The notes below the pieces were generated by a model. That model was not told where the DNA came from and ran no database searches. It saw only the letters and a program-made list of their open reading frames with translations. Source: Pseudobdellovibrionaceae bacterium (GTDB lineage Bacteria; Bdellovibrionota; Bdellovibrionia; Bdellovibrionales; Bdellovibrionaceae). Taken from it: a DNA stretch of 64,000 nt. The translations under genes were made by a program, and so were the position numbers. Shown in pieces: positions 1 through 64,000 of this stretch (its first letter is position 1; each line of letters opens with the position of its first letter). The DNA lies in the NCBI GenBank assembly GCA_019637915.1, contig JAHBUV010000001.1, forward strand, positions 2,512,565-2,576,564. The letters are read 5' to 3'.

Positions 1-32
1 CAGGCGGAAGAAGCCGCCAGCGCGGGGACGAA

Positions 33-632
33 ATGAAGAGTCTTTGCTTTTTTCTCGGTCTGATTCTGAGCCTGCCCGCCTGGGCGGAGACTCCGGCGCC
101 TTTCCTGGTGGATGAAGACGTGCGTTTCATCGGCCGCGACGCCCCTTTGGGGAGCCTGTTCCGCAGCCACAATTACCTGGGCACTTTCGTGCGCCGCGAG
201 GCCAGCATCAACGGTTTCACCAACGTCGGCGTGTTCGTCCTGGACCCCGTCGCCAAAAAGTCCGTGGACAGCGACGTCTGCCAGGCGGCGGCGCGCTTGA
301 TCCTGGGTTCCCTCGAGGAGCCCATGCGGCTGAAGGGCATGGATTACTTCAGCCACAACCTGGTCAAGGGCTGCGAGGTCATGGTCTATGACGGCGATCC
401 CCAGACGCCCCAGCCGGCGCGGCGGATCTTCGTGAAGCCTTTCAACGGGCGTTTCTACGCCTTCGCGGTGGGATTGCCCCGCGTGCATTCGAATTACCCC
501 AGCGAGGAGATCCGCCAGTTCATCGGCAAACTCGCGCTCAACCCGGACGCCGTCCGCGGCCCGTCGAGCGATCAGGGCAAAACGAAGAAGGCCGCGAAGA
601 AGCCGGCGAAAAAATCAAAGACGGCGCAATAA
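33..632 (+). CDS. Exported protein of unknown function
   Basis: I do not recognise the family. The 199-residue product starts with a clear Sec signal peptide (basic MKS, hydrophobic core, cleavage after AWA near residue 18), so it is predicted periplasmic. The mature part is mixed alpha/beta with two cysteines (in DVCQAA and KGCEVM) that could form a disulfide. The last 25 residues are a lysine/alanine-rich tail (KTKKAAKKPAKKSK), which may bind nucleic acid, LPS or peptidoglycan; this is inference. Its 3' end overlaps the convergent lipB by 18 nt, so there is no room for a separate terminator. The upstream gene lies outside the window. Confidence 0.75.
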   Translation: MKSLCFFLGLILSLPAWAETPAPFLVDEDVRFIGRDAPLGSLFRSHNYLGTFVRREASINGFTNVGVFVLDPVAKKSVDSDVCQAAARLILGSLEEPMRLKGMDYFSHNLVKGCEVMVYDGDPQTPQPARRIFVKPFNGRFYAFAVGLPRVHSNYPSEEIRQFIGKLALNPDAVRGPSSDQGKTKKAAKKPAKKSKTAQ

Positions 633-1271
633 AATTCGTTTCAGAGTCCCCTGAAAACCGGTCCGGTCCACGGGCTCGCGCCGCAATTCCTCGAGGCTGA
701 CCATGACGTCGCGGCGGAAACCGCAGGGGTTCATGCCCTGAAAGGCTTCCGGATCCTGATCGAGGTTGATGGCGGCGCCGTGGAAGGTGACCCACTTCTT
801 CACGGCGATGCCGAGGGAGGCGATCTTGCGCTCGCCGACCCAGACGCCGGTCTCGTCGGCGGCGGCTTCGTCGGGGCGTCTTTTGTGCCGGCTTTTGCCG
901 GTGGCCTGAACGCCGTGTTCGGCGAGGGCTTCGACCAGGCCGTCCTCCAGGGCGCGCAGATATCCAGCGATCTCCTGGGGAACGCGTCCCCGGCGGGATT
1001 CTTTCAGGTTGATGACGGGATAGATCACGAGCTGGCTCGGACCGTGATAGGTGGCGCGTCCGCCGCGCGAGACCTCGAGCTTCGGACCCCGCCAGCCGAA
1101 AACGTCCTCTGGCCGCGTGGCGCGGCCGAGAGTCACGATGGGCGGGTGGCTGCAAAAAATCAGAAGCCCCGACCGGCCGGCGGCGACCTCGTCCACGAGG
1201 GTCAGCATGCGGGTCAGGGCTTCATCGTAAGGAATCAGGCCCCAGTCCTGAAACTCCAGGGAGGAGTCCAT
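615..1271 (-). CDS. lipB: Lipoyl(octanoyl) transferase LipB
   Basis: Transfers octanoate from octanoyl-ACP to the lipoyl-domain lysine of E2 subunits, the first step of de novo protein lipoylation in the cytoplasm. The 218-residue protein carries the family signature RGGRATYHGPSQLVIYP near residues 69-85, the conserved lysine region ASLGIAVKKW, and the catalytic cysteine (about C183) in GMNPCGF. Length fits the family (about 210-230). A basic, acidic-flanked insert near residue 125 (KSRHKRRPDE) is unusual but lies in a variable loop. It is the last gene of the lipA-pdhC-lpd-lipB operon; its ATG overlaps the lpd stop by one base (TGATG), which implies translational coupling. Confidence 0.95.
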   Translation of the reverse strand: MDSSLEFQDWGLIPYDEALTRMLTLVDEVAAGRSGLLIFCSHPPIVTLGRATRPEDVFGWRGPKLEVSRGGRATYHGPSQLVIYPVINLKESRRGRVPQEIAGYLRALEDGLVEALAEHGVQATGKSRHKRRPDEAAADETGVWVGERKIASLGIAVKKWVTFHGAAINLDQDPEAFQGMNPCGFRRDVMVSLEELRREPVDRTGFQGTLKRILLRRL

Positions 1272-2701
1272 CAGGGATGGGCCGACTTCCCGGCCTGGGC
1301 GAGGGGCTTCTGGATGATGTGGATGGCGTGGCCGAGAGTGGCTTCCGCCGCCTCCATCATCGTTTCACCCAGGGTCGGGTGGGGATGGATGGTGAGGGCG
1401 ATGTCCTCCAGGCGCGCGCCCATCTCGATGGCGAGGGCCGCTTCCGAAATGAGGTTCGACGCCTCCGGGCCGACGATGTGGACGCCGATGACCACGTTGG
1501 TCTTGGCGTCGGCGATCATCTTCACGAAGCCGTCGGTCTCGCTCATCGAGACGGCGCGGCCGTTGGCGGCGAAAGGGAATTTCGCGATCTTCAGATCGTT
1601 CATCCCTTTGGCGCGGGCTTCGGCCTCGGTGAGGCCGGCGCTGGCGATCTCGGGATCGGTGAAGACCACGGCGGGCACGGTCTTGGCGTCGTAGACGCGA
1701 TTGTGGCCCTTGATGACTTCCGCCACCAGGATGCCCTCGTGCGAGGCTTTGTGCGCCAGCATCGGCTGACCGGCGATGTCGCCGATGGCGAAGATGTGCG
1801 GCACGTTGGTGCGGCGCTGGGCATCGACCTTGACGAAGCCGCGCTCGTCGACGGCGACGCCGGCGGCCTTCAGGTTCATCTGATCGCCGTTCGGGCGGCG
1901 GCCGACGGTGACGAGGATCTTGTCGCAGGCGATCTTCTCCTCTTTGCCGTCTTTCTCCACGGTGACTTCGTAGCCGTTTTTGGTCTTGGCCTGGCCTTTG
2001 GCTTTGGTGTTGTAGAGGACGCGGATGCCGGACTTCTCGGCCTTGCGGGCCACCAGCTGCGCGCACTCGGGATCGGCGACCCCGGCCAGCAGCGAGGGCA
2101 TGGCTTCCACCACGGTCACTTCCGTGCCGAGCTTGCGCAGGTAGCTCGAGATCTCAAGCCCGATGTAGCCGCCGCCGATGGTGACGACGCGTTTCGGGAT
2201 GTGATCCAGGGCCAGGGCACCCGTCGAGGACATGATGTCCTTCTCGTCGAACTTGAAGCCGGGGATCTCGATCGGGCGCGAACCCGTGGCGATGATGAAG
2301 TGCTTCGCCGTCAGGGTCTCTTTGCCGACCGTGAGTTCTTTCGGGCTCTTGAAGACCGCGTTGCCCGGGACGACGGTGACGCCGTTGCCCTTGAGCAACT
2401 GGCTCACGCCGCCGGACATTTTTTTGCAGACGCTTTCCTTCCACGACAGGAGTTTTTTCATGTCCACGTCGATGGAGCCCTTCACCATCAGCCCCATGGT
2501 GGGGAAATCATGCTGGGCTTTGTGCAGCAGGTGGGTGGCCGTGATCATCGCTTTCGAGGGGATGCAGCCGATGTTCAGGCAGACCCCGCCGAGGGCTTCG
2601 CGCTCGACGACGGCGGTTTTGAAACCCAACTGGGCGGAGCGGATGGCGGCCACGTAACCGCCGGGACCGGAGCCGATGACGACAACGTCGAAGTTTTGCA
2701 T
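1271..2701 (-). CDS. lpd: Dihydrolipoyl dehydrogenase (E3)
   Basis: Flavoprotein that reoxidises the dihydrolipoyl group of E2, passing electrons through a disulfide and FAD to NAD+. In the 476 residues one sees the N-terminal FAD motif GSGPGG (residues 10-15), the redox disulfide in GGVCLNIGCIPSK (C41 and C46), the NAD-binding GGGYIGLE motif mid-protein, a second FAD motif (FAIGDIAG), and the C-terminal interface histidine/glutamate in HPHPTLGE. There is no N-terminal lipoyl domain, unlike some E3 proteins. It sits one base after pdhC in the same operon, so it probably serves pyruvate dehydrogenase and possibly also oxoglutarate dehydrogenase or glycine cleavage. Confidence 0.97.
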   Translation of the reverse strand: MQNFDVVVIGSGPGGYVAAIRSAQLGFKTAVVEREALGGVCLNIGCIPSKAMITATHLLHKAQHDFPTMGLMVKGSIDVDMKKLLSWKESVCKKMSGGVSQLLKGNGVTVVPGNAVFKSPKELTVGKETLTAKHFIIATGSRPIEIPGFKFDEKDIMSSTGALALDHIPKRVVTIGGGYIGLEISSYLRKLGTEVTVVEAMPSLLAGVADPECAQLVARKAEKSGIRVLYNTKAKGQAKTKNGYEVTVEKDGKEEKIACDKILVTVGRRPNGDQMNLKAAGVAVDERGFVKVDAQRRTNVPHIFAIGDIAGQPMLAHKASHEGILVAEVIKGHNRVYDAKTVPAVVFTDPEIASAGLTEAEARAKGMNDLKIAKFPFAANGRAVSMSETDGFVKMIADAKTNVVIGVHIVGPEASNLISEAALAIEMGARLEDIALTIHPHPTLGETMMEAAEATLGHAIHIIQKPLAQAGKSAHP

Positions 2702-2702
2702 A

Positions 2703-4349
2703 TCAGTTCATCCCCATCATGAGTTTGCCGGGTTTTTCGATCTTCTCGAGGAAGGACTTCAGGAAGCGCGCCGCCACCGCGCCGTCGATCAGACGATGGT
2801 CGCAGGTGATCGTGTAGTTCATCGTCTTGATCGCGGCCAGCTGGCCGTCGCGGATGACGGGCTTCTCGGAAATCTTGTACATGCCGAGGATGGCCACTTC
2901 CGGGTGGTTGATCACCGGCGTGGCGTAGGTGCCGCCCACCGAACCGATGTTGGTGATGGTGATGCCGGCGCCCTTCATCTCGTCGGGCTTGAGCTTGTTG
3001 TCGCGCGCGCGTTTCGACAGGTCGAGGATCTCCTTCGAGAGCTCGATGATCGACTTCTGGTCGGCGTTCTTGATGACCGGCACGACCAGTCCGTTCGGCG
3101 TGTCGGCGGCGAAACCGATGTTGAAGTATTTCTTGTAGACGATCTCGCCGGCGGCGTCGTCGATGCTGGCGATGAACATCGGGAACTCGCGGATCGTGGC
3201 GATCAGCGCCTTCATGACGATCGGCAGGTAGGTGATCTTCGTGCCCTGGCTTTCGGCGTACTCCTTCACGGATTCGCGCAAGGCCACGAGCTCGCTGACG
3301 TCGGCCTCGTCCATCAGCGTGAAGTGCGGGATGATCTGCTTCGAACGCTGCAGGTTCTCGGCGATCTTCTTGCGGATGCCGATCAGGGGCACGCGCTCTT
3401 CCAGGGCGCCGGCCGGGCCCTGGTAAGCCATTTTCGGGATCGACGGAGCGCCGGCTCCGCCCGGGGTCGGGGCTTTGTAGCTCGCCACACCGGCGGACGT
3501 GGCGCCGAGGCCGTCCTTCATGGACTGCACGTCCTCGCGGGTCACGCGGCCGGCGAGGCCGCTGCCGGAGATCTGGTTGATGTCGACGCCCATCTCACGG
3601 GCGAGGCGGCGCGTGGCCGGAGTGGCCAAAACGCGCGAATCCGCGACCGGAGGATGAATGGTCGCGGACACCGCGCCCGAGGGCGAGGCCGACATGGCGA
3701 CGCTGGCTTTCGGCGCGGGGGCGGCGGCCGGAGCCGACGCGACGGGGGCCGCCGCGCCCGTGGCGCCGGTCAACGTCAGCAGCACGGATTCGACTTTCAC
3801 CACGTCGCCCGCTTTGAATTTCAAATCCTTCACGACGCCCGCCGACGGCGACGGCACTTCCACCGTCGCTTTGTCGGTCATGATTTCCGCGATCGCCTGA
3901 TCGGCCTTCACGGAGTCGCCGGGCTTCACCAGCCACTTCACGAGTTCGCCTTCGGTGACGCCTTCGCCGAGTTCGGGGAGCTTCACGTCTTTCGTGGCCC
4001 CGCCGGAGCCCGCCGGAGCGGCGGCGGCGCCATTGCCGGAGGTGGCCTTCGGAGCCGCGGGGGCGGCCGCCGGGGCGCTGGCCGCGGCTTTCGGGGCGGC
4101 GGTCGCGCCGGCGCCGGACTCCAGCGTCAGCAGCACGCTTTCCACTTTCACCACGTCACCCGGCTTGCCGCGCAGTTCGCGAACGGTGCCGGCCACGGGC
4201 GACGGCACTTCCACGGTCGCTTTGTCGGTCATGATCTCGGCCACGGCCTGATCGGCTTTCACGGCGTCGCCCGGTTTCACCAGCCATTTGACGAGTTCGC
4301 CTTCCGTGACACCTTCACCCAGTTCCGGGAGTTTTACTTCCGTGGCCAT
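2703..4349 (-). CDS. pdhC: Dihydrolipoamide acetyltransferase E2, two lipoyl domains
   Basis: Core acyltransferase of a 2-oxoacid dehydrogenase complex, most likely pyruvate dehydrogenase. The 548 residues hold two nearly identical N-terminal lipoyl domains (about 2-78 and 120-195; lipoylated lysines K43 and K160 in TDKATVEVPSP), joined by flexible Ala/Pro linkers. A peripheral E1/E3-binding domain follows (about 238-275, ATPATRRLAREMGVDI), then the catalytic domain with the active-site motif DHRLIDG (H518, D522). An AGGAG site precedes the ATG. The two domains share long identical stretches, pointing to recent duplication or gene conversion. No E1 gene lies in the window. A branched-chain E2 cannot be excluded from sequence alone. 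Confidence 0.93.
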   Translation of the reverse strand: MATEVKLPELGEGVTEGELVKWLVKPGDAVKADQAVAEIMTDKATVEVPSPVAGTVRELRGKPGDVVKVESVLLTLESGAGATAAPKAAASAPAAAPAAPKATSGNGAAAAPAGSGGATKDVKLPELGEGVTEGELVKWLVKPGDSVKADQAIAEIMTDKATVEVPSPSAGVVKDLKFKAGDVVKVESVLLTLTGATGAAAPVASAPAAAPAPKASVAMSASPSGAVSATIHPPVADSRVLATPATRRLAREMGVDINQISGSGLAGRVTREDVQSMKDGLGATSAGVASYKAPTPGGAGAPSIPKMAYQGPAGALEERVPLIGIRKKIAENLQRSKQIIPHFTLMDEADVSELVALRESVKEYAESQGTKITYLPIVMKALIATIREFPMFIASIDDAAGEIVYKKYFNIGFAADTPNGLVVPVIKNADQKSIIELSKEILDLSKRARDNKLKPDEMKGAGITITNIGSVGGTYATPVINHPEVAILGMYKISEKPVIRDGQLAAIKTMNYTITCDHRLIDGAVAARFLKSFLEKIEKPGKLMMGMN

Positions 4350-4350
4350 T

Positions 4351-5298
4351 TCATTTCTCCTGTTCGCTCGATTGTTGATGATCTTGTTTTTCTTCGTTGT
4401 GCCGGCGTTCGACGAGTCCCTTCATGAAGAACTCGCCGGCGCGGTAAGAGCTGCGGACCAGGGGTCCGGAAGCGACGTACAAAAAATCCAGGCCCTCGGC
4501 GACCTTCTGCCATTCGGCGAACTTCTCCGGGGTGATGAAGCTCACCACCTTGAGGTGGCGCGGGGTGGGTTGCAGGTACTGACCGAACGTCACGACGTCG
4601 CATCCGACGGAGCGCAGGTCGTGCAGGGTCTGCAGGATCTCGTCATCGGTTTCACCCAGGCCCAGCATGATCGAGGATTTGGTGTAGCGCGAAGGATCGC
4701 GCTCCTTCACCATCTCCAGCACGCGCAGGGTCTGCCGGTAAGTGGCCCGGGGGTCGCGCACCGCGGGCGTCAGGCGCTCGACGGTCTCGATGTTGTGGGC
4801 GAAGACGTCGGGCTTCGAGTCGACGACGGTGTTGACGCAGTCGCGATCGCCGCGGAAATCCGGCGTGAGGATCTCCACGATCAGTTGCGGCGCCAGTTTT
4901 TTGATGGTGGCCACCGTGCGGGCGAAATGCGTCGACCCCTGATCGGGCAGATCATCGCGGTCGACGCTGGTGATGACCACGTACTCGAGGTTCATCTGGG
5001 AAATCGAGTAAGCGACCTTTTCGGGTTCGAAGGCGTCGATCACGCCTTTGGGATTGCCGGTCTTGATGTTGCAGAAGCGGCAGCCGCGGGTGCAGGTGTC
5101 GCCCATCAGCATGAAGGTCGCCGTGCCGCCGCTCCAGCACTCACCGATATTGGGGCAGCGCGCTTCCTGGCAGACGGTGGAGAGCTTGAGTTCCGCGAGC
5201 AGGTCTTTGATGCGAGTGTAATTGTCGCCGGCCGGAGCCCGGACCTTCAGCCACGCGGGCTTGGGCGTGGCTGGTTTTTTTTTGACCGCATTCGACAT
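4351..5298 (-). CDS. lipA: Lipoyl synthase LipA
   Basis: Radical-SAM enzyme that inserts two sulfur atoms into protein-bound octanoyl groups. Both iron-sulfur cluster signatures are visible: the auxiliary cluster motif [12 protein letters not shown] near residues 43-54, and the radical-SAM CxxxCxxC in TCTRGCRFC near 68-76. The C-terminal serine ligand of the auxiliary cluster is probably in [12 protein letters not shown]. Length (315) is typical. It is the first gene of the minus-strand operon and has a weak SD (TAGGGA). Placing both lipoate-synthesis enzymes around the E2/E3 genes lets the cell lipoylate the complex as it is made. Confidence 0.97.
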
Positions 5299-5382
5299 GG
5301 TTTTTCCCTACTCAATTCAGTGACTTCTTTGTCTTCGCAGGGGCTCGAGTCGTCACTCGATAATGCGTTGCATATAGGAGAG

Positions 5383-5421
5383 AAAAAGGCGACGGCCCCT
5401 GGGGGTGGAGAGGGGCCGTCG
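5383..5421 (-). terminator. Rho-independent terminator after the HPF-like gene
   Basis: An 11-bp perfect stem (CGACGGCCCCT at 5390-5400 with its complement at 5411-5421) encloses a 10-nt loop. On the minus strand it is followed by a short T-run (positions 5387-5383). It lies 36 nt past the stop of the 5457-5807 gene and separates that gene from lipA, so the lipA operon must have its own promoter in 5299-5382. Confidence 0.8.
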
Positions 5422-5456
5422 AAGAGAGGAAAAAGGGGCGGGGCGGTGGTGTTGAT

Positions 5457-5807
5457 TCAGTTCAGGGAAGAGCGCGGGGGGATGGTCTCCTCCGCTTGTC
5501 CGATGTTGCCGTGACGGTGAAAGCGCACGGTTTTCCATTTTTGCAGCTGCCGGCGCATGCGTTTGGTGACATCGCGGGCCACGGAGTACAGGTTGATGCC
5601 GCTGGCGATGGCGTAAAACTCGCCGGCGCGGGACGTGATGCGGATCTCGCCCTGGTAATCGCGGCCGTGTTTGCTGTAAACGACCTTCATGCAGGATTCC
5701 GAGGGCGCTTCCTCGTGAAGCTCATCGGCCCAGGTCTGCAGGCGTTGCTCGGTTTTCTCCGCGGGGTGGAAACCGATGTAATGGATTCGGACATCTTGTG
5801 TCAGCAT
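5457..5807 (-). CDS. Hibernation-promoting-factor (HPF/RaiA)-like protein
   Basis: 116 residues with the layout of the ribosome-hibernation fold: an N-terminal strand (VRIHYIGFHP), a helix, middle strands with MKVVYSKHGRDYQGEIRI, and a C-terminal helix with basic residues (VARDVTKRMRRQLQKWK) that matches the HPF motif of a Lys/Arg-rich helix ending in a KH-type segment. Start chosen at 5807 because AGGAGG stands 6 nt upstream; a start 27 nt further up lacks such a site. It would bind the 30S decoding region and silence ribosomes in stationary or attack-phase cells. It is more divergent than the hpf next to rpoN at 56429, so it may be a specialised paralogue. Monocistronic, with its own terminator. 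Confidence 0.72.
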   Translation of the reverse strand: MLTQDVRIHYIGFHPAEKTEQRLQTWADELHEEAPSESCMKVVYSKHGRDYQGEIRITSRAGEFYAIASGINLYSVARDVTKRMRRQLQKWKTVRFHRHGNIGQAEETIPPRSSLN

Positions 5808-5906
5808 GGGCACCTCCTCTACTGCTCTGCTCATGGAGCGGGATATCTGCTCCAGAGTAAAGAAGGGCCTCGCGCCAACTCAAATGATGATCCCTTCAAG
5901 TCCTGA

Positions 5907-5935
5907 GTGACGAACAAAAATTCCACTGATATCGA
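5907..5935 (+). promoter_or_regulatory. Candidate sigma-70 promoter of sfsA
   Basis: GTGACG (5907-5912), a 17-nt spacer and TATCGA (5930-5935) stand 20 nt before the sfsA start codon. Matches to consensus are partial, so this is a reading by eye. Confidence 0.4.
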
Positions 5936-5954
5936 AAGATCCTCGGAGGAGCCA

Positions 5955-6659
5955 ATGAAGTTTGCTTCGCAACTCGAAAACGGGACTTTCCTGAGGCGCT
6001 ACCTGCGCTTTTTCGCCGACATCCAGTGGCGTGACCAAACCATCAAGGCCCATGTGGCAAATACCGGGAGTTTGAAGGGGTGCAATATCCCCCAACGGCC
6101 CTGTTTGTTCAGCGTCAGCGACGACCCGAAAAGAAAGCTGAAATACAGCCTGGAGATGATCCAGGTTCCGGGCGGCGCGTGGGTGGGTGTCAACACGTCG
6201 ATCCCCAACAAGATCGTCAAAGAGGCCTTGGAGGAGGGACGGCTGCCGCATTGGCGCGGCATCGAAAGCATCAAGCCCGAGGCGAAGATCTCTGCCGAGA
6301 CGCGTTTTGATTTCGCCGTGCAGTTCGCGGGCCGCAAGACCAGGCACTACATCGAGGTGAAAAACGTGACCCTGGCCGAAGACCGCCGCGCCATGTTCCC
6401 GGACGCCGTCACCACGCGGGGGCAAAAGCACCTGCGCGAGCTGATGCGCCTGGTGGAAGAGGGCCACACCGCGGAGCTGGTCTTCACCATCCAGCGCGAT
6501 GACGTCGATGTTTTTTCCCCGGCGGACGACATCGATCCCGAGTACGGGTCCTTGTTGCGCCACGCGATCGAGGCGGGCGTGCGGGTGACGCCGCTGCTGG
6601 TGGAATTGAGCCCCACGGAAGTGAGGCTCACGGATCGTTTGATTCCCCTGGAGATTTAA
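5955..6659 (+). CDS. sfsA: SfsA family nuclease-fold protein
   Basis: SfsA was named for sugar fermentation stimulation in E. coli; the family has an OB-like N-terminal part and a PD-(D/E)xK nuclease-like C-terminal part that binds DNA. Here the N-terminal FLRRYLRFFADIQW, HVANTGSLKGC and VNTSIPN motifs are clear, as is the nuclease core with RFDFAVQF and the conserved YIEVKNVTLAE (E-x-K type active site) followed by FPDAVTTRGQKHLREL. Start set at 5955 (234 residues) by the GGAGGA site 6-9 nt upstream. Its stop overlaps that of the convergent MepA-like gene. Its true substrate is not settled for the family. Confidence 0.93.
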   Translation: MKFASQLENGTFLRRYLRFFADIQWRDQTIKAHVANTGSLKGCNIPQRPCLFSVSDDPKRKLKYSLEMIQVPGGAWVGVNTSIPNKIVKEALEEGRLPHWRGIESIKPEAKISAETRFDFAVQFAGRKTRHYIEVKNVTLAEDRRAMFPDAVTTRGQKHLRELMRLVEEGHTAELVFTIQRDDVDVFSPADDIDPEYGSLLRHAIEAGVRVTPLLVELSPTEVRLTDRLIPLEI

Positions 6660-8335
6660 GAGCAGCCGCTGGTCTGCTCGCGGGGGTCGCCCATCATGCG
6701 GCAGCGCGGTTGTTCCACGGAGCAGCGGATGCGCAGATGGAAGTGCGTGTTGTGGCCGGGCCAGGGGCGGATGCGGCGCAGGAGCTCCTTCGCGGAGCCT
6801 TCGCCCTTGGCGTCGATGTCGCCGCTGTCGCGGGCCGCTTTGCACAGGGCCTCTTTGATGCGCTGATCGACGAAGATGCGGTCCGTGGCCTTGGTGCCCC
6901 AGGCGGCCTTGAACAGGGCCCAGGTGGCTTTGATGTCCAGGTCGGGGTCAATGTGCCCGTTCGACACCAGGGCGCGGAAGGGTTCCATGCGCTCGGAGAC
7001 GTCCTTCAACGGATAACCGAGGTCCGCATCCAAACCGTTTTGGTGGCTCTTGTGGGCGGAGTTTCTCATCCTGCCGCCGTTTTCCTGGGACAGGTCGCCG
7101 ACGCGCAAAGTGCCGATGCTCGGGCTGCTGCGGGCGTAGCGGCCCAGGTAATCGATGATTTCCACCAGCTCGTGGGTCGCGTAGAAACGCGCGCGTTTTT
7201 CCGCCACCAATTTCGTCGCGCTCGAACCGGAGCTCTGGGCCTGGCGGTCCTTCAGGTTGGTGGCGTTCTCGAGTTTGCCGTTGCCGACGGAGCCGATGGC
7301 CTGGTCGTGCACCTTCTTTTTCGCCGGCGGCGCGGGCATCGGGGCCGGCCGCGGTTCGGGTTCCGGGACGGGGCGACGGGGCGGCAGGGGGGCGTTCTCG
7401 CCTCCCTGCCCGGGCTCTTCCTTCTTCGGCGCTTCGGGTGATTTTTTGAAAAGCACGTCGGCGCCTTCGTACAGGGTTCCGACGTAGAAGGACGGGCGGT
7501 CATCGGGATCGACGCCTTCGTTCGCGTCGGCGCCGTCATTGACGCCGTCGCCCTCGTCCGCGGGCGCCTCTTCGTCCGGCTCTTCTTCCGGGGATGTTTC
7601 CACCGGAGCGGGTGACGCCGGCGTCTGATGATTCACGCCGGGCTGGTTTTTTTGCGGCGTCGTCGGGGCGGGCGCGCTCTTGTCCTTGTCCGGAGAGGGC
7701 GTGCTCGGCGATGCCTCGCTTTTCGAAGCGGACGGGGCGCTCGGCTTTTCGGCCGGCGTGCTGGGTTTCACGGTGGGGTTTTTCTTTTTGGGTTCTTTTT
7801 TCGGGGTCTTTTTCCTGGGCTCGTCTTTTTTCACGGGATCCAGCTCGGCCTCGAGCTGAACGGCGTGGATGCGCTCCCGATCTTTCATGTAAAGATCGAT
7901 GATCGCCAGGGGCGTGCTGAGGGCGATGTACGTGACGCGGGCGCGGACCGGGGGATCGGAGTCGCGTTCCTCGCCGGTGGGGGAGAGGACGCCGCGACCG
8001 TCGGCGCCGATCTCGCCGGCCAGTTCGACCTGGCGGCTGTGCTGCACGCGGCCTTCGCGGTCTTTCAAGACGACCCGGGCGGAGAACTTCAATTGCGCGC
8101 CGTTTTTCTCGACGTGGGAATCTTCCGCCGACAGATAACCCAGCTGGATCGGCGTGGCGCCTTCGGGCTTGATCTCGGTTTTGTCCTGGGTGGTCGGGCG
8201 GATGATCATGGGGTTGCGTTCATTGACGGTCGGATCGGTCGGAGAAACCCGGCGGGACGCCTGAAAGGAATCCTGCGAGGAACAGGCCGCAACGAAGGCC
8301 ATCATGGAGAGAACGAGCAACCGACGAACCATCAT
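6656..8335 (-). CDS. MepA-like murein endopeptidase lipoprotein with long disordered region
   Basis: 559 residues. A lipoprotein signal (MMVRRLLVLSMMAFVAAC, lipobox VAAC) anchors it in a membrane. Residues about 50-170 form an unrecognised beta-rich domain. Residues about 175-345 are low complexity (KK/EP/PS/PE runs), predicted disordered. The C-terminal 200 residues match the penicillin-insensitive murein endopeptidase (MepA, M74) family: SHQNGLDADLGY holds the zinc ligands His and Asp, and WPGHNTHFHLRIRC the further histidines. M74 enzymes cleave D-Ala-meso-DAP cross-links. Typical MepA is about 270 residues, so the N-terminal half is an added module. In a predator such an enzyme could act on self or prey wall; which one is not visible here. 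Confidence 0.85.
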   Translation of the reverse strand: MMVRRLLVLSMMAFVAACSSQDSFQASRRVSPTDPTVNERNPMIIRPTTQDKTEIKPEGATPIQLGYLSAEDSHVEKNGAQLKFSARVVLKDREGRVQHSRQVELAGEIGADGRGVLSPTGEERDSDPPVRARVTYIALSTPLAIIDLYMKDRERIHAVQLEAELDPVKKDEPRKKTPKKEPKKKNPTVKPSTPAEKPSAPSASKSEASPSTPSPDKDKSAPAPTTPQKNQPGVNHQTPASPAPVETSPEEEPDEEAPADEGDGVNDGADANEGVDPDDRPSFYVGTLYEGADVLFKKSPEAPKKEEPGQGGENAPLPPRRPVPEPEPRPAPMPAPPAKKKVHDQAIGSVGNGKLENATNLKDRQAQSSGSSATKLVAEKRARFYATHELVEIIDYLGRYARSSPSIGTLRVGDLSQENGGRMRNSAHKSHQNGLDADLGYPLKDVSERMEPFRALVSNGHIDPDLDIKATWALFKAAWGTKATDRIFVDQRIKEALCKAARDSGDIDAKGEGSAKELLRRIRPWPGHNTHFHLRIRCSVEQPRCRMMGDPREQTSGCS

Positions 8336-8456
8336 GTCTCAGGATGATGCAGTTTCGGTGCCGAAGAATCGCCCTCACGCCCTCCAAATCAGGCCCCTTC
8401 CAGGCTTGCCCCCATCCCTCCCGGTGCCCTTTTCCGGCCCCCCGTCCACCCCTTCG

Positions 8457-8515
8457 ACAGGTGCCAGGTCCTCTTGCGGGACGCAGGGCGTCCCGCAAGA
8501 GGACCTGGCACCTGT
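8457..8515. repeat. 59-nt perfect palindrome abutting a stop codon
   Basis: Two perfectly complementary 28-nt arms (8457-8484 and 8488-8515) are separated by only AGG. The arms contain GGTGCCAGGTCCTCTTGCGG. The right arm ends on the first base of the TTA that encodes the stop of the minus-strand gene 8515-9777. There is no T-run, so it is not a standard terminator, though it could act as one or block 3' exonucleases. The form fits a REP/MITE-type element; a single copy is seen here. Confidence 0.85.
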
Positions 8516-9777
8516 TAGAGGGAGAAGAGGGCTTCGAGGCCGAAGCTCTCGTGCTTTTTGCGCAAGGGGGTGGTGGCGGGGGTGGTTTCATTGGGGCCCT
8601 GGGCGCGCAGGGCGAAGTTGGTGGCGTAGGCGGAAACGCAGTTTTCCCGGGAGCGCGCGGCGGGGCAGAAACCCCAGGAGGCTTTGGCCCAGGTGTAGTT
8701 CTCGGCGGGGTTGCGTCCGTGATACTGGAACTGGCCGCCCTCGAGCTGCAGTTCAAGTTTGTGGCGATCGTTCATCCAGGTGCGGCCGGCGAGCTGCCCC
8801 GAGTAGACGCTGACCGGCCCGCGGGCGAGCGGGTAGCGCAGGAAGTTCAGCGGATTGTCGTAAAGGCGATCCACCAGATTGACGGGGGTGAAATCCGCCT
8901 GGGCCGCGCCCATCAGGTTCTCCAGGTACTTCTCGCTGTAGCCGCGCGCCTGCAGCTGCGGCTTGAGGAACCAGGTCTCGCCCTTCCACTCCGCGGCCAG
9001 GCGCCACTTGCCGGCGACGCCGTTGTTGCGCCAGCCCGCCTCGAGATCCATGTCGATGAGGCCGTAATCCTGGCTGAAATAAAGGCTGCCTTGCGGACCC
9101 CAGAGCGCCGTGCTGTAGGACCAGGCGCCCAGGGTGGGGTCGTAATTCTCTTCACGCTTCAGATCGTTGATGAAGAAAAGGCTCAAGCCCAGGCGTGAAT
9201 CCGCCCAGCGCTTCTCGGCCTCCAGGGCCATCAGGTCGCCGTCGACGCGCAGGACGGCGGTGCCCGGGAACATCAGGCGCACGAAATTGTCGTCCCACGC
9301 GAAACTGATTTCCAGGCCCGACATCTCGAGATCCTGCACCAGCAGACCCGCGCCCAGCGTCTGTCGGCCCAGATCGAAAAAGCGCAGGCGCCAGATTTTT
9401 TGCTCGCCCCAGAAATCCGGATACCAGGTCACGCCCAGCAGATTGAGAATGCGCTGCGAGCTTAGGTAACCGTCGGACGAACTGCCGTTCAGAAAACTCA
9501 GCTGCCCGTTCAGCGTCAGGTTGGATTCCGGACGCGCTTCGATGAAAACATCGGCCCAGTAGCCGGGACCGTGATAGTAGTCGCTTTGGGTGGGCCAGTA
9601 TTTCCAGACGCGGAAATCGGCGGCGAGGGTGTAAAGGTCCGAAGAGGGCAGGACGCGTCCGGGGTCCCCCTGCACCTGCTCGGCGAGGTTTTCGTTGCGC
9701 GTGAAGGGGCGGAAATTCTCGTACGCCCAGGACGGCGCCGACAAAGTCACAAGTAAACTGAAAACGAACAACCTCAC
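8515..9777 (-). CDS. Outer-membrane beta-barrel-like exported protein
   Basis: I do not recognise a named family. Start set at the GTG at 9777 (420 residues): a GGAGG site stands 8 nt upstream, and it yields a clean signal peptide (VRLFVFSLLVTLSAPSWA). The longer reading would run into msrB. The mature protein is rich in alternating aromatic/hydrophobic residues and glycine (such as WKYWPTQSDYYHGPGYWADVF), with many Trp/Tyr and few Cys, and ends with LEALFSL, which resembles an outer-membrane insertion signal. This suggests a large beta-barrel porin or carbohydrate-channel type protein. Function unknown. It lies 32 nt downstream of msrB, probably in the lysC-msrB transcript. Confidence 0.7.
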   Translation of the reverse strand: MRLFVFSLLVTLSAPSWAYENFRPFTRNENLAEQVQGDPGRVLPSSDLYTLAADFRVWKYWPTQSDYYHGPGYWADVFIEARPESNLTLNGQLSFLNGSSSDGYLSSQRILNLLGVTWYPDFWGEQKIWRLRFFDLGRQTLGAGLLVQDLEMSGLEISFAWDDNFVRLMFPGTAVLRVDGDLMALEAEKRWADSRLGLSLFFINDLKREENYDPTLGAWSYSTALWGPQGSLYFSQDYGLIDMDLEAGWRNNGVAGKWRLAAEWKGETWFLKPQLQARGYSEKYLENLMGAAQADFTPVNLVDRLYDNPLNFLRYPLARGPVSVYSGQLAGRTWMNDRHKLELQLEGGQFQYHGRNPAENYTWAKASWGFCPAARSRENCVSAYATNFALRAQGPNETTPATTPLRKKHESFGLEALFSL

Positions 9778-9809
9778 CGGGAACCTCCGTGCCGCCGATG
9801 AGGTCGAGG

Positions 9810-10340
9810 TTACTTCGCGGGCTGTTGCTTGAAAAGCTTCAAATAGCGGCCGTAGCCCTCTTTTTCCAGATCCTCGAGGGGGATAAAGCGGAGGGCCGCG
9901 GAGTTCATGCAAAACCGTTGACCCGACGGGCCGGGCCCGTCGTCAAAAACGTGACCGAGGTGCGAACCGCCGTGTTTCGACAGCACTTCGGTGCGCGGCA
10001 TGAACAGCTTCAGATCCGTGCGCGTCTTCACCGCGTCCTCGTCGATGGTTTTGGTGAAGCTCGGCCAGCCCGTGCCGGAGTCGTATTTGTCGAGGGAGCT
10101 GAACAACGGCTCCCCCGTCACCACGTCGACGTAGATGCCGGCGCGTTTGTTGTCCCAGTACTCGTTGTCGAAAGGCTTTTCCGTCCCCTCGTGCTGAGTG
10201 ACCTGGTACTGCAGGGGCGACAGTTTTTTCTTCAGCTCTTCCTCGGAAGGCTTGGCGTAGGATTTTTTCTCTTCGGCTTTGTTGGACATGGCGACTCCCG
10301 TGATGGCGGTCAGGACGACGATGGGAAACCAGAATCTCAT
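9810..10340 (-). CDS. msrB: Exported peptide-methionine (R)-S-oxide reductase MsrB
   Basis: Reduces methionine-R-sulfoxide in proteins. 176 residues with an N-terminal hydrophobic signal ([17 protein letters not shown]), so it is predicted periplasmic or membrane-tethered. The MsrB core is unmistakable: [42 protein letters not shown] and the catalytic cysteine in [11 protein letters not shown]. The four zinc cysteines of many MsrBs are absent. The usual resolving-cysteine position is Thr (SGTGWPSF instead of SGCGWPSF), so it should need a thioredoxin-like partner directly. Start taken as the ATG at 10340, preceded by GAGGTG; it begins 2 nt after the lysC stop. Confidence 0.92.
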
Positions 10341-10342
10341 TC

Positions 10343-11701
10343 TCACACCTCGATGAAGGACCGATGCAGGCGCTTGACCGCTTCCTCCGCCTTGCCCTCG
10401 TCCACGAGGAAGCAGAAGTTGTGTTTGCTCGCCCCCAGGCAGATCATGCGCACGTTAATGCCCTCGATCGCGTCAAAAACCCTTTTGGCCAGTCCCGCCG
10501 TGTGATTGATGGAGTTGCCGATCAGGGCGATCAGCGTCAGCTTGTCCTCCACGTGCACGTCAGCGAAGCGGGACAGCTCCTGGAGCAGTTTCCTATTCAG
10601 CAACGCCGACTCGTCCAGTGTCAACGACACGCTGATTTCCGAGGTGGTGATGGCGTCAACCGACACTTGGTTGTCATCGAACACTTTGAAGATCTTGGCG
10701 AGGAAACCGTGGGCGTTCAGCATCTCCGGCGTCGTCAGCGTGACCAGCACCTGTTTTTTGCGCAGGGCCAGGGCGCGCACCAGGGGCGCGTCCACGACGT
10801 CGCGGCGGACCCAGGTGCCGCGCTCCTGCGGGTCGAAACTCGAACCGACGAAAACGGGGATGTCGCGGCGGATGGCCGGCAGCAGGGTGGCCGGATGCAG
10901 AACCTTGGCGCCGAAGGTGGCGAGCTCCGAAGCCTCCTTGAAGGAGATCTCGGCGATGGAGCGGGCGGCAGGGCACAGCCGGGGATCGGTGGTGGCGATG
11001 CCGGGCACGTCGGTCCAGATCTCCAGCACGTCGGCGTCGATGGCTTCGGCGAGGAGGGCGGCGGAGTAATCGGACCCGCCGCGGCCGAGGGTGGTGGTGG
11101 CGCCGTCCTCGGTGGAACCGATGAAACCTTGCGTGACGAAGACCCCGGCGTCAGCGGCGGGGATTTTCTCGGCGCATAGGCGGCGGATGCTCTCCGTGAG
11201 GGGACGGGCGCGGCCGAATTGATCGTCCGTGCGCAGGACCTCCCGGGCGTCGAGCCAGGAGGCCCGACCTTGGTCCGGCCCCAGGGCCTCGTTCATGGCC
11301 GTGACGAAGAGGACCGACGACAGGCGCTCGCCCAGGCTCATCAGCGTATCAAGGGCTTTTGTTGAGCAATCCCGCAACAGGTAAACGCCGCGGGCGATGG
11401 AATCCATTTCGTCGAGAAGTTCCGCCAGCCGCCGGCGGTCGTCCGGCGGGACGCCCAAATCATCGCCCAGGCCCAGGTGGCGGTCGCGGATCCGGCGCAG
11501 CAGGTTCTCGCTCTCCTCCCAATGCCCGCTTTGGGCTTTTTGGCCCAAAGTGATCAGGTCGTTGGTGGTCCCGGAGGTGGCCGAGACCACGACCAGGCGG
11601 CTGCCCCGGCGGGCGGCGACGAGGGCGCTCCGGCGCATGCAGGCGGCGTCGCCCATGGACGTTCCGCCGAATTTCGAAACGAGACGGGAAGCGGGATTCA
11701 T
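10343..11701 (-). CDS. lysC: Aspartate kinase
   Basis: Phosphorylates aspartate, the first step toward lysine/DAP, threonine and methionine. Start at 11701 (452 residues) is set by GGAGG 5 nt upstream and by the family N-terminus [18 protein letters not shown]; the much longer open frame upstream is spurious. Substrate motifs [31 protein letters not shown] and [15 protein letters not shown] are present. The C-terminal 150 residues form two ACT domains ([21 protein letters not shown] and [15 protein letters not shown]), which normally give lysine or threonine feedback. The length fits the monofunctional LysC type. It is divergent from the DUF3015 gene and precedes msrB. Confidence 0.93.
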
Positions 11702-11712
11702 CACTCCTCCAT

Positions 11713-11741
11713 TTGCGGTGGACGGAAAAAGGTCATATCCT
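11713..11741 (+). promoter_or_regulatory. Candidate sigma-70 promoter of the DUF3015 gene
   Basis: TTGCGG (11713-11718), a 17-nt spacer and TATCCT (11736-11741) lie in the 61-nt gap between the divergent lysC and DUF3015 starts. An overlapping TAGGAT at 11741-11746 is an alternative -10. Confidence 0.4.
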
Positions 11742-11762
11742 AGGATGGCCAAGGAGGCACGC

Positions 11763-12266
11763 ATGAAAAAAACGATCGCCCTGCTGATCGGGATGATCAG
11801 CTCTGTTTTGTTTCTGTCCACTGGGACGGCCATGGCCGCCGACGGCAGCTCCGGCTGCGGACCGGGTTGGTATCTGCTGAAAGAAAACTCGCTGGTGTCC
11901 TCGTCCCTGCGGGCGACCACCAACGGCGTCCTGATGCCCGTCGTGACCGTCGGTATGACCGTGGGAACCTCGAACTGCACCCAGCACAAGATCGTCATGA
12001 CCGAAAAAGAGAGCCTGCACTTCGCCACCATGAACTATTACGAGCTGATGGGCGAAGCGGCCCGCGGCGAAGGCGTCTATCTGTCGGCTTTCTCGGACAC
12101 CATCGGCTGCCCGAAAGCCGCCCGCGCCGAGTTCGGGCGCAAAATCCAGGGCCAGTACCGCCAGGTTTTCTCGGACGGGCAACGCCGTCCTGAGCAAATG
12201 CTCGAAAGCGTTTACAAGGTGATCCTGCAAGACTCTTCCCTCGTTCGCGCTTGCTCTCTCGGATAA
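11763..12266 (+). CDS. DUF3015 family exported protein
   Basis: 167 residues with a Sec signal peptide (cleavage near TAMAA). It shows the DUF3015 hallmark: CGPGWYLLKENSLVSSSLRATTNG followed by a second conserved cysteine region (GTSNCTQHKI), and further cysteines in IGCPK and VRACSLG, so two disulfides are likely. The family is found in Gram-negative bacteria and has no established function. ATG at 11763 is preceded by AAGGAGG. The 3' end overlaps the DUF4105 gene by 16 nt. Confidence 0.88.
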   Translation: MKKTIALLIGMISSVLFLSTGTAMAADGSSGCGPGWYLLKENSLVSSSLRATTNGVLMPVVTVGMTVGTSNCTQHKIVMTEKESLHFATMNYYELMGEAARGEGVYLSAFSDTIGCPKAARAEFGRKIQGQYRQVFSDGQRRPEQMLESVYKVILQDSSLVRACSLG

Positions 12267-14071
12267 AGTTTTCACTCTTCCTGGCGCTGGCCCTCCCCGC
12301 GACGGCCGGCGCCGATCTTGGTCGCGATCCCGCCTGGCTCCGCTACCTGCAGGTCGAATCGACCTGGATGTCAGGCCCTCGCAGCTCCGTCCGCACGCCT
12401 GAATTTTTCCTGTCCTCCGATGGGGCCGTGGACCCGGCCGCCGAGTGGCGGGCGTCCCTGCGGGCTTTCCGCCGCGGCGAAAGGCGCGTCTTCGCGGGGG
12501 AGGAGCAGCCGCTGCGCTGCTGGTTCCCGGCCCGCGCCGAATTGATGGAGCGCCTGAGCGGCGAAAAATTTCCGGCCGCCTCCTGTCCCGCGATCGAGCG
12601 CTGGCGACAGGCCCTGGGCGGTGATCGGATCTCGGTGATCTTCGCGGGGGCCTATGCCAACAACCCGGCCTCGCTGTTCGGCCACACCCTGCTGCGCTTC
12701 GGGCGCGGCGGGGAGGACCGCAGCGACAAACTGCGAACCTACTCCGCGGGTTTCCTCGCCGCCACGGATCCCGACGACAGCAAACCCGTCACCATTTTCA
12801 AGGGCCTCTTCGGCGGCTACCTCGGCTCTTTCAACGTCAAGCCCCAGTACATGACGGCGGCCTTGTACAACAACTCCGAAAGCCGCGACCTGTGGGAGTA
12901 CCCCCTGTCCCTGACGACGGACGAGGTGCGGTGGGCGAAGCTCTATCTGTGGGAGCTCTCCCACGGCGGCGGCATGGTTTATTATTTCGCCGATTGGAAC
13001 TGCTCTTACCGTTTGCTGACTTTCCTGGACGCCGTCCGCCCGGGTCTCGATCTGGCGGCGCGCACGGATGTGTTCGTCCTGCCCCTGGACACTTTGCGCC
13101 TGATGGACGAGGCGGCTTTGATCGAACGGCCCGGGGTCGGCTTCGAGCCCTCTTTGCGCCGCCGCCTGGATCTGAAGATCGCCGCCATGACCCCCGACGA
13201 GCGCCGTGGCTTCCGCGAGGGGCGGCGTGACGGGGAAACCCTGCGCTCCCTGTCCTCGCCCCTGGTGCTGGACGCGCTGATCGACCACTGGACGGCGCGC
13301 AACTATGAACAACAGACTTTATTGAGTCCCGAGGAGCGCGGGCTGTTCGATCTGACGTTCCAGCGGCGGGCCGCCTTGCGGGTGGTGACGGCGGAATCCC
13401 ATCCGCCACGCCCCGTGCCGGACCCGGACCGCGGCCATCCCACGTCCTGGGCGGAGGCGTCGGCCGGAGGGGTGATCCGGACCTTTTCCTCCCGCCTTGG
13501 CGCCCATGACCTGCGCTCGCCCACCGGTGGGTACGATGGTTCCGCCGCCATCGAATACCTGGGAGTGGACTTGCACCAGGACGTCCGTCGCGGCGTCCTT
13601 TCCTCCGGGCGGTTTTTGATCGGCGACGTGGCGGCCCTCAACGATTGGTCGCGGGAGTTTCCGGCCGCCTCCTGGCGGGCGCACGGTTCGGTGCGCTTTG
13701 AGCGGGGCTTGCGGGACGAGTGGCGCTGGTGGGTCGACGGCGGGGGCGGTTACGGTCTCAGCGCCGAGGTGTCGGAAGGGCTCCTGCTGTTTTTGCTGCC
13801 TTCGGCGCGCGTCGCCCTGAATCTCGGTCGGGCGGAATCCTGGATCGCGCCGGCCCTGTGGGGCGGGGCGCGCTGGGAAAAGGGCAAAAACACCTTCTCT
13901 TTGTTGACGGAAATCGCGCGGGAACACGATCGCGATCATGCGGACATTTCGCTGCGCTGGTCGCGCTGGCTGGGGCGGGGGAGCGGTCTCTTCGCGGAAG
14001 CGAAGGGAGGGGCGGGGCCATGGAAGGCTTGGGAGAGCGATTTCGCCGCCGGCGTCCGCGTTTATTTCTGA
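12251..14071 (+). CDS. DUF4105 (Lnb N-terminal-like) exported protein
   Basis: 606 residues from a TTG start at 12251, the only start that gives the signal peptide (MLSRIKFSLFLALALPATAGA). Residues about 20-330 match the DUF4105/Lnb N-terminal periplasmic domain: RISVIFAGAYANNPASLFGHTLLRFG, a central YSAGF, and WNCSYRLLTFLDAVRPG with an NlpC/P60-like Cys. The C-terminal 200 residues are glycine/aromatic rich with alternating pattern and end in VRVYF, so probably a barrel or barrel-associated beta-domain. The His and Cys may form a peptidase/transferase-type active site; family activity is not established. It is coupled to the upstream DUF3015 gene by overlap. Confidence 0.82.
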   Translation: MLSRIKFSLFLALALPATAGADLGRDPAWLRYLQVESTWMSGPRSSVRTPEFFLSSDGAVDPAAEWRASLRAFRRGERRVFAGEEQPLRCWFPARAELMERLSGEKFPAASCPAIERWRQALGGDRISVIFAGAYANNPASLFGHTLLRFGRGGEDRSDKLRTYSAGFLAATDPDDSKPVTIFKGLFGGYLGSFNVKPQYMTAALYNNSESRDLWEYPLSLTTDEVRWAKLYLWELSHGGGMVYYFADWNCSYRLLTFLDAVRPGLDLAARTDVFVLPLDTLRLMDEAALIERPGVGFEPSLRRRLDLKIAAMTPDERRGFREGRRDGETLRSLSSPLVLDALIDHWTARNYEQQTLLSPEERGLFDLTFQRRAALRVVTAESHPPRPVPDPDRGHPTSWAEASAGGVIRTFSSRLGAHDLRSPTGGYDGSAAIEYLGVDLHQDVRRGVLSSGRFLIGDVAALNDWSREFPAASWRAHGSVRFERGLRDEWRWWVDGGGGYGLSAEVSEGLLLFLLPSARVALNLGRAESWIAPALWGGARWEKGKNTFSLLTEIAREHDRDHADISLRWSRWLGRGSGLFAEAKGGAGPWKAWESDFAAGVRVYF

Positions 14072-14180
14072 AACATTTTTTTCCCGTCTCAAATTGACCC
14101 TGTTGAATTCATGGGCGTCCCGCCAAGCCTTCGTCAGCCGGCGGGGCCCGGACCGGGCCTCGTCCGAGATGGAGGTCCAG

Positions 14181-14209
14181 CTGACGGTGTTTTTTTTGCA
14201 TGTTAAATT
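14181..14209 (+). promoter_or_regulatory. Candidate sigma-70 promoter of the beta-helix protein
   Basis: CTGACG (14181-14186), a 17-nt AT-rich spacer and TAAATT (14204-14209) stand 19 nt before the ATG. A GGGGTGG SD-like site lies between them and the start. Confidence 0.4.
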
Positions 14210-14227
14210 GGCTCTTGGGGTGGTGAG

Positions 14228-16516
14228 ATGCGAGAGTTCCGTTTCAAAGCTTTTCTTCCTTACGCCGCGGCCGTCGTCGTTCTCGTGGTGGCCTTCGAGA
14301 ACTGTTCCGGCGGACTGCACTCCCAGGCGTCGCGGGACTTCACGGCCGCCAGCCTGCCGGCCCCGCGCCTGGAAAGCGGCGGCATCGTGCAGGCTCAAGC
14401 CTCGGCCGTGCTGAACGATTCGCTGCAAGCGCTGCTGAACGGCGCCTCCCGCACCTGCGCGGAGCTGAAAGCTCTGGACGGAAAGGACCAGAACGCCTCG
14501 CCGGTCCTGCAGGACTGCCTGAACCGCGCCGTCGGCGGGACGCTGCTGATCCCCGCGGGCGTTTACCGTTTGCGGGAGCGGGTGGTGGTGCAGGGGCCGA
14601 TCGCCGTCGCGAGCGAGAACTCGGGCCTGGGGAGCGGCGCCTTCGTGCAGTGCGGATTGAAGGACGCGCGCTGCGCGCGCTTCATCGCCGCCAACGATCA
14701 GGATTTTTCCCAACCCCAGGACAAGCGCTCCGGGCTGTTCCACATGAAAGGCGACGACATCCTTTGGGAGAGCCTCATCATGGACGGGGATCGCCAGAAC
14801 CGTTTGGACTCCCCGGTTCTCCAATCCTGTCGCGCGGCGAACAACGCCGCCGGGCATCTTCTGACGGTGGCGGCCGATCGCGTGACGATTCGCGGCTCGG
14901 TCTTCGCCAACGCCGTCTGCGGCAGCGCCCTCAACCTGCAGAATTCGCCCAGGACCGAGGCGGTGGTCCTGGAGGCCAACATCTTCGCCTTCAACGGCCG
15001 CAATGACGACCAGGGCGCCTGGTCGGACGGGCTGACGGTGGGCGAAGGCGCGAACCTGAAGGTCGTCGGCAATCTGTTCGAGGACAACACCGACGTGCAG
15101 CTGATCATGGGCGGCTGCCGTCATTGCACGATCGACGGCAACACGTTCCGCCACGGCGGCGACCTCGCGCAAGGGGCGTTCGGCGAATTGCACCTGCAGA
15201 ACTGGCCCGGCGGCACGTCGGGCGATTTCACCGGCACCACCGTCACGGGCAACCACATCGATTGCCGGTACCGCTGTTCGATGGGGCTCGCCCTGGGCGC
15301 GAACTCCTGGTACCCCAGCGCGCAAGGGGCGGCTTTCGGCGCCGTGGTCACCGGCAACATCGTGACCCGCGCTTTGATCGCTTACAACGTGGACGTCATC
15401 ACCGGTCATACGATCCTGGAGAACAACAAGGTGCTCGAAGCCGCCCTCGGCACGGCCGGCGAGTGCGACGGCCAGCCGATCCGCCTCTCCGCCATCAACC
15501 TGACGGATGATTCGAAGGGCCTGCTGTCCGACACCAGCCGGACCTGGATGTCGGCTTACGGGAAGGCCCTGCCGGATGCGGAACTGATCACCAACAAGGA
15601 TTATCCTTACTGCATTCCCTCGGTGTCCCGGGCGCGGATCGACAAGACCTACGATCTCTCCGCGATCGAGGCCGATTTCACGGCCACCTTCACCGCGCAG
15701 ATCAAGCGGGCTTACCGGGAGATCCTGGGCCGCGAGGTCGACGACGCCGGCCTGCAGTTCCACCTGAAGAACATGAAGGCCGGCCAGGGCCTGTCGGAAG
15801 TCCGGGAAATCCTGGCCGCGAGCAAAGAAGGCAAGGCGGTCATCGATCTGATTTACCGGACCGTGCTCGATCGCGCCGCGGACGCCGCGGGCGCGTCTTA
15901 CGCCGTGCAGTTCCTGAAAGCGGGCGGGGATCTGGACGTCTACCGCCGCGACTTGGCGCTCTCCGCGGAGGCGGCGGATAAAATCACCGCGGCCTTCCGC
16001 GCCGTTTTGTCGCGGGCCCCGACCGCGGCGGAGATCAAGGCTTATCAACAAAAATTGGTGGCCACCCACTCTTGGGCGCAGGTCCGCCAGGAGATCGACG
16101 CCTTGAAAAAAACGGACCCCGTCCCGGAGCCGGTCATCGCCGCCAACCTCAAGGACTTTCTCACGCACCTGTACCAGACGACCTTCAGCCGCTCCGCCGA
16201 CAAAGCGGGACTGAACGCCTGGGCGGAGCAGTACGAGCGGAACCAGACCTCGTGCCGCGGCCTCACCCTGGCTTTCCTGAGGAGCTCCGAGAACACCTAC
16301 CGCCAGCAGGCCCTGAACAGCGGCGCGACGGGACGCCGGTCGTACGTTCGTCAGCTGTATCCCATCGTTTTCTGGAGGACCGCGGACGCGGCCGGGGTCG
16401 ATTACTGGACGGGGCTGCTGTCCCAGGGCGCCGTCAGCCTGGACAACCTGGAGATGGAGCTCCTGAACTCCGACGAGTTCAAGGGCGTTTGCTCCAGCCG
16501 GGATCTGCGCTACTGA
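14228..16516 (+). CDS. Secreted beta-helix protein with C-terminal DUF4214 repeats
   Basis: 762 residues. The N-terminus has a transmembrane/signal stretch ending VVAFENCSGG; the Cys suggests a lipoprotein, but FENC is not a standard lipobox. Residues about 95-430 look like a right-handed parallel beta-helix (repeated VTIRGSVF, LKVVGNLFEDN, CTIDGNTFRHGG, VTGNHID), the fold of polysaccharide lyases and adhesins; no catalytic set can be assigned by eye. Residues about 490-755 hold roughly five DUF4214-type repeats (such as AYREILGREVDDAGLQFHLK, LYQTTFSRSADKAGLNAW, LYPIVFWRTADAAGVDYW). DUF4214 is common in S-layer, adhesin and secreted calcium-binding-type proteins. Likely a cell-surface or prey-directed protein. 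Confidence 0.75.
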   Translation: MREFRFKAFLPYAAAVVVLVVAFENCSGGLHSQASRDFTAASLPAPRLESGGIVQAQASAVLNDSLQALLNGASRTCAELKALDGKDQNASPVLQDCLNRAVGGTLLIPAGVYRLRERVVVQGPIAVASENSGLGSGAFVQCGLKDARCARFIAANDQDFSQPQDKRSGLFHMKGDDILWESLIMDGDRQNRLDSPVLQSCRAANNAAGHLLTVAADRVTIRGSVFANAVCGSALNLQNSPRTEAVVLEANIFAFNGRNDDQGAWSDGLTVGEGANLKVVGNLFEDNTDVQLIMGGCRHCTIDGNTFRHGGDLAQGAFGELHLQNWPGGTSGDFTGTTVTGNHIDCRYRCSMGLALGANSWYPSAQGAAFGAVVTGNIVTRALIAYNVDVITGHTILENNKVLEAALGTAGECDGQPIRLSAINLTDDSKGLLSDTSRTWMSAYGKALPDAELITNKDYPYCIPSVSRARIDKTYDLSAIEADFTATFTAQIKRAYREILGREVDDAGLQFHLKNMKAGQGLSEVREILAASKEGKAVIDLIYRTVLDRAADAAGASYAVQFLKAGGDLDVYRRDLALSAEAADKITAAFRAVLSRAPTAAEIKAYQQKLVATHSWAQVRQEIDALKKTDPVPEPVIAANLKDFLTHLYQTTFSRSADKAGLNAWAEQYERNQTSCRGLTLAFLRSSENTYRQQALNSGATGRRSYVRQLYPIVFWRTADAAGVDYWTGLLSQGAVSLDNLEMELLNSDEFKGVCSSRDLRY

Positions 16517-16560
16517 AGGGGAGTTTCCCGGCGACGATCCGCCGGGGGTCACCCGCGCCA

Positions 16561-16592
16561 AAAAAAAGACCCGCCGGGAGGCGGGTCTTTTT
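16561..16592. terminator. Bidirectional rho-independent terminator
   Basis: GACCCGCC and GGCGGGTC pair around a GGGA loop. An A-run precedes and a T-run follows the stem, so it can end transcription from both the beta-helix gene (+) and the DsbA-like gene (-), which converge here. Confidence 0.9.
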
Positions 16593-16612
16593 CATCGGCA
16601 AAAGGCAAAAAC

Positions 16613-17425
16613 CTATTCCGTCTTTTTCTCGGCGTCCGCGGCCGGGGCGGCGCCGCCGAGGTGACGATCAATGATCGTCTTGAACTCGGGGAAGGGATAA
16701 GCGCCGCGCAGGCTCACGCCGTTGATGATGAAGCCGGGCGTGCCGGAGATGTTGAACTTCTGGGCTTCGGCCATGTCGGCCTCGATGCGTTTCATGATCG
16801 ACTCGTCCTTCAGGTCTTTCTCGAGTTTTTTCATGTCGGCGCCGAGCTTCTTGGCGACTTCGTTCATGTATTTTTCACCTTCGGACTTCAGGCGGTTCTG
16901 GTTTTCAAACATGGCGTCGTGGAACTTCTCGGCCTTGTCGTGGCCTTGGCGGGCCAGGGCTTCGAAGTACTTGGCGGCCGGCAGGGCTTTCGGGTGGAAA
17001 TCCAGCGGCAGGTGCTTGAAGACGATGCGGACTTTGTCGGCGTATTCTTTTTCCACTTGCTTGATGGTCATGAAGCCGCGCGAGCAGTAGGGGCATTCGA
17101 AATCGGAGTATTCCACGATGGTGACGGGGGCGTCTTTTTTCCCGAAGATCACGCGGGTCTCGTCGATTTCGGCTTTCAGGGGGTTCTTGAACTCGTCGTC
17201 GCGCTTCTGGCCTTCTTCGGCCATGGCTTTTTCCTGGGCTTTGCGCTGGGCGTTCTGGGCGGCGCCGTTCACCACTTCGATGAACTTCTCCGGATCTTTT
17301 TCGATGGCGACGAAAACGATGCTCGGATCTTTTTCAACGGCTTCTTTCAATTGTTTCGCGGACGGGGTGCAGTTGGTGAGGGCGAAAGCCATCACGGGCA
17401 GGCTCATGACAAAAAACTTTTTCAA
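16613..17425 (-). CDS. DsbA-family thioredoxin-fold lipoprotein
   Basis: 270 residues from a TTG at 17425, chosen because GGAGG lies 6 nt upstream and it opens a lipoprotein-like signal (MKKFFVMSLPVMAFALTNC). After a charged helical stretch (about 20-85) comes a DsbA/DSBA-like thioredoxin domain: PVTIVEYSDFECPYCSRGF carries the redox CPYC, and NISGTPGFIINGVSLRGAYPF the cis-proline loop. Such proteins act as periplasmic thiol oxidases, isomerases or cytochrome/antioxidant helpers. The N-terminal helical extension is unusual for DsbA and is shared by the DsbA-like domain proteins of some delta-type bacteria. It could supply electrons to exported MsrB; that link is inference. Confidence 0.88.
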   Translation of the reverse strand: MKKFFVMSLPVMAFALTNCTPSAKQLKEAVEKDPSIVFVAIEKDPEKFIEVVNGAAQNAQRKAQEKAMAEEGQKRDDEFKNPLKAEIDETRVIFGKKDAPVTIVEYSDFECPYCSRGFMTIKQVEKEYADKVRIVFKHLPLDFHPKALPAAKYFEALARQGHDKAEKFHDAMFENQNRLKSEGEKYMNEVAKKLGADMKKLEKDLKDESIMKRIEADMAEAQKFNISGTPGFIINGVSLRGAYPFPEFKTIIDRHLGGAAPAADAEKKTE

Positions 17426-17593
17426 GATGTCCTCCAAAGCGGGTTGTCGTTTCAAAACCTGGACATTCTGGCATAGGCCTAGACCAATCAAAAGGTTTTC
17501 AGCCCCTTGCGGTGATGCGTCGAAGCTTGAGACCAAGGTCTTGAGGCGAAGATCCACTCTCGCAAAGACCTGGCGCTCGGGACGCGACGCCTC

Positions 17594-17599
17594 TAAAAT
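17594..17599 (+). promoter_or_regulatory. Candidate -10 box, TAAAAT, of the 17607 lipoprotein gene
   Basis: TAAAAT (5 of 6 to consensus) ends 7 nt before the ATG, so transcription would begin at or next to the start codon. No SD is present. The -35 region (TGGCGC, 17571-17576 or nearby) is weak. Confidence 0.4.
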
Positions 17600-17606
17600 C
17601 GAAAAC

Positions 17607-18239
17607 ATGAAAACACTCGCGCTGATTTTCGTTGTTTTGGGTTTGGCCGCTTGCGCCACGCCGGAGAAAGCCTCCCATGATCGCGGAGGTGTTCACGGCT
17701 CGAACACCTACAACCGCCTGATGCTGAAGGATCTGGATCAGATGAACGCCCTGGTGAAAGCCCATGTGCAGCGCTCGCAATCCGAGTCCGACAAAGTCAC
17801 CCCGCTGCGGGTGGCGTTGCGCATCGTCTTGTCCCGTCCCGATGACGACGGCATGGTCGACAAAGTGATCGGCATGCTTCGCAGCGAGCTCGAGGAGAAC
17901 GACGCCTGGGAGAGCACGGTGACCGATCTCACCAACGAGGCCCTCACGGCCCTGAAGCAACCCGAGTCCCTGACGCCCGTCGAGCAAGTGACCTACGCTG
18001 TTTTCCTTGAAAACGTCGTGGCGCAGATGAAGCCGCGCGCCTCCGACATGGCTTTCGAGTACGCCAACCTGAAGCGCATCCGCGACGCCCGCATCAAGAT
18101 CACCCCGGCCGCGCGCTCCGAACGCAACCTGCGCACCATGCGCGCGCAGGTCTCGCCCTCGGACGCCGCCGCCGCGATCCTGCAGACCGTCGATGCCCGC
18201 GCCCAAAAAGCCAAGTCCAAGGCCCAGACCGCGGAGTGA
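17607..18239 (+). CDS. Lipoprotein of unknown function
   Basis: 210 residues starting with a lipoprotein signal (MKTLALIFVVLGLAAC, lipobox GLAAC). The mature protein is mostly alpha-helical, charged and repeat-free (LKDLDQMNALVKAHVQRSQ, GMVDKVIGMLRSELEEND), ending in a Lys/Ala tail. No family recognised. It is divergent from the DsbA-like gene across a 181-nt gap that should hold both promoters. No SD precedes the ATG. Confidence 0.75.
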   Translation: MKTLALIFVVLGLAACATPEKASHDRGGVHGSNTYNRLMLKDLDQMNALVKAHVQRSQSESDKVTPLRVALRIVLSRPDDDGMVDKVIGMLRSELEENDAWESTVTDLTNEALTALKQPESLTPVEQVTYAVFLENVVAQMKPRASDMAFEYANLKRIRDARIKITPAARSERNLRTMRAQVSPSDAAAAILQTVDARAQKAKSKAQTAE

Positions 18240-18315
18240 TGCCGGTCCCGCCCTGGACCTCGGGTCCGGGCCCCTTCCCCTCGAGCGAATCGTCTCAAGT
18301 TCGAACGCCCGTCCG

Positions 18316-18357
18316 CCGAAGAGTCTTTCAGAACAGGAATCTGAAAAGGACTTTCGG
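18316..18357 (+). promoter_or_regulatory. Leader hairpin overlapping the SD of the 92-residue gene
   Basis: CCGAAGAGTCTTTCAG (18316-18331) pairs imperfectly with the segment 18341-18357 across a 9-nt loop. The 3' arm runs into the GGAGG (18356-18360) that serves the ATG at 18369, so folding could mask the ribosome site. Drawn by hand; stability not computed. Confidence 0.4.
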
Positions 18358-18368
18358 AGGACAGCAGC

Positions 18369-18647
18369 ATGTTTCTGCAAGGCAATTTACAAGTCGTGTT
18401 TGACGCTCTCTACAGCATCGGGGCCATCGATCCCGTCCTCAAAGCGGATTGGGAGACGGTGACCAAGGTGATGGAGGACCATCCGGAACGCGTGCATGAG
18501 GCCTGCCGCCTCATCAACGAGTGCTCGGGGGATCACGACGAGCTCGTGCGCAAGCTGCATGCCATGGATCCGCAAGCCGTTCAGTTCATCGCTCTGGAGG
18601 TCGCCCGTGAATTCTGTGAATTCCAGGATCGCAAGTCGTTGCATTAA
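18369..18647 (+). CDS. Small conserved-looking acidic helical protein
   Basis: 92 residues, no signal peptide, so cytoplasmic. Helical throughout (VFDALYSIGAIDPVLKADWETV, VHEACRLINECSGDHDELVRKL). No family recognised. GGAGG stands 8 nt before the ATG, behind a possible hairpin. Its last 41 nt overlap the cupredoxin-like gene, whose SD lies inside this gene, so the two are almost certainly co-expressed. Confidence 0.72.
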   Translation: MFLQGNLQVVFDALYSIGAIDPVLKADWETVTKVMEDHPERVHEACRLINECSGDHDELVRKLHAMDPQAVQFIALEVAREFCEFQDRKSLH

Positions 18648-19125
18648 GTCCGTCATCGCCGCCGCGATGGTGTTGGCTTTCGTGCCGGGTGAAAGCGCCT
18701 CGGCGTGGGAAGTCGATCTGTCCCGCCGTCAGCTGGATTTCGACCGCGTCACCAACCAGAGCCGCCTGCCGGCCAGCACGCAAGTGACCGAAACCGTCGG
18801 CCTGCTCGATCAGGCCCTGGAAAGCAGCGGCCCCACGCAGGACATCGTCATCATGAACACCGACAAGGGCTTCGTGCCCGAGGCCGTGCACCTGCGCAAA
18901 GGCGGCAGCTACAAAATCCACGTCGTCAACGTCAACAGCAAGGACCGGAACGTCAGCTTTGTGCTGGACGCTTTCTCCGAGCACCACAACACTTTGTTCG
19001 GCCAGGCGAAGACCTTCACGGTGACGCCGAAGCAGGACGGCGTGTTCACGTACCAGTGTCCCGAGACCGCCGCCCAAGGCCGTCTGGTGATCATGCCGTC
19101 GGACCGCAAACCCGCGTCGAACTGA
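18607..19125 (+). CDS. Exported cupredoxin-like protein
   Basis: 172 residues from a GTG at 18607, supported by GGAGG (18596-18600) 6 nt upstream and a signal peptide ending ESASA. The C-terminal 90 residues have cupredoxin-like strands: GFVPEAVHLRKGGSYKIHVVNV, NVSFVLDAFSEHHNTLFG, and KQDGVFTYQCPETAAQGRLVIM, in the position of the copper-ligand Cys loop. However, the His that normally follows this Cys is missing, so copper binding is doubtful. It could be a degenerate CuA/plastocyanin fold with a structural role. Sits between the 92-residue gene and cpaF. Confidence 0.68.
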   Translation: MNSVNSRIASRCIKSVIAAAMVLAFVPGESASAWEVDLSRRQLDFDRVTNQSRLPASTQVTETVGLLDQALESSGPTQDIVIMNTDKGFVPEAVHLRKGGSYKIHVVNVNSKDRNVSFVLDAFSEHHNTLFGQAKTFTVTPKQDGVFTYQCPETAAQGRLVIMPSDRKPASN

Positions 19126-19137
19126 GGAGCTGAGCCC

Positions 19138-20253
19138 ATGGCCGACAATGCGGAACGGGTGAACGTTTTCCGGGATGCGATCAAGCAGAACCTGGGTCCC
19201 GTGTGGAAATACCTCGAGGACAAAAGCGTCTCCGAGATCCTGATCAACGCCGCCGATGAGATCTTCGTCGAGCGCAAGGGGAAGCTCGAGCGCGTGCCGG
19301 AGCGATTCGCCGACGAGGACACGCTCCGCGCCGCCATCAACTCCATCGCCCAGTCCGTCGGCCGCCGCATCAGCGAGGACGAGCCGCGCCTGGACGCGCG
19401 CCTGCCCGACGGTTCGCGCTTCGCCGCCGTCATCCCGCCCTGTTCGCGCAAGGGCTCGACGCTGTCGATCCGCAAATTCACCAACTCGAAGATCTCCTTC
19501 GGCGATTACATCAAGCTCGGCGCCATCACCGAGGACGCGGCCCGCTTCCTCGACGTCTGCATGTTCCTCGGCAAAAACATCATCGTCAGCGGCGGCACGG
19601 GCTCGGGGAAAACGACCTTGCTCGGCCTGATGAGCGCGCGCATCCCCAAAGGTTACCGCGTCATCGTCATCGAGGACGCCTCCGAGCTGCAGATCGATTA
19701 CGAGCACGTCGTCTTCTTCGAGACGAAGCAGGCCGATGCCCAGGGCAAGGGTGAAGTGACGATCAAGGATCTGCTGAAGTCCTCGCTGCGCCTGCGTCCG
19801 GACCGCATCATCGTCGGCGAGGTGCGTTCCAGCGAAGCCATCGAGCTGATCAACGCCATGAACACCGGCCACAAGGGCTCCATGGGCACGGTGCACGCCA
19901 ACAGTCCCGAGGACGCCATCGTGCGTTTGGAGGCGCTCGCCCAGAGCGGCGACGCCCGCGTCTCGGAAAAGGCCCTGCGCCAGCAGGTGTCGAGCGCCAT
20001 CGACCTGATCATCCAGGTGTCGCGGTTCTCGGACGGTTCGCGCAAAGTCAGCCACATCTCGGAAGTGCTCGGTTTCAACGAGGACGGCAGCTACCGCGTG
20101 GTGCCGCTCTTCGAAATCCAGAACATGCGTCGCGGCCCCGACGGCAAATTCAGCGGCCACATCGAAGCCACCGGCGAGATCCCCAGCTTCATGCAGGAGA
20201 TCATCGACAACAACCTGCCCTTCCCAAAAAGCAAATTCCAGAAAGCGGCCTGA
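19138..20253 (+). CDS. cpaF: CpaF-family secretion ATPase
   Basis: 371 residues of the VirB11/CpaF type II-IV secretion ATPase family, which powers Tad pili and related systems as a cytoplasmic hexamer. Visible: the N-terminal domain with VSEILINAADEIFVERKGKL and EDEPRLDARLPDGSR, Walker A GGTGSGKTT (about 152-160), Asp box VIVIEDASELQ, Walker B LRLRPDRIIVGEVRSSEAIE, and the His box GSMGTVHANSPEDAI. GAGGAG stands ahead of the ATG. No other Tad genes are nearby, so it is an orphan here and may serve a system encoded elsewhere. The stop codon forms the first bases of a repeat element. Confidence 0.9.
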   Translation: MADNAERVNVFRDAIKQNLGPVWKYLEDKSVSEILINAADEIFVERKGKLERVPERFADEDTLRAAINSIAQSVGRRISEDEPRLDARLPDGSRFAAVIPPCSRKGSTLSIRKFTNSKISFGDYIKLGAITEDAARFLDVCMFLGKNIIVSGGTGSGKTTLLGLMSARIPKGYRVIVIEDASELQIDYEHVVFFETKQADAQGKGEVTIKDLLKSSLRLRPDRIIVGEVRSSEAIELINAMNTGHKGSMGTVHANSPEDAIVRLEALAQSGDARVSEKALRQQVSSAIDLIIQVSRFSDGSRKVSHISEVLGFNEDGSYRVVPLFEIQNMRRGPDGKFSGHIEATGEIPSFMQEIIDNNLPFPKSKFQKAA

Positions 20254-20277
20254 AGGTACCGCCTACTTTCTGGTATC
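20251..20277 (+). repeat. Dispersed 27-nt element, copy 1 (left arm)
   Basis: The element contains GGTACCGCCTACTTTCTGG. It begins on the TGA stop codon of cpaF. It forms an inverted pair with copy 2 at 20362-20388 (26 of 27 identical) around an 84-nt spacer. Confidence 0.85.
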
Positions 20278-20361
20278 ATCTTGCGTTAATGGGGGCGCCT
20301 GCCCTTTTTTTGTCAGCTCATGCAGGGCAAGAGGGCGGGCGGTTCATTCGTGATGCAGTGG

Positions 20362-20388
20362 GGTACCAGAAAGTAGGCGGTACCTTCA
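20362..20388 (-). repeat. Dispersed 27-nt element, copy 2 (right arm)
   Basis: Reverse-complement copy of the element at 20251-20277, with a single mismatch near one end. The 111-nt head-to-head unit (start of copy 1 to start of copy 2) would fold into a long hairpin and is the only content of the cpaF-adh gap besides the adh promoter region. Confidence 0.85.
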
Positions 20389-20449
20389 CTTCCTTTCGTG
20401 GGGAGTTGGGTTTAATCTTCTGGCAAGAATTTTTCCCCAGGAGTTGTCC

Positions 20450-21499
20450 ATGATTCCCACTTTGGCGTATGCCGCTCGTGATTCGCATTCCCCTCTGAGC
20501 CCTTACTCTTTCGAACGTCGTGATCCCCGCGAGGACGATGTCGTCATCGAGATCCAGTACTGCGGGGTTTGCCACTCCGACATCCATCAGGTGCGCGACG
20601 AGTGGGGCGGTTCGCGGTTCCCCATGGTCCCCGGGCACGAGATCGTCGGCCGGGTCACCAAGGTCGGACCCAAGGTGAAGAAATTCAAGGTCGGCGACCT
20701 CGCCGGCGTGGGCTGCATGGTGGATTCCTGCCGCCATTGCCACAGCTGCGAGGACGGCCTCGAGCAATTCTGCGAGAACGGCTTCGTTGGCACCTACAAC
20801 TCCGTCGAGAAAGACGGCAAGACGCCGACGCAAGGCGGTTACTCGAACAACATCGTCGTGCGCGAGAGCTTCGCCCTGCGCATTTCGCCCAAGCTGGAAT
20901 TGGCCGCGGTGGCGCCCTTGCTGTGCGCGGGCATCACGACCTATTCCCCCTTGCGCCATTGGAAGGCGGGGCCCGGCAAGAAAGTCGGCGTCGTGGGCCT
21001 GGGCGGCCTCGGCCACATGGGCGTGAAGTTCGCGCGCTCGTTCGGCGCCCACGTGGTGCTGTTCACGACCTCTCCGGGCAAAGTGGAGGACGCCAAACGC
21101 CTGGGCGCCCACGAGGTGGTGATCTCGAAGGATCCGAAACAGATGAATGAGCACGCGGGGACTTTCGATTTCATCCTCGACACCGTGTCGGGCCCCCACG
21201 ACCTGAACGCCTACATCCATCTTTTGAAGCGTGACGGCACCATGACCCTCGTGGGCTTGCCGGACAAACCGCCGGAGCTGCCGGCTTTTGGTCTGGTCAT
21301 GCAGCGCAAGTCCCTGGCGGGCTCGCTGATCGGCGGCATCAAGGAAACACAGGAAATGTTGGATTACTGCGCCGATCACGGCATCACCTCGGACATCGAG
21401 ATGATCCCGATCCAGAAGATCAACGAGGCTTACGAGCGCATGATGAGAAGCGACGTGAAGTACCGCTTCGTGATCGATCTCGCGTCGTTGAAACAATGA
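20450..21499 (+). CDS. Zinc-dependent alcohol/aldehyde dehydrogenase (YahK/CAD-like)
   Basis: 349 residues of the medium-chain dehydrogenase family, probably an NADP(H) aldehyde reductase. Catalytic zinc ligands are in YCGVCHSDIHQ (Cys) and PGHEIVGRV (His), with Cys again in the PLLCAGITTYSPL segment. The structural zinc tetrad is in SCRHCHSCEDGLEQFC. The nucleotide motif is GLGGLGHMGVKFA. The subtype motifs NGFVGTYN and QGGYSNNIVV match the YahK/cinnamyl-alcohol type. Start 20450 is fixed by CAGGAG 6 nt upstream. The product may detoxify aldehydes; the real substrate cannot be read from sequence. Confidence 0.92.
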   Translation: MIPTLAYAARDSHSPLSPYSFERRDPREDDVVIEIQYCGVCHSDIHQVRDEWGGSRFPMVPGHEIVGRVTKVGPKVKKFKVGDLAGVGCMVDSCRHCHSCEDGLEQFCENGFVGTYNSVEKDGKTPTQGGYSNNIVVRESFALRISPKLELAAVAPLLCAGITTYSPLRHWKAGPGKKVGVVGLGGLGHMGVKFARSFGAHVVLFTTSPGKVEDAKRLGAHEVVISKDPKQMNEHAGTFDFILDTVSGPHDLNAYIHLLKRDGTMTLVGLPDKPPELPAFGLVMQRKSLAGSLIGGIKETQEMLDYCADHGITSDIEMIPIQKINEAYERMMRSDVKYRFVIDLASLKQ

Positions 21500-21568
21500 C
21501 GCCATGAGCGAGGCGGACGGCTTGACAGCCTCCGCCTTTTTGCAAATCCTTCGCAAGAAGGAGGTCCC

Positions 21569-22078
21569 ATGCGTCTTGTCCTCGTGTCTTTGTTGGCTCT
21601 TGTCCCGGTTCTGTCCCAGGCCCATCGCGAGCACGGTGCCCATGAGCACGGCCATGGCGACCTCGCCATCGCTTTCGACGGCAACAACGGTCGCGTCGAG
21701 CTGAAAGCCCCCTCGGAATCCATTTACGGTTTCGAGCACGCGGCCAAGACGGACAAACAGAAAAAACAGATCGACGACGCTTTCGCGAAGCTGGAAAGCA
21801 AGATCGGCGAGATGGTCGCCTTCGATCCCGAGCTGAAATGCGCCTTCACCAAGGACGGCATCGAGATAGTTCGCGAAAACGACAAGAGCTCCCACAGCGA
21901 GGTGCGCGCGGCGTTCAAAGTCGCCTGCGAAAAATCCCCGTTGGGCCGCAGCCTGACCCTGGATGTGGCGAAGCAGTTCCCCAAGTTGCGGCACACGCAG
22001 GTGACGGTGCTGACGGACAGCGTGCAGAAAAGCGCGGAGCTCGGGAAAAAAAGCCTCACGATCGAACTGAAACCCTGA
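21569..22078 (+). CDS. ZrgA/DUF2796-like periplasmic zinc-uptake protein
   Basis: 169 residues with signal peptide (MRLVLVSLLALVPVLSQA). Directly after cleavage comes a histidine-rich metal-binding stretch (HREHGAHEHGHG), followed by DLAIAFDGNNGRVELKAPSESIYGFEH, the DUF2796/ZrgA pattern. Family members help zinc uptake in Vibrio and others. AAGGAGG precedes the ATG. The role is inferred from the His motif and family resemblance; no ABC zinc transporter gene is nearby. Confidence 0.85.
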   Translation: MRLVLVSLLALVPVLSQAHREHGAHEHGHGDLAIAFDGNNGRVELKAPSESIYGFEHAAKTDKQKKQIDDAFAKLESKIGEMVAFDPELKCAFTKDGIEIVRENDKSSHSEVRAAFKVACEKSPLGRSLTLDVAKQFPKLRHTQVTVLTDSVQKSAELGKKSLTIELKP

Positions 22079-22153
22079 CCTTCTTCGGGCCTGACCCGGC
22101 GTTCCTTGGTTCCCGCCCGCGGCGGGAGGAAAATCAGCGCCGGGAGGTTCTTG

Positions 22154-22927
22154 ATGAAAACCATCGGATTTGTTGTTTCCCTTCTGCTGGCGGCCCCGCA
22201 AATTCACGCCGCCGGCGAAGCTCTTGAGTACAAAAGCGGCGACGTCGTCCTGGAAGGCTATCTGGCCACGCCCGAGATCAAGCGCCTGAAAAATCCCGCC
22301 GTCCTCATCGTGCACGACTGGATGGGCCCCTCGGAATTCACCAGGAACAAAGCCGATCAGATGGCGCGCATGGGTTTTGTCGCCCTGGCCGTCGACATCT
22401 ACGGAAAGAACGTCCGCCCGAAAAACCCGAAAGAGGCGGGCGCCGCCGCGGCCACCTACAAGAACGACGTGAAGTTGATGCGCGAGCGCATCAACGCCGC
22501 CTTGCAGGCGCTGCAGCGCGAGCCCGGCGTTGATAAAAGCAAAATTGTTGTTTTCGGATATTGCTTCGGCGGCACCGTCGCCCTGGAACTCGCTCGCAGC
22601 GGCGCGCCCATCGCCGGCGCGGTGAGCTTCCATGGCGGGCTCGTCACGCCGAAGGTGTCAGACGCGAAGAGCATCAAAGGCAAGCTGCTGGTTTTGCACG
22701 GAGCCATCGATCCTTTCGTGCCGCAGGCGGAAGTGGAGGCTTTCTGGAAGGAGATGAACGACGCCAAGGTCGATTACCAGTTCAACTCTTACAGCGGGGC
22801 CGTGCACGCCTTCACGAACCCGAAAGCAGGCAGTGACATTTCCAAAGGGACGGCGTACAACGCCGAGGCCGATCGCCGTTCGTGGCAGGCTTTTGAAACC
22901 TTTCTGAAAGATGTGGTGCCGCAATGA
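22154..22927 (+). CDS. Exported dienelactone hydrolase family protein
   Basis: 257 residues with an alpha/beta hydrolase fold of the dienelactone hydrolase type. A signal peptide (MKTIGFVVSLLLAAPQIHAA) makes it periplasmic, unlike classical cytoplasmic DLH. The Cys-Asp-His triad is intact: C137 in GYCFGG, D186 in HGAIDPFV, H218 in GAVHAFTNP. GGAGG stands ahead of the ATG. Its stop overlaps the SDR start (ATGA), so the two are co-translated. Substrate unknown; carboxylic ester or lactone hydrolysis is expected. Confidence 0.9.
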   Translation: MKTIGFVVSLLLAAPQIHAAGEALEYKSGDVVLEGYLATPEIKRLKNPAVLIVHDWMGPSEFTRNKADQMARMGFVALAVDIYGKNVRPKNPKEAGAAAATYKNDVKLMRERINAALQALQREPGVDKSKIVVFGYCFGGTVALELARSGAPIAGAVSFHGGLVTPKVSDAKSIKGKLLVLHGAIDPFVPQAEVEAFWKEMNDAKVDYQFNSYSGAVHAFTNPKAGSDISKGTAYNAEADRRSWQAFETFLKDVVPQ

Positions 22928-23652
22928 CCTCGAACCGAAAAATCGCCTTCATCACCGGCGCCAACCGCGGCATCGGTTTCGAAACCGCCCGCGAGCTCGC
23001 GGAAAAAGGCGTGCATGTCGTTTTGGGAGCCCGCAAGGAGGCGGAGGGCAAAGCCGCTGTTCAAAAATTGCGCGATCGCCAACTCGAGGCGGACTTCTTG
23101 GTTTTCGACGTCACCCAGCCCGGCGACATTGGGAAGGCGGTGGCCTTCTTCCAGGAAAAATTCGGCCGCCTGGATATCCTGGTGAACAACGCCGGCATCA
23201 TGGTCGACAAAGGCGCCACCAGCGCCATCACGCCGCAGATGTTGCGCCAAACCTTCGATGTGAACTTCTTCGCGCCCGTGGCGTTGACCCAGGCGATGCT
23301 TCCGCTCTTGAAAAAGTCCGCCGCTGGTCGCGTCGTGAATCTGTCGAGCATCCTGGGCTCGCTGACTTTGCACACCGATCCGAAGTCACCGATCTACGAC
23401 AGCAAAGTCTTCGCATACGACTCTTCGAAAACCGCTTTGAACGCCTTCACTGTGCACTTGGCCCATGAGCTCAAGGACACCAAGATCAAAGTGAACTCGG
23501 CGCATCCGGGCTGGGTGAAAACCGAGATGGGCGGTGCTGACGCCCCCATGGAATTGGCGGAGGGCGGCAAAACATCGGTGCAACTCGCCATGCTCGAGGA
23601 AGATGGCCCCACGGGTGGATTTTTCCACAGGGGTGAGCGTCTGCCCTGGTGA
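22924..23652 (+). CDS. Short-chain dehydrogenase/reductase
   Basis: 242 residues of the classical SDR family, carbonyl-reductase-like. It has the Rossmann motif TGANRGIG (about 11-18), the NNAG motif (LVNNAGIMV), the catalytic Ser in VVNLSSILG, and Tyr-x-x-x-Lys in AYDSSKTALNAF. The fold then ends early with VKTEMGGADAPMELAEGGKTSV, typical of plant-like carbonyl reductases. The start overlaps the upstream hydrolase by 4 nt, which hints at a shared pathway. NADP preference and substrate are not clear. Confidence 0.9.
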   Translation: MTSNRKIAFITGANRGIGFETARELAEKGVHVVLGARKEAEGKAAVQKLRDRQLEADFLVFDVTQPGDIGKAVAFFQEKFGRLDILVNNAGIMVDKGATSAITPQMLRQTFDVNFFAPVALTQAMLPLLKKSAAGRVVNLSSILGSLTLHTDPKSPIYDSKVFAYDSSKTALNAFTVHLAHELKDTKIKVNSAHPGWVKTEMGGADAPMELAEGGKTSVQLAMLEEDGPTGGFFHRGERLPW

Positions 23653-23699
23653 CTCTGGGCAGCGATTGCTTGAATTTCAGGCATAACGCGGCGAACATT

Positions 23700-23745
23700 C
23701 GCCGGGAAAGAGTTTTCCACGGGGAAAACTCTCGATTCCCTGGCG
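23700..23745 (+). other. Long hairpin between the SDR and the next gene
   Basis: A perfect 10-bp stem (23709-23718 with 23723-23732, loop ACGG) is flanked by outer arms CGCCGGGAA and its near-complement, giving a 46-nt structure. No T-run follows, so it may be a weak or factor-aided terminator, or an mRNA end stabiliser. It lies just upstream of the probable promoter of the 23767 gene. Confidence 0.55.
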
Positions 23746-23766
23746 GGGATGGGCTAGACACGGGAT

Positions 23767-24775
23767 GTGCACTTCAGCTGTAAAATCACCAGTGCGGTTC
23801 TGAGTTACCTGGAGCATCGGGGAGAAGACCTGTCGTCTTTTTACGATCCGGGTTTTCCCGCCATGGAAGTGCTGCGCGATCCGTCCACCTGGATGAGCGC
23901 TCCCGAGATGGAATCTTTCCTGGAAACTTTGGTGCGCATGTCGTGGAGCCGCAGCGACGGAAGCCTGCTGCGCGATGCCGGTCACGCCAGCCCGGGTAAC
24001 CACGCCTGGGGCGTTCTCGACAGCGTGCTGCGCATGATGCCGAAGCCCCGCGAGATCTTCCATCAGCCCGAGCGTTTCCTGTCGTACTTCATCTCGCCGG
24101 AACCGCCCATCGAGAACTTGCGGCAAAGCGATGCCAGCGTGTCTTTCGATCTGCCCCTGCCGGCGGAGCAATACCCCCACGTCACGGCTTTCCTGAAAGC
24201 CGCGTTCGAGAGCCTGCCGGTGTACGTCGGCCAGGGCCTGGCCGTGTGCGACTGGAGCGAGATCCATCTCAAGATCACCTGGCCGACGGTGCAGGAGACC
24301 TTGTTCGAAAAAGATCCCGGTCACCAGTTGAGCCCGGAGCTGTTGAAATCGGTCATCGCCGACCACCAGCGCCTCCTGCGCGAGCTCGAGGAAAAAAACC
24401 TCGAACTGCAGCGCAAGAACGAGGAGCTCCGCCAGTTGCGCGAGGACATGGCCCAGCCCCAGGCGGCGGTCGTGCTGCGCAATCCGGAAGAGGTTTTGAG
24501 CTCCCTCGCCATCGACAGCCATTCGCCGGCCTTCACCATCAGCCAGAACCTGGCGCGTTTGCATGATTACTTCGTGCGCGCCCAGCAGCTCGTGGTGCTG
24601 TTGTCGGGCGTGGCCCGCAAGGAAAAAGAACCGGCCATCAAAGAGGCTCTCCGTCGTGTGGACTGGGAGCATGTGAAATCGCAATACTGGCGGGCCATCT
24701 CGGAGAGCGTTGAATCCCTCCGTCGCCTGCAGAACCGCGCGCCCCTCAAGAGACTTCCCCCGGAGGAACAACCCC

Positions 24776-24783
<8 letters not shown>
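23767..24783 (+). CDS. Coiled-coil protein of unknown function
   Basis: 338 residues from a GTG at 23767; no SD is visible. I do not recognise the family with confidence. Residues 1-185 form a globular mixed domain ([69 protein letters not shown]) that resembles the sensory N-terminal part of some Bdellovibrio/delta-type sensor proteins. Residues about 205-240 are a strong coiled coil ([22 protein letters not shown]). There is no kinase or output domain, so it may be a truncated or stand-alone sensor. Its end overlaps eno by 8 nt. Confidence 0.65.
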
Positions 24784-26042
<1,259 letters not shown>

Positions 26043-26044
<2 letters not shown>

Positions 26045-26066
26045 GTACCGCCTACTTTCTGGTATC
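26043..26066 (+). repeat. Dispersed element, copy 3, over the eno stop codon
   Basis: 24 nt identical to positions 20254-20277. It starts inside the eno TAG stop codon and precedes the eno terminator. This copy has no inverted partner nearby. Confidence 0.85.
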
Positions 26067-26076
26067 CCACCGCATC

Positions 26077-26107
26077 AAGCGCAGCGAAAACCGCTGCGCT
26101 TTTTTTA
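26077..26107 (+). terminator. Rho-independent terminator of eno
   Basis: A 9-bp stem (AAGCGCAGC with GCTGCGCTT), 7-nt loop and a run of seven T directly after. It separates eno from the FtsB-like gene. Confidence 0.93.
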
Positions 26108-26189
26108 TTTGCCAGAACGCAAGCAAGGCTTTTTTTGCACCTTGCAAAAACGGACTCCCGTCTTCAGTCCAGTAGCTGCTTTTGCCAGA

Positions 26190-26513
26190 ATGAGCGACAC
26201 TGTCTGTATGGCAATCGTGCGAATGGGTCACCGTCTCCGTCGTTTCCTTCATCATCCCTCCCAGGTGTTCATCGCCTGCGTGGTGTTCGCGACTTTGAGC
26301 CTCGGCTTCGATGGCATTTTGTGGCGCCTCTGGGGCTTGCGCCAGGACCGCGAGCGCATGACGAACGACATGGTCCATCTGCGCACCGAAGTGGTGAGCC
26401 TCGATCGCCAGTTGCGCCAGGCGAAGGATCCGTCTTTCATCGAACGCCAGGCCCGGGATCGCCTCGATCTGGCCGGCGAAAATGACCTGGTTTTCGTCTT
26501 CCCGGAAGAGTGA
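26190..26513 (+). CDS. ftsB: FtsB/DivIC-like septum protein
   Basis: 107 residues with the bitopic layout of the FtsB/DivIC divisome subunit: a short cytoplasmic N-terminus, one membrane helix (VFIACVVFATLSLGF), a periplasmic coiled coil (DRERMTNDMVHLRTEVVSLDRQLRQAKD) and the family tail PSFIERQARDRLDLAGENDLVFVFPE. It would link FtsL and FtsQ in the septal complex. Its place after eno matches the eno-ftsB order of many Proteobacteria. The start is uncertain: ATG codons at 26190, 26208 and 26223 all lack an SD. Confidence 0.83.
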   Translation: MSDTVCMAIVRMGHRLRRFLHHPSQVFIACVVFATLSLGFDGILWRLWGLRQDRERMTNDMVHLRTEVVSLDRQLRQAKDPSFIERQARDRLDLAGENDLVFVFPEE

Positions 26514-26621
26514 GTCCAGTGTGGTTTGGCGTCCACAGCCGCGGCGTGTGGGCGAACAGGCCAAGCCTTCCGCCTACTTGGCCGTTCCCGTCAAAATGGG
26601 AAACTGTGCCCAAAACACGTC

Positions 26622-26650
26622 TTGATTCCGATTTCCCCGCCCACTAGGAT
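26622..26650 (+). promoter_or_regulatory. Candidate sigma-70 promoter of the XRE regulator
   Basis: TTGATT (26622-26627), a 17-nt spacer and TAGGAT (26645-26650). It stands 39 nt before the ATG, within the 176-nt gap after ftsB, leaving a leader with an AAGGA site. Confidence 0.55.
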
Positions 26651-26689
26651 GAAGGCTCTAAAAGGGTTCAAAAAACCGAAGGACCTCGC

Positions 26690-26968
26690 ATGGATAGGGA
26701 TTTCAATCTTCGCGCACTCCGCCGTCGGATGGGATGGACTTCCTCCGATCTGGCCCGTCGTTTGAACGTTTCTTCGAGTGAAATCGAGCAATGGGAAAAC
26801 GGCCAACGCCCCGATAACCAAGACGTCATCACACGCATCGAATTTCTGTTTCGTCAGGCCGACATGTGCTGCGACGAAGTGAAAAACAATGCAATGGCCG
26901 AGAGCTTTCTCGAGGAAAGCGATCTCGATCAGGTGGATGTCACGCGGTTCATCGACAAAGGCAATTGA
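26690..26968 (+). CDS. Small XRE-type helix-turn-helix regulator
   Basis: 92 residues. Residues 5-55 are an XRE/Cro-type HTH (LRALRRRMGWTSSDLARRLNVSSSEIEQWENGQR). The rest is acidic with paired cysteines (DMCCDEVKNN) and ends ESDLDQVDVTRFIDKGN. Such minimal regulators usually bind as dimers; the target is not visible. It precedes polA by 18 nt, and the stop region contains the -35 of the candidate polA promoter. Confidence 0.85.
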   Translation: MDRDFNLRALRRRMGWTSSDLARRLNVSSSEIEQWENGQRPDNQDVITRIEFLFRQADMCCDEVKNNAMAESFLEESDLDQVDVTRFIDKGN

Positions 26969-26980
26969 ACGTCGTACAAG
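26952..26980 (+). promoter_or_regulatory. Candidate leaderless promoter of polA
   Basis: TCGACA (26952-26957), 17-nt spacer, TACAAG (26975-26980). The predicted +1 falls on the A of the polA ATG (26987). Confidence 0.4.
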
Positions 26981-26986
26981 AGCGGG

Positions 26987-29554
26987 ATGAAAACGCTCTA
27001 CCTTGTTGACGTCAGCTCCATGTTTTTCCGCGCCTTCTACGCCATCCGTCCGCTGACTTCGCCGGCGGGGGTGCCGGTGAACGCTGTTTACGGATTCCTG
27101 TCGATGATCGGCAAGCTCCTGAAGAGCGAAAAACCCGAGTATGTGCTGTTCGCCTACGACCGCAAAGAGCCGTCCTTCCGCAAGGACATGTACACCGAGT
27201 ACAAAGCCAACCGCACGGAAATGCCCGAGGACCTGGCGAAACAAATCCCTTACATCAAAAGACTCGCCGATCTGCTGGGCATTCCCGCCCTGGAAGTGCC
27301 GGGCTTCGAAGCGGACGACATCATCGGCGCCATGACCCGCATGGGGCGCGACAAGGGTTTCAACGTGGTCATCGTCTCGGGCGACAAGGACTTCGGCCAG
27401 CTCGTGGGGCCGGGCGTGGTGCTGTACGACACCATGAAAGAGGTGAAGTACGACGCCGCCGGCGTCAAAGAGAAATGGGGCATCGTCCCCGAGCACGTCA
27501 TCGATTATCTGGCCCTCGTGGGCGACAGCTCCGACAACATCCCCGGCGTGGCGGGCATCGGCCCGAAGGGCGCGGTGAAATTGCTCGAGCAGTTCCCCTC
27601 CTTGGAGGCGATCTACGAAAACATCGACCGCGTCGAGAGCAAAAGCGTGCGCGAGAAGCTCATCGCCTCGAAGGACAACGCCTTCCTGTCGAAAAAGCTC
27701 GTCACCATCGTCACCGAGATGGACATTCCGCAAGAGATGGACCACTACCGCCTGAAGCCCTTGCAGCGCGAAGAGCTGCGCGGTCTTTTGCACGAACTGA
27801 ATTTCCGCGCCCTGGAAAAGAGCCTGCTCGGCTCGGACGCCTCCGTCGAGGGGGCGTCGCCCCGGGAAGCGGGCGCGCCCACCACCGCGGAAGTGCCGGT
27901 GACGGCGACGGTGACCGCTGTGAATCCTTCGGCGGGGCATTCGACTTTGCCCGTGGAGAACCGCCGCGTGGAGGAACTCGCCCAAACCCTGCGGGCCGGG
28001 GCGGAGCTCTGGGGCTTTGATGACAGCCGCGGGGTCTTCCTCTCGAACGGCGAAGTCGTGTACGCCGTGGACGGCGACGTCGGCGCCCTCGGGGCGGTGA
28101 CCGATCGTCTGTCGATCCAGTGGAAAGGTTTCGACCTCAAGAAATTCTGGCATCGCATCCAGGCCGAAAAACCGCTGGGCGTCTGGGACGCCATGCTCGC
28201 CGCTTACGTCGTGGAGGCCAAAGATTGCAGCGACCTCGCCGAGGTGCTGAAAGAACACCTCGACGCCAGCTTGCCGGAATTCGCCTCGCCCTCGCAGTGG
28301 TTGGAGGCGCAGGGGGCTTTGCGCGAGACGCTGGAGGAGAAACTCCAGGAGCGCCAGGTTGAAAAAATCTACCGCGAATTTGAGCTGCCTTTGGCGGCCG
28401 TGCTTTTCAGCATGGAGAAAAAAGGCATCCGCATCGACCGCGCCCGCTTGGCCGCGCAAAGCGAGGAGCTAGCGGGTGAAATCCAGGTGCTGGAAAAAGA
28501 AGTCCACGCCTTGGCCGACGAGTCCTTCAACATCGGCAGCCCCAAACAGCTCGGGCAGATTTTATTTGAAAAGCTCGGTCTGGAAGCGACGAAAAAAACC
28601 AAGACGGGATTTTCCACCGACACCGAGGTGCTGGAGAAAATGACCCATCCCATCGCCGCCAAAGTCCTGCAGTGGCGCGAGCTTTCGAAACTGAAATCCA
28701 CTTACGTGGACGCCTTGCCGAAACTCGCCCGCGACGGTGATCGCGTGCACACGACTTTCAATCAGGCGCTGACCTCGACGGGTCGCCTGTCGAGCACCGA
28801 GCCCAATCTGCAAAACATCCCGATCCGCACGCCGCGCGGTCAGCGCGTCCGCCAGGCCTTCATCGCCGCTCCGGGGACGAAGCTCCTGTCGGTGGACTAT
28901 TCGCAGATCGAGCTGCGCATCCTCGCGCACATCTCGGAAGATCCGGGCTTGCGCCGGGCTTTCCACGAGGGTCTGGACATCCATGCCGCCACCGCGGCGG
29001 AAGTTTTCTCCGTGCCCGTGAAGGGCGTCACCGCCGAACAGCGCCGCATCGCCAAGGCCGTGAACTTCGGCATCGCCTACGGGCAAGGGGCTTTCGGTTT
29101 GGCGGAAGTGCTGGGCATTCCCCGCGGCGACGCCCAAAGCATCATCAAGCGTTACTTCGAGAAATTCCGCGGCGTCGAGGAGTACATCCAATCCACCATC
29201 AAGACGGCCCATGAGCGCGGTTATGTCGAAACCCTGTTCGGCCGCCGCCGCTACATCACGGAGTTGTCTTCAAAAAACCCCGCCCTGCGCAAGTTCGGGG
29301 AGCGCGCCGCCATCAACGCCCCGATTCAGGGCACGGCGAGCGACCTGGTGAAACTCGCCATGATCCGCTTGGCCGAGAACGTGCCGGTGCCGATGCTCTT
29401 GCAGGTTCACGATGAATTGATCTTCGAGGACACCGAGGCCGATCTTCGTCAATGGCAGCCGAAAATCCTCGAGATCATGGAAGGCGTGACGACCTTGTCG
29501 GTGCCGTTGCGGGCCAACGCCGCCATCGGTGACAACTGGGACGAAGCGCACTGA
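26987..29554 (+). CDS. polA: DNA polymerase I, proofreading domain degenerate
   Basis: 855 residues. An N-terminal 5'-3' exonuclease (1-290; FEADDIIGA, GDKDFGQLV and GDSSDNIPGVAGIGPKGA motifs) handles flap and primer removal. A middle domain (about 310-450) has the 3'-5' exonuclease fold remnant (WDAMLAAYVVE), but the FDTET-like Asp-x-Glu metal site is replaced by GFDDSRG, so proofreading is probably lost. The polymerase domain is complete: motif A SVDYSQIELRILAH, motif B RRIAKAVNFGIAYG, motif C LLQVHDELIFE. This is the same plan as Thermus PolA. No clear SD precedes the ATG. Confidence 0.97.
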   Translation: MKTLYLVDVSSMFFRAFYAIRPLTSPAGVPVNAVYGFLSMIGKLLKSEKPEYVLFAYDRKEPSFRKDMYTEYKANRTEMPEDLAKQIPYIKRLADLLGIPALEVPGFEADDIIGAMTRMGRDKGFNVVIVSGDKDFGQLVGPGVVLYDTMKEVKYDAAGVKEKWGIVPEHVIDYLALVGDSSDNIPGVAGIGPKGAVKLLEQFPSLEAIYENIDRVESKSVREKLIASKDNAFLSKKLVTIVTEMDIPQEMDHYRLKPLQREELRGLLHELNFRALEKSLLGSDASVEGASPREAGAPTTAEVPVTATVTAVNPSAGHSTLPVENRRVEELAQTLRAGAELWGFDDSRGVFLSNGEVVYAVDGDVGALGAVTDRLSIQWKGFDLKKFWHRIQAEKPLGVWDAMLAAYVVEAKDCSDLAEVLKEHLDASLPEFASPSQWLEAQGALRETLEEKLQERQVEKIYREFELPLAAVLFSMEKKGIRIDRARLAAQSEELAGEIQVLEKEVHALADESFNIGSPKQLGQILFEKLGLEATKKTKTGFSTDTEVLEKMTHPIAAKVLQWRELSKLKSTYVDALPKLARDGDRVHTTFNQALTSTGRLSSTEPNLQNIPIRTPRGQRVRQAFIAAPGTKLLSVDYSQIELRILAHISEDPGLRRAFHEGLDIHAATAAEVFSVPVKGVTAEQRRIAKAVNFGIAYGQGAFGLAEVLGIPRGDAQSIIKRYFEKFRGVEEYIQSTIKTAHERGYVETLFGRRRYITELSSKNPALRKFGERAAINAPIQGTASDLVKLAMIRLAENVPVPMLLQVHDELIFEDTEADLRQWQPKILEIMEGVTTLSVPLRANAAIGDNWDEAH

Positions 29555-29570
29555 CGGAGCGGCGCGCCTT

Positions 29571-30125
29571 CTATTCGGTTTCCCAGCCGACGACGCGCCC
29601 GCCCTCGAAGTAGACGGTGCGGCGCTCTTGTTTATAGCCGTCCGGGCTCGAGATGTAGCGCATGTATCTCCAACGCTCGTTTTTGTAGAGCGGATTGCCG
29701 GAGGCTTCGACGGTCTGCGGATCGCCCCAGGATTTTTTCACCAGGTCCATGGGCATGCCGATGCTGATGTCGCCGCTGTCGACCACAGAGCGCAAGCGAT
29801 CCTGAGAACTTTGCGAGCGGCGCCACAGATTGTTCTGATTGATCCAATCCTGGCGCTCCGTCATCGAGGGCAGGGACAAAAAGGCGATCTTTTCCGCGTC
29901 GTTTTCCAGCCAGGGGAGGATCTTGGAGTACTGCTCTTTCTCCCGAGTCGATTGCAGGCGGTTTTCCAGGGCGCGGACCCGCTCTTTGTCGCTGAGGGGC
30001 GGGGTCGCGCTGAAGCGGCCGGAGTTGTCGCCCGCATAACCGCTGCTGCTGGATCGGGTCAAAGACGAACAGCCCATCGACAAAACGCCCATCAGCAACA
30101 AAGCCCCAGCAAAAACTGTTTTCAT
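29571..30125 (-). CDS. Lipoprotein with SmpA/OmlA-like tail
   Basis: 184 residues from the ATG at 30125, which has GGAGG 7 nt upstream. The lipoprotein signal is MKTVFAGALLLMGVLSMGC. A Ser-rich linker, a coiled-coil-like helix (DKERVRALENRLQSTREKEQYS) and a beta-rich C-terminal part follow (SIGMPMDLVKKSWGDPQTVEASG, ERWRYMRYIS, RTVYFEGGRVVGWETE). The last part resembles the BamE/SmpA type of fold, in which a helix pair is followed by a strand pair ending FxxGxVVxW. Homology is weak and function unknown. It converges on polA with only 16 nt between the stops. Confidence 0.78.
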   Translation of the reverse strand: MKTVFAGALLLMGVLSMGCSSLTRSSSSGYAGDNSGRFSATPPLSDKERVRALENRLQSTREKEQYSKILPWLENDAEKIAFLSLPSMTERQDWINQNNLWRRSQSSQDRLRSVVDSGDISIGMPMDLVKKSWGDPQTVEASGNPLYKNERWRYMRYISSPDGYKQERRTVYFEGGRVVGWETE

Positions 30126-30225
30126 CCGAGTTCCTCCGCTCTTCATTCTAGCCTCAAGATGCGCGCGGAGGAATTTTTCTTGCGGCGGACTCGGCCCGCT
30201 TCTTACAATGGTCGGAGGAGAAGCG

Positions 30226-31176
30226 GTGAACGACGGCGAAAAAGACCAGACCAAAGACCAGACAGCGGCCCCGGCAGCCGGAGGTGCCGCCGCGGCCCCT
30301 GCGCCGCCGGACGCGGAAGACGTCGTTGATTCGGCGGCTCTGGAGTCTTTGGATGAGGCCATCGCCGCCGAGGATCCCGATTTCAAGAGCGGCCTTGATC
30401 AAATGGCCACCGAAGCCTCCTCCGGCGAAGCGCAGATCGAGCTTCTCGATCTCGATCAGCTCCTGAAAGAGCAAGAGGAGAAGTCCCTCAAATCCCGTCT
30501 GCGCCGCTTGATGCGCAAGTTCCGCAACTTCATCACGGGTTTGCGAACGACCTCTCTGCACTTCCTCAAAAATGTCCTGCCCTTGCTCCTCAAAAAAGTT
30601 CTCGGGGCGGTCAAAGCCGGTCTGGGTGTTTTGCAAGAAGGTCTGCGGCAGTTCGGTTTCAAGCCCCGGGCCTTCAAGTTGAAAGTGCTGGGTTTCGCCA
30701 TCCTCTGCGGCGCCTCCGTGGCCACGTTGATGTGGGTCACCAGAACCGCCTTGCTCACCCCGAAAGACCAGCTCTTCGTGCAAAGTCTGGAGGAACTGGC
30801 TGAGGAAAAGGGCGAATTCGAACCCCAAAGGCAGGAGAACCTCTACGACTCCGTGCGGGCGGCGCAAAACATCGTGGTGACGCCGAAACTGGTGGTGAAC
30901 ATTCGTAGTTCCCCTTCGTCAGGTCCCAATCCCATGCTGGCCGCCGAACTTTACGTCGAAGGCAATTCCCCGGACGTCATCGTCGAGATCAAAGACCGTG
31001 AAGTCGAATTCCGCGACGGTTTCATGCGCACCCTCGAGGAGTTCACTTACGACGAAGTGGCCTCCCCCGAGGGCAAGCAGCGTCTTTTGGAGCGTCTGGC
31101 CCGCGAAGCCAATCGTCTGGTCACCAAGGGCCGGGTGCGGAAACTTTATTTTAAAACCATCATTCTGAAGCCTTGA
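30226..31176 (+). CDS. FliL-like membrane protein with long cytoplasmic extension
   Basis: 316 residues from the GTG at 30226, fixed by GGAGGAG 6 nt upstream. Residues 1-45 are Ala/Pro/Asp-rich and 45-155 helical and basic (KSLKSRLRRLMRKFRNF). One membrane helix follows at about 158-178 (KVLGFAILCGASVATLMWV). The last 80 residues match the FliL domain (LAAELYVEGNSPDVIVEIKDREVEFRDGF, LEEFTYDEVASPEGKQRLLERLAREANRL, VRKLYFKTIIL). FliL stabilises stators and increases torque in flagellar motors. The extension is far longer than in standard FliL (150-180 residues in all), and no flagellar genes are adjacent. Confidence 0.75.
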   Translation: MNDGEKDQTKDQTAAPAAGGAAAAPAPPDAEDVVDSAALESLDEAIAAEDPDFKSGLDQMATEASSGEAQIELLDLDQLLKEQEEKSLKSRLRRLMRKFRNFITGLRTTSLHFLKNVLPLLLKKVLGAVKAGLGVLQEGLRQFGFKPRAFKLKVLGFAILCGASVATLMWVTRTALLTPKDQLFVQSLEELAEEKGEFEPQRQENLYDSVRAAQNIVVTPKLVVNIRSSPSSGPNPMLAAELYVEGNSPDVIVEIKDREVEFRDGFMRTLEEFTYDEVASPEGKQRLLERLAREANRLVTKGRVRKLYFKTIILKP

Positions 31177-31187
31177 GTTGAGGCTTC
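31167..31187. other. Small hairpin over the FliL-like stop codon
   Basis: GAAGCCT pairs with AGGCTTC around TGAGTTG, lying between two convergent genes. No T-run follows, so it may be a weak terminator only. Confidence 0.35.
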
Positions 31188-31196
31188 CCATTGCGA

Positions 31197-32447
31197 TCAC
31201 GCCGACGGCTTGTCGTCGGTGGCTTTGAAGCTTTTCAGGTCGATGCCGTAAGAGCGGATGCGGTCATGCAGAGTGCTCTTCGGCAGGCCCAGGTCGATGG
31301 CCGTGCGCCGTTGGTTGCCTTTGTTGGCGCGCAGGCGCTTCAAGATCATCTGGCGCTCGATTTCCTGAATGACGGGCATGGGGGCCGGCGACTCGAAAGG
31401 GATGGCGTTCGGGGAGGGATCCGTGGGACCCAGCAGCTTTTCGATGTGGGACTCCTCGATGGAAGTCTTCGGGTACAGCGCCGATGCGCGGGCCACCAGG
31501 TTGCGCAATTCGCGGATGTTGCCCGGCCAGGAGTGGCGCTGCAGGCGGCGGATGGCCGCCACGGAAAAACGCACGCGCATTTTGCGGCAGAAGCTGTAAA
31601 GGATATCCTCGAAATCTTCCATGCGGTGCGCGAGCGGCGGCGGCTCGACGGCGATGACGTTCAGCCGGTAATAGAGGTCGGCGCGGAAGAGGCCGTGTTG
31701 GATTTTTTCGAGCAGGTCCTGATGGGTGGCGGCGATGATTCGCACATCGGTGCGAACGACGCGGTCCGCACCCACCGGGCGGATCTCCTCGTTTTCGAGG
31801 GCTCTCAATAATTTTGATTGCAGGCTCATGGGTAGATCGCCGATCTCATCCAGGAACAAGGTCCCGCCGCGGGCGGCTTCGAAGGCCCCTTTGCGGTCAT
31901 TGAGGGCGCCGGTGAAGCTGCCCTTGACGTGGCCGAAGAGCTCGCTTTCCACCAGGGTTTCGGTGAGGGCGCCGCAGTTGACGCTGATCAAGGGGAAGCT
32001 CCGGCGCAAAGAGCTGCGATGCAGGGCCTGGGCCAGCACGTCTTTGCCCGTTCCCGAGGGGCCGAGGAGCAAAACCGGGAATTCGCTGCGGGCAACGTTG
32101 CCCAGGGATTTCAAAGTTTCGTTCCATTCCGGACAGCGGCTCGACAGGGGGAATTGCTCTTCCTGGGCTGTCGCGCAGAAGAGCAGCTCCGTCTGACCGA
32201 GGCGGATCCAGTCGCCGTCGCGCACTTCGCTTTCCGTGACGCGCTGGCGGTTGAGCCAAGTGCCGCCGCTGCTGCGCAGGTCTTTGAGAACCCAGGAGTC
32301 ACCCCGTTGCTCAAGACGGGCATGACGATCATCGATGCCGGCGTCCTCGGCCAGGCACAGATCGCATTCCGTCGCCCGCCCCAGGGTGAACCAGGTGGAA
32401 AGGGCGAACTCACGACCGTTCGAGTGACGAAGAATGAACTGACTCAT
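31197..32447 (-). CDS. FHA-domain sigma-54 activator
   Basis: 416 residues. An FHA phosphothreonine-binding domain (about 1-95; FTLGRATECDLCLAEDAGIDDRHARL, then LKDLRSSGGTWLNRQRV) replaces the usual receiver domain. The central AAA+ domain has Walker A GPSGTGKD, the sigma-54 contact loop as GSFTGA (Ser for the usual Ala), Walker B GGTLFLDEIGDLP and the sensor WPGNIREL. A C-terminal Fis-type HTH ends the protein (NQRRTAIDLGLPKSTLHDRIRSYGI). It should therefore answer to Ser/Thr-kinase signalling and open sigma-54 promoters with the rpoN at 54287. AGGAGG precedes the ATG at 32447. Targets are not evident. Confidence 0.93.
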   Translation of the reverse strand: MSQFILRHSNGREFALSTWFTLGRATECDLCLAEDAGIDDRHARLEQRGDSWVLKDLRSSGGTWLNRQRVTESEVRDGDWIRLGQTELLFCATAQEEQFPLSSRCPEWNETLKSLGNVARSEFPVLLLGPSGTGKDVLAQALHRSSLRRSFPLISVNCGALTETLVESELFGHVKGSFTGALNDRKGAFEAARGGTLFLDEIGDLPMSLQSKLLRALENEEIRPVGADRVVRTDVRIIAATHQDLLEKIQHGLFRADLYYRLNVIAVEPPPLAHRMEDFEDILYSFCRKMRVRFSVAAIRRLQRHSWPGNIRELRNLVARASALYPKTSIEESHIEKLLGPTDPSPNAIPFESPAPMPVIQEIERQMILKRLRANKGNQRRTAIDLGLPKSTLHDRIRSYGIDLKSFKATDDKPSA

Positions 32448-32606
32448 GCAAGACCTCCTGTGGCTTGGGAATGCCGGATCGGAATCCAAAAGCGGTGCCG
32501 AAGGCGAAAAGCCCTGGAAACGGCCTAAAACAGCGCTCGGTCTTCGGATGCCTCCGGCGCTGTCCCGGATCGAGGACGGAATCCTTGATTTGAGATGCCG
32601 GCGGAC

Positions 32607-32636
32607 TTGGCAAGGGGGAAGGCCTTGGGGTAAGGT
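32607..32636 (+). promoter_or_regulatory. Candidate leaderless promoter of engB
   Basis: TTGGCA (32607-32612), 18-nt spacer, TAAGGT (32631-32636). The predicted +1 is at or next to the engB ATG (32644). Confidence 0.4.
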
Positions 32637-32643
32637 CGGCCCG

Positions 32644-33233
32644 ATGCCCTCCGCAAAATTCATCAAAAGCGCTGTTTTCCCCCATGAGTACCCCCCGGAC
32701 AAAGGGGTGGAAATCGCCATCGCCGGCCGCTCCAACGCGGGCAAGTCGTCCTTGATCAATCTCCTGACCGGCTCGCGCATCGCCAAGGTGTCGTCGACCC
32801 CCGGGAAAACCCGCCTGCTGAACTTTTTCGAAATGGCCGGCGGCAAGTACACCCTCGTGGACATGCCGGGCTATGGTTTCGCGACCCGCTCCAAAGGGGA
32901 GGTCGAAGACTGGCAAAAGATGATCGAGGCCTATCTGACCTCGCGGCAATCCCTCAAAGGCCTGATCCTGGTGATGGACAGCCGCCGCGAGTGGACCGAG
33001 GACGAGCAGATGCTGAAGAACTTCACTGACCATCGCGGCCTGCCTTTCGCCGTCGTCTACACCAAAATCGACAAACTTTCGAAAAACGAACTGCAAAAGG
33101 CTGTAGTGAAATTGAAAAAAACCTCTTTGCTGGAGACCATTTTCCCGGTGTCGGCTTTGAAGAGGCTGGGTCACATCGAGTTCGAAGAGTGGCTGTATCA
33201 ATCCTGGGTCAAACCCTTCCTGGGGAAACAGTC

Positions 33234-33237
<4 letters not shown>
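32644..33237 (+). CDS. engB: Ribosome biogenesis GTPase EngB/YsxC
   Basis: Essential-type GTPase for 50S assembly. 197 residues with the full set of G motifs: G1 GRSNAGKSS, a switch I region with SSTPGKTRLLNFF, G3 DMPGYGFA, G4 TKIDK, and G5 VSALKR. Starts with KFIKSAVFPHEYP, typical for the family. Its TGA overlaps the GTG start of kdsB (GTGA). It heads the plus-strand run engB-kdsB-pyrG-kdsD. Confidence 0.96.
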
Positions 33238-36692
<3,455 letters not shown>

Positions 36693-36693
36693 G

Positions 36694-36844
36694 GCTTGAA
36701 GCGGGCGCCTGCGTTGGGGGCGGAGGGGGCTTTTCCGCTTCGAACATGCGTTTTGGCACGCCTTTGCGTTCGCAAAGTCGCGCCAAAGCCGAACTTGCGG
36801 AAAACCCCCCTCCGCCCCCAACGCAGGCTTTTCCGTTTTCAAGC
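36694..36844. repeat. Large imperfect inverted repeat after kdsD
   Basis: Two 32-nt arms (36707-36738 and 36797-36828, 31 of 32 pairing) hold a G-run/C-run core (GCGTTGGGGGCGGAGGGGG). They are flanked by GCTTGAA (36694) and TTCAAGC (36838-36844). An inner TTTGGC/GCCAAA pair suggests a long cruciform or hairpin. No T-run follows. It fills most of the 281-nt gap; the remainder (36845-36973) holds the promoter region of the next gene. Confidence 0.8.
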
Positions 36845-36958
36845 GCTTGGCTGACTTCTTTTTTTTGAATTGGAAAAATTTTTGTGTCGATGTTTTGGAC
36901 GGGCTTGTAGAAAAAGCTTCGGGGCTTTGTCTTGCTCGTGGAATTCCCGTTGCGGGCG

Positions 36959-36964
36959 TATGAT
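36959..36964 (+). promoter_or_regulatory. Candidate -10 box before the 36974 lipoprotein
   Basis: TATGAT (5 of 6 to consensus), leaving a predicted leader of only about 3 nt before the ATG. The -35 is weak. Confidence 0.35.
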
Positions 36965-36973
36965 GCGCGTTCC

Positions 36974-38410
36974 ATGAAAAAATCCGCTGTTCTTTTATTG
37001 AGTCCAGTTTTGATGATGGTCCTTGCGTCTTGCGGGGACGGGAAGAAAACGGTTCTGGGCGGGGAGCGTCCCACGCCACCGCCACCGCCTTCGCGGCCGG
37101 CGCCGCCGGATGGGTTTCCTCCGGGTGGGGGAACGCCTCCTCCGCAAGGGCCGCAGGACATGGGGCCTTGGGGAGCTCCGCCGCAACAACAAGATCCGTG
37201 GGGACCACAGAACGGTCCGGGACAGCCATCCGGACCCCAAAACACTTGGCCGCCGACGGCCGGTGGCGGTGTGCCGAATGGTCCCTCGAGCGGGCCGCAG
37301 CCCGGCGGCGGTCTGCCGGGTGGGAATTTGCCGCCGATGGCGCCGCAGGGCTCTTCTGTCCAAGGTCCGCAAACTCCTCAAGCTCCGCAAGGAGGCCTGG
37401 GTGGCGGCGGGGACTTGCCGCCGCCGGCTGCTGGTGCCGCCAATGGTGGGAATTTACCACCGCGCGGGCCGTCTCCCGCTCCCAATGCCAATGGCGCTTC
37501 CCCGTGGACGCCCCCGGCCTTTCAGAATTCCCCGGCTCAGGCCTGGATGGTTCACAATGTCGAACCTCTTCTGCAGAGTCTCGGTCGTTCGCAGCCTTCG
37601 CCGCGCATGATGTCCTCCCGCGTGCGTTTGACTTTGGCTCTCGGGTATTTCAACTACGACGCCAAAGACGGCAGTTCCATGATTTACCAAGGGCAGAATT
37701 ACGGTCGTTACGCGGCCGTGGATCCTTTCTTGCGCTCTCTCGTGCATCAAGTGTTGACCCGCCCCTGCGCGAATTCTTTTTTGCAGATTTGCGGTTTCCG
37801 CGCCGTTCATTTTGATGACGTTGAGGTGCTTTATCAGCGCACCGTGGGCAACGGCCTCTTTCCGGAGATCCGCGTGCTGTCAGGGGCCCTCACGCCCCGT
37901 CACACGGTGAACACCGGCGAGCGCGCTGTCGAGCAAAGAGCCCGGGCGCAAAAGGCCGAGCGCTCATTCAACGCTTCGTTCGCCGATTCGGATCTGGTCA
38001 TTTACGTTGGTCACTCACGCGAAGGCGGCGGACCGGATTTCGCGCCGCCGCGTTTGAAAAACGGCCGGGTGGATTACTCGTCCTATCAAAAGGCCCGCGT
38101 GGGTTCGCGACTGCTGATGGAGTCCTTGCGCTCATCGCAACGCAAGGCGCGCGCCTTGGCTTTGCTCTCTTGTGACACGACGGAGCATTTTTTGAATGAA
38201 GTGAGCCAAGTGGGCACGGCCAGTCGCATGGAAGTGGTCCTCACCCGCGGCAATGTGCATGCGGAGGATCAGACGGCGGGAGCCTTAGCGGCCCTGGATC
38301 TCTTTCTTCGCCAAGGTTCGTTGAGTGGTTTGAGCCAGTTCGTCGCGGCTTCGCAGGTTTTGTCCCAGTCCATGCAACCGGTGAATACGCCGGGCATGTC
38401 GCGCCGCTAG
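36974..38410 (+). CDS. Pro/Gly-rich lipoprotein with candidate clan-CD-like peptidase domain
   Basis: 478 residues. Lipoprotein signal MKKSAVLLLSPVLMMVLASC. Residues about 30-190 are a Pro/Gly/Gln linker (PPPPPSRPAPPDGFPPGGG and similar). Residues about 195-478 are a globular alpha/beta domain: RVRLTLALGYFNYDAKDG, then DSDLVIYVGHSREGG (H347) and RALALLSCDTTEHF (C400). A strand-His followed 53 residues later by a strand-Cys is the layout of clan CD cysteine peptidases (caspase, gingipain, clostripain), though the usual HG is HS here. Peptidase activity is a hypothesis. Neighbouring exported proteins include a subtilase. Confidence 0.68.
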   Translation: MKKSAVLLLSPVLMMVLASCGDGKKTVLGGERPTPPPPPSRPAPPDGFPPGGGTPPPQGPQDMGPWGAPPQQQDPWGPQNGPGQPSGPQNTWPPTAGGGVPNGPSSGPQPGGGLPGGNLPPMAPQGSSVQGPQTPQAPQGGLGGGGDLPPPAAGAANGGNLPPRGPSPAPNANGASPWTPPAFQNSPAQAWMVHNVEPLLQSLGRSQPSPRMMSSRVRLTLALGYFNYDAKDGSSMIYQGQNYGRYAAVDPFLRSLVHQVLTRPCANSFLQICGFRAVHFDDVEVLYQRTVGNGLFPEIRVLSGALTPRHTVNTGERAVEQRARAQKAERSFNASFADSDLVIYVGHSREGGGPDFAPPRLKNGRVDYSSYQKARVGSRLLMESLRSSQRKARALALLSCDTTEHFLNEVSQVGTASRMEVVLTRGNVHAEDQTAGALAALDLFLRQGSLSGLSQFVAASQVLSQSMQPVNTPGMSRR

Positions 38411-38435
38411 ATTGCTGCTGATTTCACGTTTTTGA

Positions 38436-38465
38436 TTGCGAAGCGTTCCGCGCGCTCGCTAGGCT
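38436..38465 (+). promoter_or_regulatory. Candidate sigma-70 promoter before the 38487 gene
   Basis: TTGCGA (38436-38441), 18-nt spacer, TAGGCT (38460-38465). This leaves a leader of about 15 nt that holds the GGAAGGGGGA ribosome site. Confidence 0.35.
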
Positions 38466-38486
38466 TGTCCCCCGGAAGGGGGACTT

Positions 38487-38897
38487 GTGAATTCATTTCA
38501 AATTTCCATCATGAAGGTCTTGCTGAGTGGGGCTTGTTTCTCCATCGGCGCGACGGCGTTGGCCGAGACCTGCGAAAATGATTGGTCCGTGCTCTCGAAA
38601 AAAGAAGGCTCTTTCCTGAGCCTGACGGTGCGCGAGAAGGGCACGAAAGGCCCGGCTTGTGATCTCGTCGTCCGCGAACTCCATTACATCGAAGGCCTGC
38701 GCGTTTTGTCGCTCTCCGTGTCGCCGGTGACATTTTGTCCTTTGGACGCCGTGGCGGAACGGGAAGCGCGCCTGCAATGGCAGCTTCCCTTCGGTTTGCG
38801 CACGGAAGGAGTGATTCGTCTCGTGGTGAATGGTGAGGTGGCCGGTAACGTCCTCCTTCGGTCCGACAACGTTGTTTTTGATGGAGCTTGCCGATGA
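38487..38897 (+). CDS. Small exported protein coupled to a subtilase
   Basis: 136 residues from a GTG at 38487 behind a GGAAGGGGGA site; an ATG at 38511 lacks an SD. Signal peptide ends ATALA. The mature part is about 110 residues, beta-rich, with four cysteines (ETCEND, PACDL, TFCPLD, DGACR), probably two disulfides. No family recognised. Its stop overlaps the subtilase ATG (ATGA), so a role as inhibitor, chaperone or partner of the protease is plausible but unproven. Confidence 0.68.
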   Translation: MNSFQISIMKVLLSGACFSIGATALAETCENDWSVLSKKEGSFLSLTVREKGTKGPACDLVVRELHYIEGLRVLSLSVSPVTFCPLDAVAEREARLQWQLPFGLRTEGVIRLVVNGEVAGNVLLRSDNVVFDGACR

Positions 38898-40405
38898 AAT
38901 CCCTGATTTTTGCCGCTGTGTTTTTTCCCGTGTGGGCGATGGCCGCTTTGGTGGATCCGCGCTTGCAGAATTTCGCCGCCGCGCCGACCGGGAAGGTGCG
39001 GGTTCTCGCTCTCATGGATTTGAGAACCAGCCGTCCTTTGCCCGTGCGCGCCAGCACCCAGAGCCTGCGTCATTATTTGAACGACGAAATGCAGATCGCC
39101 TGGAAACGCGTTGAGCCCTCGTTGGCCACGGAGATGAGCCGGGGCGAGATCGGCAATCTGAAGTTTTACGCTATCAACCTGTCTTTCACGGCCGATGTGA
39201 CACCGCAAGGGCTGCGCGCTTTGGCGCGGGCGCCGGGCGTGTCGAAGGTTTATGCCGATGCGCCCGTGACCATGGCGCAACCTGTCCGCGTGCGCTCGGT
39301 GGCGGGCGTTCGCAACCAAATGCCTTACGACCTCTTGGCGATGAAGTTGGATGAATTGTGGAAGACCAACCCTGAGCTCATCGGCACAGGCGTTCTGGTC
39401 GGTCACATCGACACGGGCGTCGATGGCCGTCACGGCGCTTTGGCCGGCAAGATTTCCTTGTTCTACGATGCGGGCAAGAGCCGCACATCGGATCCCTATG
39501 ATGCGGACACTCACGGCACGCACACGGCGGGCACGGTGGCGGGCGCTGGGGTGGGTGGCGCTCCCATGGGCGTGGCGCCGGGGGCGCGTTTGATCTCGGC
39601 CGCCGCGTTGACGGGCTATGATGACATGTTGAAATCCATGAGCTTCATGCTGAACCCGGACGGCAAAGTGGACTCCAGTTTGAAGCCGCGTTTGGTGACG
39701 AACTCCTGGAACTGCCAAGGGGCACCGGATGTGGAGCTGTTCTACCGCGCCATTTCGGCCTGGGAGGCCGGCGGCATCCTGACGGTGTTCTCCGCGGGCA
39801 ATTCCGGTCCTCGCCCGCGTTCCATCACCAAGCCCCACGAACACCCGCTGTCCTTCTCGGTGGCGGCGACGGGTCCGAACGGCCGCATCGCTGACTTCTC
39901 TTCCCGGGGCCCGGGCGTTTTCAATGGACAAGACACGCAAAAGCCCGATCTCGGCGCCCCCGGCGTGGACATCATCTCCGCGGTCCCCGGTGGCGGTTAC
40001 AAAGCCATGTCGGGAACCTCGATGGCCGCGCCCCACATCGCCGGCTTGGCGGCGATCCTCTATCAAGTCGATCCCAGTCTGACCCCCGCGAAGATCCGCG
40101 AGGTCATGTTGCGTGCAACGGATTCTGTTGATGAAAAAGGGCAACCGCAGGGCGAGCCGCGCTGGAACCCGGTGTTCGGCTTCGGTCACGCCAATGCGTT
40201 GAAGGCGGTCAGCATCGTGAAAGCGCAAATGGGCGCCCGCGAACGCCGCTGGGGCCAATTCATGGCGCCCGCCGTGGACCTGATCAAGGGTTTCCAAGCC
40301 ATGACGGATCTGGGAACGAACTTCGAATCGGATGGGGACCCATCCGAAGTGTTCCAGACTTTCGTCACGGATGAGAGTCAATGGCTGCAGGGCGAGCTGA
40401 TCTAA
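38894..40405 (+). CDS. Exported subtilisin-like serine protease (S8)
   Basis: 503 residues with signal peptide (MKSLIFAAVFFPVWAMA). A prodomain-like region (about 20-135) is followed by the S8 catalytic domain: D173 in HIDTGVDGRHG, H207 in DTHGTHTAGTVAG, the oxyanion Asn in FSAGNSGP, and S376 in SGTSMAAPHIAGLAA. The C-terminal 80 residues lack a known domain. As an exported endoprotease with an intact active site it may digest prey or surface proteins. A terminator follows at 40459. Confidence 0.95.
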   Translation: MKSLIFAAVFFPVWAMAALVDPRLQNFAAAPTGKVRVLALMDLRTSRPLPVRASTQSLRHYLNDEMQIAWKRVEPSLATEMSRGEIGNLKFYAINLSFTADVTPQGLRALARAPGVSKVYADAPVTMAQPVRVRSVAGVRNQMPYDLLAMKLDELWKTNPELIGTGVLVGHIDTGVDGRHGALAGKISLFYDAGKSRTSDPYDADTHGTHTAGTVAGAGVGGAPMGVAPGARLISAAALTGYDDMLKSMSFMLNPDGKVDSSLKPRLVTNSWNCQGAPDVELFYRAISAWEAGGILTVFSAGNSGPRPRSITKPHEHPLSFSVAATGPNGRIADFSSRGPGVFNGQDTQKPDLGAPGVDIISAVPGGGYKAMSGTSMAAPHIAGLAAILYQVDPSLTPAKIREVMLRATDSVDEKGQPQGEPRWNPVFGFGHANALKAVSIVKAQMGARERRWGQFMAPAVDLIKGFQAMTDLGTNFESDGDPSEVFQTFVTDESQWLQGELI

Positions 40406-40458
40406 ACAGAGTTGCTGCCTTGGATTTTTTTGAACCGGGCTGAATGAGCTCGACAAAG

Positions 40459-40482
40459 ACCCCGCTCCGGCGGGGTTTTTTC
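40459..40482 (+). terminator. Rho-independent terminator after the subtilase
   Basis: CCCCGC and GCGGGG pair around TCCG, followed by six T. It closes the three-gene exported-protein group and isolates it from kdsC. Confidence 0.92.
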
Positions 40483-40535
40483 ATGACCAATGTCCAGCAT
40501 GTGCGCCGAAGGCTCGTCTTCCGTCGGGCCGTCGC

Positions 40536-40564
40536 TTGCCCCATGTCGACAAGTTTTTCACAAT
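40536..40564 (+). promoter_or_regulatory. Candidate leaderless promoter of kdsC and the machine operon
   Basis: TTGCCC (40536-40541), 17-nt spacer, CACAAT (40559-40564). The predicted +1 is the A of the kdsC ATG at 40571. It is the only obvious promoter before a tightly packed run of genes extending to rpoN. Confidence 0.45.
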
Positions 40565-40570
40565 GCTTAT

Positions 40571-41068
40571 ATGGGTTTGGAAATCGACCGGCTGCGTGCT
40601 GTGCAAATGCTCGTGCTGGATGTGGATGGTGTTCTGACGGACGCCCGCATCTGGATGGACGTCAATGGGGAATGGCGGCGTTTCTTCAGCGTGCGCGACG
40701 GCGTCGGCATCAAACGCCTCATGGAAAAGGGCTATAAAATCGCCATCATCACGGGCAGCCAGGCCGCCGACATCCGTCAGCGCGCTAAGAACCTCGGCAT
40801 TCATTTTTTCTACGAAGGCGCCTTGGACAAAGAACCTTCCTTCGAAGCTTTGCAGAAGGAATCGGGTTTGCGCCCGGAACAGATGGCCTACGTGGGTGAT
40901 GACATTTTCGACATCCCCTTGCTGAAAGCCGTGGGCTTCGCGGCCACCGTCCCGGAAGCCGTCGATGAAGTGAAGGATTGCGTTCAGTACATCGCCCGGC
41001 GTCCCGGCGGCAACGGCGCCGTGCGGGAAATTTGCGACATCGTTTATCAATACGGAGCATTCGCATGA
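40571..41068 (+). CDS. kdsC: KDO-8-phosphate phosphatase KdsC
   Basis: Removes phosphate from KDO-8-P in the KDO pathway. 165 residues, HAD superfamily C0 type: motif I LVLDVDGVLTDARIWMDVNG, motif II IITGSQA, motif III with the lysine near ALDKEPSFEAL, and motif IV YVGDDIFDIPLL. No cap domain, so it is tetrameric in this family. No SD precedes the ATG. The stop overlaps the first machine gene (ATGA). Confidence 0.95.
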   Translation: MGLEIDRLRAVQMLVLDVDGVLTDARIWMDVNGEWRRFFSVRDGVGIKRLMEKGYKIAIITGSQAADIRQRAKNLGIHFFYEGALDKEPSFEALQKESGLRPEQMAYVGDDIFDIPLLKAVGFAATVPEAVDEVKDCVQYIARRPGGNGAVREICDIVYQYGAFA

Positions 41069-41805
41069 ATTGGTTGAAATTGACGTGTCTTTTCGCTTTG
41101 GCCTTCGTTCTGGCGATCCAGGCGCAAGCCCAAGTCGTGGAGCTCCCGCAAGAGGAATTGGCGAAGGAATCGGTGCTGCCGATCTTCGACCGCCCGACGA
41201 TGGTGAAGAACCGCAACGTCGTGACCGCGGGCAAGGTCGATTTGAACCTCTCTTACGGCTTGGCTTTGTCGGAACCGATTTACAACGTCAACCGCTTCGG
41301 TGTCAGCGGCTACTACAACACCAGCGAAAACAACGCCTTCGGTTTGATTTTCGCCAAGAGTTCGAGCGGTTTGTCGATGTACGCCAAGCAGTTGGCCGAA
41401 CCCAAGTTCAACCTCGATTTCAACCGCGCCCCGTCGCCGGACCAATCGCTGCTCTTCGATTGGAACTGGAAGATGTTCTACGGCAAGATGAGCATCACCA
41501 AGCAGGCCGTCTTCAACACCAGCATTTACACGACCCTGGTCGGCGGTTTGGTGAAGTTCACGCACAAAAGCTATCCCGCGGTGGCGGGCGGTTTGGGGCA
41601 AAAGTTCTTCATCACCAATCATTTGGCCCTGCGTTTCGATCTTCGTTTGTTCATGCATCAAGCGCCGATCCCGTTCCTGGATTCGAGCACGACATCGGAT
41701 GGTTCCGGCGTGCGCGGGGATCGCCCCGTTCCTACGCCCGATAAATTCAAAGAGCGCTTGACCTACACCACCGTGCTCGACGCCGGTCTGACTTATCTCT
41801 TCTGA
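41065..41805 (+). CDS. Outer-membrane beta-barrel protein, Glt-like machine
   Basis: 246 residues with signal peptide (ending IQAQA). The mature protein has alternating aromatic beta-strands (KVDLNLSYGLALSEPIYNVNRFGVSGYYNT, LAEPKFNLDFN, NHLALRFDLRLFMHQAP) and ends LDAGLTYLF, a typical barrel C-terminus. This fits the outer-membrane beta-barrel family (OMP_myx_plus type) present next to gliding genes in Myxococcus (GltA/GltB) and Bdellovibrio. It is likely the OM part of the trans-envelope complex. Overlaps kdsC by 4 nt. Confidence 0.8.
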   Translation: MNWLKLTCLFALAFVLAIQAQAQVVELPQEELAKESVLPIFDRPTMVKNRNVVTAGKVDLNLSYGLALSEPIYNVNRFGVSGYYNTSENNAFGLIFAKSSSGLSMYAKQLAEPKFNLDFNRAPSPDQSLLFDWNWKMFYGKMSITKQAVFNTSIYTTLVGGLVKFTHKSYPAVAGGLGQKFFITNHLALRFDLRLFMHQAPIPFLDSSTTSDGSGVRGDRPVPTPDKFKERLTYTTVLDAGLTYLF

Positions 41806-41818
41806 AGGGGACACCAGG

Positions 41819-42679
41819 ATGAAGAACGGACTCAACATCTGGATCATGAGTTTCACCCTGGGCCTGCTCTCGCCGGCGGCGACGTGGGCGCAAGACGGGG
41901 CCGCCTCGGACAACGAGGAACTGAAGATCATCGAAGTGGAGCTGGAAAACGACGCCACGCGCTCTCAAAACACCGCGCCGGCGGACAGCCCCGCCACGGG
42001 CACGGGCGAAACGACGGCGGGCTCCTTGAGCGAGGAGGCGGCGGAAACGCAAACGCAAGCTCCTGAGCCGCGCAAAGACATGGAGTTCAAGGACCTGGGT
42101 CATCTGGCGCCTTTCTCTGAAGTGTCGGTGATCCAACGCCGGTTCATGCCGAAGACGGGGCGTTTCCAGCTGTTCGGCGGTTTGACCATGATCACCAACG
42201 ATCCTTTCTTCAACGTCTTCGGCGGCGTGGGCAAGGCGGGCTACTTCTTCACGGAAACCCTCGGCGTGGAGCTGAATTACTTCGCGTTGTCGACCGGTGA
42301 GGCTAAAGCCACGCAGGAATTGAAAAGCATGCAGGGTGTTCAGACGGACAACCTGATCATCACGAAGAATTTCTGGTCGGCGGACGTGGTTTACGCGCCC
42401 ATTTACGGGAAAATGAGCTGGTTCGACAAAACGATCATTCCCTTCGATTTGTATTTCTCCCTGGGCTATGGCGCGACGGGGACCCAGAACGGCAGCGCGG
42501 GGACTCTGCACTTGGCCGCTGGACAGATTTTCTCGATGTCGAAATCGACGGCTTTCCGCTGGGATTTCAGCTGGAACTTTTTCGATGCCAAAGGAATTGA
42601 TGGCAAAACATCGTCCTACAACAACCTCTTCCTCACCCTTGGGTGGAGTTGGTTCTTCCCGGAGGCGAAATACCGATGA
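41819..42679 (+). CDS. Second outer-membrane beta-barrel protein, Glt-like machine
   Basis: 286 residues. After a signal peptide (cleavage near TWAQ) comes an acidic, Thr/Glu-rich linker of about 70 residues. The barrel domain then starts with GRFQLFGGLTMITNDPFFNVFGGVGKAGYFF and ends LGWSWFFPEAKYR. A paralogue of the preceding gene. Together they match the paired GltA/GltB barrels of gliding clusters. The acidic linker could reach the periplasmic TPR proteins. The stop overlaps the next start (ATGA). Confidence 0.78.
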   Translation: MKNGLNIWIMSFTLGLLSPAATWAQDGAASDNEELKIIEVELENDATRSQNTAPADSPATGTGETTAGSLSEEAAETQTQAPEPRKDMEFKDLGHLAPFSEVSVIQRRFMPKTGRFQLFGGLTMITNDPFFNVFGGVGKAGYFFTETLGVELNYFALSTGEAKATQELKSMQGVQTDNLIITKNFWSADVVYAPIYGKMSWFDKTIIPFDLYFSLGYGATGTQNGSAGTLHLAAGQIFSMSKSTAFRWDFSWNFFDAKGIDGKTSSYNNLFLTLGWSWFFPEAKYR

Positions 42680-44268
42680 AAACCTCTCTCAGTTTTCTCC
42701 TCGTTGCGCTGTTTGGCTTCACGCCTTTGGCGGAGGCTCAGACTAAAAAGAACACGAAGCCCGCGGCCACGCGCAAAGTGGCCCGTCCGGCGGCCCGCTC
42801 CTCAGCGCCCATCACCAACGCCAATTCGCGCCAACAGCTGGCGCGGGCTTTGGAGCTCGCTCGCGGCGGCCAGTACCAGGCGGCGGCGACCAGTTTGTAC
42901 TCCCTCAGCCGGCGTCCTGATCTGCAGGCGGACCGCGCTCAGATCAAGTACATCCTGGGTTTGATGTTGATGGAGATGAAACTCAACCAGACGGCGGCCT
43001 TCCAATTCGTGGATGTGATTCGTTTGAATCACCCGAAATACACCCGTTTGGCGGTGGAAAAACTGTCCATCGCCGCCGATACCCTCGGCGACGACACCTT
43101 GCTGAACTACGCCTTGAACCGTTTGAACATCTCCGAAGTGCCCGCCGCCAACCGCGACATGGTGTGGTTCCGGGTCGGTGAAGTGAAATTGAAGAACAAG
43201 GATTACGCCGGCGCCCAAGACGCCTTCTCGAAAGTCCGCCAGGGCAGTTCTTATTTCAACCAGGCCACCTACAACCGCGGTTTGGCCTTGCTGGAGATGA
43301 ACAAAGTCGATGAGGCGATGGGCGTGTTCCGCAACCTGCTCGCCCTCCGCTCCAAGGCCAAGGTGACCGACACCAACAAAGTGGCTGCCCAGTTGGCCCT
43401 CGCCCGGGCCCTTTACCAAAAAGGCGATTGGGAAGGTGCTGTCGAGGCCTACGCCGCGATTCCTCGCGACCATGTGCTCTGGCACGACGCCATCTTCGAG
43501 CAATCCTGGGCGATGCTGCGTTCGGCGCGTTTCCGCTCAGCGATGTCGAATTTCCAATCCCTGCACTCCGCCTACTACGAGGACTTCTACGTCCCCGAAG
43601 CTTTGCTCTTGCGCGCCATCGTTTACCTCTACATCTGCAAATACGACGAGATGGAAAAGGTGTTGCAGCTGTTCGAGAAAACCTATGGGCCCGTGTCCGG
43701 TCAGGTTCGCGACTTCTTGAACACGCACAAGGATTCGATGCCTTACTTCCAAGAGGCTGAACGCGCGCTGCAAGCCCGTCGTGGCAAGAGCAACGCGCAG
43801 GCGCGCTTGCCCACGCTGGTCATGAACTCCGCCCTGGGCCAGGGCAACGTCCGGAGGGCCTTCAGCTACCTGCGCGTTCTGAATGAAGAGCAGGCCAGGG
43901 TGGAGGCGAACTATCCCTTCAAGAGCTCGCCCATGGGGCAATACGCGATGAAGATCATTTCGAACCGCAAGCGCAACACCCAGCTCGCCATCGGCGACAT
44001 GGTGAAAGCGCACCTGACGAACATCCGCACCGAGCTGCGTGACCTTTATGAACAGGCCGGCTTCATCCGCTACGAGATGATCAACGGCCAAAAAGAGGTC
44101 ATCAAAAAGAAGATCGCTGGCAAGGACATCGAGGAGGACGCGGTGGACGAGGACATCGCGCGCTCCTTCTACGTGCAGAACGGCTATCAGTACTATCCGT
44201 TCCAGGGCGAATATTGGTTGGATGAGATCGGGAACTTTCACTATCTCGGGAAATCGAGCTGCGAGTAA
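42676..44268 (+). CDS. Periplasmic TPR protein, Glt-like machine
   Basis: 530 residues with signal peptide (ending AEA) and a basic linker (KKNTKPAATRKVARPAARS). The rest consists of TPR-like helical pairs (ARALELARGGQYQAAATSLYSL, WFRVGEVKLKNKDYAGAQDAFSKV, YNRGLALLEMNKVDEAMGVFRN). A C-terminal coiled region follows, ending GEYWLDEIGNFHYLGKSSCE. It resembles GltC in size and layout. It would bridge barrels and inner-membrane parts in the periplasm. Confidence 0.8.
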   Translation: MKTSLSFLLVALFGFTPLAEAQTKKNTKPAATRKVARPAARSSAPITNANSRQQLARALELARGGQYQAAATSLYSLSRRPDLQADRAQIKYILGLMLMEMKLNQTAAFQFVDVIRLNHPKYTRLAVEKLSIAADTLGDDTLLNYALNRLNISEVPAANRDMVWFRVGEVKLKNKDYAGAQDAFSKVRQGSSYFNQATYNRGLALLEMNKVDEAMGVFRNLLALRSKAKVTDTNKVAAQLALARALYQKGDWEGAVEAYAAIPRDHVLWHDAIFEQSWAMLRSARFRSAMSNFQSLHSAYYEDFYVPEALLLRAIVYLYICKYDEMEKVLQLFEKTYGPVSGQVRDFLNTHKDSMPYFQEAERALQARRGKSNAQARLPTLVMNSALGQGNVRRAFSYLRVLNEEQARVEANYPFKSSPMGQYAMKIISNRKRNTQLAIGDMVKAHLTNIRTELRDLYEQAGFIRYEMINGQKEVIKKKIAGKDIEEDAVDEDIARSFYVQNGYQYYPFQGEYWLDEIGNFHYLGKSSCE

Positions 44269-44271
44269 CAT

Positions 44272-47200
44272 ATGAAACAACGTCACGGCCTCCTGCTTTT
44301 ATCGATCACCCTCGCCCTCGCCACGAACGAGCCGGCCTGGGGTCAGAAAAAGAACAGCGCGAAAAAAGCGCCGCCGCCGTCAAACGCGGCCGCCAATCGC
44401 AAAAAGACCGTGGCTGAGCTCTTGGCCCAAGCCCGTGACACCAGCCGCGGCGGCAAAGAAAAAATGCAATTGCAGCGCGCCAGCGTCGCTCTGCCGGAAT
44501 CACAGTTGGGCTTCGCGGCCCAGCAACCGAAGCGCGATCTGGGCGACGTGAAACCGCCGCGTTCCTCGGAGTTGATGCGCACGGAAGTGGATGCGGATCG
44601 CTTGAAGTACAATCGCATCCTCGACCAGCAGATCGGCGAACTGTACAAGCTGAGCGAAAAATTCAAAGGCAGCAAGACCCGCGGGGAGATGTGGCTGCGC
44701 CTGGCTGAGCTGTACTCCGAAAAAGCCACCATCCTCGACAATATCGCTCAGGATGACTACGACAAACGCCTCAAGCAGCTCAAAGAGGGCAAGATCAAGA
44801 CCAAGCCCAGCCTCGATCTGCGCGAGGCCCGCGAATACAACAAAAAAGCCGTGCAGTTGTACGAGTGGTTCGTGCGCGACTTCCCGAAAGACGAAAAAAT
44901 CGGCCAGGCCTACTTCTTCCTGGGATTCAACCATTTCGAGCTCGGCGACGTCAAAAAAGGCGTCGAGTACTACGAGAAGCTGACAAAGGAATTCCCGCGC
45001 AGCCCCTTCGTGAAAGAAGCCTACTTCGCCCTCGGGGAGTACTACTTCGAGAACGAGAAGTGGACCCAGGCTTACAAGCAGTATTCCCCCCTGTTGAAAG
45101 AGAAGCGCCACCGCCTTTACACCTTCGCCCTCTACAAGAGCGCCTGGTGCTTGTATCGCATCGGGAAGAACAAAGAGGCTTTGAGCTACCTCGAATACAT
45201 CATCAAAACGGGCCGCCAGGAAACCGGCGAAGCCTTGGCGGGCACCCGCACGGTCAACCGCACCCGCCTCGAGGCCGAGGCCCTGCGCGACTTGGTGCCT
45301 TTCTACGCCGCGGTCAACACGGCGGATGGAGCCGCCGCGTATTTCAGGCGCATGGTGAGCGGGGATTCCTCGCCTTATCTGGAAAAACTCGCTTACTACT
45401 ACGCCGACAAGGGCAACCGCGAGGCCTCCGAGCAGGTTTTCCGCCAGCTCATCACGCAGAACCCGCGCCACCCGAAGGCGTACGAGTTCCAGTATCAGAT
45501 CGTGCAGAACTATTTCTACGCCAAGAACTCGCCGAAGTTCCGCGAGGAGTTGTATCGCTGGGTCACTGAGTACGGCCCGAATTCGGAATGGGCTCAGGCC
45601 AACAGGAACAACAAGGACCTGCTCGCCAACTCGGTCAAGCTGCGCGAGCAGACCTTGCGCAACTGGACCCTGCAGCAGCACCAGACGGCTCAGAACTCCC
45701 GAGCCCCGTATTCCCAAGGCCTGGCGAACGAAGGCTACCAGTTGTACTTGAAGGAATTCCCGGCGGCCGAAGCGGCGCCGGACATGCATTTCTACTACGG
45801 CGAACTGCTTTACGACATGGGCAAGCATGAAGAGGCATCGGCCCAGTATCAATGGGTCGTCGAACACGCTCCGAAGAGCAAATTCGCCGACAAGGCCGCC
45901 ACCAACATGCTGTTGGCGGTTGAAAAAGGCATTCCCGACGAGAAAGAGATGGCGCAGCGGGTGGGCGAGAGTCTCGAGCCCGTGCCTTTGGATGCGCGCA
46001 CCGAGCGTTTCGTGAAGGCCGGCCGTTGGTACATCGAGCGCTTCCCGAACTCCGACAAGGTTCCCGAGATCCGTTTCCGCATCGGCCGCTTGTACTATCA
46101 AAGCAACCAGTTCGACCCCGCTGCGGCGGAGTTCAAGCTGATCGTGCAGAAACACCCGAAGAGCAAGTATGCCGAGTATTCGGCGAACTTGCTCCTCGAC
46201 ATCTACAACTTGCGCAAGGATTATGCGGGTCTGGAAAAAGCCGGGACGGAGCTCCTGGCCATGCCGGCGATCGCTTCGTCGAAAGCCGGGGCGGACATCC
46301 GCGGCGTCCTGGAAAAAGCCAGCTTCAAAAAAGCCCAAGACCTCGAAGGCGAGAAGAAATACGCCGAGAGCGCGGCCCAGTTCGACGCGTTCTCCACGCA
46401 AAACGCCGGGTCTTCCCTCGCCGGCACGGCCATCTTCAACGCCGCCGTGAACTACGAGCGGGCCGGGGACAGCGCCAAGGCCCAGACGGCTTATCAGAAA
46501 GTCCTGATCTCCAAAGATCCGTCCGTGGAGAAATTCAAGCCGCGCGTCCGTCGTTTGCTGGCGAAGCTGGCCCAGGATTCTTATCAGATCGACGAAGCCG
46601 CCCGTTTGTACAAACAGGCCGTGGCGGACGACCCGAAAGATCCGCTGGCCGCGAACATGATGTACAACGCCGCCTTGCTGTACGAGGTCCAGGGTCGCAA
46701 CACGGAAGCTTTGAGCGCTTACGCCGACTTCATGAAAATGAACAAAAAGTACAGCGAGAACCTGGAAGTCGTGTATTCCATGGCGAAGATCCACGACAAA
46801 GCCGGGCAATCGGCCGCGGCCGCGAGCCGCTACAAGGAATACGTCGAGGGCGGGGGCGGCGACGCCGCTCACGTGATGGAAGCTTACGGTCGTCTGTATG
46901 AAATCGCTCTTGAAAAGGGGCGCGCCACGGAAGCGGAAAGTTGGAGGACCAAGATCCTCGGCGCCGCCCGCCGTTTCACGGACGCCGGCAAGAAGTTCAA
47001 CAACGCCTGGCCCGCCAAAGCCAAGCTCGCTGAGTGTCAGAAGACGTTCGCCGAGTTGAAAGCCATCCGCTTCCCCAATGACCCGAACCGCATCAAGTCG
47101 ACCCTCGAGAGGAAAGTCGACGTTCTGAACCGTCTCGTGAAGCAAACCGGCGACGTCATCAAGTACAACTCGGCGGACGAGTTGGTGTCGGCTTTGGCTT

Positions 47201-47502
47201 TGAACGGCCGCGCTTACGACCACTTGGCGGAAGCTTTGCGCTCGGCTCCGGCCCCGCAAGGTTTGAACGCGGAGGAGTTGAAGCAATACCGCGAGCAGGT
47301 GGAGAAGACTTTCGTGGAGCCGAACGTGGTGAAGGCCCGCGAGTTCTACGGCCGGACGGTGTCGCGCGCCTGGGAGCTTGAGTCTTACCCCTCTGACTAC
47401 CGCCATGCGCTTGCGGAAATGAACAAAGTGGATCCCAAGACCTATTACGACAACGGTGAAGTGGGCTCCAGCAGCCGCTTCATTCACTGGATGGCGCAAT
47501 GA
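44272..47502 (+). CDS. Large periplasmic TPR protein, Glt-like machine
   Basis: 1076 residues with a signal peptide (ending PAWG) and a basic Lys/Ala linker. Long TPR arrays fill most of the chain (YFFLGFNHFELGDVKKGVEYYEKLTKEFPRSPF, YFALGEYYFENEKWTQAYKQYS, RFRIGRLYYQSNQFDPAAAEF). It ends YYDNGEVGSSSRFIHWMAQ. It matches GltD (AgnA) of Myxococcus in size and placement, the large periplasmic scaffold of the gliding complex; assignment by architecture only. Starts 3 nt after the preceding stop; overlaps the next gene by 4 nt. Confidence 0.8.
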   Translation: MKQRHGLLLLSITLALATNEPAWGQKKNSAKKAPPPSNAAANRKKTVAELLAQARDTSRGGKEKMQLQRASVALPESQLGFAAQQPKRDLGDVKPPRSSELMRTEVDADRLKYNRILDQQIGELYKLSEKFKGSKTRGEMWLRLAELYSEKATILDNIAQDDYDKRLKQLKEGKIKTKPSLDLREAREYNKKAVQLYEWFVRDFPKDEKIGQAYFFLGFNHFELGDVKKGVEYYEKLTKEFPRSPFVKEAYFALGEYYFENEKWTQAYKQYSPLLKEKRHRLYTFALYKSAWCLYRIGKNKEALSYLEYIIKTGRQETGEALAGTRTVNRTRLEAEALRDLVPFYAAVNTADGAAAYFRRMVSGDSSPYLEKLAYYYADKGNREASEQVFRQLITQNPRHPKAYEFQYQIVQNYFYAKNSPKFREELYRWVTEYGPNSEWAQANRNNKDLLANSVKLREQTLRNWTLQQHQTAQNSRAPYSQGLANEGYQLYLKEFPAAEAAPDMHFYYGELLYDMGKHEEASAQYQWVVEHAPKSKFADKAATNMLLAVEKGIPDEKEMAQRVGESLEPVPLDARTERFVKAGRWYIERFPNSDKVPEIRFRIGRLYYQSNQFDPAAAEFKLIVQKHPKSKYAEYSANLLLDIYNLRKDYAGLEKAGTELLAMPAIASSKAGADIRGVLEKASFKKAQDLEGEKKYAESAAQFDAFSTQNAGSSLAGTAIFNAAVNYERAGDSAKAQTAYQKVLISKDPSVEKFKPRVRRLLAKLAQDSYQIDEAARLYKQAVADDPKDPLAANMMYNAALLYEVQGRNTEALSAYADFMKMNKKYSENLEVVYSMAKIHDKAGQSAAAASRYKEYVEGGGGDAAHVMEAYGRLYEIALEKGRATEAESWRTKILGAARRFTDAGKKFNNAWPAKAKLAECQKTFAELKAIRFPNDPNRIKSTLERKVDVLNRLVKQTGDVIKYNSADELVSALALNGRAYDHLAEALRSAPAPQGLNAEELKQYREQVEKTFVEPNVVKAREFYGRTVSRAWELESYPSDYRHALAEMNKVDPKTYYDNGEVGSSSRFIHWMAQ

Positions 47503-48359
47503 AAAAGAGCATTTTGATTTTCGCATTGACGGGTTTTTTGGCCGCCTGTTCGTCGGCTCCGAAAGACGAGTCCGAGGAAAGCGCCGCCATGGCGGACGCC
47601 AGCCATGATGCCTGGGAGTCAGCGCCCGCTTCGAGCTCGAAGTCTACTTCAGGTTCGTCCCGCGTGGAGACGGCTCCGTCGCTCAGCTCGAATCCTTACG
47701 CGGACTTGAACGCCGCCATCAAATCCCAGAGCGAAGAGAGGATCCGTGCCGTCGCCCATCAGATCCTCCGCCAAGTGAAAGACGATCCGAAGGCCTTGAA
47801 TGCCTTGGGCATGTCGGCTTACCGCAGCGGCAAGCTGGACCTCGCCGCCTACTTTCTGGGGAAAGCCCAGCAGAAAGCACCGAGCGAGGGCGAGATCGCC
47901 TCTAACCTTGGTCTAGTCGAACTGGCTCGCGGCGAGAAGACCGCCGCGATCAAAAGTTTCCGTCGCGCGCTGGAGTTGAGATCCGAAGACGGCTTGGCCG
48001 CGGCCAATCTCGGCGCTTTGTACGTCGAAGCGAAGGATTACTCGAAGGCCGCCACGGTCCTCGCCATGTCCTACCGGCAGGGGGTTCGTGACGCCAAGAA
48101 CCTCAATAACTACGGGATCGCCTTGGCGGCGACCGGTCAGCACGACAAGGCCCTGTCGATCTACGACGAGGCCCTGCGCCAGTCTTCGAGCAACCGCGAC
48201 GTGCTTTACAACAAGGCCATCCTGCTGATCGAGAACATGGGTCGCATGCAGGACGGGCTGGACCTGGTCAATCGGGTCAAGTTCATGGGATCGCCGTCGG
48301 AGTCCAGGGATAAGCTCTCCCACTTGGAGAATAAGGCGAAAGCTGGTTTAAATAAGTAA
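47499..48359 (+). CDS. TPR lipoprotein, Glt-like machine
   Basis: 286 residues with lipoprotein signal MKKSILIFALTGFLAAC. A Ser/Glu linker is followed by about five TPR units (KALNALGMSAYRSGKLDLAAYFLG, SEGEIASNLGLVELARGEKTAAIKSF, AAANLGALYVEAKDYSKAATVLA). This fits GltE (AglT), the TPR lipoprotein of gliding complexes. Likely anchored to the outer membrane and facing the periplasm. Confidence 0.8.
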   Translation: MKKSILIFALTGFLAACSSAPKDESEESAAMADASHDAWESAPASSSKSTSGSSRVETAPSLSSNPYADLNAAIKSQSEERIRAVAHQILRQVKDDPKALNALGMSAYRSGKLDLAAYFLGKAQQKAPSEGEIASNLGLVELARGEKTAAIKSFRRALELRSEDGLAAANLGALYVEAKDYSKAATVLAMSYRQGVRDAKNLNNYGIALAATGQHDKALSIYDEALRQSSSNRDVLYNKAILLIENMGRMQDGLDLVNRVKFMGSPSESRDKLSHLENKAKAGLNK

Positions 48360-48372
48360 GGGGAATCAAGCA

Positions 48373-48651
48373 ATGAGCCGCATCGTTCTCACCACCATTT
48401 TCATGGCCGCTTTGGTCGTCGCGCCCGCGATGGTCCACGCGCAAGACAAAGCCGCCGGGAAGCCCGGGCGCAAAGCCACTTTGAATTTCGAAGATGAGTT
48501 GGTGGAAGGTTCGACGCAGAAGCCGGAACTCTTCTATCTTTTCCAGAAGAAGAATTTCAACTACAAGCGGTTGATCAAGCTCCGCCAGAATTTTTTGCCC
48601 GAAATGAGAAAAACATCTGAGGATATCCAGCGGGTTCGGGGGGGGAATTGA
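48373..48651 (+). CDS. Small periplasmic CglF/GltF-like protein
   Basis: 92 residues with signal peptide (ending MVHAQ). A short mature domain has the pattern LNFEDELVEGSTQKPELFYLFQKKNFNYKRLIKLRQNFLPEM. This FED-x-x-VEG ... LIxLRxNF pattern is one I associate with the small CglF/GltF protein of gliding clusters, recalled from memory and unverified. Its stop shares bases with the TTG start of the FHA/TonB gene, so it is tightly coupled to it. Confidence 0.68.
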   Translation: MSRIVLTTIFMAALVVAPAMVHAQDKAAGKPGRKATLNFEDELVEGSTQKPELFYLFQKKNFNYKRLIKLRQNFLPEMRKTSEDIQRVRGGN

Positions 48652-50792
48652 GATCACCAGTCATTCTGCGCGTATTCCGTGGCTCTCAGCTCGTTGAGGT
48701 GAAGCAATTCGACGCCGATCAAATCGTCGTCGGCCGTCAAGCCGAGGTCCAATTGGACCTCCAGGACGAAGGCGTTTCCCCGATCCATTGCATGATCGAA
48801 CTCCGCGATCAGGGTTACTACGTTTGTGACCTGGGCTCCAGCGGCGGCACTTTCAAAAACGGCCAGGCTGTTTTGGACGAGTCGCTGAATTCCGGCGACG
48901 AGATCCAAGTTGGTCCTTTCCGCGTTGTTTTCTATGTCGGCGTTCCCAAACCCAAGGTCGCTCCGCCGGTGACGGCGACGCCTCCGCCTCCTCCTCCGGC
49001 ACCGGTTGAAAAGCCGGTTGAAAAGAAGGAAGAGAAAGCCGCCGTTGTGATCCCGGTCGCGCCGCCCGTGGCCGCGTCCCCGGAGCCGACTCCGTCCATT
49101 CCCGCCAGCCGTCCGACCGAAGAGAAAAAAGCGGCTCCCGTGGCCGTGCCCGCCAGCAAGCCGGCGGCTTCAGCTTCGGCGAAAACGTCGAGCGCGCCGG
49201 TCCGCCCGGAAATCCGCGGCGTTCAAGGCGGCAAAAAGAAACGCAAAAAAACCGGCCCCACCTTCGCTCCTCCGAGCGAAGTGAAAGATCTGCGCCAGCA
49301 CCTCAAGCCGGCGAAGGGCAACATCGTTGAGGTGGTCGTCGCTTGGCGCGAACGCATCATCGACACGGTCCATCTGCGCACGCGCGGGCAGCATCGCCTC
49401 GGACCCAATCCGCGCGATGCCATCCGCCTCGCCAACGCGGGCGTGCCGAAGAACTGGTCCTTGGTGGAAATCGACACGGCCGTGAAAGTCCATGTCGCTG
49501 ACTCCATGGATTTCGAAATGATCACGGCCTCGCAAGGCCGCCGCAAAATGGACGAGTGCCTGGCCAGCGGCAAAGCCCAGCGGGCCGGCAGCGCCACCGT
49601 CGTGCGCCTCGACCAGAACGAGATGATCTGCTTGGGCCTGGGTGAAATCCAATTGTTCATCCGTTACGCCCCGCAAGCCCCGGTCGTGCCGATGCTGCCC
49701 CCCATGGGCCTCAGCGGCGCCGAGATGAGCGGCTTGATCATGGCGATGATGCTGACGGGTCTCCTGGCTTTCTACATCTCGGCCACGACGCCGAAGGACC
49801 TGTACGAAACGCCCCAGGAAGATCTGACCCACACGGCGCAGATCATCTTCAATCAGCCGCCGCCGAAGCCGGAACCGCCGCCTCCTCCGCCCCCGGAGCC
49901 TCCACCGCCGCCGCCGCAAAAGCCCCCGCCACCGCCTCCTCCTCCGAAAAAAGTGGAGATGGCTGACAAGCAGAAAGAGGCTCAGAAAAAAGGCCAGGCG
50001 AACAATGTGGCTGCGCAAAAAGCCCAGACCGCCGGTCGCGCTTCGGAAGTGATGCCGATCCCGAACTCTCAGAACCGCCCGAAGAAATTCACGGCAGTGA
50101 AGCAAGGCGGGGCCCAGAAGACGAGCGAAACGGCCAGTGCCAACGCGCAATCGAAAGACGTCACGAAGGTCGGTTTGTTTTCGGCCTTCGGCGGCGGCGG
50201 CATGCGCTCGAAGCTGGACCAAGCCTACTCCGGCTCCGGCGAAGTGCTCGGTCAGGCCGATCGAGCCACGGGGACCTCGGGTTTCAACGAGGACCGCGCC
50301 GGCGACGACCTGGGTTCGAAGTTCAAAGCCACGGGGGCCGGCGGCAAAGGCACGGCCACCCAAGGCATCGCTGGCATCGGCACCAAAGGCCGTGGGTCGG
50401 GCCAATCGGCTTACGGCGCCGCGGATGGTTTCGGTTCGAAGACCTCGGTGGCCGTCGAAGCGGGCGGGGCCGAGGAGGATTTCGTCGGCACCATCGACAA
50501 GGAAGCCGTCCGTCGCCGCGTCCGCCACTACCTGCACGAGATCCGCGGTTGCTACAACCGCGAGTTGAACCGCATGGAGAAGGGCCGTCGCCTCGAAGGG
50601 AAAGTGGTGGTCAGCTGGGAGATCATCGCCAAGGGGGCCGCGCGCAACGTGCGCATCAAGTCCTCGACGCTGGGGAACGCCGCCGTGGAGAATTGCATCC
50701 GCGAGCGTCTGGCCAGCTGGAGTTTCCCGGAGCCGCCCGTCGGGATGACGGCGGAAGTGTCGTACCCGTTTTATTTGAGACCTGAAAATTAA
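48648..50792 (+). CDS. gltG: FHA plus TonB-like inner-membrane protein (GltG-like)
   Basis: 714 residues from a TTG at 48648. An N-terminal FHA domain (about 1-95; IVVGRQAEVQLDLQDEGVSPIHCMI, CDLGSSGGTFKNG) is followed by a Pro/Lys/Ala linker and a second FHA-like region (about 210-350, DAIRLANAGVPKNWSLVEI). One membrane helix lies at about 362-382 (GLIMAMMLTGLLAFYIS). A poly-Pro periplasmic arm follows (PKPEPPPPPPPEPPPPPPQK). The C-terminal AgmX/PglI-type TonB-like domain is at about 620-712 (RRRVRHYLHEIRGCYNREL, ASWSFPEP). It would carry motor force across the periplasm while sensing phospho-proteins inside. Confidence 0.85.
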   Translation: MRSPVILRVFRGSQLVEVKQFDADQIVVGRQAEVQLDLQDEGVSPIHCMIELRDQGYYVCDLGSSGGTFKNGQAVLDESLNSGDEIQVGPFRVVFYVGVPKPKVAPPVTATPPPPPPAPVEKPVEKKEEKAAVVIPVAPPVAASPEPTPSIPASRPTEEKKAAPVAVPASKPAASASAKTSSAPVRPEIRGVQGGKKKRKKTGPTFAPPSEVKDLRQHLKPAKGNIVEVVVAWRERIIDTVHLRTRGQHRLGPNPRDAIRLANAGVPKNWSLVEIDTAVKVHVADSMDFEMITASQGRRKMDECLASGKAQRAGSATVVRLDQNEMICLGLGEIQLFIRYAPQAPVVPMLPPMGLSGAEMSGLIMAMMLTGLLAFYISATTPKDLYETPQEDLTHTAQIIFNQPPPKPEPPPPPPPEPPPPPPQKPPPPPPPPKKVEMADKQKEAQKKGQANNVAAQKAQTAGRASEVMPIPNSQNRPKKFTAVKQGGAQKTSETASANAQSKDVTKVGLFSAFGGGGMRSKLDQAYSGSGEVLGQADRATGTSGFNEDRAGDDLGSKFKATGAGGKGTATQGIAGIGTKGRGSGQSAYGAADGFGSKTSVAVEAGGAEEDFVGTIDKEAVRRRVRHYLHEIRGCYNRELNRMEKGRRLEGKVVVSWEIIAKGAARNVRIKSSTLGNAAVENCIRERLASWSFPEPPVGMTAEVSYPFYLRPEN

Positions 50793-50821
50793 GTGATTGA
50801 GATTCCAACGAGGAGGAACAC

Positions 50822-51484
50822 GTGAATCCGACCGCTGTAGACAATATGAACTTCATCCAGAGAGCCTTCGTCGAAGGTGGATTCGTGATGTACATCATCG
50901 CGATCTTCTTCGTGCTGACTCTGCTCGTGATCGTCGAGCGCTTCCTGAAACTGCGCGCTCTGACGGTCGACAAAAAAGAATTCACCGACCAGATCTTCCG
51001 CATGGTGGTCGCCGGTGACTTGCGCCAGGCCGTGTCCTTCTGCGACAACCGCCCCGCGCCCCTCACCAACACGGTGAAGGCCGGTCTCATCCAGGCCATG
51101 AACCGCCGCCCGGACGAGGAAGTGCAAGTCGCCATGGACGCCGCCGTCATGCGCGAAATGCCGAAGGTCGAAGGTTGGACCTCCTTCCTCGCCGTGTTCG
51201 GGAACGTCGCGGTGCTCGCCGGACTGCTCGGGACCATCATCGGGATGGTGGGCTCCTTCCGCGCCGTGGCTGAAGCCGACGCCGCCACCAAGGCCGTCGA
51301 GCTCTCGAAAGGGATTTCTCACGCCCTGAACTGTACCGCTTTCGGTCTGATCGTCGCTATCATGGCGATGGTGGCCTACGGTCTGTTCCAGCACCGCATC
51401 CAGAAGACGGAGAACGAAGTCGTTGAAACCAGCATGACCTTGTTGAATCTCGTCGTTGCGAATCGCGACAAGATGAAGGACTGA
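50822..51484 (+). CDS. aglR: MotA/TolQ/ExbB-type proton channel (AglR-like)
   Basis: 220 residues from a GTG behind GGAGG. Three membrane helices: VMYIIAIFFVLTLLVIVERF, SFLAVFGNVAVLAGLLGTIIGMVGSF and ALNCTAFGLIVAIMAMVAYGLF. The middle and last carry the conserved TolQ signature (LLGTIIGMVGSFRAVA and GISHALNCTAFGLIVAI). Forms a proton-conducting stator with the two following TolR-like proteins, as AglRQS does in Myxococcus gliding. The symbol rests on cluster context. Confidence 0.85.
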   Translation: MNPTAVDNMNFIQRAFVEGGFVMYIIAIFFVLTLLVIVERFLKLRALTVDKKEFTDQIFRMVVAGDLRQAVSFCDNRPAPLTNTVKAGLIQAMNRRPDEEVQVAMDAAVMREMPKVEGWTSFLAVFGNVAVLAGLLGTIIGMVGSFRAVAEADAATKAVELSKGISHALNCTAFGLIVAIMAMVAYGLFQHRIQKTENEVVETSMTLLNLVVANRDKMKD

Positions 51485-51485
51485 A

Positions 51486-51965
51486 ATGGCTGACATTCAG
51501 GAAGGCGGCAAAGGCCGCGGCAGATCAAGAAACGTGGAACTGAATCTGGTTCCTTTCATCGACCTGATGAGCGTTCTCATCACGTTCCTCCTCATCACGG
51601 CGGTGTGGACGCAGGTGTCGATGATCCAGATCGGCAGTTCCCTTTACGGGAAGAAGTCGGACACGCAACCGAATCCCGAGCCGCCGCCCATGTCCGAGAT
51701 CGTCCTGAAGGTCGAAGTCAAAACGTCTGGTTACGTGCTGACGGTGGGCAAGCAGATGATTTCCTTGCCCCTGCAGGGCGGCGAGTACGACGACGCCGGT
51801 TTGATCGCGCAGCTCCAGCGGGTCAAGCAACTGTATCCCGAAAAAGTCGATGGCGTCGTCGCCATCGAGGACGTGCTTCCCTACAATCAACTGATCAAGG
51901 CCATGGATGATCTGCTCACCGCCGGTTTTCCGGCGATTTCCGTGGCCACCGGGGGACCGAACTGA
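51486..51965 (+). CDS. aglQ: ExbD/TolR-like stator protein, first copy (AglQ-like)
   Basis: 159 residues: a short Gly/Arg-rich cytoplasmic N-terminus, then the ExbD membrane segment with the essential-type Asp in LNLVPFIDLMSVLITFLLITAVW, then a periplasmic domain (EIVLKVEVKTSGYVLTVGKQ, QLKQLYPEKVDGVVAIEDVLPYNQL-like strands, AGFPAISVATGG). Starts one base after the TolQ-like stop. Its stop codon overlaps the next start. Confidence 0.84.
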   Translation: MADIQEGGKGRGRSRNVELNLVPFIDLMSVLITFLLITAVWTQVSMIQIGSSLYGKKSDTQPNPEPPPMSEIVLKVEVKTSGYVLTVGKQMISLPLQGGEYDDAGLIAQLQRVKQLYPEKVDGVVAIEDVLPYNQLIKAMDDLLTAGFPAISVATGGPN

Positions 51966-52558
51966 TGGCGATCCAAAGACCGGGTGAAAGACACCGCTAC
52001 CACAACATCCTGAAAAAACGGAAAGGCAAGCGCGGCATCGTCGCCCTCTTGTCCCTGACCGCCATGGTGGACATGTTCACCGTGCTGGTGATTTTCCTTC
52101 TGCAGAATTTCTCCGGCGAGGACCAGATGCTGCAGCTTCACAAGGACATCCAGTTGCCCAAGGCGAAGTCCATCAAGGAGCTGAAGCCCGCTTTCGTCGT
52201 GACCATCAGCAAAAAAGAACTGCTGATCGATCAGACGGTGGTCGGCGACACCGAGCAAGTGAGGGCGCAGGAAGATTGGACCATCCAACCTCTCGAGCAG
52301 CAGATGCGCGACAACTTGGCCAAGGCCAAAATCGAATTTGAAACGAAACTTCAAAACCGCATCCGCGACGCCGTCCAAAACGCGCGCGGCGACAAGGCAG
52401 AAGACCCCAATTCCTGGAATAAGGTGACTATTCAGGCCGATAAGGATATCGATATCCTCACGGTGAAAAAAGTGATGTACACCGTCACGGAAGCCGGCGC
52501 CGGCGAAATCAATTTCGCGGTGATGAAAGAACAGGATCAGGCCAAACAGAACAACTGA
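51965..52558 (+). CDS. aglS: ExbD/TolR-like stator protein, second copy (AglS-like)
   Basis: 197 residues. The membrane segment has the proton-carrying Asp in LTAMVDMFTVLVIFLLQNFSG. The periplasmic part is longer and more charged than in the first copy (IEFETKLQNRIRDAVQNARGDK, VTIQADKDIDILTVKKVMYTV). Two distinct TolR proteins per TolQ is the AglRQS pattern. Ends 11 nt before the lptC-lptA fusion. Confidence 0.84.
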   Translation: MAIQRPGERHRYHNILKKRKGKRGIVALLSLTAMVDMFTVLVIFLLQNFSGEDQMLQLHKDIQLPKAKSIKELKPAFVVTISKKELLIDQTVVGDTEQVRAQEDWTIQPLEQQMRDNLAKAKIEFETKLQNRIRDAVQNARGDKAEDPNSWNKVTIQADKDIDILTVKKVMYTVTEAGAGEINFAVMKEQDQAKQNN

Positions 52559-52569
52559 CCGGGGCAGGG

Positions 52570-53547
52570 GTGCAGAAGTTCCGGAACATCATCTTTATCG
52601 CTCTCCTGGGACTTCTCTTCGCGGAAGTCCTCATCGTTTTTCCGGCCCATGTTGGGCGCCAGAAGGACGCCTCCGCTCCGGCGACGCCTTCGGATGAAGC
52701 GGAAATGACCGCGCCCGGCGCCACCGAACAGAAGATGCGCGGCGTGCACCTCGTCGAAAGCCAGAAAGGCAGCCGTGACTGGGAGCTTTTCGCGCAAGCC
52801 GCCGAGGGCAATCAGGGCAAGGGCACCTGGAATCTGCAAAACATGCGCGTGCTGTTTTACAACCGCGACAAAGTCGAATTCACCGTGACCGGGCAGGACG
52901 GCAGCATCGACATGAAGACGAAGGACATGAGGGTGCGCGGCGATGTGGTGACGACCTCGGCGAACGGCTATACTTTTCGCACGCAGGAAGTGGAGTACAG
53001 CTCCCAGAACCGGAAAATCATCAGCCCTTCCGCGGTTCTCATGACTGGCCCCAAGGATCGGGACGGCGAGGGCATGAAGGTGCGCGGTCGGCGCATGATC
53101 GTCGATGTTGAAAGCAGCCGCATGACCATTCCTGAAAGCGTCACGGCGGAAAAAGCCATCAGCCGGGGGCGTTTCGTCAAACTCGCCTCTCAAGCCGTGG
53201 AATTCAGCGGCCGCAACAAAACGGCGCGTTTTTCCGGCAACGTCGTCATGGAGTATGACCGCATGAAGGTGGAGGGGCCGGAGGCCAGCTTTCTCTCCGC
53301 GGGATCCGACAATTTCCTCTCGAATGTGCAGTTCAGCGGCGGCATCAAAGTCAGCGATCTCGATAAATTCGCCACCAGCGAGAATCTCAACCTGGACCTT
53401 CTCGCGAATCGTTTCGTGTTCACGGGGAAGCCCAAAGTGTACCAAAACAACGACGAGCTGTCCGGCGAGCAAATCATCTTTCTCGACGGCGGGAAAAAAG
53501 TTAAGGTGGAAGGGGTGAGGGCCCGCGTGGAGAAAACGGAAAAATGA
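52570..53547 (+). CDS. lptC: Fused LptC-LptA LPS transport protein
   Basis: 325 residues from a GTG. An N-terminal membrane anchor ([19 protein letters not shown]) is followed by an LptC-type beta-jellyroll (about 55-190; [48 protein letters not shown]). A second OstA/LptA-type jellyroll follows (about 200-320; [46 protein letters not shown]). Normally LptC and LptA are separate proteins forming the periplasmic bridge; here one chain would carry both. No separate lptA follows; lptB comes next (4-nt overlap). Confidence 0.85.
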
Positions 53548-54266
53548 GCGTTCTGCAAGTTCGAGACATCGCCAAGACCTACAAGAACCGCCACGTCGTG
53601 GACGGCGTGTCCTTCGAGGTGGAGTCCGGTCAGGTGGTCGGCCTTCTCGGTCCCAACGGGGCCGGTAAAACCACATCCTTCTACATGGTCGTCGGTTTGG
53701 TGCACCCGGACCGCGGACAGATCGTGCTCGACGGCGAGATCATCACATCTCAGCCCATGTACCGCCGCGCCCGGATCGGCTTGTCTTACCTCGCTCAGGA
53801 ACCCAGCATTTTCCGTCGCCTCACCGTTTCCGAAAACATCGTCGTGGCTCTCGAGGCCCATGGCTACGGGGGGCCGGAGCGCGCCGAGCGTTTGGAGTCC
53901 CTCCTCAGTGACTTCCGCATCCAGCACATCCGTGACAGCCGTGGTTACGCTCTCTCGGGGGGCGAGCGCCGCCGCGTGGAGATCGCCCGTGCCCTCGCTG
54001 GGGAACCGAAATTCATTCTCCTGGACGAGCCTTTCGCCGGGATTGACCCCATTGCGGTGGCCGATATCCAGAACATCGTGAGAGAATTGAAGGCGAGAGG
54101 GATCGGTGTTTTGATCACCGACCACAACGTGCGGGAGACATTGGGGATTTGCGATGTCGCTTACATCCTGAAAGACGGCAAGATCCAGGTGAGCGGAACC
54201 AGCGATGAAATCGCCAACTCCGAGATCGCGCGGAAGTTCTACTTGGGAGAGAACTTCAGGCTTTAA
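53544..54266 (+). CDS. lptB: LPS export ABC ATPase LptB
   Basis: Powers LPS extraction from the inner membrane with LptFG. 240 residues with Walker [19 protein letters not shown]-loop [17 protein letters not shown], signature [15 protein letters not shown], Walker [14 protein letters not shown] and H-loop [10 protein letters not shown], all typical of LptB. The ATPase domain is complete, and the family tail (AREFY-like, [13 protein letters not shown]) is present. lptF and lptG are not in the window. Confidence 0.97.
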
Positions 54267-54286
54267 GCGGGAATAGAGGGAAGAAC

Positions 54287-55711
54287 GTGGCACTCCGGCA
54301 GACAATGAGCCTCAGCCAGAACCTGGTCATCACGCCGCAATTGCAGCAGGCGATCAAACTGCTGCAGATGTCGCGCATGGAGATGGAGAGCGCCGTTCGT
54401 TCCGAGCTGGAGGAGAACCCCATCCTGGAAGAGGCCGAGGTCCTGAAGGAAGAGGATCTGCAGCGCACCAAAGAGGCCGCGCAGGAAGTGGAAGGCGCGC
54501 CCGGCGAAGCCGAGGCCGCGCAGGATCCCCAGAAGCAGGATGAGTTCGAGTGGGAAAGCTACCTCGAGGCGGCCAGCAAACCGCCCCGTGAAAATTCCAG
54601 CGGTTCCGAAGAGATCATGAACTACGAGAACGTCATCTCGACGACCCAGACCCTCTATGACCACCTTGCCTGGCAGGCCAAAATGAACGGCCTGTCGGAG
54701 GAGGAGGAGCGCGTCGTCGAGGTCCTGATCGGCTATGTCGATGACGACGGCTACATCAAAACGCCGCTCTCCCAGATCGCCGAGGAGGAAAAAGTCCCCC
54801 TCGACGAGCTCGAGGATTTCATCACCCTCATCCACGAGTTCGACCCGCCCGGCGTGGGCGCCCGCGACCTCAAGGAATGCCTCCTGGTTCAGGCGAAGCA
54901 TCTCGAGGAAGACACCATCGACCTCGTCAACCTGATCAACAACCACCTCAAGGATCTCGAGAAGAAGAACTTCGACGCCATCGCCAAGGCGATGAACAAG
55001 GACATCCGCGAGATCGCCGAGATGGCCCAGATCATCTACGAGATGGACCCGAAACCGGGCCGCGCTTACGCCCCGAACGAGACCCAGTACGTGACCCCGG
55101 ACGTCTACGTCTACAAGGTCGGCGACGACTACGTCGTGTCCCTGAACGAGGACGGCATGCCGCGCCTGAAGATCTCGAACTTCTACAAGAACATGCTGAA
55201 GGGCGGGGGGGCCTCCAAGCAGGAGCAGGAGTACATCCAGGAGAAGGTGAAGTCCGCGGTGTGGCTGATCAAGTCCATCCACCAGCGCAACCGCACCATC
55301 TACAAGGTCACCGAATCCATCGTGAAGCACCAGCGCGAGTTCTTCGAGAAGGGCGGCGCGCACCTGAAACCGATGGTCCTGCGCGACATCGCCAACGACA
55401 TCGGCATGCACGAATCCACCGTCAGCCGCGTCACCACGGCGAAGTACGTGCACACGCCCCAGGGCATCTACGAGCTCAAATACTTCTTCAACTCCGGCAT
55501 CAACTCGAGCGACGGCGACATGGCCAGCGAGTCGGTCAAGCTGCGCATCAAGGACATGGTCGGCAAGGAAGACGCCAAGAACCCGCTGTCGGACCAGAAG
55601 CTCGCCGAGCTGCTGGCCAAAGAGGGCATCCAGATCGCCCGCCGCACCGTCGCCAAGTACCGCGAGATGCTGCGGATCCTGCCGAGCAGCCAGCGCAAGA
55701 AGTATTTCTGA
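54287..55711 (+). CDS. rpoN: RNA polymerase sigma-54 factor RpoN
   Basis: 474 residues from a GTG. Region I is Gln/Leu-rich (SLSQNLVITPQLQQAIKLLQMSRMEME), region II acidic, then core-binding helices (FDPPGVGARDLKECLLVQAKHL), the HTH (LRDIANDIGMHESTVSRVTTAKYVHTPQGIYELKYFF), and the RpoN box (ARRTVAKYREML) close to the end. Needs AAA+ activators such as the FHA protein at 31197. Its place after lptB is the classical arrangement. Confidence 0.97.
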   Translation: MALRQTMSLSQNLVITPQLQQAIKLLQMSRMEMESAVRSELEENPILEEAEVLKEEDLQRTKEAAQEVEGAPGEAEAAQDPQKQDEFEWESYLEAASKPPRENSSGSEEIMNYENVISTTQTLYDHLAWQAKMNGLSEEEERVVEVLIGYVDDDGYIKTPLSQIAEEEKVPLDELEDFITLIHEFDPPGVGARDLKECLLVQAKHLEEDTIDLVNLINNHLKDLEKKNFDAIAKAMNKDIREIAEMAQIIYEMDPKPGRAYAPNETQYVTPDVYVYKVGDDYVVSLNEDGMPRLKISNFYKNMLKGGGASKQEQEYIQEKVKSAVWLIKSIHQRNRTIYKVTESIVKHQREFFEKGGAHLKPMVLRDIANDIGMHESTVSRVTTAKYVHTPQGIYELKYFFNSGINSSDGDMASESVKLRIKDMVGKEDAKNPLSDQKLAELLAKEGIQIARRTVAKYREMLRILPSSQRKKYF

Positions 55712-55718
55712 ACGGCCG

Positions 55719-55747
55719 TTGCGTGGGACGCGGGGCTTTGCTAAACC
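55719..55747 (+). promoter_or_regulatory. Candidate leaderless promoter of apt
   Basis: TTGCGT (55719-55724), 17-nt spacer, TAAACC (55742-55747). The predicted +1 coincides with the apt ATG at 55754. The -10 match is modest. Confidence 0.35.
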
Positions 55748-55753
55748 CCTCCC

Positions 55754-56251
55754 ATGGACCTCAAAAAACTGATCCGCGACATCCCCGATTTCCCCCGACC
55801 CGGCATCCTCTTCCGCGACATCACGCCTTTGCTGAAGGACCCGGCGGCCCTCCGTCACGTGGCGGAAAAGCTCGTGGAGGGAGTGGATCTGCGGCAGGTC
55901 GACCACGTCGCCGGCATCGAGTCGCGGGGGTTCATCCTCGGCATGCTGCTGGCCGCCCATCATGGCAAGGGCTTCCTGCCGATCCGCAAGGCCGGCAAGC
56001 TGCCGCCGCCGACGGTGGGGCGGAGTTACGCGCTGGAGTACGGCGAATCCGCTCTCGAGCTCAATCCGGGTTCGGGCCGGGTGCTCGTGGTCGATGACGT
56101 GCTGGCGACGGGCGGGACCCTGCGCGCCGCCATCGAGCTTTGCGAGGAGGCCGGCTACGAGGTGAAGGACGCGGTCGTTCTGATCAATCTCACGTTCCTG
56201 AATGATATGAAATTCGAGGGCCGCGACATTTCCTCGGTGATCCGGTACTAG
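55754..56251 (+). CDS. apt: Adenine phosphoribosyltransferase
   Basis: Salvages adenine to AMP with PRPP, useful to an organism living on prey nucleotides. 165 residues with the family N-terminus (IPDFPRPGILFRDITPLLKD), IESRGFILG, and the PRPP loop VLVVDDVLATGGTLRAAIEL. No SD before the ATG. It sits between rpoN and hpf, where the classical block has no gene, so it is an insertion relative to E. coli order. Confidence 0.96.
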   Translation: MDLKKLIRDIPDFPRPGILFRDITPLLKDPAALRHVAEKLVEGVDLRQVDHVAGIESRGFILGMLLAAHHGKGFLPIRKAGKLPPPTVGRSYALEYGESALELNPGSGRVLVVDDVLATGGTLRAAIELCEEAGYEVKDAVVLINLTFLNDMKFEGRDISSVIRY

Positions 56252-56428
56252 TCAGGTTTTTCCCCCGGAGCGACCGCCCAGAAGTTCGACGAAATCGCGC
56301 CGATTCCCGGGAAGGCGCGCGTCTCATTTCGAGAATCGCCCCTCCCGCACCTCATCTTTGGTCCAGGTCCAGCCGATCTGACATTATCCACGGCCCGCTC
56401 GAGGCCTCGTGGACCGAAGGAGAGAAAC

Positions 56429-56800
56429 ATGAAGCTGAATTTCGCGTTCAAGCACCTCGACCGCTCCGAAGCCCTGGAGAAATACACCAAGGAAAGCCTC
56501 GAAGGCATCGGGCGATTTTTGCTGAAGGACGGGTACGGATCCGTTTACTACAGCAAAACCAATCATGAGTTCTGCGTCGAGGTGTCGGTGAACACGCGGG
56601 AGAAGTATTTCCGCGCCGTGGCCTTGAACAGCGACCCTTACGAGGCGGTGGACGCGGTCATGTCGAAGCTCGAGAAGCAATTCTTGAAGACCCGCAAGGT
56701 GGTGCAGAACCACAAACATCCCGAGCTGTCCCGCACCGGCAAGCTCGATCAGATGAACGGGCAGTTCGAAGTGAACCTGAGAATGAAAAAAGCGGCGTAA
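56429..56800 (+). CDS. hpf: Ribosome hibernation-promoting factor HPF
   Basis: 123 residues of the short/intermediate HPF/RaiA family: KLNFAFKHLDRSEALEKYTKESL opening, VYYSKTNHEFCVEVSVNT central strands, and the basic helix DAVMSKLEKQFLKTRKVVQNHKH. Binds 30S and inactivates ribosomes in non-growing cells. Its place downstream of lptB-rpoN agrees with the classical hpf. GGAGAG precedes the ATG. The 177-nt gap after apt holds no other feature I can support. Confidence 0.9.
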   Translation: MKLNFAFKHLDRSEALEKYTKESLEGIGRFLLKDGYGSVYYSKTNHEFCVEVSVNTREKYFRAVALNSDPYEAVDAVMSKLEKQFLKTRKVVQNHKHPELSRTGKLDQMNGQFEVNLRMKKAA

Positions 56801-56825
56801 GTCCATTGTGCCGCCGCGGCCCACG

Positions 56826-56864
56826 AACCCCCGGTGCTTCCCTGAAGCCCGGGGGTTTTCTTTT
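56826..56864 (+). terminator. Rho-independent terminator after hpf
   Basis: AACCCCCGG pairs with CCGGGGGTT, with an inner GCTTC/GAAGC stem, followed by a T-rich run. It ends the long rpoN-region transcript before metK. Confidence 0.88.
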
Positions 56865-56914
56865 GGGGCGTGGACCCCGCCCAGGCTGCCACTCTGCGGC
56901 CAGGAGGGGTCTTC

Positions 56915-56944
56915 TTGACCCCCTGCGCCTTCTATGGGTAGGTT
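56915..56944 (+). promoter_or_regulatory. Candidate sigma-70 promoter of metK
   Basis: TTGACC (56915-56920), 18-nt spacer, TAGGTT (56939-56944), 27 nt before the ATG. No SAM-riboswitch-like structure is apparent in the 107 nt between the terminator and the start. Confidence 0.5.
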
Positions 56945-56971
56945 CACTGCCAAAGACCCTTCAATCGCTGC

Positions 56972-58150
56972 ATGAACGAGGAATCCTTGAAAAACTATCT
57001 TTTCACCAGTGAGTCCGTGTCTGAAGGCCATCCCGATAAAATGGCCGATCAAATCTCCGACGCCGTCTTGGACGCCATCCTGGCCCAGGATTCGGCGGGA
57101 CGCGTGGCTTGCGAGACCTTGTTGACCACGGGCCTGATCGTGGTGGCCGGCGAGGTCACGACCGGCGCGAAGATCCAGGTCGCCGAGATCGCCCGCGAGA
57201 CGGTGAAACGCATCGGTTATGACGACACCGACAAGGGCTTTGACTACAAAACCTGCGGCGTCGTGGTGGCCCTCGGCCAGCAAAGCCCCGACATCGCCCT
57301 GGGCGTGAAAAAAACCGGCGACGACAATCAGGGCGCCGGCGACCAGGGTTTGATGTTCGGTTACGCCGTCAATGAGACCCCGGAGCTCATGCCCCTGACC
57401 ATTTCCCTGTCCCACAAGCTGGTGAAAGACCTGGCGGGCCTGCGCAAGGCCGGCAAGGTGAACTGGCTGCGCCCGGACGCCAAGTCCCAGGTCACCGCCG
57501 AGTATGAGAACGGTTTGGTGAAGCGCATCGACACCGTCGTTCTGTCCACCCAGCACGCGGAAGAGGCGAGCCAGGACATGATCCGTGAATTCATCACGGA
57601 GGAACTGATCAAGAAGTCCATCCCCGCGCAGTGGATCGACCGCCACACCAAATTCCACGTCAATCCCACGGGCCGCTTCGTGACCGGCGGTCCCATGGGC
57701 GACGCCGGCCTCACGGGTCGCAAGATCATCGTCGACACTTACGGCGGCCACGGCGCCCACGGCGGCGGCGCGTTCTCGGGCAAGGACCCCTCGAAGGTGG
57801 ACCGTTCGGCGGCTTACGCCGCCCGCCACATCGCCAAAAACATCGTCGGCGCGGGGCTCGCTTCGCGCTGTCTCGTGCAGGTGGCTTACGCGATCGGCGT
57901 GGCCGATCCGGTCAGCATCAACATCAACGACTACGGCACCTCCAAGGTCGGCGCTGCGGCTCTTGAAAAGGCCGTGCGCCAGCTCTGGGACCTGCGCCCC
58001 TCGCGCATCACGAAGGACTTCAACCTGCTGCGCCCGATCTATTCGCCCACTTCGGCCTACGGCCACTTCGGCCGCAACGAAGAAAGCTTCACCTGGGAAA
58101 AGCTCGACAAGGTCGACGCCCTCAAAGACTTTGTGAAAACGATCGCCTGA
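56972..58150 (+). CDS. metK: S-adenosylmethionine synthetase
   Basis: 392 residues. Makes SAM from methionine and ATP. Family motifs: [68 protein letters not shown], the P-loop-like [19 protein letters not shown], and the C-terminal [11 protein letters not shown] also supplies LipA in this window. The ATG has no clear SD but the N-terminus is well placed. Ends 13 nt before lepA. Confidence 0.98.
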
Positions 58151-58163
58151 GACGAAGGAAGAA

Positions 58164-59960
58164 ATGGATCCCAAGTTCATCCGCAACTTTTCGATCATCG
58201 CGCACATCGACCACGGCAAATCAACCCTGGCCGACGCGCTTTTGGACGTCTCGGGCGCCCTCACCCAGCGTGAGCAAAAAGAGCAGTTCCTGGACAACAT
58301 GGATCTGGAGCGCGAGCGCGGCATCACCATCAAAGCGCAGACGGTGTGCCTGAAGTGGGTGAAGGACAACCAGGAGTACCAGATCAACCTGATCGACACT
58401 CCCGGGCACGTCGATTTTTCCTATGAAGTGTCGCGCAGCCTCGCGGCCTGCGAGGGCGCCCTCCTGGTGGTGGACGCCGCCCAGGGCGTCGAGGCGCAGA
58501 CCCTCGCCAACGTGTACCTCGCCATCGAGAACAACCTCGAGATCGTGCCGGTGCTGAACAAGGTGGACCTGCCGTCCGCGGACCCGGAGGGCGTTCGCAA
58601 GCAGATCGAGGACACCATCGGGCTTGATTGCTCGAACATCATCCACGCCAGCGCCAAAGAGCGCCGGGGCGTGAAGGAGATCCTCGACGCCATCGTCGAG
58701 CTGGTGCCGCCGCCGGTGGCCGACCGCGCCCTGCCGTTGCGGGCTTTGATTTTCGATTCCTGGTTCGACTCCTACCAGGGCGTCGTCGTGCTCCTGCGTT
58801 TGAAGGACGGCGTCGTGAGGAAGGGCGAGAAGATCCGCTTCATGGCCACGGGCCGCGATTACGAGGTCCTGCGCCTGGGGAAATACGCGCCTTTCCCGTT
58901 GTGGGTGGACACCCTCGAGGCGGGCGAGGTGGGTTACATCGTCTGCGGCATCAAGGACATCCGCGACGTCAAAGTCGGCGACACGGTGACGACGGCGCGC
59001 AATCCCGCCACCGTGGCTTTGCCGGGTTTCCAGAAAATGAAGGCCATGGTGTTCGCCGGGATCTTCCCCGTGGACGCCACGGATTTCGAGAACCTGAAGG
59101 ACGCCCTGGACAAGCTCGCGCTCAACGACTCGAGCTTGAGTTTCGACAAGGAAAAGTCCGAGGCCCTGGGCTTCGGTTACCGCTGCGGCTTCCTCGGCCT
59201 CCTGCACATGGAGATCGTGCAGGAACGCCTGGAGCGCGAATTCGGTTTGAATCTGATCACCACGGCGCCCACCGTCGTCTACCGCGTGCACATGACCGAC
59301 GGCACGGTCTCCGATTTCGAGAACCCGTCGCAGATGCCGCCGGAAGTGAAGATCGCCAAACTCGAGGAGCCCTTCGTCAAGGTGACCTTGCACACGCCGA
59401 CGGATTTCATCGGCCAGATCCTCAAGCTCTGCGAGGACAAGCGCGGCTCGCAGATCAAGATGGACTACGTGAGCGAAAAGAAAGTCATCATCGAGTACAA
59501 ACTGCCGCTCAACGAGATCGTCCTCGATTTTTACGACCGGCTGAAATCCATCTCCAAGGGCTACGCCTCCATGGAGTATGAGCTGCTGGATTTCGAGGAG
59601 TCCGATCTGGTGAAGATGGACGTCATGATCAACGGCGAGCCGATCGATGCCTTGTCCCTCGTCGTGCACCGTTCGAAGGCCGTGACCCGCGGCCGCGTGC
59701 TCTGCGAGAAGATGAAAGAGCTGATCCCCCGCCAGCAATATCAAGTGGCGATCCAGGCCGCGATCGGCGCCAAGATCATCGCCCGCGAGACCTTGGGCGC
59801 CCTCAGAAAAGACGTGACCGCGAAGTGTTATGGTGGTGACATCAGTCGTAAACGGAAACTCCTTGAGAAACAAAAAGAGGGGAAAAAGCGCCTGAAGCAG
59901 ATCGGCTCCGTCGAAGTGCCTCAAGAGGCGTTCCTGGCGATTCTCAAGGTCGAAGACTAA
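58164..59960 (+). CDS. lepA: Translation elongation factor 4 (LepA)
   Basis: 598 residues. Ribosomal GTPase that helps initiation or back-translocation. G1 [12 protein letters not shown], switch [15 protein letters not shown]4 [10 protein letters not shown], and the LepA-specific C-terminal domain with [33 protein letters not shown]. Preceded by GAAGGA. In E. coli lepA is followed by lepB; the same holds here, 13 nt later, with extra lepB copies. Confidence 0.98.
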
Positions 59961-59973
59961 GTTCGGAGTGGCC

Positions 59974-60747
59974 ATGGCGAAGGCGAAAAAAGACAAAGGC
60001 GGATGGAACTGGCGCACCAAGGTTTTTTGGACCGAAGGATGGGGCTCGCTGGGTCTGGCGGTCCTGATCGCGCTCTTCATCCGATGGGCCTTTATCGAGG
60101 CCTACGTCATCCCTTCCGGCTCCATGCTTCCCTCCCTGCTGATCCATGACCACATCTTCGTGAACAAGTTGACTTACGGCCTGCGCGTGCCTTTCAGCGA
60201 AAACTGGATGGCGAAATTCAGCGAGCCCAAGCGCGGCGAAGTCATCGTTTTCAAATACCCCCGCGACATGAGCACCTTCTTCATCAAGCGCGTCGTCGGC
60301 GAGCCCGGCGACAAGATCTTTTACGAGAACGGCACGCTCTACATCAACGACAAGCCCCAGGAGAAAAAAGTCCCGGTCAGCGACGCCGACTTCAAATGGC
60401 TGCGCGACGCCGACTTCCAGCGCGACAACAACATCTACGACGGCAAGGACAACTACACCCATTTCACGGAAGCCCTGGGCGACAAAGGGCACAGCATCCT
60501 TCTGCGCAAGGGCGACGTGTACGAGACTTACGGCCCCTACATCGTTCCCGAGGACCATCTGTTCGTGATGGGTGACAACCGCAACAACTCCAGCGACAGC
60601 CGCGTCTGGGGGCCCGTGCCGAAGAAGAACATCCTCGGCCGCGCCATGTTCATTTGGCTGTCCTGCGAGGAGACCATCCCGGCCCTGCCCTTCCTCTGCA
60701 ACCCACTGACGATCCGCTGGGGTCGCTTTTTCAAGCCCGTTGAATGA
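59974..60747 (+). CDS. lepB: Type I signal peptidase, copy 1
   Basis: 257 residues from the ATG at 59974. One membrane helix (LGLAVLIALFIRWAFIEAYVI), then catalytic S50 in IPSGSMLPSL and general-base K105 in FFIKRVVGEPGD, plus box E MGDNRNNSSDSRVWG. Cleaves Sec/Tat signal peptides on the periplasmic face. An insert of about 35 residues (about 125-165) between boxes D and E sets it apart from copy 3. First of three copies; overlaps copy 2 by 4 nt. Confidence 0.96.
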   Translation: MAKAKKDKGGWNWRTKVFWTEGWGSLGLAVLIALFIRWAFIEAYVIPSGSMLPSLLIHDHIFVNKLTYGLRVPFSENWMAKFSEPKRGEVIVFKYPRDMSTFFIKRVVGEPGDKIFYENGTLYINDKPQEKKVPVSDADFKWLRDADFQRDNNIYDGKDNYTHFTEALGDKGHSILLRKGDVYETYGPYIVPEDHLFVMGDNRNNSSDSRVWGPVPKKNILGRAMFIWLSCEETIPALPFLCNPLTIRWGRFFKPVE

Positions 60748-61451
60748 TGGCGCGCCGGAATCTGAAAGGAACTTGGATTCAAGCCCTGATCGGATTCTTC
60801 TCGCCGGTGCTGTTCATTTTGGTTTTGCGTTGGGCGGTGCTGGAACCCTACGTGATCCCCTCCGGCAGCATGATCCCGAACCTGCTGGTTCATGATCATC
60901 TCTTCGTGAAAAAATCCGCCTTCGGTTTGCGCATGCCTTTTTCCGACCGTTGGTTGTGGAACTGGTCGCAGCCCCAGGCCGGCGACGTCCTGGTCTTCAG
61001 GTATCCGCCGTCTCCGGCGGTGTTTTACATCAAGCGCCTGGTCGGCAAACCGGGCGATCACGTCGAGATCAATGACGGCCGCATCAAGGTGAACGGCAAG
61101 GCCTGGACGCTGACGCCGATCCCCGCGCCGGCGGGGCAGGACGAGGACTTCCATTACTTCCTCGAGAACAACGGCGAGCGCGAATACATCGTGCGTTTCC
61201 TGAATGAGAAACCGGATCCGTCCAGCGTGGCGGAATGGGATGTGCCGGCCGGCAAATATTTCTTCGTCGGCGACAACCGCGACCAATCGAGCGACGGCCG
61301 GGTCTGGGGCTACGTGCCCGAGAAGAACCTCATCGGCAAAGCCTGGGTGATCTGGCTTTCCTGCGACGAAATGCTCGAGAGCGCCCGCTTCGTCTGCAAT
61401 CCGTCGACCATGCGCTGGTCGAGATTTTTCCGCTCCGGAGGGCTCGACTGA
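60744..61451 (+). CDS. lepB: Type I signal peptidase, copy 2
   Basis: 235 residues (start at either of two ATG codons, 60744 or 60747). Membrane helix GFFSPVLFILVLRWAVLEPYVI, catalytic S42 in IPSGSMIPNL, K97 in FYIKRLVGKPGD, and box E VGDNRDQSSDGRVWG. All active-site positions are kept, so it is unlikely to be a pseudogene. Overlaps both neighbours. Confidence 0.95.
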   Translation: MMARRNLKGTWIQALIGFFSPVLFILVLRWAVLEPYVIPSGSMIPNLLVHDHLFVKKSAFGLRMPFSDRWLWNWSQPQAGDVLVFRYPPSPAVFYIKRLVGKPGDHVEINDGRIKVNGKAWTLTPIPAPAGQDEDFHYFLENNGEREYIVRFLNEKPDPSSVAEWDVPAGKYFFVGDNRDQSSDGRVWGYVPEKNLIGKAWVIWLSCDEMLESARFVCNPSTMRWSRFFRSGGLD

Positions 61452-61777
61452 TGTTGAAGGTTCCCCGTTGGTGGCTTTGGATGCTCGGGGGTTTCGTGAT
61501 CGTCGCGACCCTTTCCCTCCGTTATTTCGCGGAGAGGGAGGAGAAGGACCACGGCCGCTACGGCGTCGGCACCTGCCTTCGCGATGAAGAGGTGAAGGTC
61601 TTGTACCGGGTGCAGGAGCGCTCCGGCGACAGTTATGTCCTGCGCGTTTTACTGAGTGAAAAGTTCCCTCTCGACGATCTTTACCGCGTCGGCGGCGAGC
61701 GCAGTCTGCCCGCGGCCCTTGTGGAGGGCGGCTCGGGATTGCGCCCGGTGATTTGTCCCCAATCCGGCGAACGTTGA
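61451..61777 (+). CDS. Small membrane-anchored protein within the signal peptidase group
   Basis: 108 residues with one N-terminal membrane helix (WWLWMLGGFVIVATLSLRYF), then a periplasmic part of about 80 residues with two cysteines (GTCLRDE and VICPQS). No family recognised. Its ATG overlaps the copy 2 stop (TGATG), and copy 3 starts 42 nt downstream. The operon context suggests a role with the signal peptidases, for example substrate delivery or regulation; this is inference. Confidence 0.7.
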   Translation: MLKVPRWWLWMLGGFVIVATLSLRYFAEREEKDHGRYGVGTCLRDEEVKVLYRVQERSGDSYVLRVLLSEKFPLDDLYRVGGERSLPAALVEGGSGLRPVICPQSGER

Positions 61778-61819
61778 TTTTGATTGCCTTACCGCCCCAC
61801 CAGGGGACAGGATCTTCCT

Positions 61820-62497
61820 ATGGCGTGGAGGCAGTATCTCCTCACCGTGGGCGTCGCCGTTTTGGCGGCGTTGTTGGTCCGACACTTTGTTCTCACGGCC
61901 TATAAAGTGCCGACGGGTTCGATGCAGCCGGCCCTCAAGCCCGGTGACTTCATTTTTTCGCTGAGAACGGCCTACGGTTTGAAGGTGCCCTTCGGATCCC
62001 GTCGGATTTTCGAGTCTCAGCCCGAGCGCGGGGACCTTGTTGTCTTCACTTATCCCCATCAGCCCGACGTGAACTACATCAAGCGCGTCATCGCTTTGCC
62101 GGGCGATCGGGTGCAGATCCGGAACAATCGTCTGATTTTGAACGGCGAGCCCCTGCGCTACGAGCCTTTGGAGGGCGCGCCGGGGGAAAATCCCAATCCG
62201 GGCTTCTTCGAAATGTTCCGGGAGTCCGGCGCGGGCGGGAAGCCTTGGCGGGTGATTCTCGAAAAAGGCGCGCAAGACCGGGATTTCGGCCCCTTGGTGG
62301 TGCCCAGTGGCGAGATTTTCCTGCTCGGCGATAACCGCGACACCAGCGACGACTCCCGTTATTGGGGCACTGTCCCGGTGAGTCAAATCCAGGGAAAAGC
62401 GGTGCTCATCTGGCTGTCGTTGGACTGGCAGAACAAGTGGGCGGACAACCGTTTTCCGCGGGTGCGTTGGCGCCGGGTTTTCTCCGCCGTTCATTGA
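61820..62497 (+). CDS. lepB: Type I signal peptidase, copy 3
   Basis: 225 residues from the ATG at 61820, with AGGA about 8 nt upstream. Membrane helix QYLLTVGVAVLAALLVRHFVL, catalytic S34 in VPTGSMQPAL (Thr for the usual Ser two before it), K88 in NYIKRVIALPGDRV, and box E LGDNRDTSDDSRYWG. The shortest and most divergent copy. It may prefer another substrate class. The pyrB promoter overlaps its stop. Confidence 0.95.
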   Translation: MAWRQYLLTVGVAVLAALLVRHFVLTAYKVPTGSMQPALKPGDFIFSLRTAYGLKVPFGSRRIFESQPERGDLVVFTYPHQPDVNYIKRVIALPGDRVQIRNNRLILNGEPLRYEPLEGAPGENPNPGFFEMFRESGAGGKPWRVILEKGAQDRDFGPLVVPSGEIFLLGDNRDTSDDSRYWGTVPVSQIQGKAVLIWLSLDWQNKWADNRFPRVRWRRVFSAVH

Positions 62498-62523
62498 CAA
62501 GGGATCGGCTGCTCTCCTATTGT
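62494..62523 (+). promoter_or_regulatory. Strong candidate leaderless promoter of pyrB-carA
   Basis: TTGACA (62494-62499, perfect), 18-nt spacer, TATTGT (62518-62523). The predicted +1 lies at or one base before the pyrB ATG (62531). No SD is present. Confidence 0.65.
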
Positions 62524-62530
62524 TTTCGGG

Positions 62531-63439
62531 ATGTCCGCAGCCTCCCTCCTCGACCTGAAAAGTCTTTCAGCCGAAACGATTGCGCGCATTTTTTCTCTCG
62601 CCGATCGCCTGTCCGGGGAAAAACCCGCGGACCGCGACCATTTCCCGAATCGGCGGGGGCTCTCAGCGGCCCTCGTTTTTTTTGAGCCCAGCACCCGCAC
62701 CCGTTTGAGCTTCGAGACCGCCTGCCTGCGCGAAGGCCTGCGGCCGGTGATCCTCGACGGCGCGGCGGGCAGCAGCCTGGAAAAAGGCGAAAGCGCCGAG
62801 GACACCTTGCTCAACATCGCCGCCATGAACCCGTCCGTCATGGTGGTGCGTTCCGGCGACGCCCTGGACATGGAGGCCATGAGCCGCGCGCTGCCGGGGT
62901 TGCCGTGGCTGAACGCCGGTTGGGGCCGTCGTGGCCATCCGACGCAGGCTTTGCTGGACCTTTTCGCCCTGGTCCGCAAAGGCCTTGACCCCGCCTCTCA
63001 ACGTCTTTTGTTGATCGGCGACGTCCGCCACAGCCGCGTGGCCGCCTCCCACTTCGAGTTGGCCCGCGTCCTCGGCTACGAGGTCGCGCTGTGCGGCCCG
63101 GCCTCTTTCCTGCCGGAGCGGCCGACGGCGCGGGTGTTCGAAAGCCTGCGCGATGGCTTGCGGTGGGCGACGGCGGCCATGGCTTTGCGCGTGCAGCTCG
63201 AGCGGCATCCCGGGGCGACGGACCTGAAGGACTATCACGGCCGCTGGGGGCTGAACGCCGACTCGCTGAAGGCGCTCGCGCCGAAGGCCGTGATCATGCA
63301 TCCGGGACCGGTCAACTGGGGCGTCGAGATGTCGTCGGACGTGATGCGGGACCCGCGCTCGGTGATCCTCGAGCAGGTGGGCGGCGGCGTGTGGATCCGC
63401 CAGGCGCTGGTGCGCCGGGCTTTGGAGGGGAAAGTATGA
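62531..63439 (+). CDS. pyrB: Aspartate carbamoyltransferase catalytic chain
   Basis: 302 residues. Condenses carbamoyl phosphate with aspartate in pyrimidine synthesis. Motifs: the carbamoyl-phosphate loop FEPSTRTRLSFE, GESAEDTLLN, the HPTQALLDLF motif preceded by RRG, and IMHPGPVNWGVEM. No PyrI regulatory chain is adjacent. The stop overlaps carA (ATGA), so the enzyme that uses carbamoyl phosphate and the subunit that makes it are co-translated. Confidence 0.96.
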   Translation: MSAASLLDLKSLSAETIARIFSLADRLSGEKPADRDHFPNRRGLSAALVFFEPSTRTRLSFETACLREGLRPVILDGAAGSSLEKGESAEDTLLNIAAMNPSVMVVRSGDALDMEAMSRALPGLPWLNAGWGRRGHPTQALLDLFALVRKGLDPASQRLLLIGDVRHSRVAASHFELARVLGYEVALCGPASFLPERPTARVFESLRDGLRWATAAMALRVQLERHPGATDLKDYHGRWGLNADSLKALAPKAVIMHPGPVNWGVEMSSDVMRDPRSVILEQVGGGVWIRQALVRRALEGKV

Positions 63440-64000
63440 ACGCATGGCTGGTCCTCGAAACAGGTGAAGTTTATTCGGGCCTGTGGCACTCCGGCAAGGA
63501 CCGGGCCGGCGAGGTGGTTTTCAACACCTCCCATTCCGGTTACGAGGAGATCGCCACGGATCCGTCCTACTTCGGCCAGATCGTCTGCCTGACGGCGCCG
63601 ATGATGGGGAATTACGGCGTCGACCAAAACGTCTGGGAATCGCGCCGTCTGTGGATCGAGGGCTTCATCTGCCTGCAGGTGCAGGACTCCGACCGCGACC
63701 GCTCCTGGATCAAGCGCCTCGACGAGGACGGCATCCCCCTGGTGAGCTGCCTCGACACCCGCGGCCTCGTGCTGCGCCTGCGTTCCGGAGGCACCCCCTG
63801 GGGCGCTCTGGTGCAGGCGGAAACGGAGGCCGAGGCCCGCGAAAAAGCCGCGCCTCTGATCGCCGCCAAGAAAACCATCGACAAGGACTGGGTGGCCGCC
63901 GTTTCCCGCCGCGAGGTGGAAGTGCGGCCGGGCCGCCGCGCCGACGGGCCGCGCCTGGCCGTTCTCGATTTCGGCTCGAAGGAGAACATCCTGCGTGAGC
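63436..64000 (+). CDS. carA: Carbamoyl-phosphate synthase small chain (partial)
   Basis: The 5' part (188 codons) of a gene cut by the window end. The visible N-terminal domain matches CarA: NAWLVLETGEVYSGLWHSG, GEVVFNTSHSGYEEIATDPSYFGQIV, APMMGNYGV, CLDTRGLVLRLRSGG. The start of the glutaminase domain (LAVLDFGSKENILRE) is also present. Supplies ammonia from glutamine to CarB. The glutaminase catalytic Cys lies beyond the window. Confidence 0.93.
   Translation, partial: MNAWLVLETGEVYSGLWHSGKDRAGEVVFNTSHSGYEEIATDPSYFGQIVCLTAPMMGNYGVDQNVWESRRLWIEGFICLQVQDSDRDRSWIKRLDEDGIPLVSCLDTRGLVLRLRSGGTPWGALVQAETEAEAREKAAPLIAAKKTIDKDWVAAVSRREVEVRPGRRADGPRLAVLDFGSKENILRE

Follow-up and report, generated by a model that had tools for sequence, protein, structure and literature searches.

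A predicted exported cysteine hydrolase with a clan-CD-like domain from a Pseudobdellovibrionaceae bacterium

The gene and its surroundings

The window, a 64,000-nucleotide stretch of contig JAHBUV010000001.1 from a Pseudobdellovibrionaceae bacterium, contains an ORF at 36974-38410 on the forward strand that starts with the ATG at 36974 and encodes a protein of 478 amino acids. The ORF is not a chance occurrence: its domain, used alone as a query, is matched in 63 of 196 related genomes, and its motif residues never vary among 83 distinct homologues. A sequence-only reading of the locus had described a lipoprotein anchor, a Pro/Gly/Gln stalk and the residues H347 and C400 spaced by 53, all of which are confirmed from the sequence. 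The segment DLVIYVGHSREGGGP contains H347, and ARALALLSCDTTEHF contains C400. The stalk comprises 30% P, 22% G and 10% Q, these three residues contributing 62% of its composition vs 19% in the domain. Antisense ORFs overlap the stalk region. The features discussed below are as follows.

36974..37033, forward strand: lipoprotein signal peptide with the lipobox V16-L-A-S-C20 (LASC), acceptor Cys20, then G21 and D22
37067..37531, forward strand: Pro/Gly/Gln stalk, residues 32-186 (155 residues), defined by composition
37532..38407, forward strand: clan-CD-like domain, residues 187-478 (~290 residues), from the model and the top VIA-align rows (SAVED-CHAT, C11)
37721..37723, forward strand: Asp250, candidate S1 residue
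37766..37768, forward strand: Cys265, predicted disulfide with Cys273
37790..37792, forward strand: Cys273, predicted disulfide with Cys265
38012..38014, forward strand: His347, predicted catalytic base, 83/83, two residues past model strand 155-159 (DSSP)
38015..38017, forward strand: Ser348, covaries with Ser399
38018..38020, forward strand: Arg349, invariant, 83/83
38168..38170, forward strand: Ser399, partner of Ser348 by covariation
38171..38173, forward strand: Cys400, predicted nucleophile, 83/83, two residues past model strand 208-212 (DSSP)
38888..40405, forward strand: subtilase (S8) neighbour, Pfam Peptidase_S8, E 1.4e-43

The gene order is kdsD, the peptidase-like gene, an ORF of no known family, the subtilase and kdsC, with kdsB and pyrG in the same stretch. 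The subtilase had been reported to adjoin the gene, and its Pfam assignment holds, with the one 136-aa ORF (38487-38897, forward strand) intervening. The closest relative found (G001, 47% identity) also has a subtilase nearby, identified by Pfam in its neighbourhood, and a kdsD-like gene, read from the start of its sequence. A serine peptidase encoded next door as a conserved activator is not supported, as S8 genes were seen near it in the window and in G001, which are close relatives, and trypsin genes at L042 and L043. In these two loci the trypsin-family gene (Pfam) lies directly upstream on the same strand (L042:7003-7926, reverse; L043:7522-8487, forward), and L085 and L087 have neighbours that fall, by BLAST and not Pfam, in the same cluster. 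Other neighbours common to 6 to 9 loci represent Bdellovibrio-type synteny and a response-regulator cluster, leaving a HEAT-like partner, described below, as the only widely shared neighbour. At Bdellovibrio-type loci (L034:5738-12601) an imuA-like gene and a gene for an error-prone DNA polymerase lie downstream of it.

Distribution and named families

Of 368 genomes from the phylum, 103 had a match at E 0.001 to a profile built from 53 sequences, the weakest of these being partial matches to distant families. Matches were also found in 6 of 294 genomes from the group of an Elusimicrobia MAG. The named loci nearly all carry labels of Bdellovibrio and its kin, including Bdellovibrio bacteriovorus strain kdesi (L080), with two Elusimicrobia MAGs besides (97 pattern matches, 52 confirmed). 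In the Elusimicrobiota-group members L201-L203 a long hydrophobic, probably membrane-spanning, region follows the peptidase-like domain. The window genome carries one copy, and a scan of genome contigs with the window protein alone returned no relative. A phage origin is unsupported, with no relative among 227 pattern matches in viral contigs.

The 83 homologues analysed here, a count that includes the query, differ from one another in their last 200 residues and derive from loci L001-L123 only, to the exclusion of domain matches without an extracted locus, distant-branch sequences and L110_6761_8149. A hydrophobic N-terminus was detected by a crude test in 73 of the 83, and a lipobox-like motif in 6, a pattern that reads as export being general in the family and the lipid anchor and long stalk not. 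The long tether proposed earlier therefore stands for the window protein but not as a family trait, as the long stalk is restricted to a few members and the majority of homologues are without it. The 47%-identical relative mentioned above (L003) also carries a linker, with 27% PGQ ahead of the residue matching G224.

Scans of Pfam, NCBIfam and PADLOC gave no family for the window protein, the names MTBP_mid and allophycocyanin being chance-level noise, and sequence searches of the PDB returned nothing relevant. None of 41 members scanned scored above the curated cut-off of Pfam C50, CHAT, C11 or C14; of these four only the separase family C50 appeared, weakly, in 3 of the 41 (best E 0.016). 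When 128 genomes were searched with C50 there were 26 matches, all below the cut-off, of which 5 fell inside family genes (G001, G007, G013, G076 and G110), more than the small share of the genomes taken up by these genes would give. Nine profile-profile runs against C11, C14 and CHAT all returned probabilities under 0.5%, none significant. In five of them, which share inputs with the rest and are not independent (A3-C11, A3-C14, A1-C14, A1-CHAT and A6-CHAT), His347 and Cys400 were both aligned with the template His and Cys motifs that we take to be catalytic. A literature search covering few subscription journals and no bioRxiv preprints turned up no account of this family. The family is unnamed in the Pfam and NCBIfam libraries searched and is clan-CD-like with a changed signature.

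Conservation and covariation around the His and Cys

G346, H347, R349 and C400 are invariant in the 83 homologues; D250 and Q321 are each kept in 82, as is G224, for which the remaining sequence has a gap. The conservation of the two predicted catalytic residues, which the sequence-only reading had asked to be checked, is thus complete. Both C265 and C273 are present in 78 of the 83 sequences and neither is ever seen alone, which suggests a disulfide. Another pair of Cys residues is present in 47 of the 53 sequences of alignment A3, the window protein having neither of them. C400 is the sole Cys of the window domain outside the covarying C265/C273 pair, and one unpaired Cys fits an exported protein with a single, presumably reactive, Cys.

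The residues that follow H347 and precede C400 are coupled. Positions 348 and 399 are Ser/Ser in 63 sequences, Ala/Ala in 18, Trp/Ala in one and Ala/Gly in one, with no example of Ser/Ala or Ala/Ser; taken singly, position 348 holds S 63 times, A 19 times and W once, and position 399 holds S 63 times, A 19 times and G once. By APC-corrected mutual information this pair ranks first of 25,200 column pairs. Mapped on a tree of 81 of the 83 sequences (without the two sequences that have W/A or A/G), built by a quick method and containing several long branches, the two positions underwent 11 and 10 changes, respectively. All four supported independent pairs were concerted, giving a sign test p of 0.125, too few pairs to reach significance; there are 10 independent pairs when unsupported branches are counted. 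Because S348 and S399 covary most strongly of all pairs, we read the coupling as a sign that the His and Cys strands touch at their ends, with 348 and 399 neighbours in space. The Ser/Ala pairing fails in distant relatives, where L183 combines HA with SC, and a second family (family B, below) has HS with GC or SC.

The usual His-Gly of clan CD enzymes is commonly assigned a role in the oxyanion hole, and the HS found here instead of HG had left doubt over the original assignment. That doubt is answered by position 348, which is never G in the 83 sequences and, with one W as the exception, is S or A, nearly always in step with position 399. Because the two positions switch together, Ser/Ser or Ala/Ala, the HS is, on this evidence, the family's own signature. 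The His-Gly...Ala-Cys signature of clan CD is absent as a whole, its Ala-Cys half occurring in 19 of the 83. A Gly before the catalytic His, a clan CD feature according to PMC12445089, is present as G346 throughout. The coupled replacement of Ser/Ser by Ala/Ala beside the dyad also offers a way to learn how a clan CD enzyme might do without its customary His-Gly.

The GHSREG of the window protein resembles G-x-S-x-x-G, and could be read as the nucleophile elbow (GHS) of an alpha/beta hydrolase in which Ser348 is the nucleophile. However, Ser348 is absent in 20 of the 83 sequences (Ala in 19, Trp in one) while H347 and C400 are constant, the second Gly of the elbow is off by one, and the window protein has no Pfam hydrolase match, making such an enzyme extremely improbable.

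Predicted structure

An AlphaFold2 model of the window domain, computed with 52 homologues (m5627f59f052b), has a pLDDT of 88.7 and a pTM of 0.90. Along the chain, strand 32-37 and helix 64-76 come first, then several strands in the region 90-117, and helix 132-152; strand 155-159 then leads to GH161 (H347), helices 182-201, strand 208-212 and SC214 (C400), after which come helix 216-231, strand 234-237 and helix 244-261. This predicted order of elements fits the caspase/haemoglobinase fold as PMC4357240 describes it. His precedes Cys, and each comes two residues after a strand has ended, in keeping with clan CD, where the two strands belong to the central sheet (DSSP of the model, sheet order aside).

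The comparison with known folds that the sequence-only reading had proposed placed three clan CD chains at the top for the window model. Among the 50 rows listed from the VIA-align re-ranking, the best was SAVED-CHAT (8tl0; Z 10.7, 180 residues, 3.4 A), followed by the C11 peptidases 6n9j (Z 8.2, 188 residues, 4.0 A) and 6mzo (Z 8.0, 186 residues, 4.5 A). Caspase-4 was at rank 49 (Z 5.8). No separase, legumain, gingipain or MARTX, and no C13, C25, C80, C84 or C123 chain, appeared among the rows listed, an absence that excludes nothing. A second model, of the fusion protein L120 (pLDDT 90.2, pTM 0.89), aligned over residues 238-465 with SAVED-CHAT (Z 9.4, 159 residues, 3.4 A), which was the sole row of the 50 listed whose range starts inside the domain. 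Foldseek by itself gave neither model a match reaching E 0.001. The caspase/haemoglobinase fold is thus indicated by resemblance between models and known chains, short of proof.

The top Foldseek rows for the window domain were flavin- and GTP-binding folds, and from VIA-align rank 4 on the rows were unrelated GTPases (Z 7.0 or less), as would be expected of a Rossmann-like nucleotide- or flavin-binding protein whose His and Cys are structural. Such a protein is nevertheless very unlikely, given that no P-loop was seen in the sequence, that the protein is exported and has a disulfide-like Cys pair, that the invariant His and Cys have covarying neighbours, and that the clan CD rows rank above the GTPases.

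Among named systems, CHAT is the closest in structure, providing the best VIA-align chain for the domain in both the window member and L120, and in two of three CHAT profile runs the dyad was set on the His and Cys motifs of the CHAT set. CHAT proteins have His-Gly, are cytoplasmic and work with sensor or TPR partners; the present family, by contrast, has HS or HA with SC or AC, is exported, contains a Cys pair and has no Pfam CHAT match. CHAT was matched in none of 59 related genomes. Clostripain-type C11 peptidases resemble the window domain in fold, and one of three profile runs aligned both dyad residues, but the family has no Pfam C11 match and the profile probability was 0.2-0.3%. A separate, genuine C11 gene is present in 49 of 128 related genomes, the window genome having none. 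YabG is a bacterial His-Cys protease proposed for clan CD without sequence homology, according to PMC12445089; it differs in being a sporulation protease with Asp after the His, and is set beside the family by description only.

The HEAT-like partner

Neighbours were counted at 72 distinct loci, of which 3 were at a contig edge; the window and some other loci are absent from the count, their gene having been displaced by an overlapping ORF of greater length. In 27 of the 69 assessable loci an exported partner resembling HEAT repeats is co-encoded or fused. In 24 of these (L054, L102, L109, L110, L114-L119, L121-L123 and others) the peptidase-like gene is directly preceded, on its own strand and with an overlap of 4 to 82 bases (ORFs as called), by a gene for an exported-looking helical protein, and in three further loci (L058/L120, L096 and L104) partner and peptidase-like domain form one chain. 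Of six partners scanned, that of L102 matches Pfam HEAT (E 2.7e-6) and HEAT_2 (E 3.1e-6) and five had no match. In the L120 model, residues 28-218 form helices matching HEAT/ARM chains with Z up to 11.6, a value that helical repeats reach easily. The window gene is without a partner, kdsD lying upstream and the Pro/Gly stalk occupying the N-terminal place.

The combination of partner and domain can be likened to separase, whose plan is a helical-repeat part joined to a caspase-like part (PMC4626109), and the weak C50 matches in family genes, all sub-threshold, are a further point of likeness. Separases differ in being large eukaryotic proteins, and the window protein lacks a repeat region. Co-encoding of a HEAT-repeat-like protein in many lineages, as occurs with scaffolds, would also suit a regulatory or binding protein that retains the fold and keeps the dyad for structure. 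This is distinctly unlikely in view of the invariance of the dyad in 83 of 83 sequences, whereas dead relatives tend to lose one residue; in pseudo-orthocaspases Tyr and Ser replace the dyad, as reported in PMC6426788.

Proposed activity

The window protein is most likely an exported, lipid-anchored cysteine hydrolase, probably an endopeptidase, with a clan CD fold, from a family unnamed in the libraries searched, its catalysis being predicted; we assign this reading a probability of about 0.7. The earlier proposal of a clan-CD-like enzyme is supported by the fold resemblance, the invariant H347 and C400 and their covarying flanks. Cys20 would anchor the protein in an envelope membrane, and the stalk may let the domain reach out, so that the enzyme would work within the envelope or on the cell surface. 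His347 would activate Cys400 for attack on a peptide bond, with Arg349 and Asp250 helping to hold the substrate. Asp250, conserved as D in 82 of 83 homologues, opens model helix 64-76, the first long core helix, and Asp163 of gingipain R is situated on the first core helix (PMC4357240). Clan CD endopeptidases choose their cleavage site by the P1 residue, and if Asp250 acted like Asp163 the enzyme would prefer a basic P1 and cut after Arg or Lys, a guess that has somewhat greater odds of being wrong than right.

The same fold and dyad could support chemistry other than proteolysis, on acyl, ester or isopeptide bonds, or as a transpeptidase or ligase on the envelope. Sequence searches tied the family to no peptidase whose activity is known, and the His is followed by a strongly conserved GGGPDFxPP loop, of which we know of no counterpart in clan CD peptidases. 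The closest folds in VIA-align are, however, proteases, and non-peptidase chemistry is considered unlikely. Caspases, separase and gingipains, all of clan CD, serve as weapons or as molecular switches. In a phylum of bacterial predators, a so far unnamed branch of predicted, exported endopeptidases, represented in B. bacteriovorus strain kdesi, offers a defined gene with which a role in predation or envelope control can be pursued.

Related branches and a possible superfamily

The weakest matches to the 53-sequence profile led to family B, comprising proteins of ~420 residues with GHSGLGGNLD and GCSSYSYY motifs. Its loci are the following.

L170-L181: family B, e.g. L171:1094-2347, reverse strand
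L110:6761-8149, reverse strand: family B

In 12 aligned members G306, H307, S308, G309, L310, G311 and C341 are invariant. Family B was matched in 75 of 196 genomes, some of these matches (E 1e-4 to 1e-7) being hits back onto the window's own family. The idea that the window genome also carries a family B paralogue was rejected, as G000 and G001 have no match. Pfam and NCBIfam gave no name to any of 10 distant-branch proteins scanned. On a reading that is rather less likely than not, these proteins may together represent a Bdellovibrionota-centred superfamily of exported clan CD peptidases with the signature H[SA]...[SGA]C and several deep branches, among them the window's family and family B. 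In one large branch an exported partner with HEAT repeats, fused or encoded in overlap, would control the peptidase, which would make the pair an analogue, on the envelope side, of separase with its helical superhelix and caspase-fold protease, perhaps acting on the prey or on the predator's own envelope. Further branches (L184 and L186-L188) contain GHSR..RGP or GKGP, with the Cys motif 42 or 104 residues after the His, and L187 has two in tandem.
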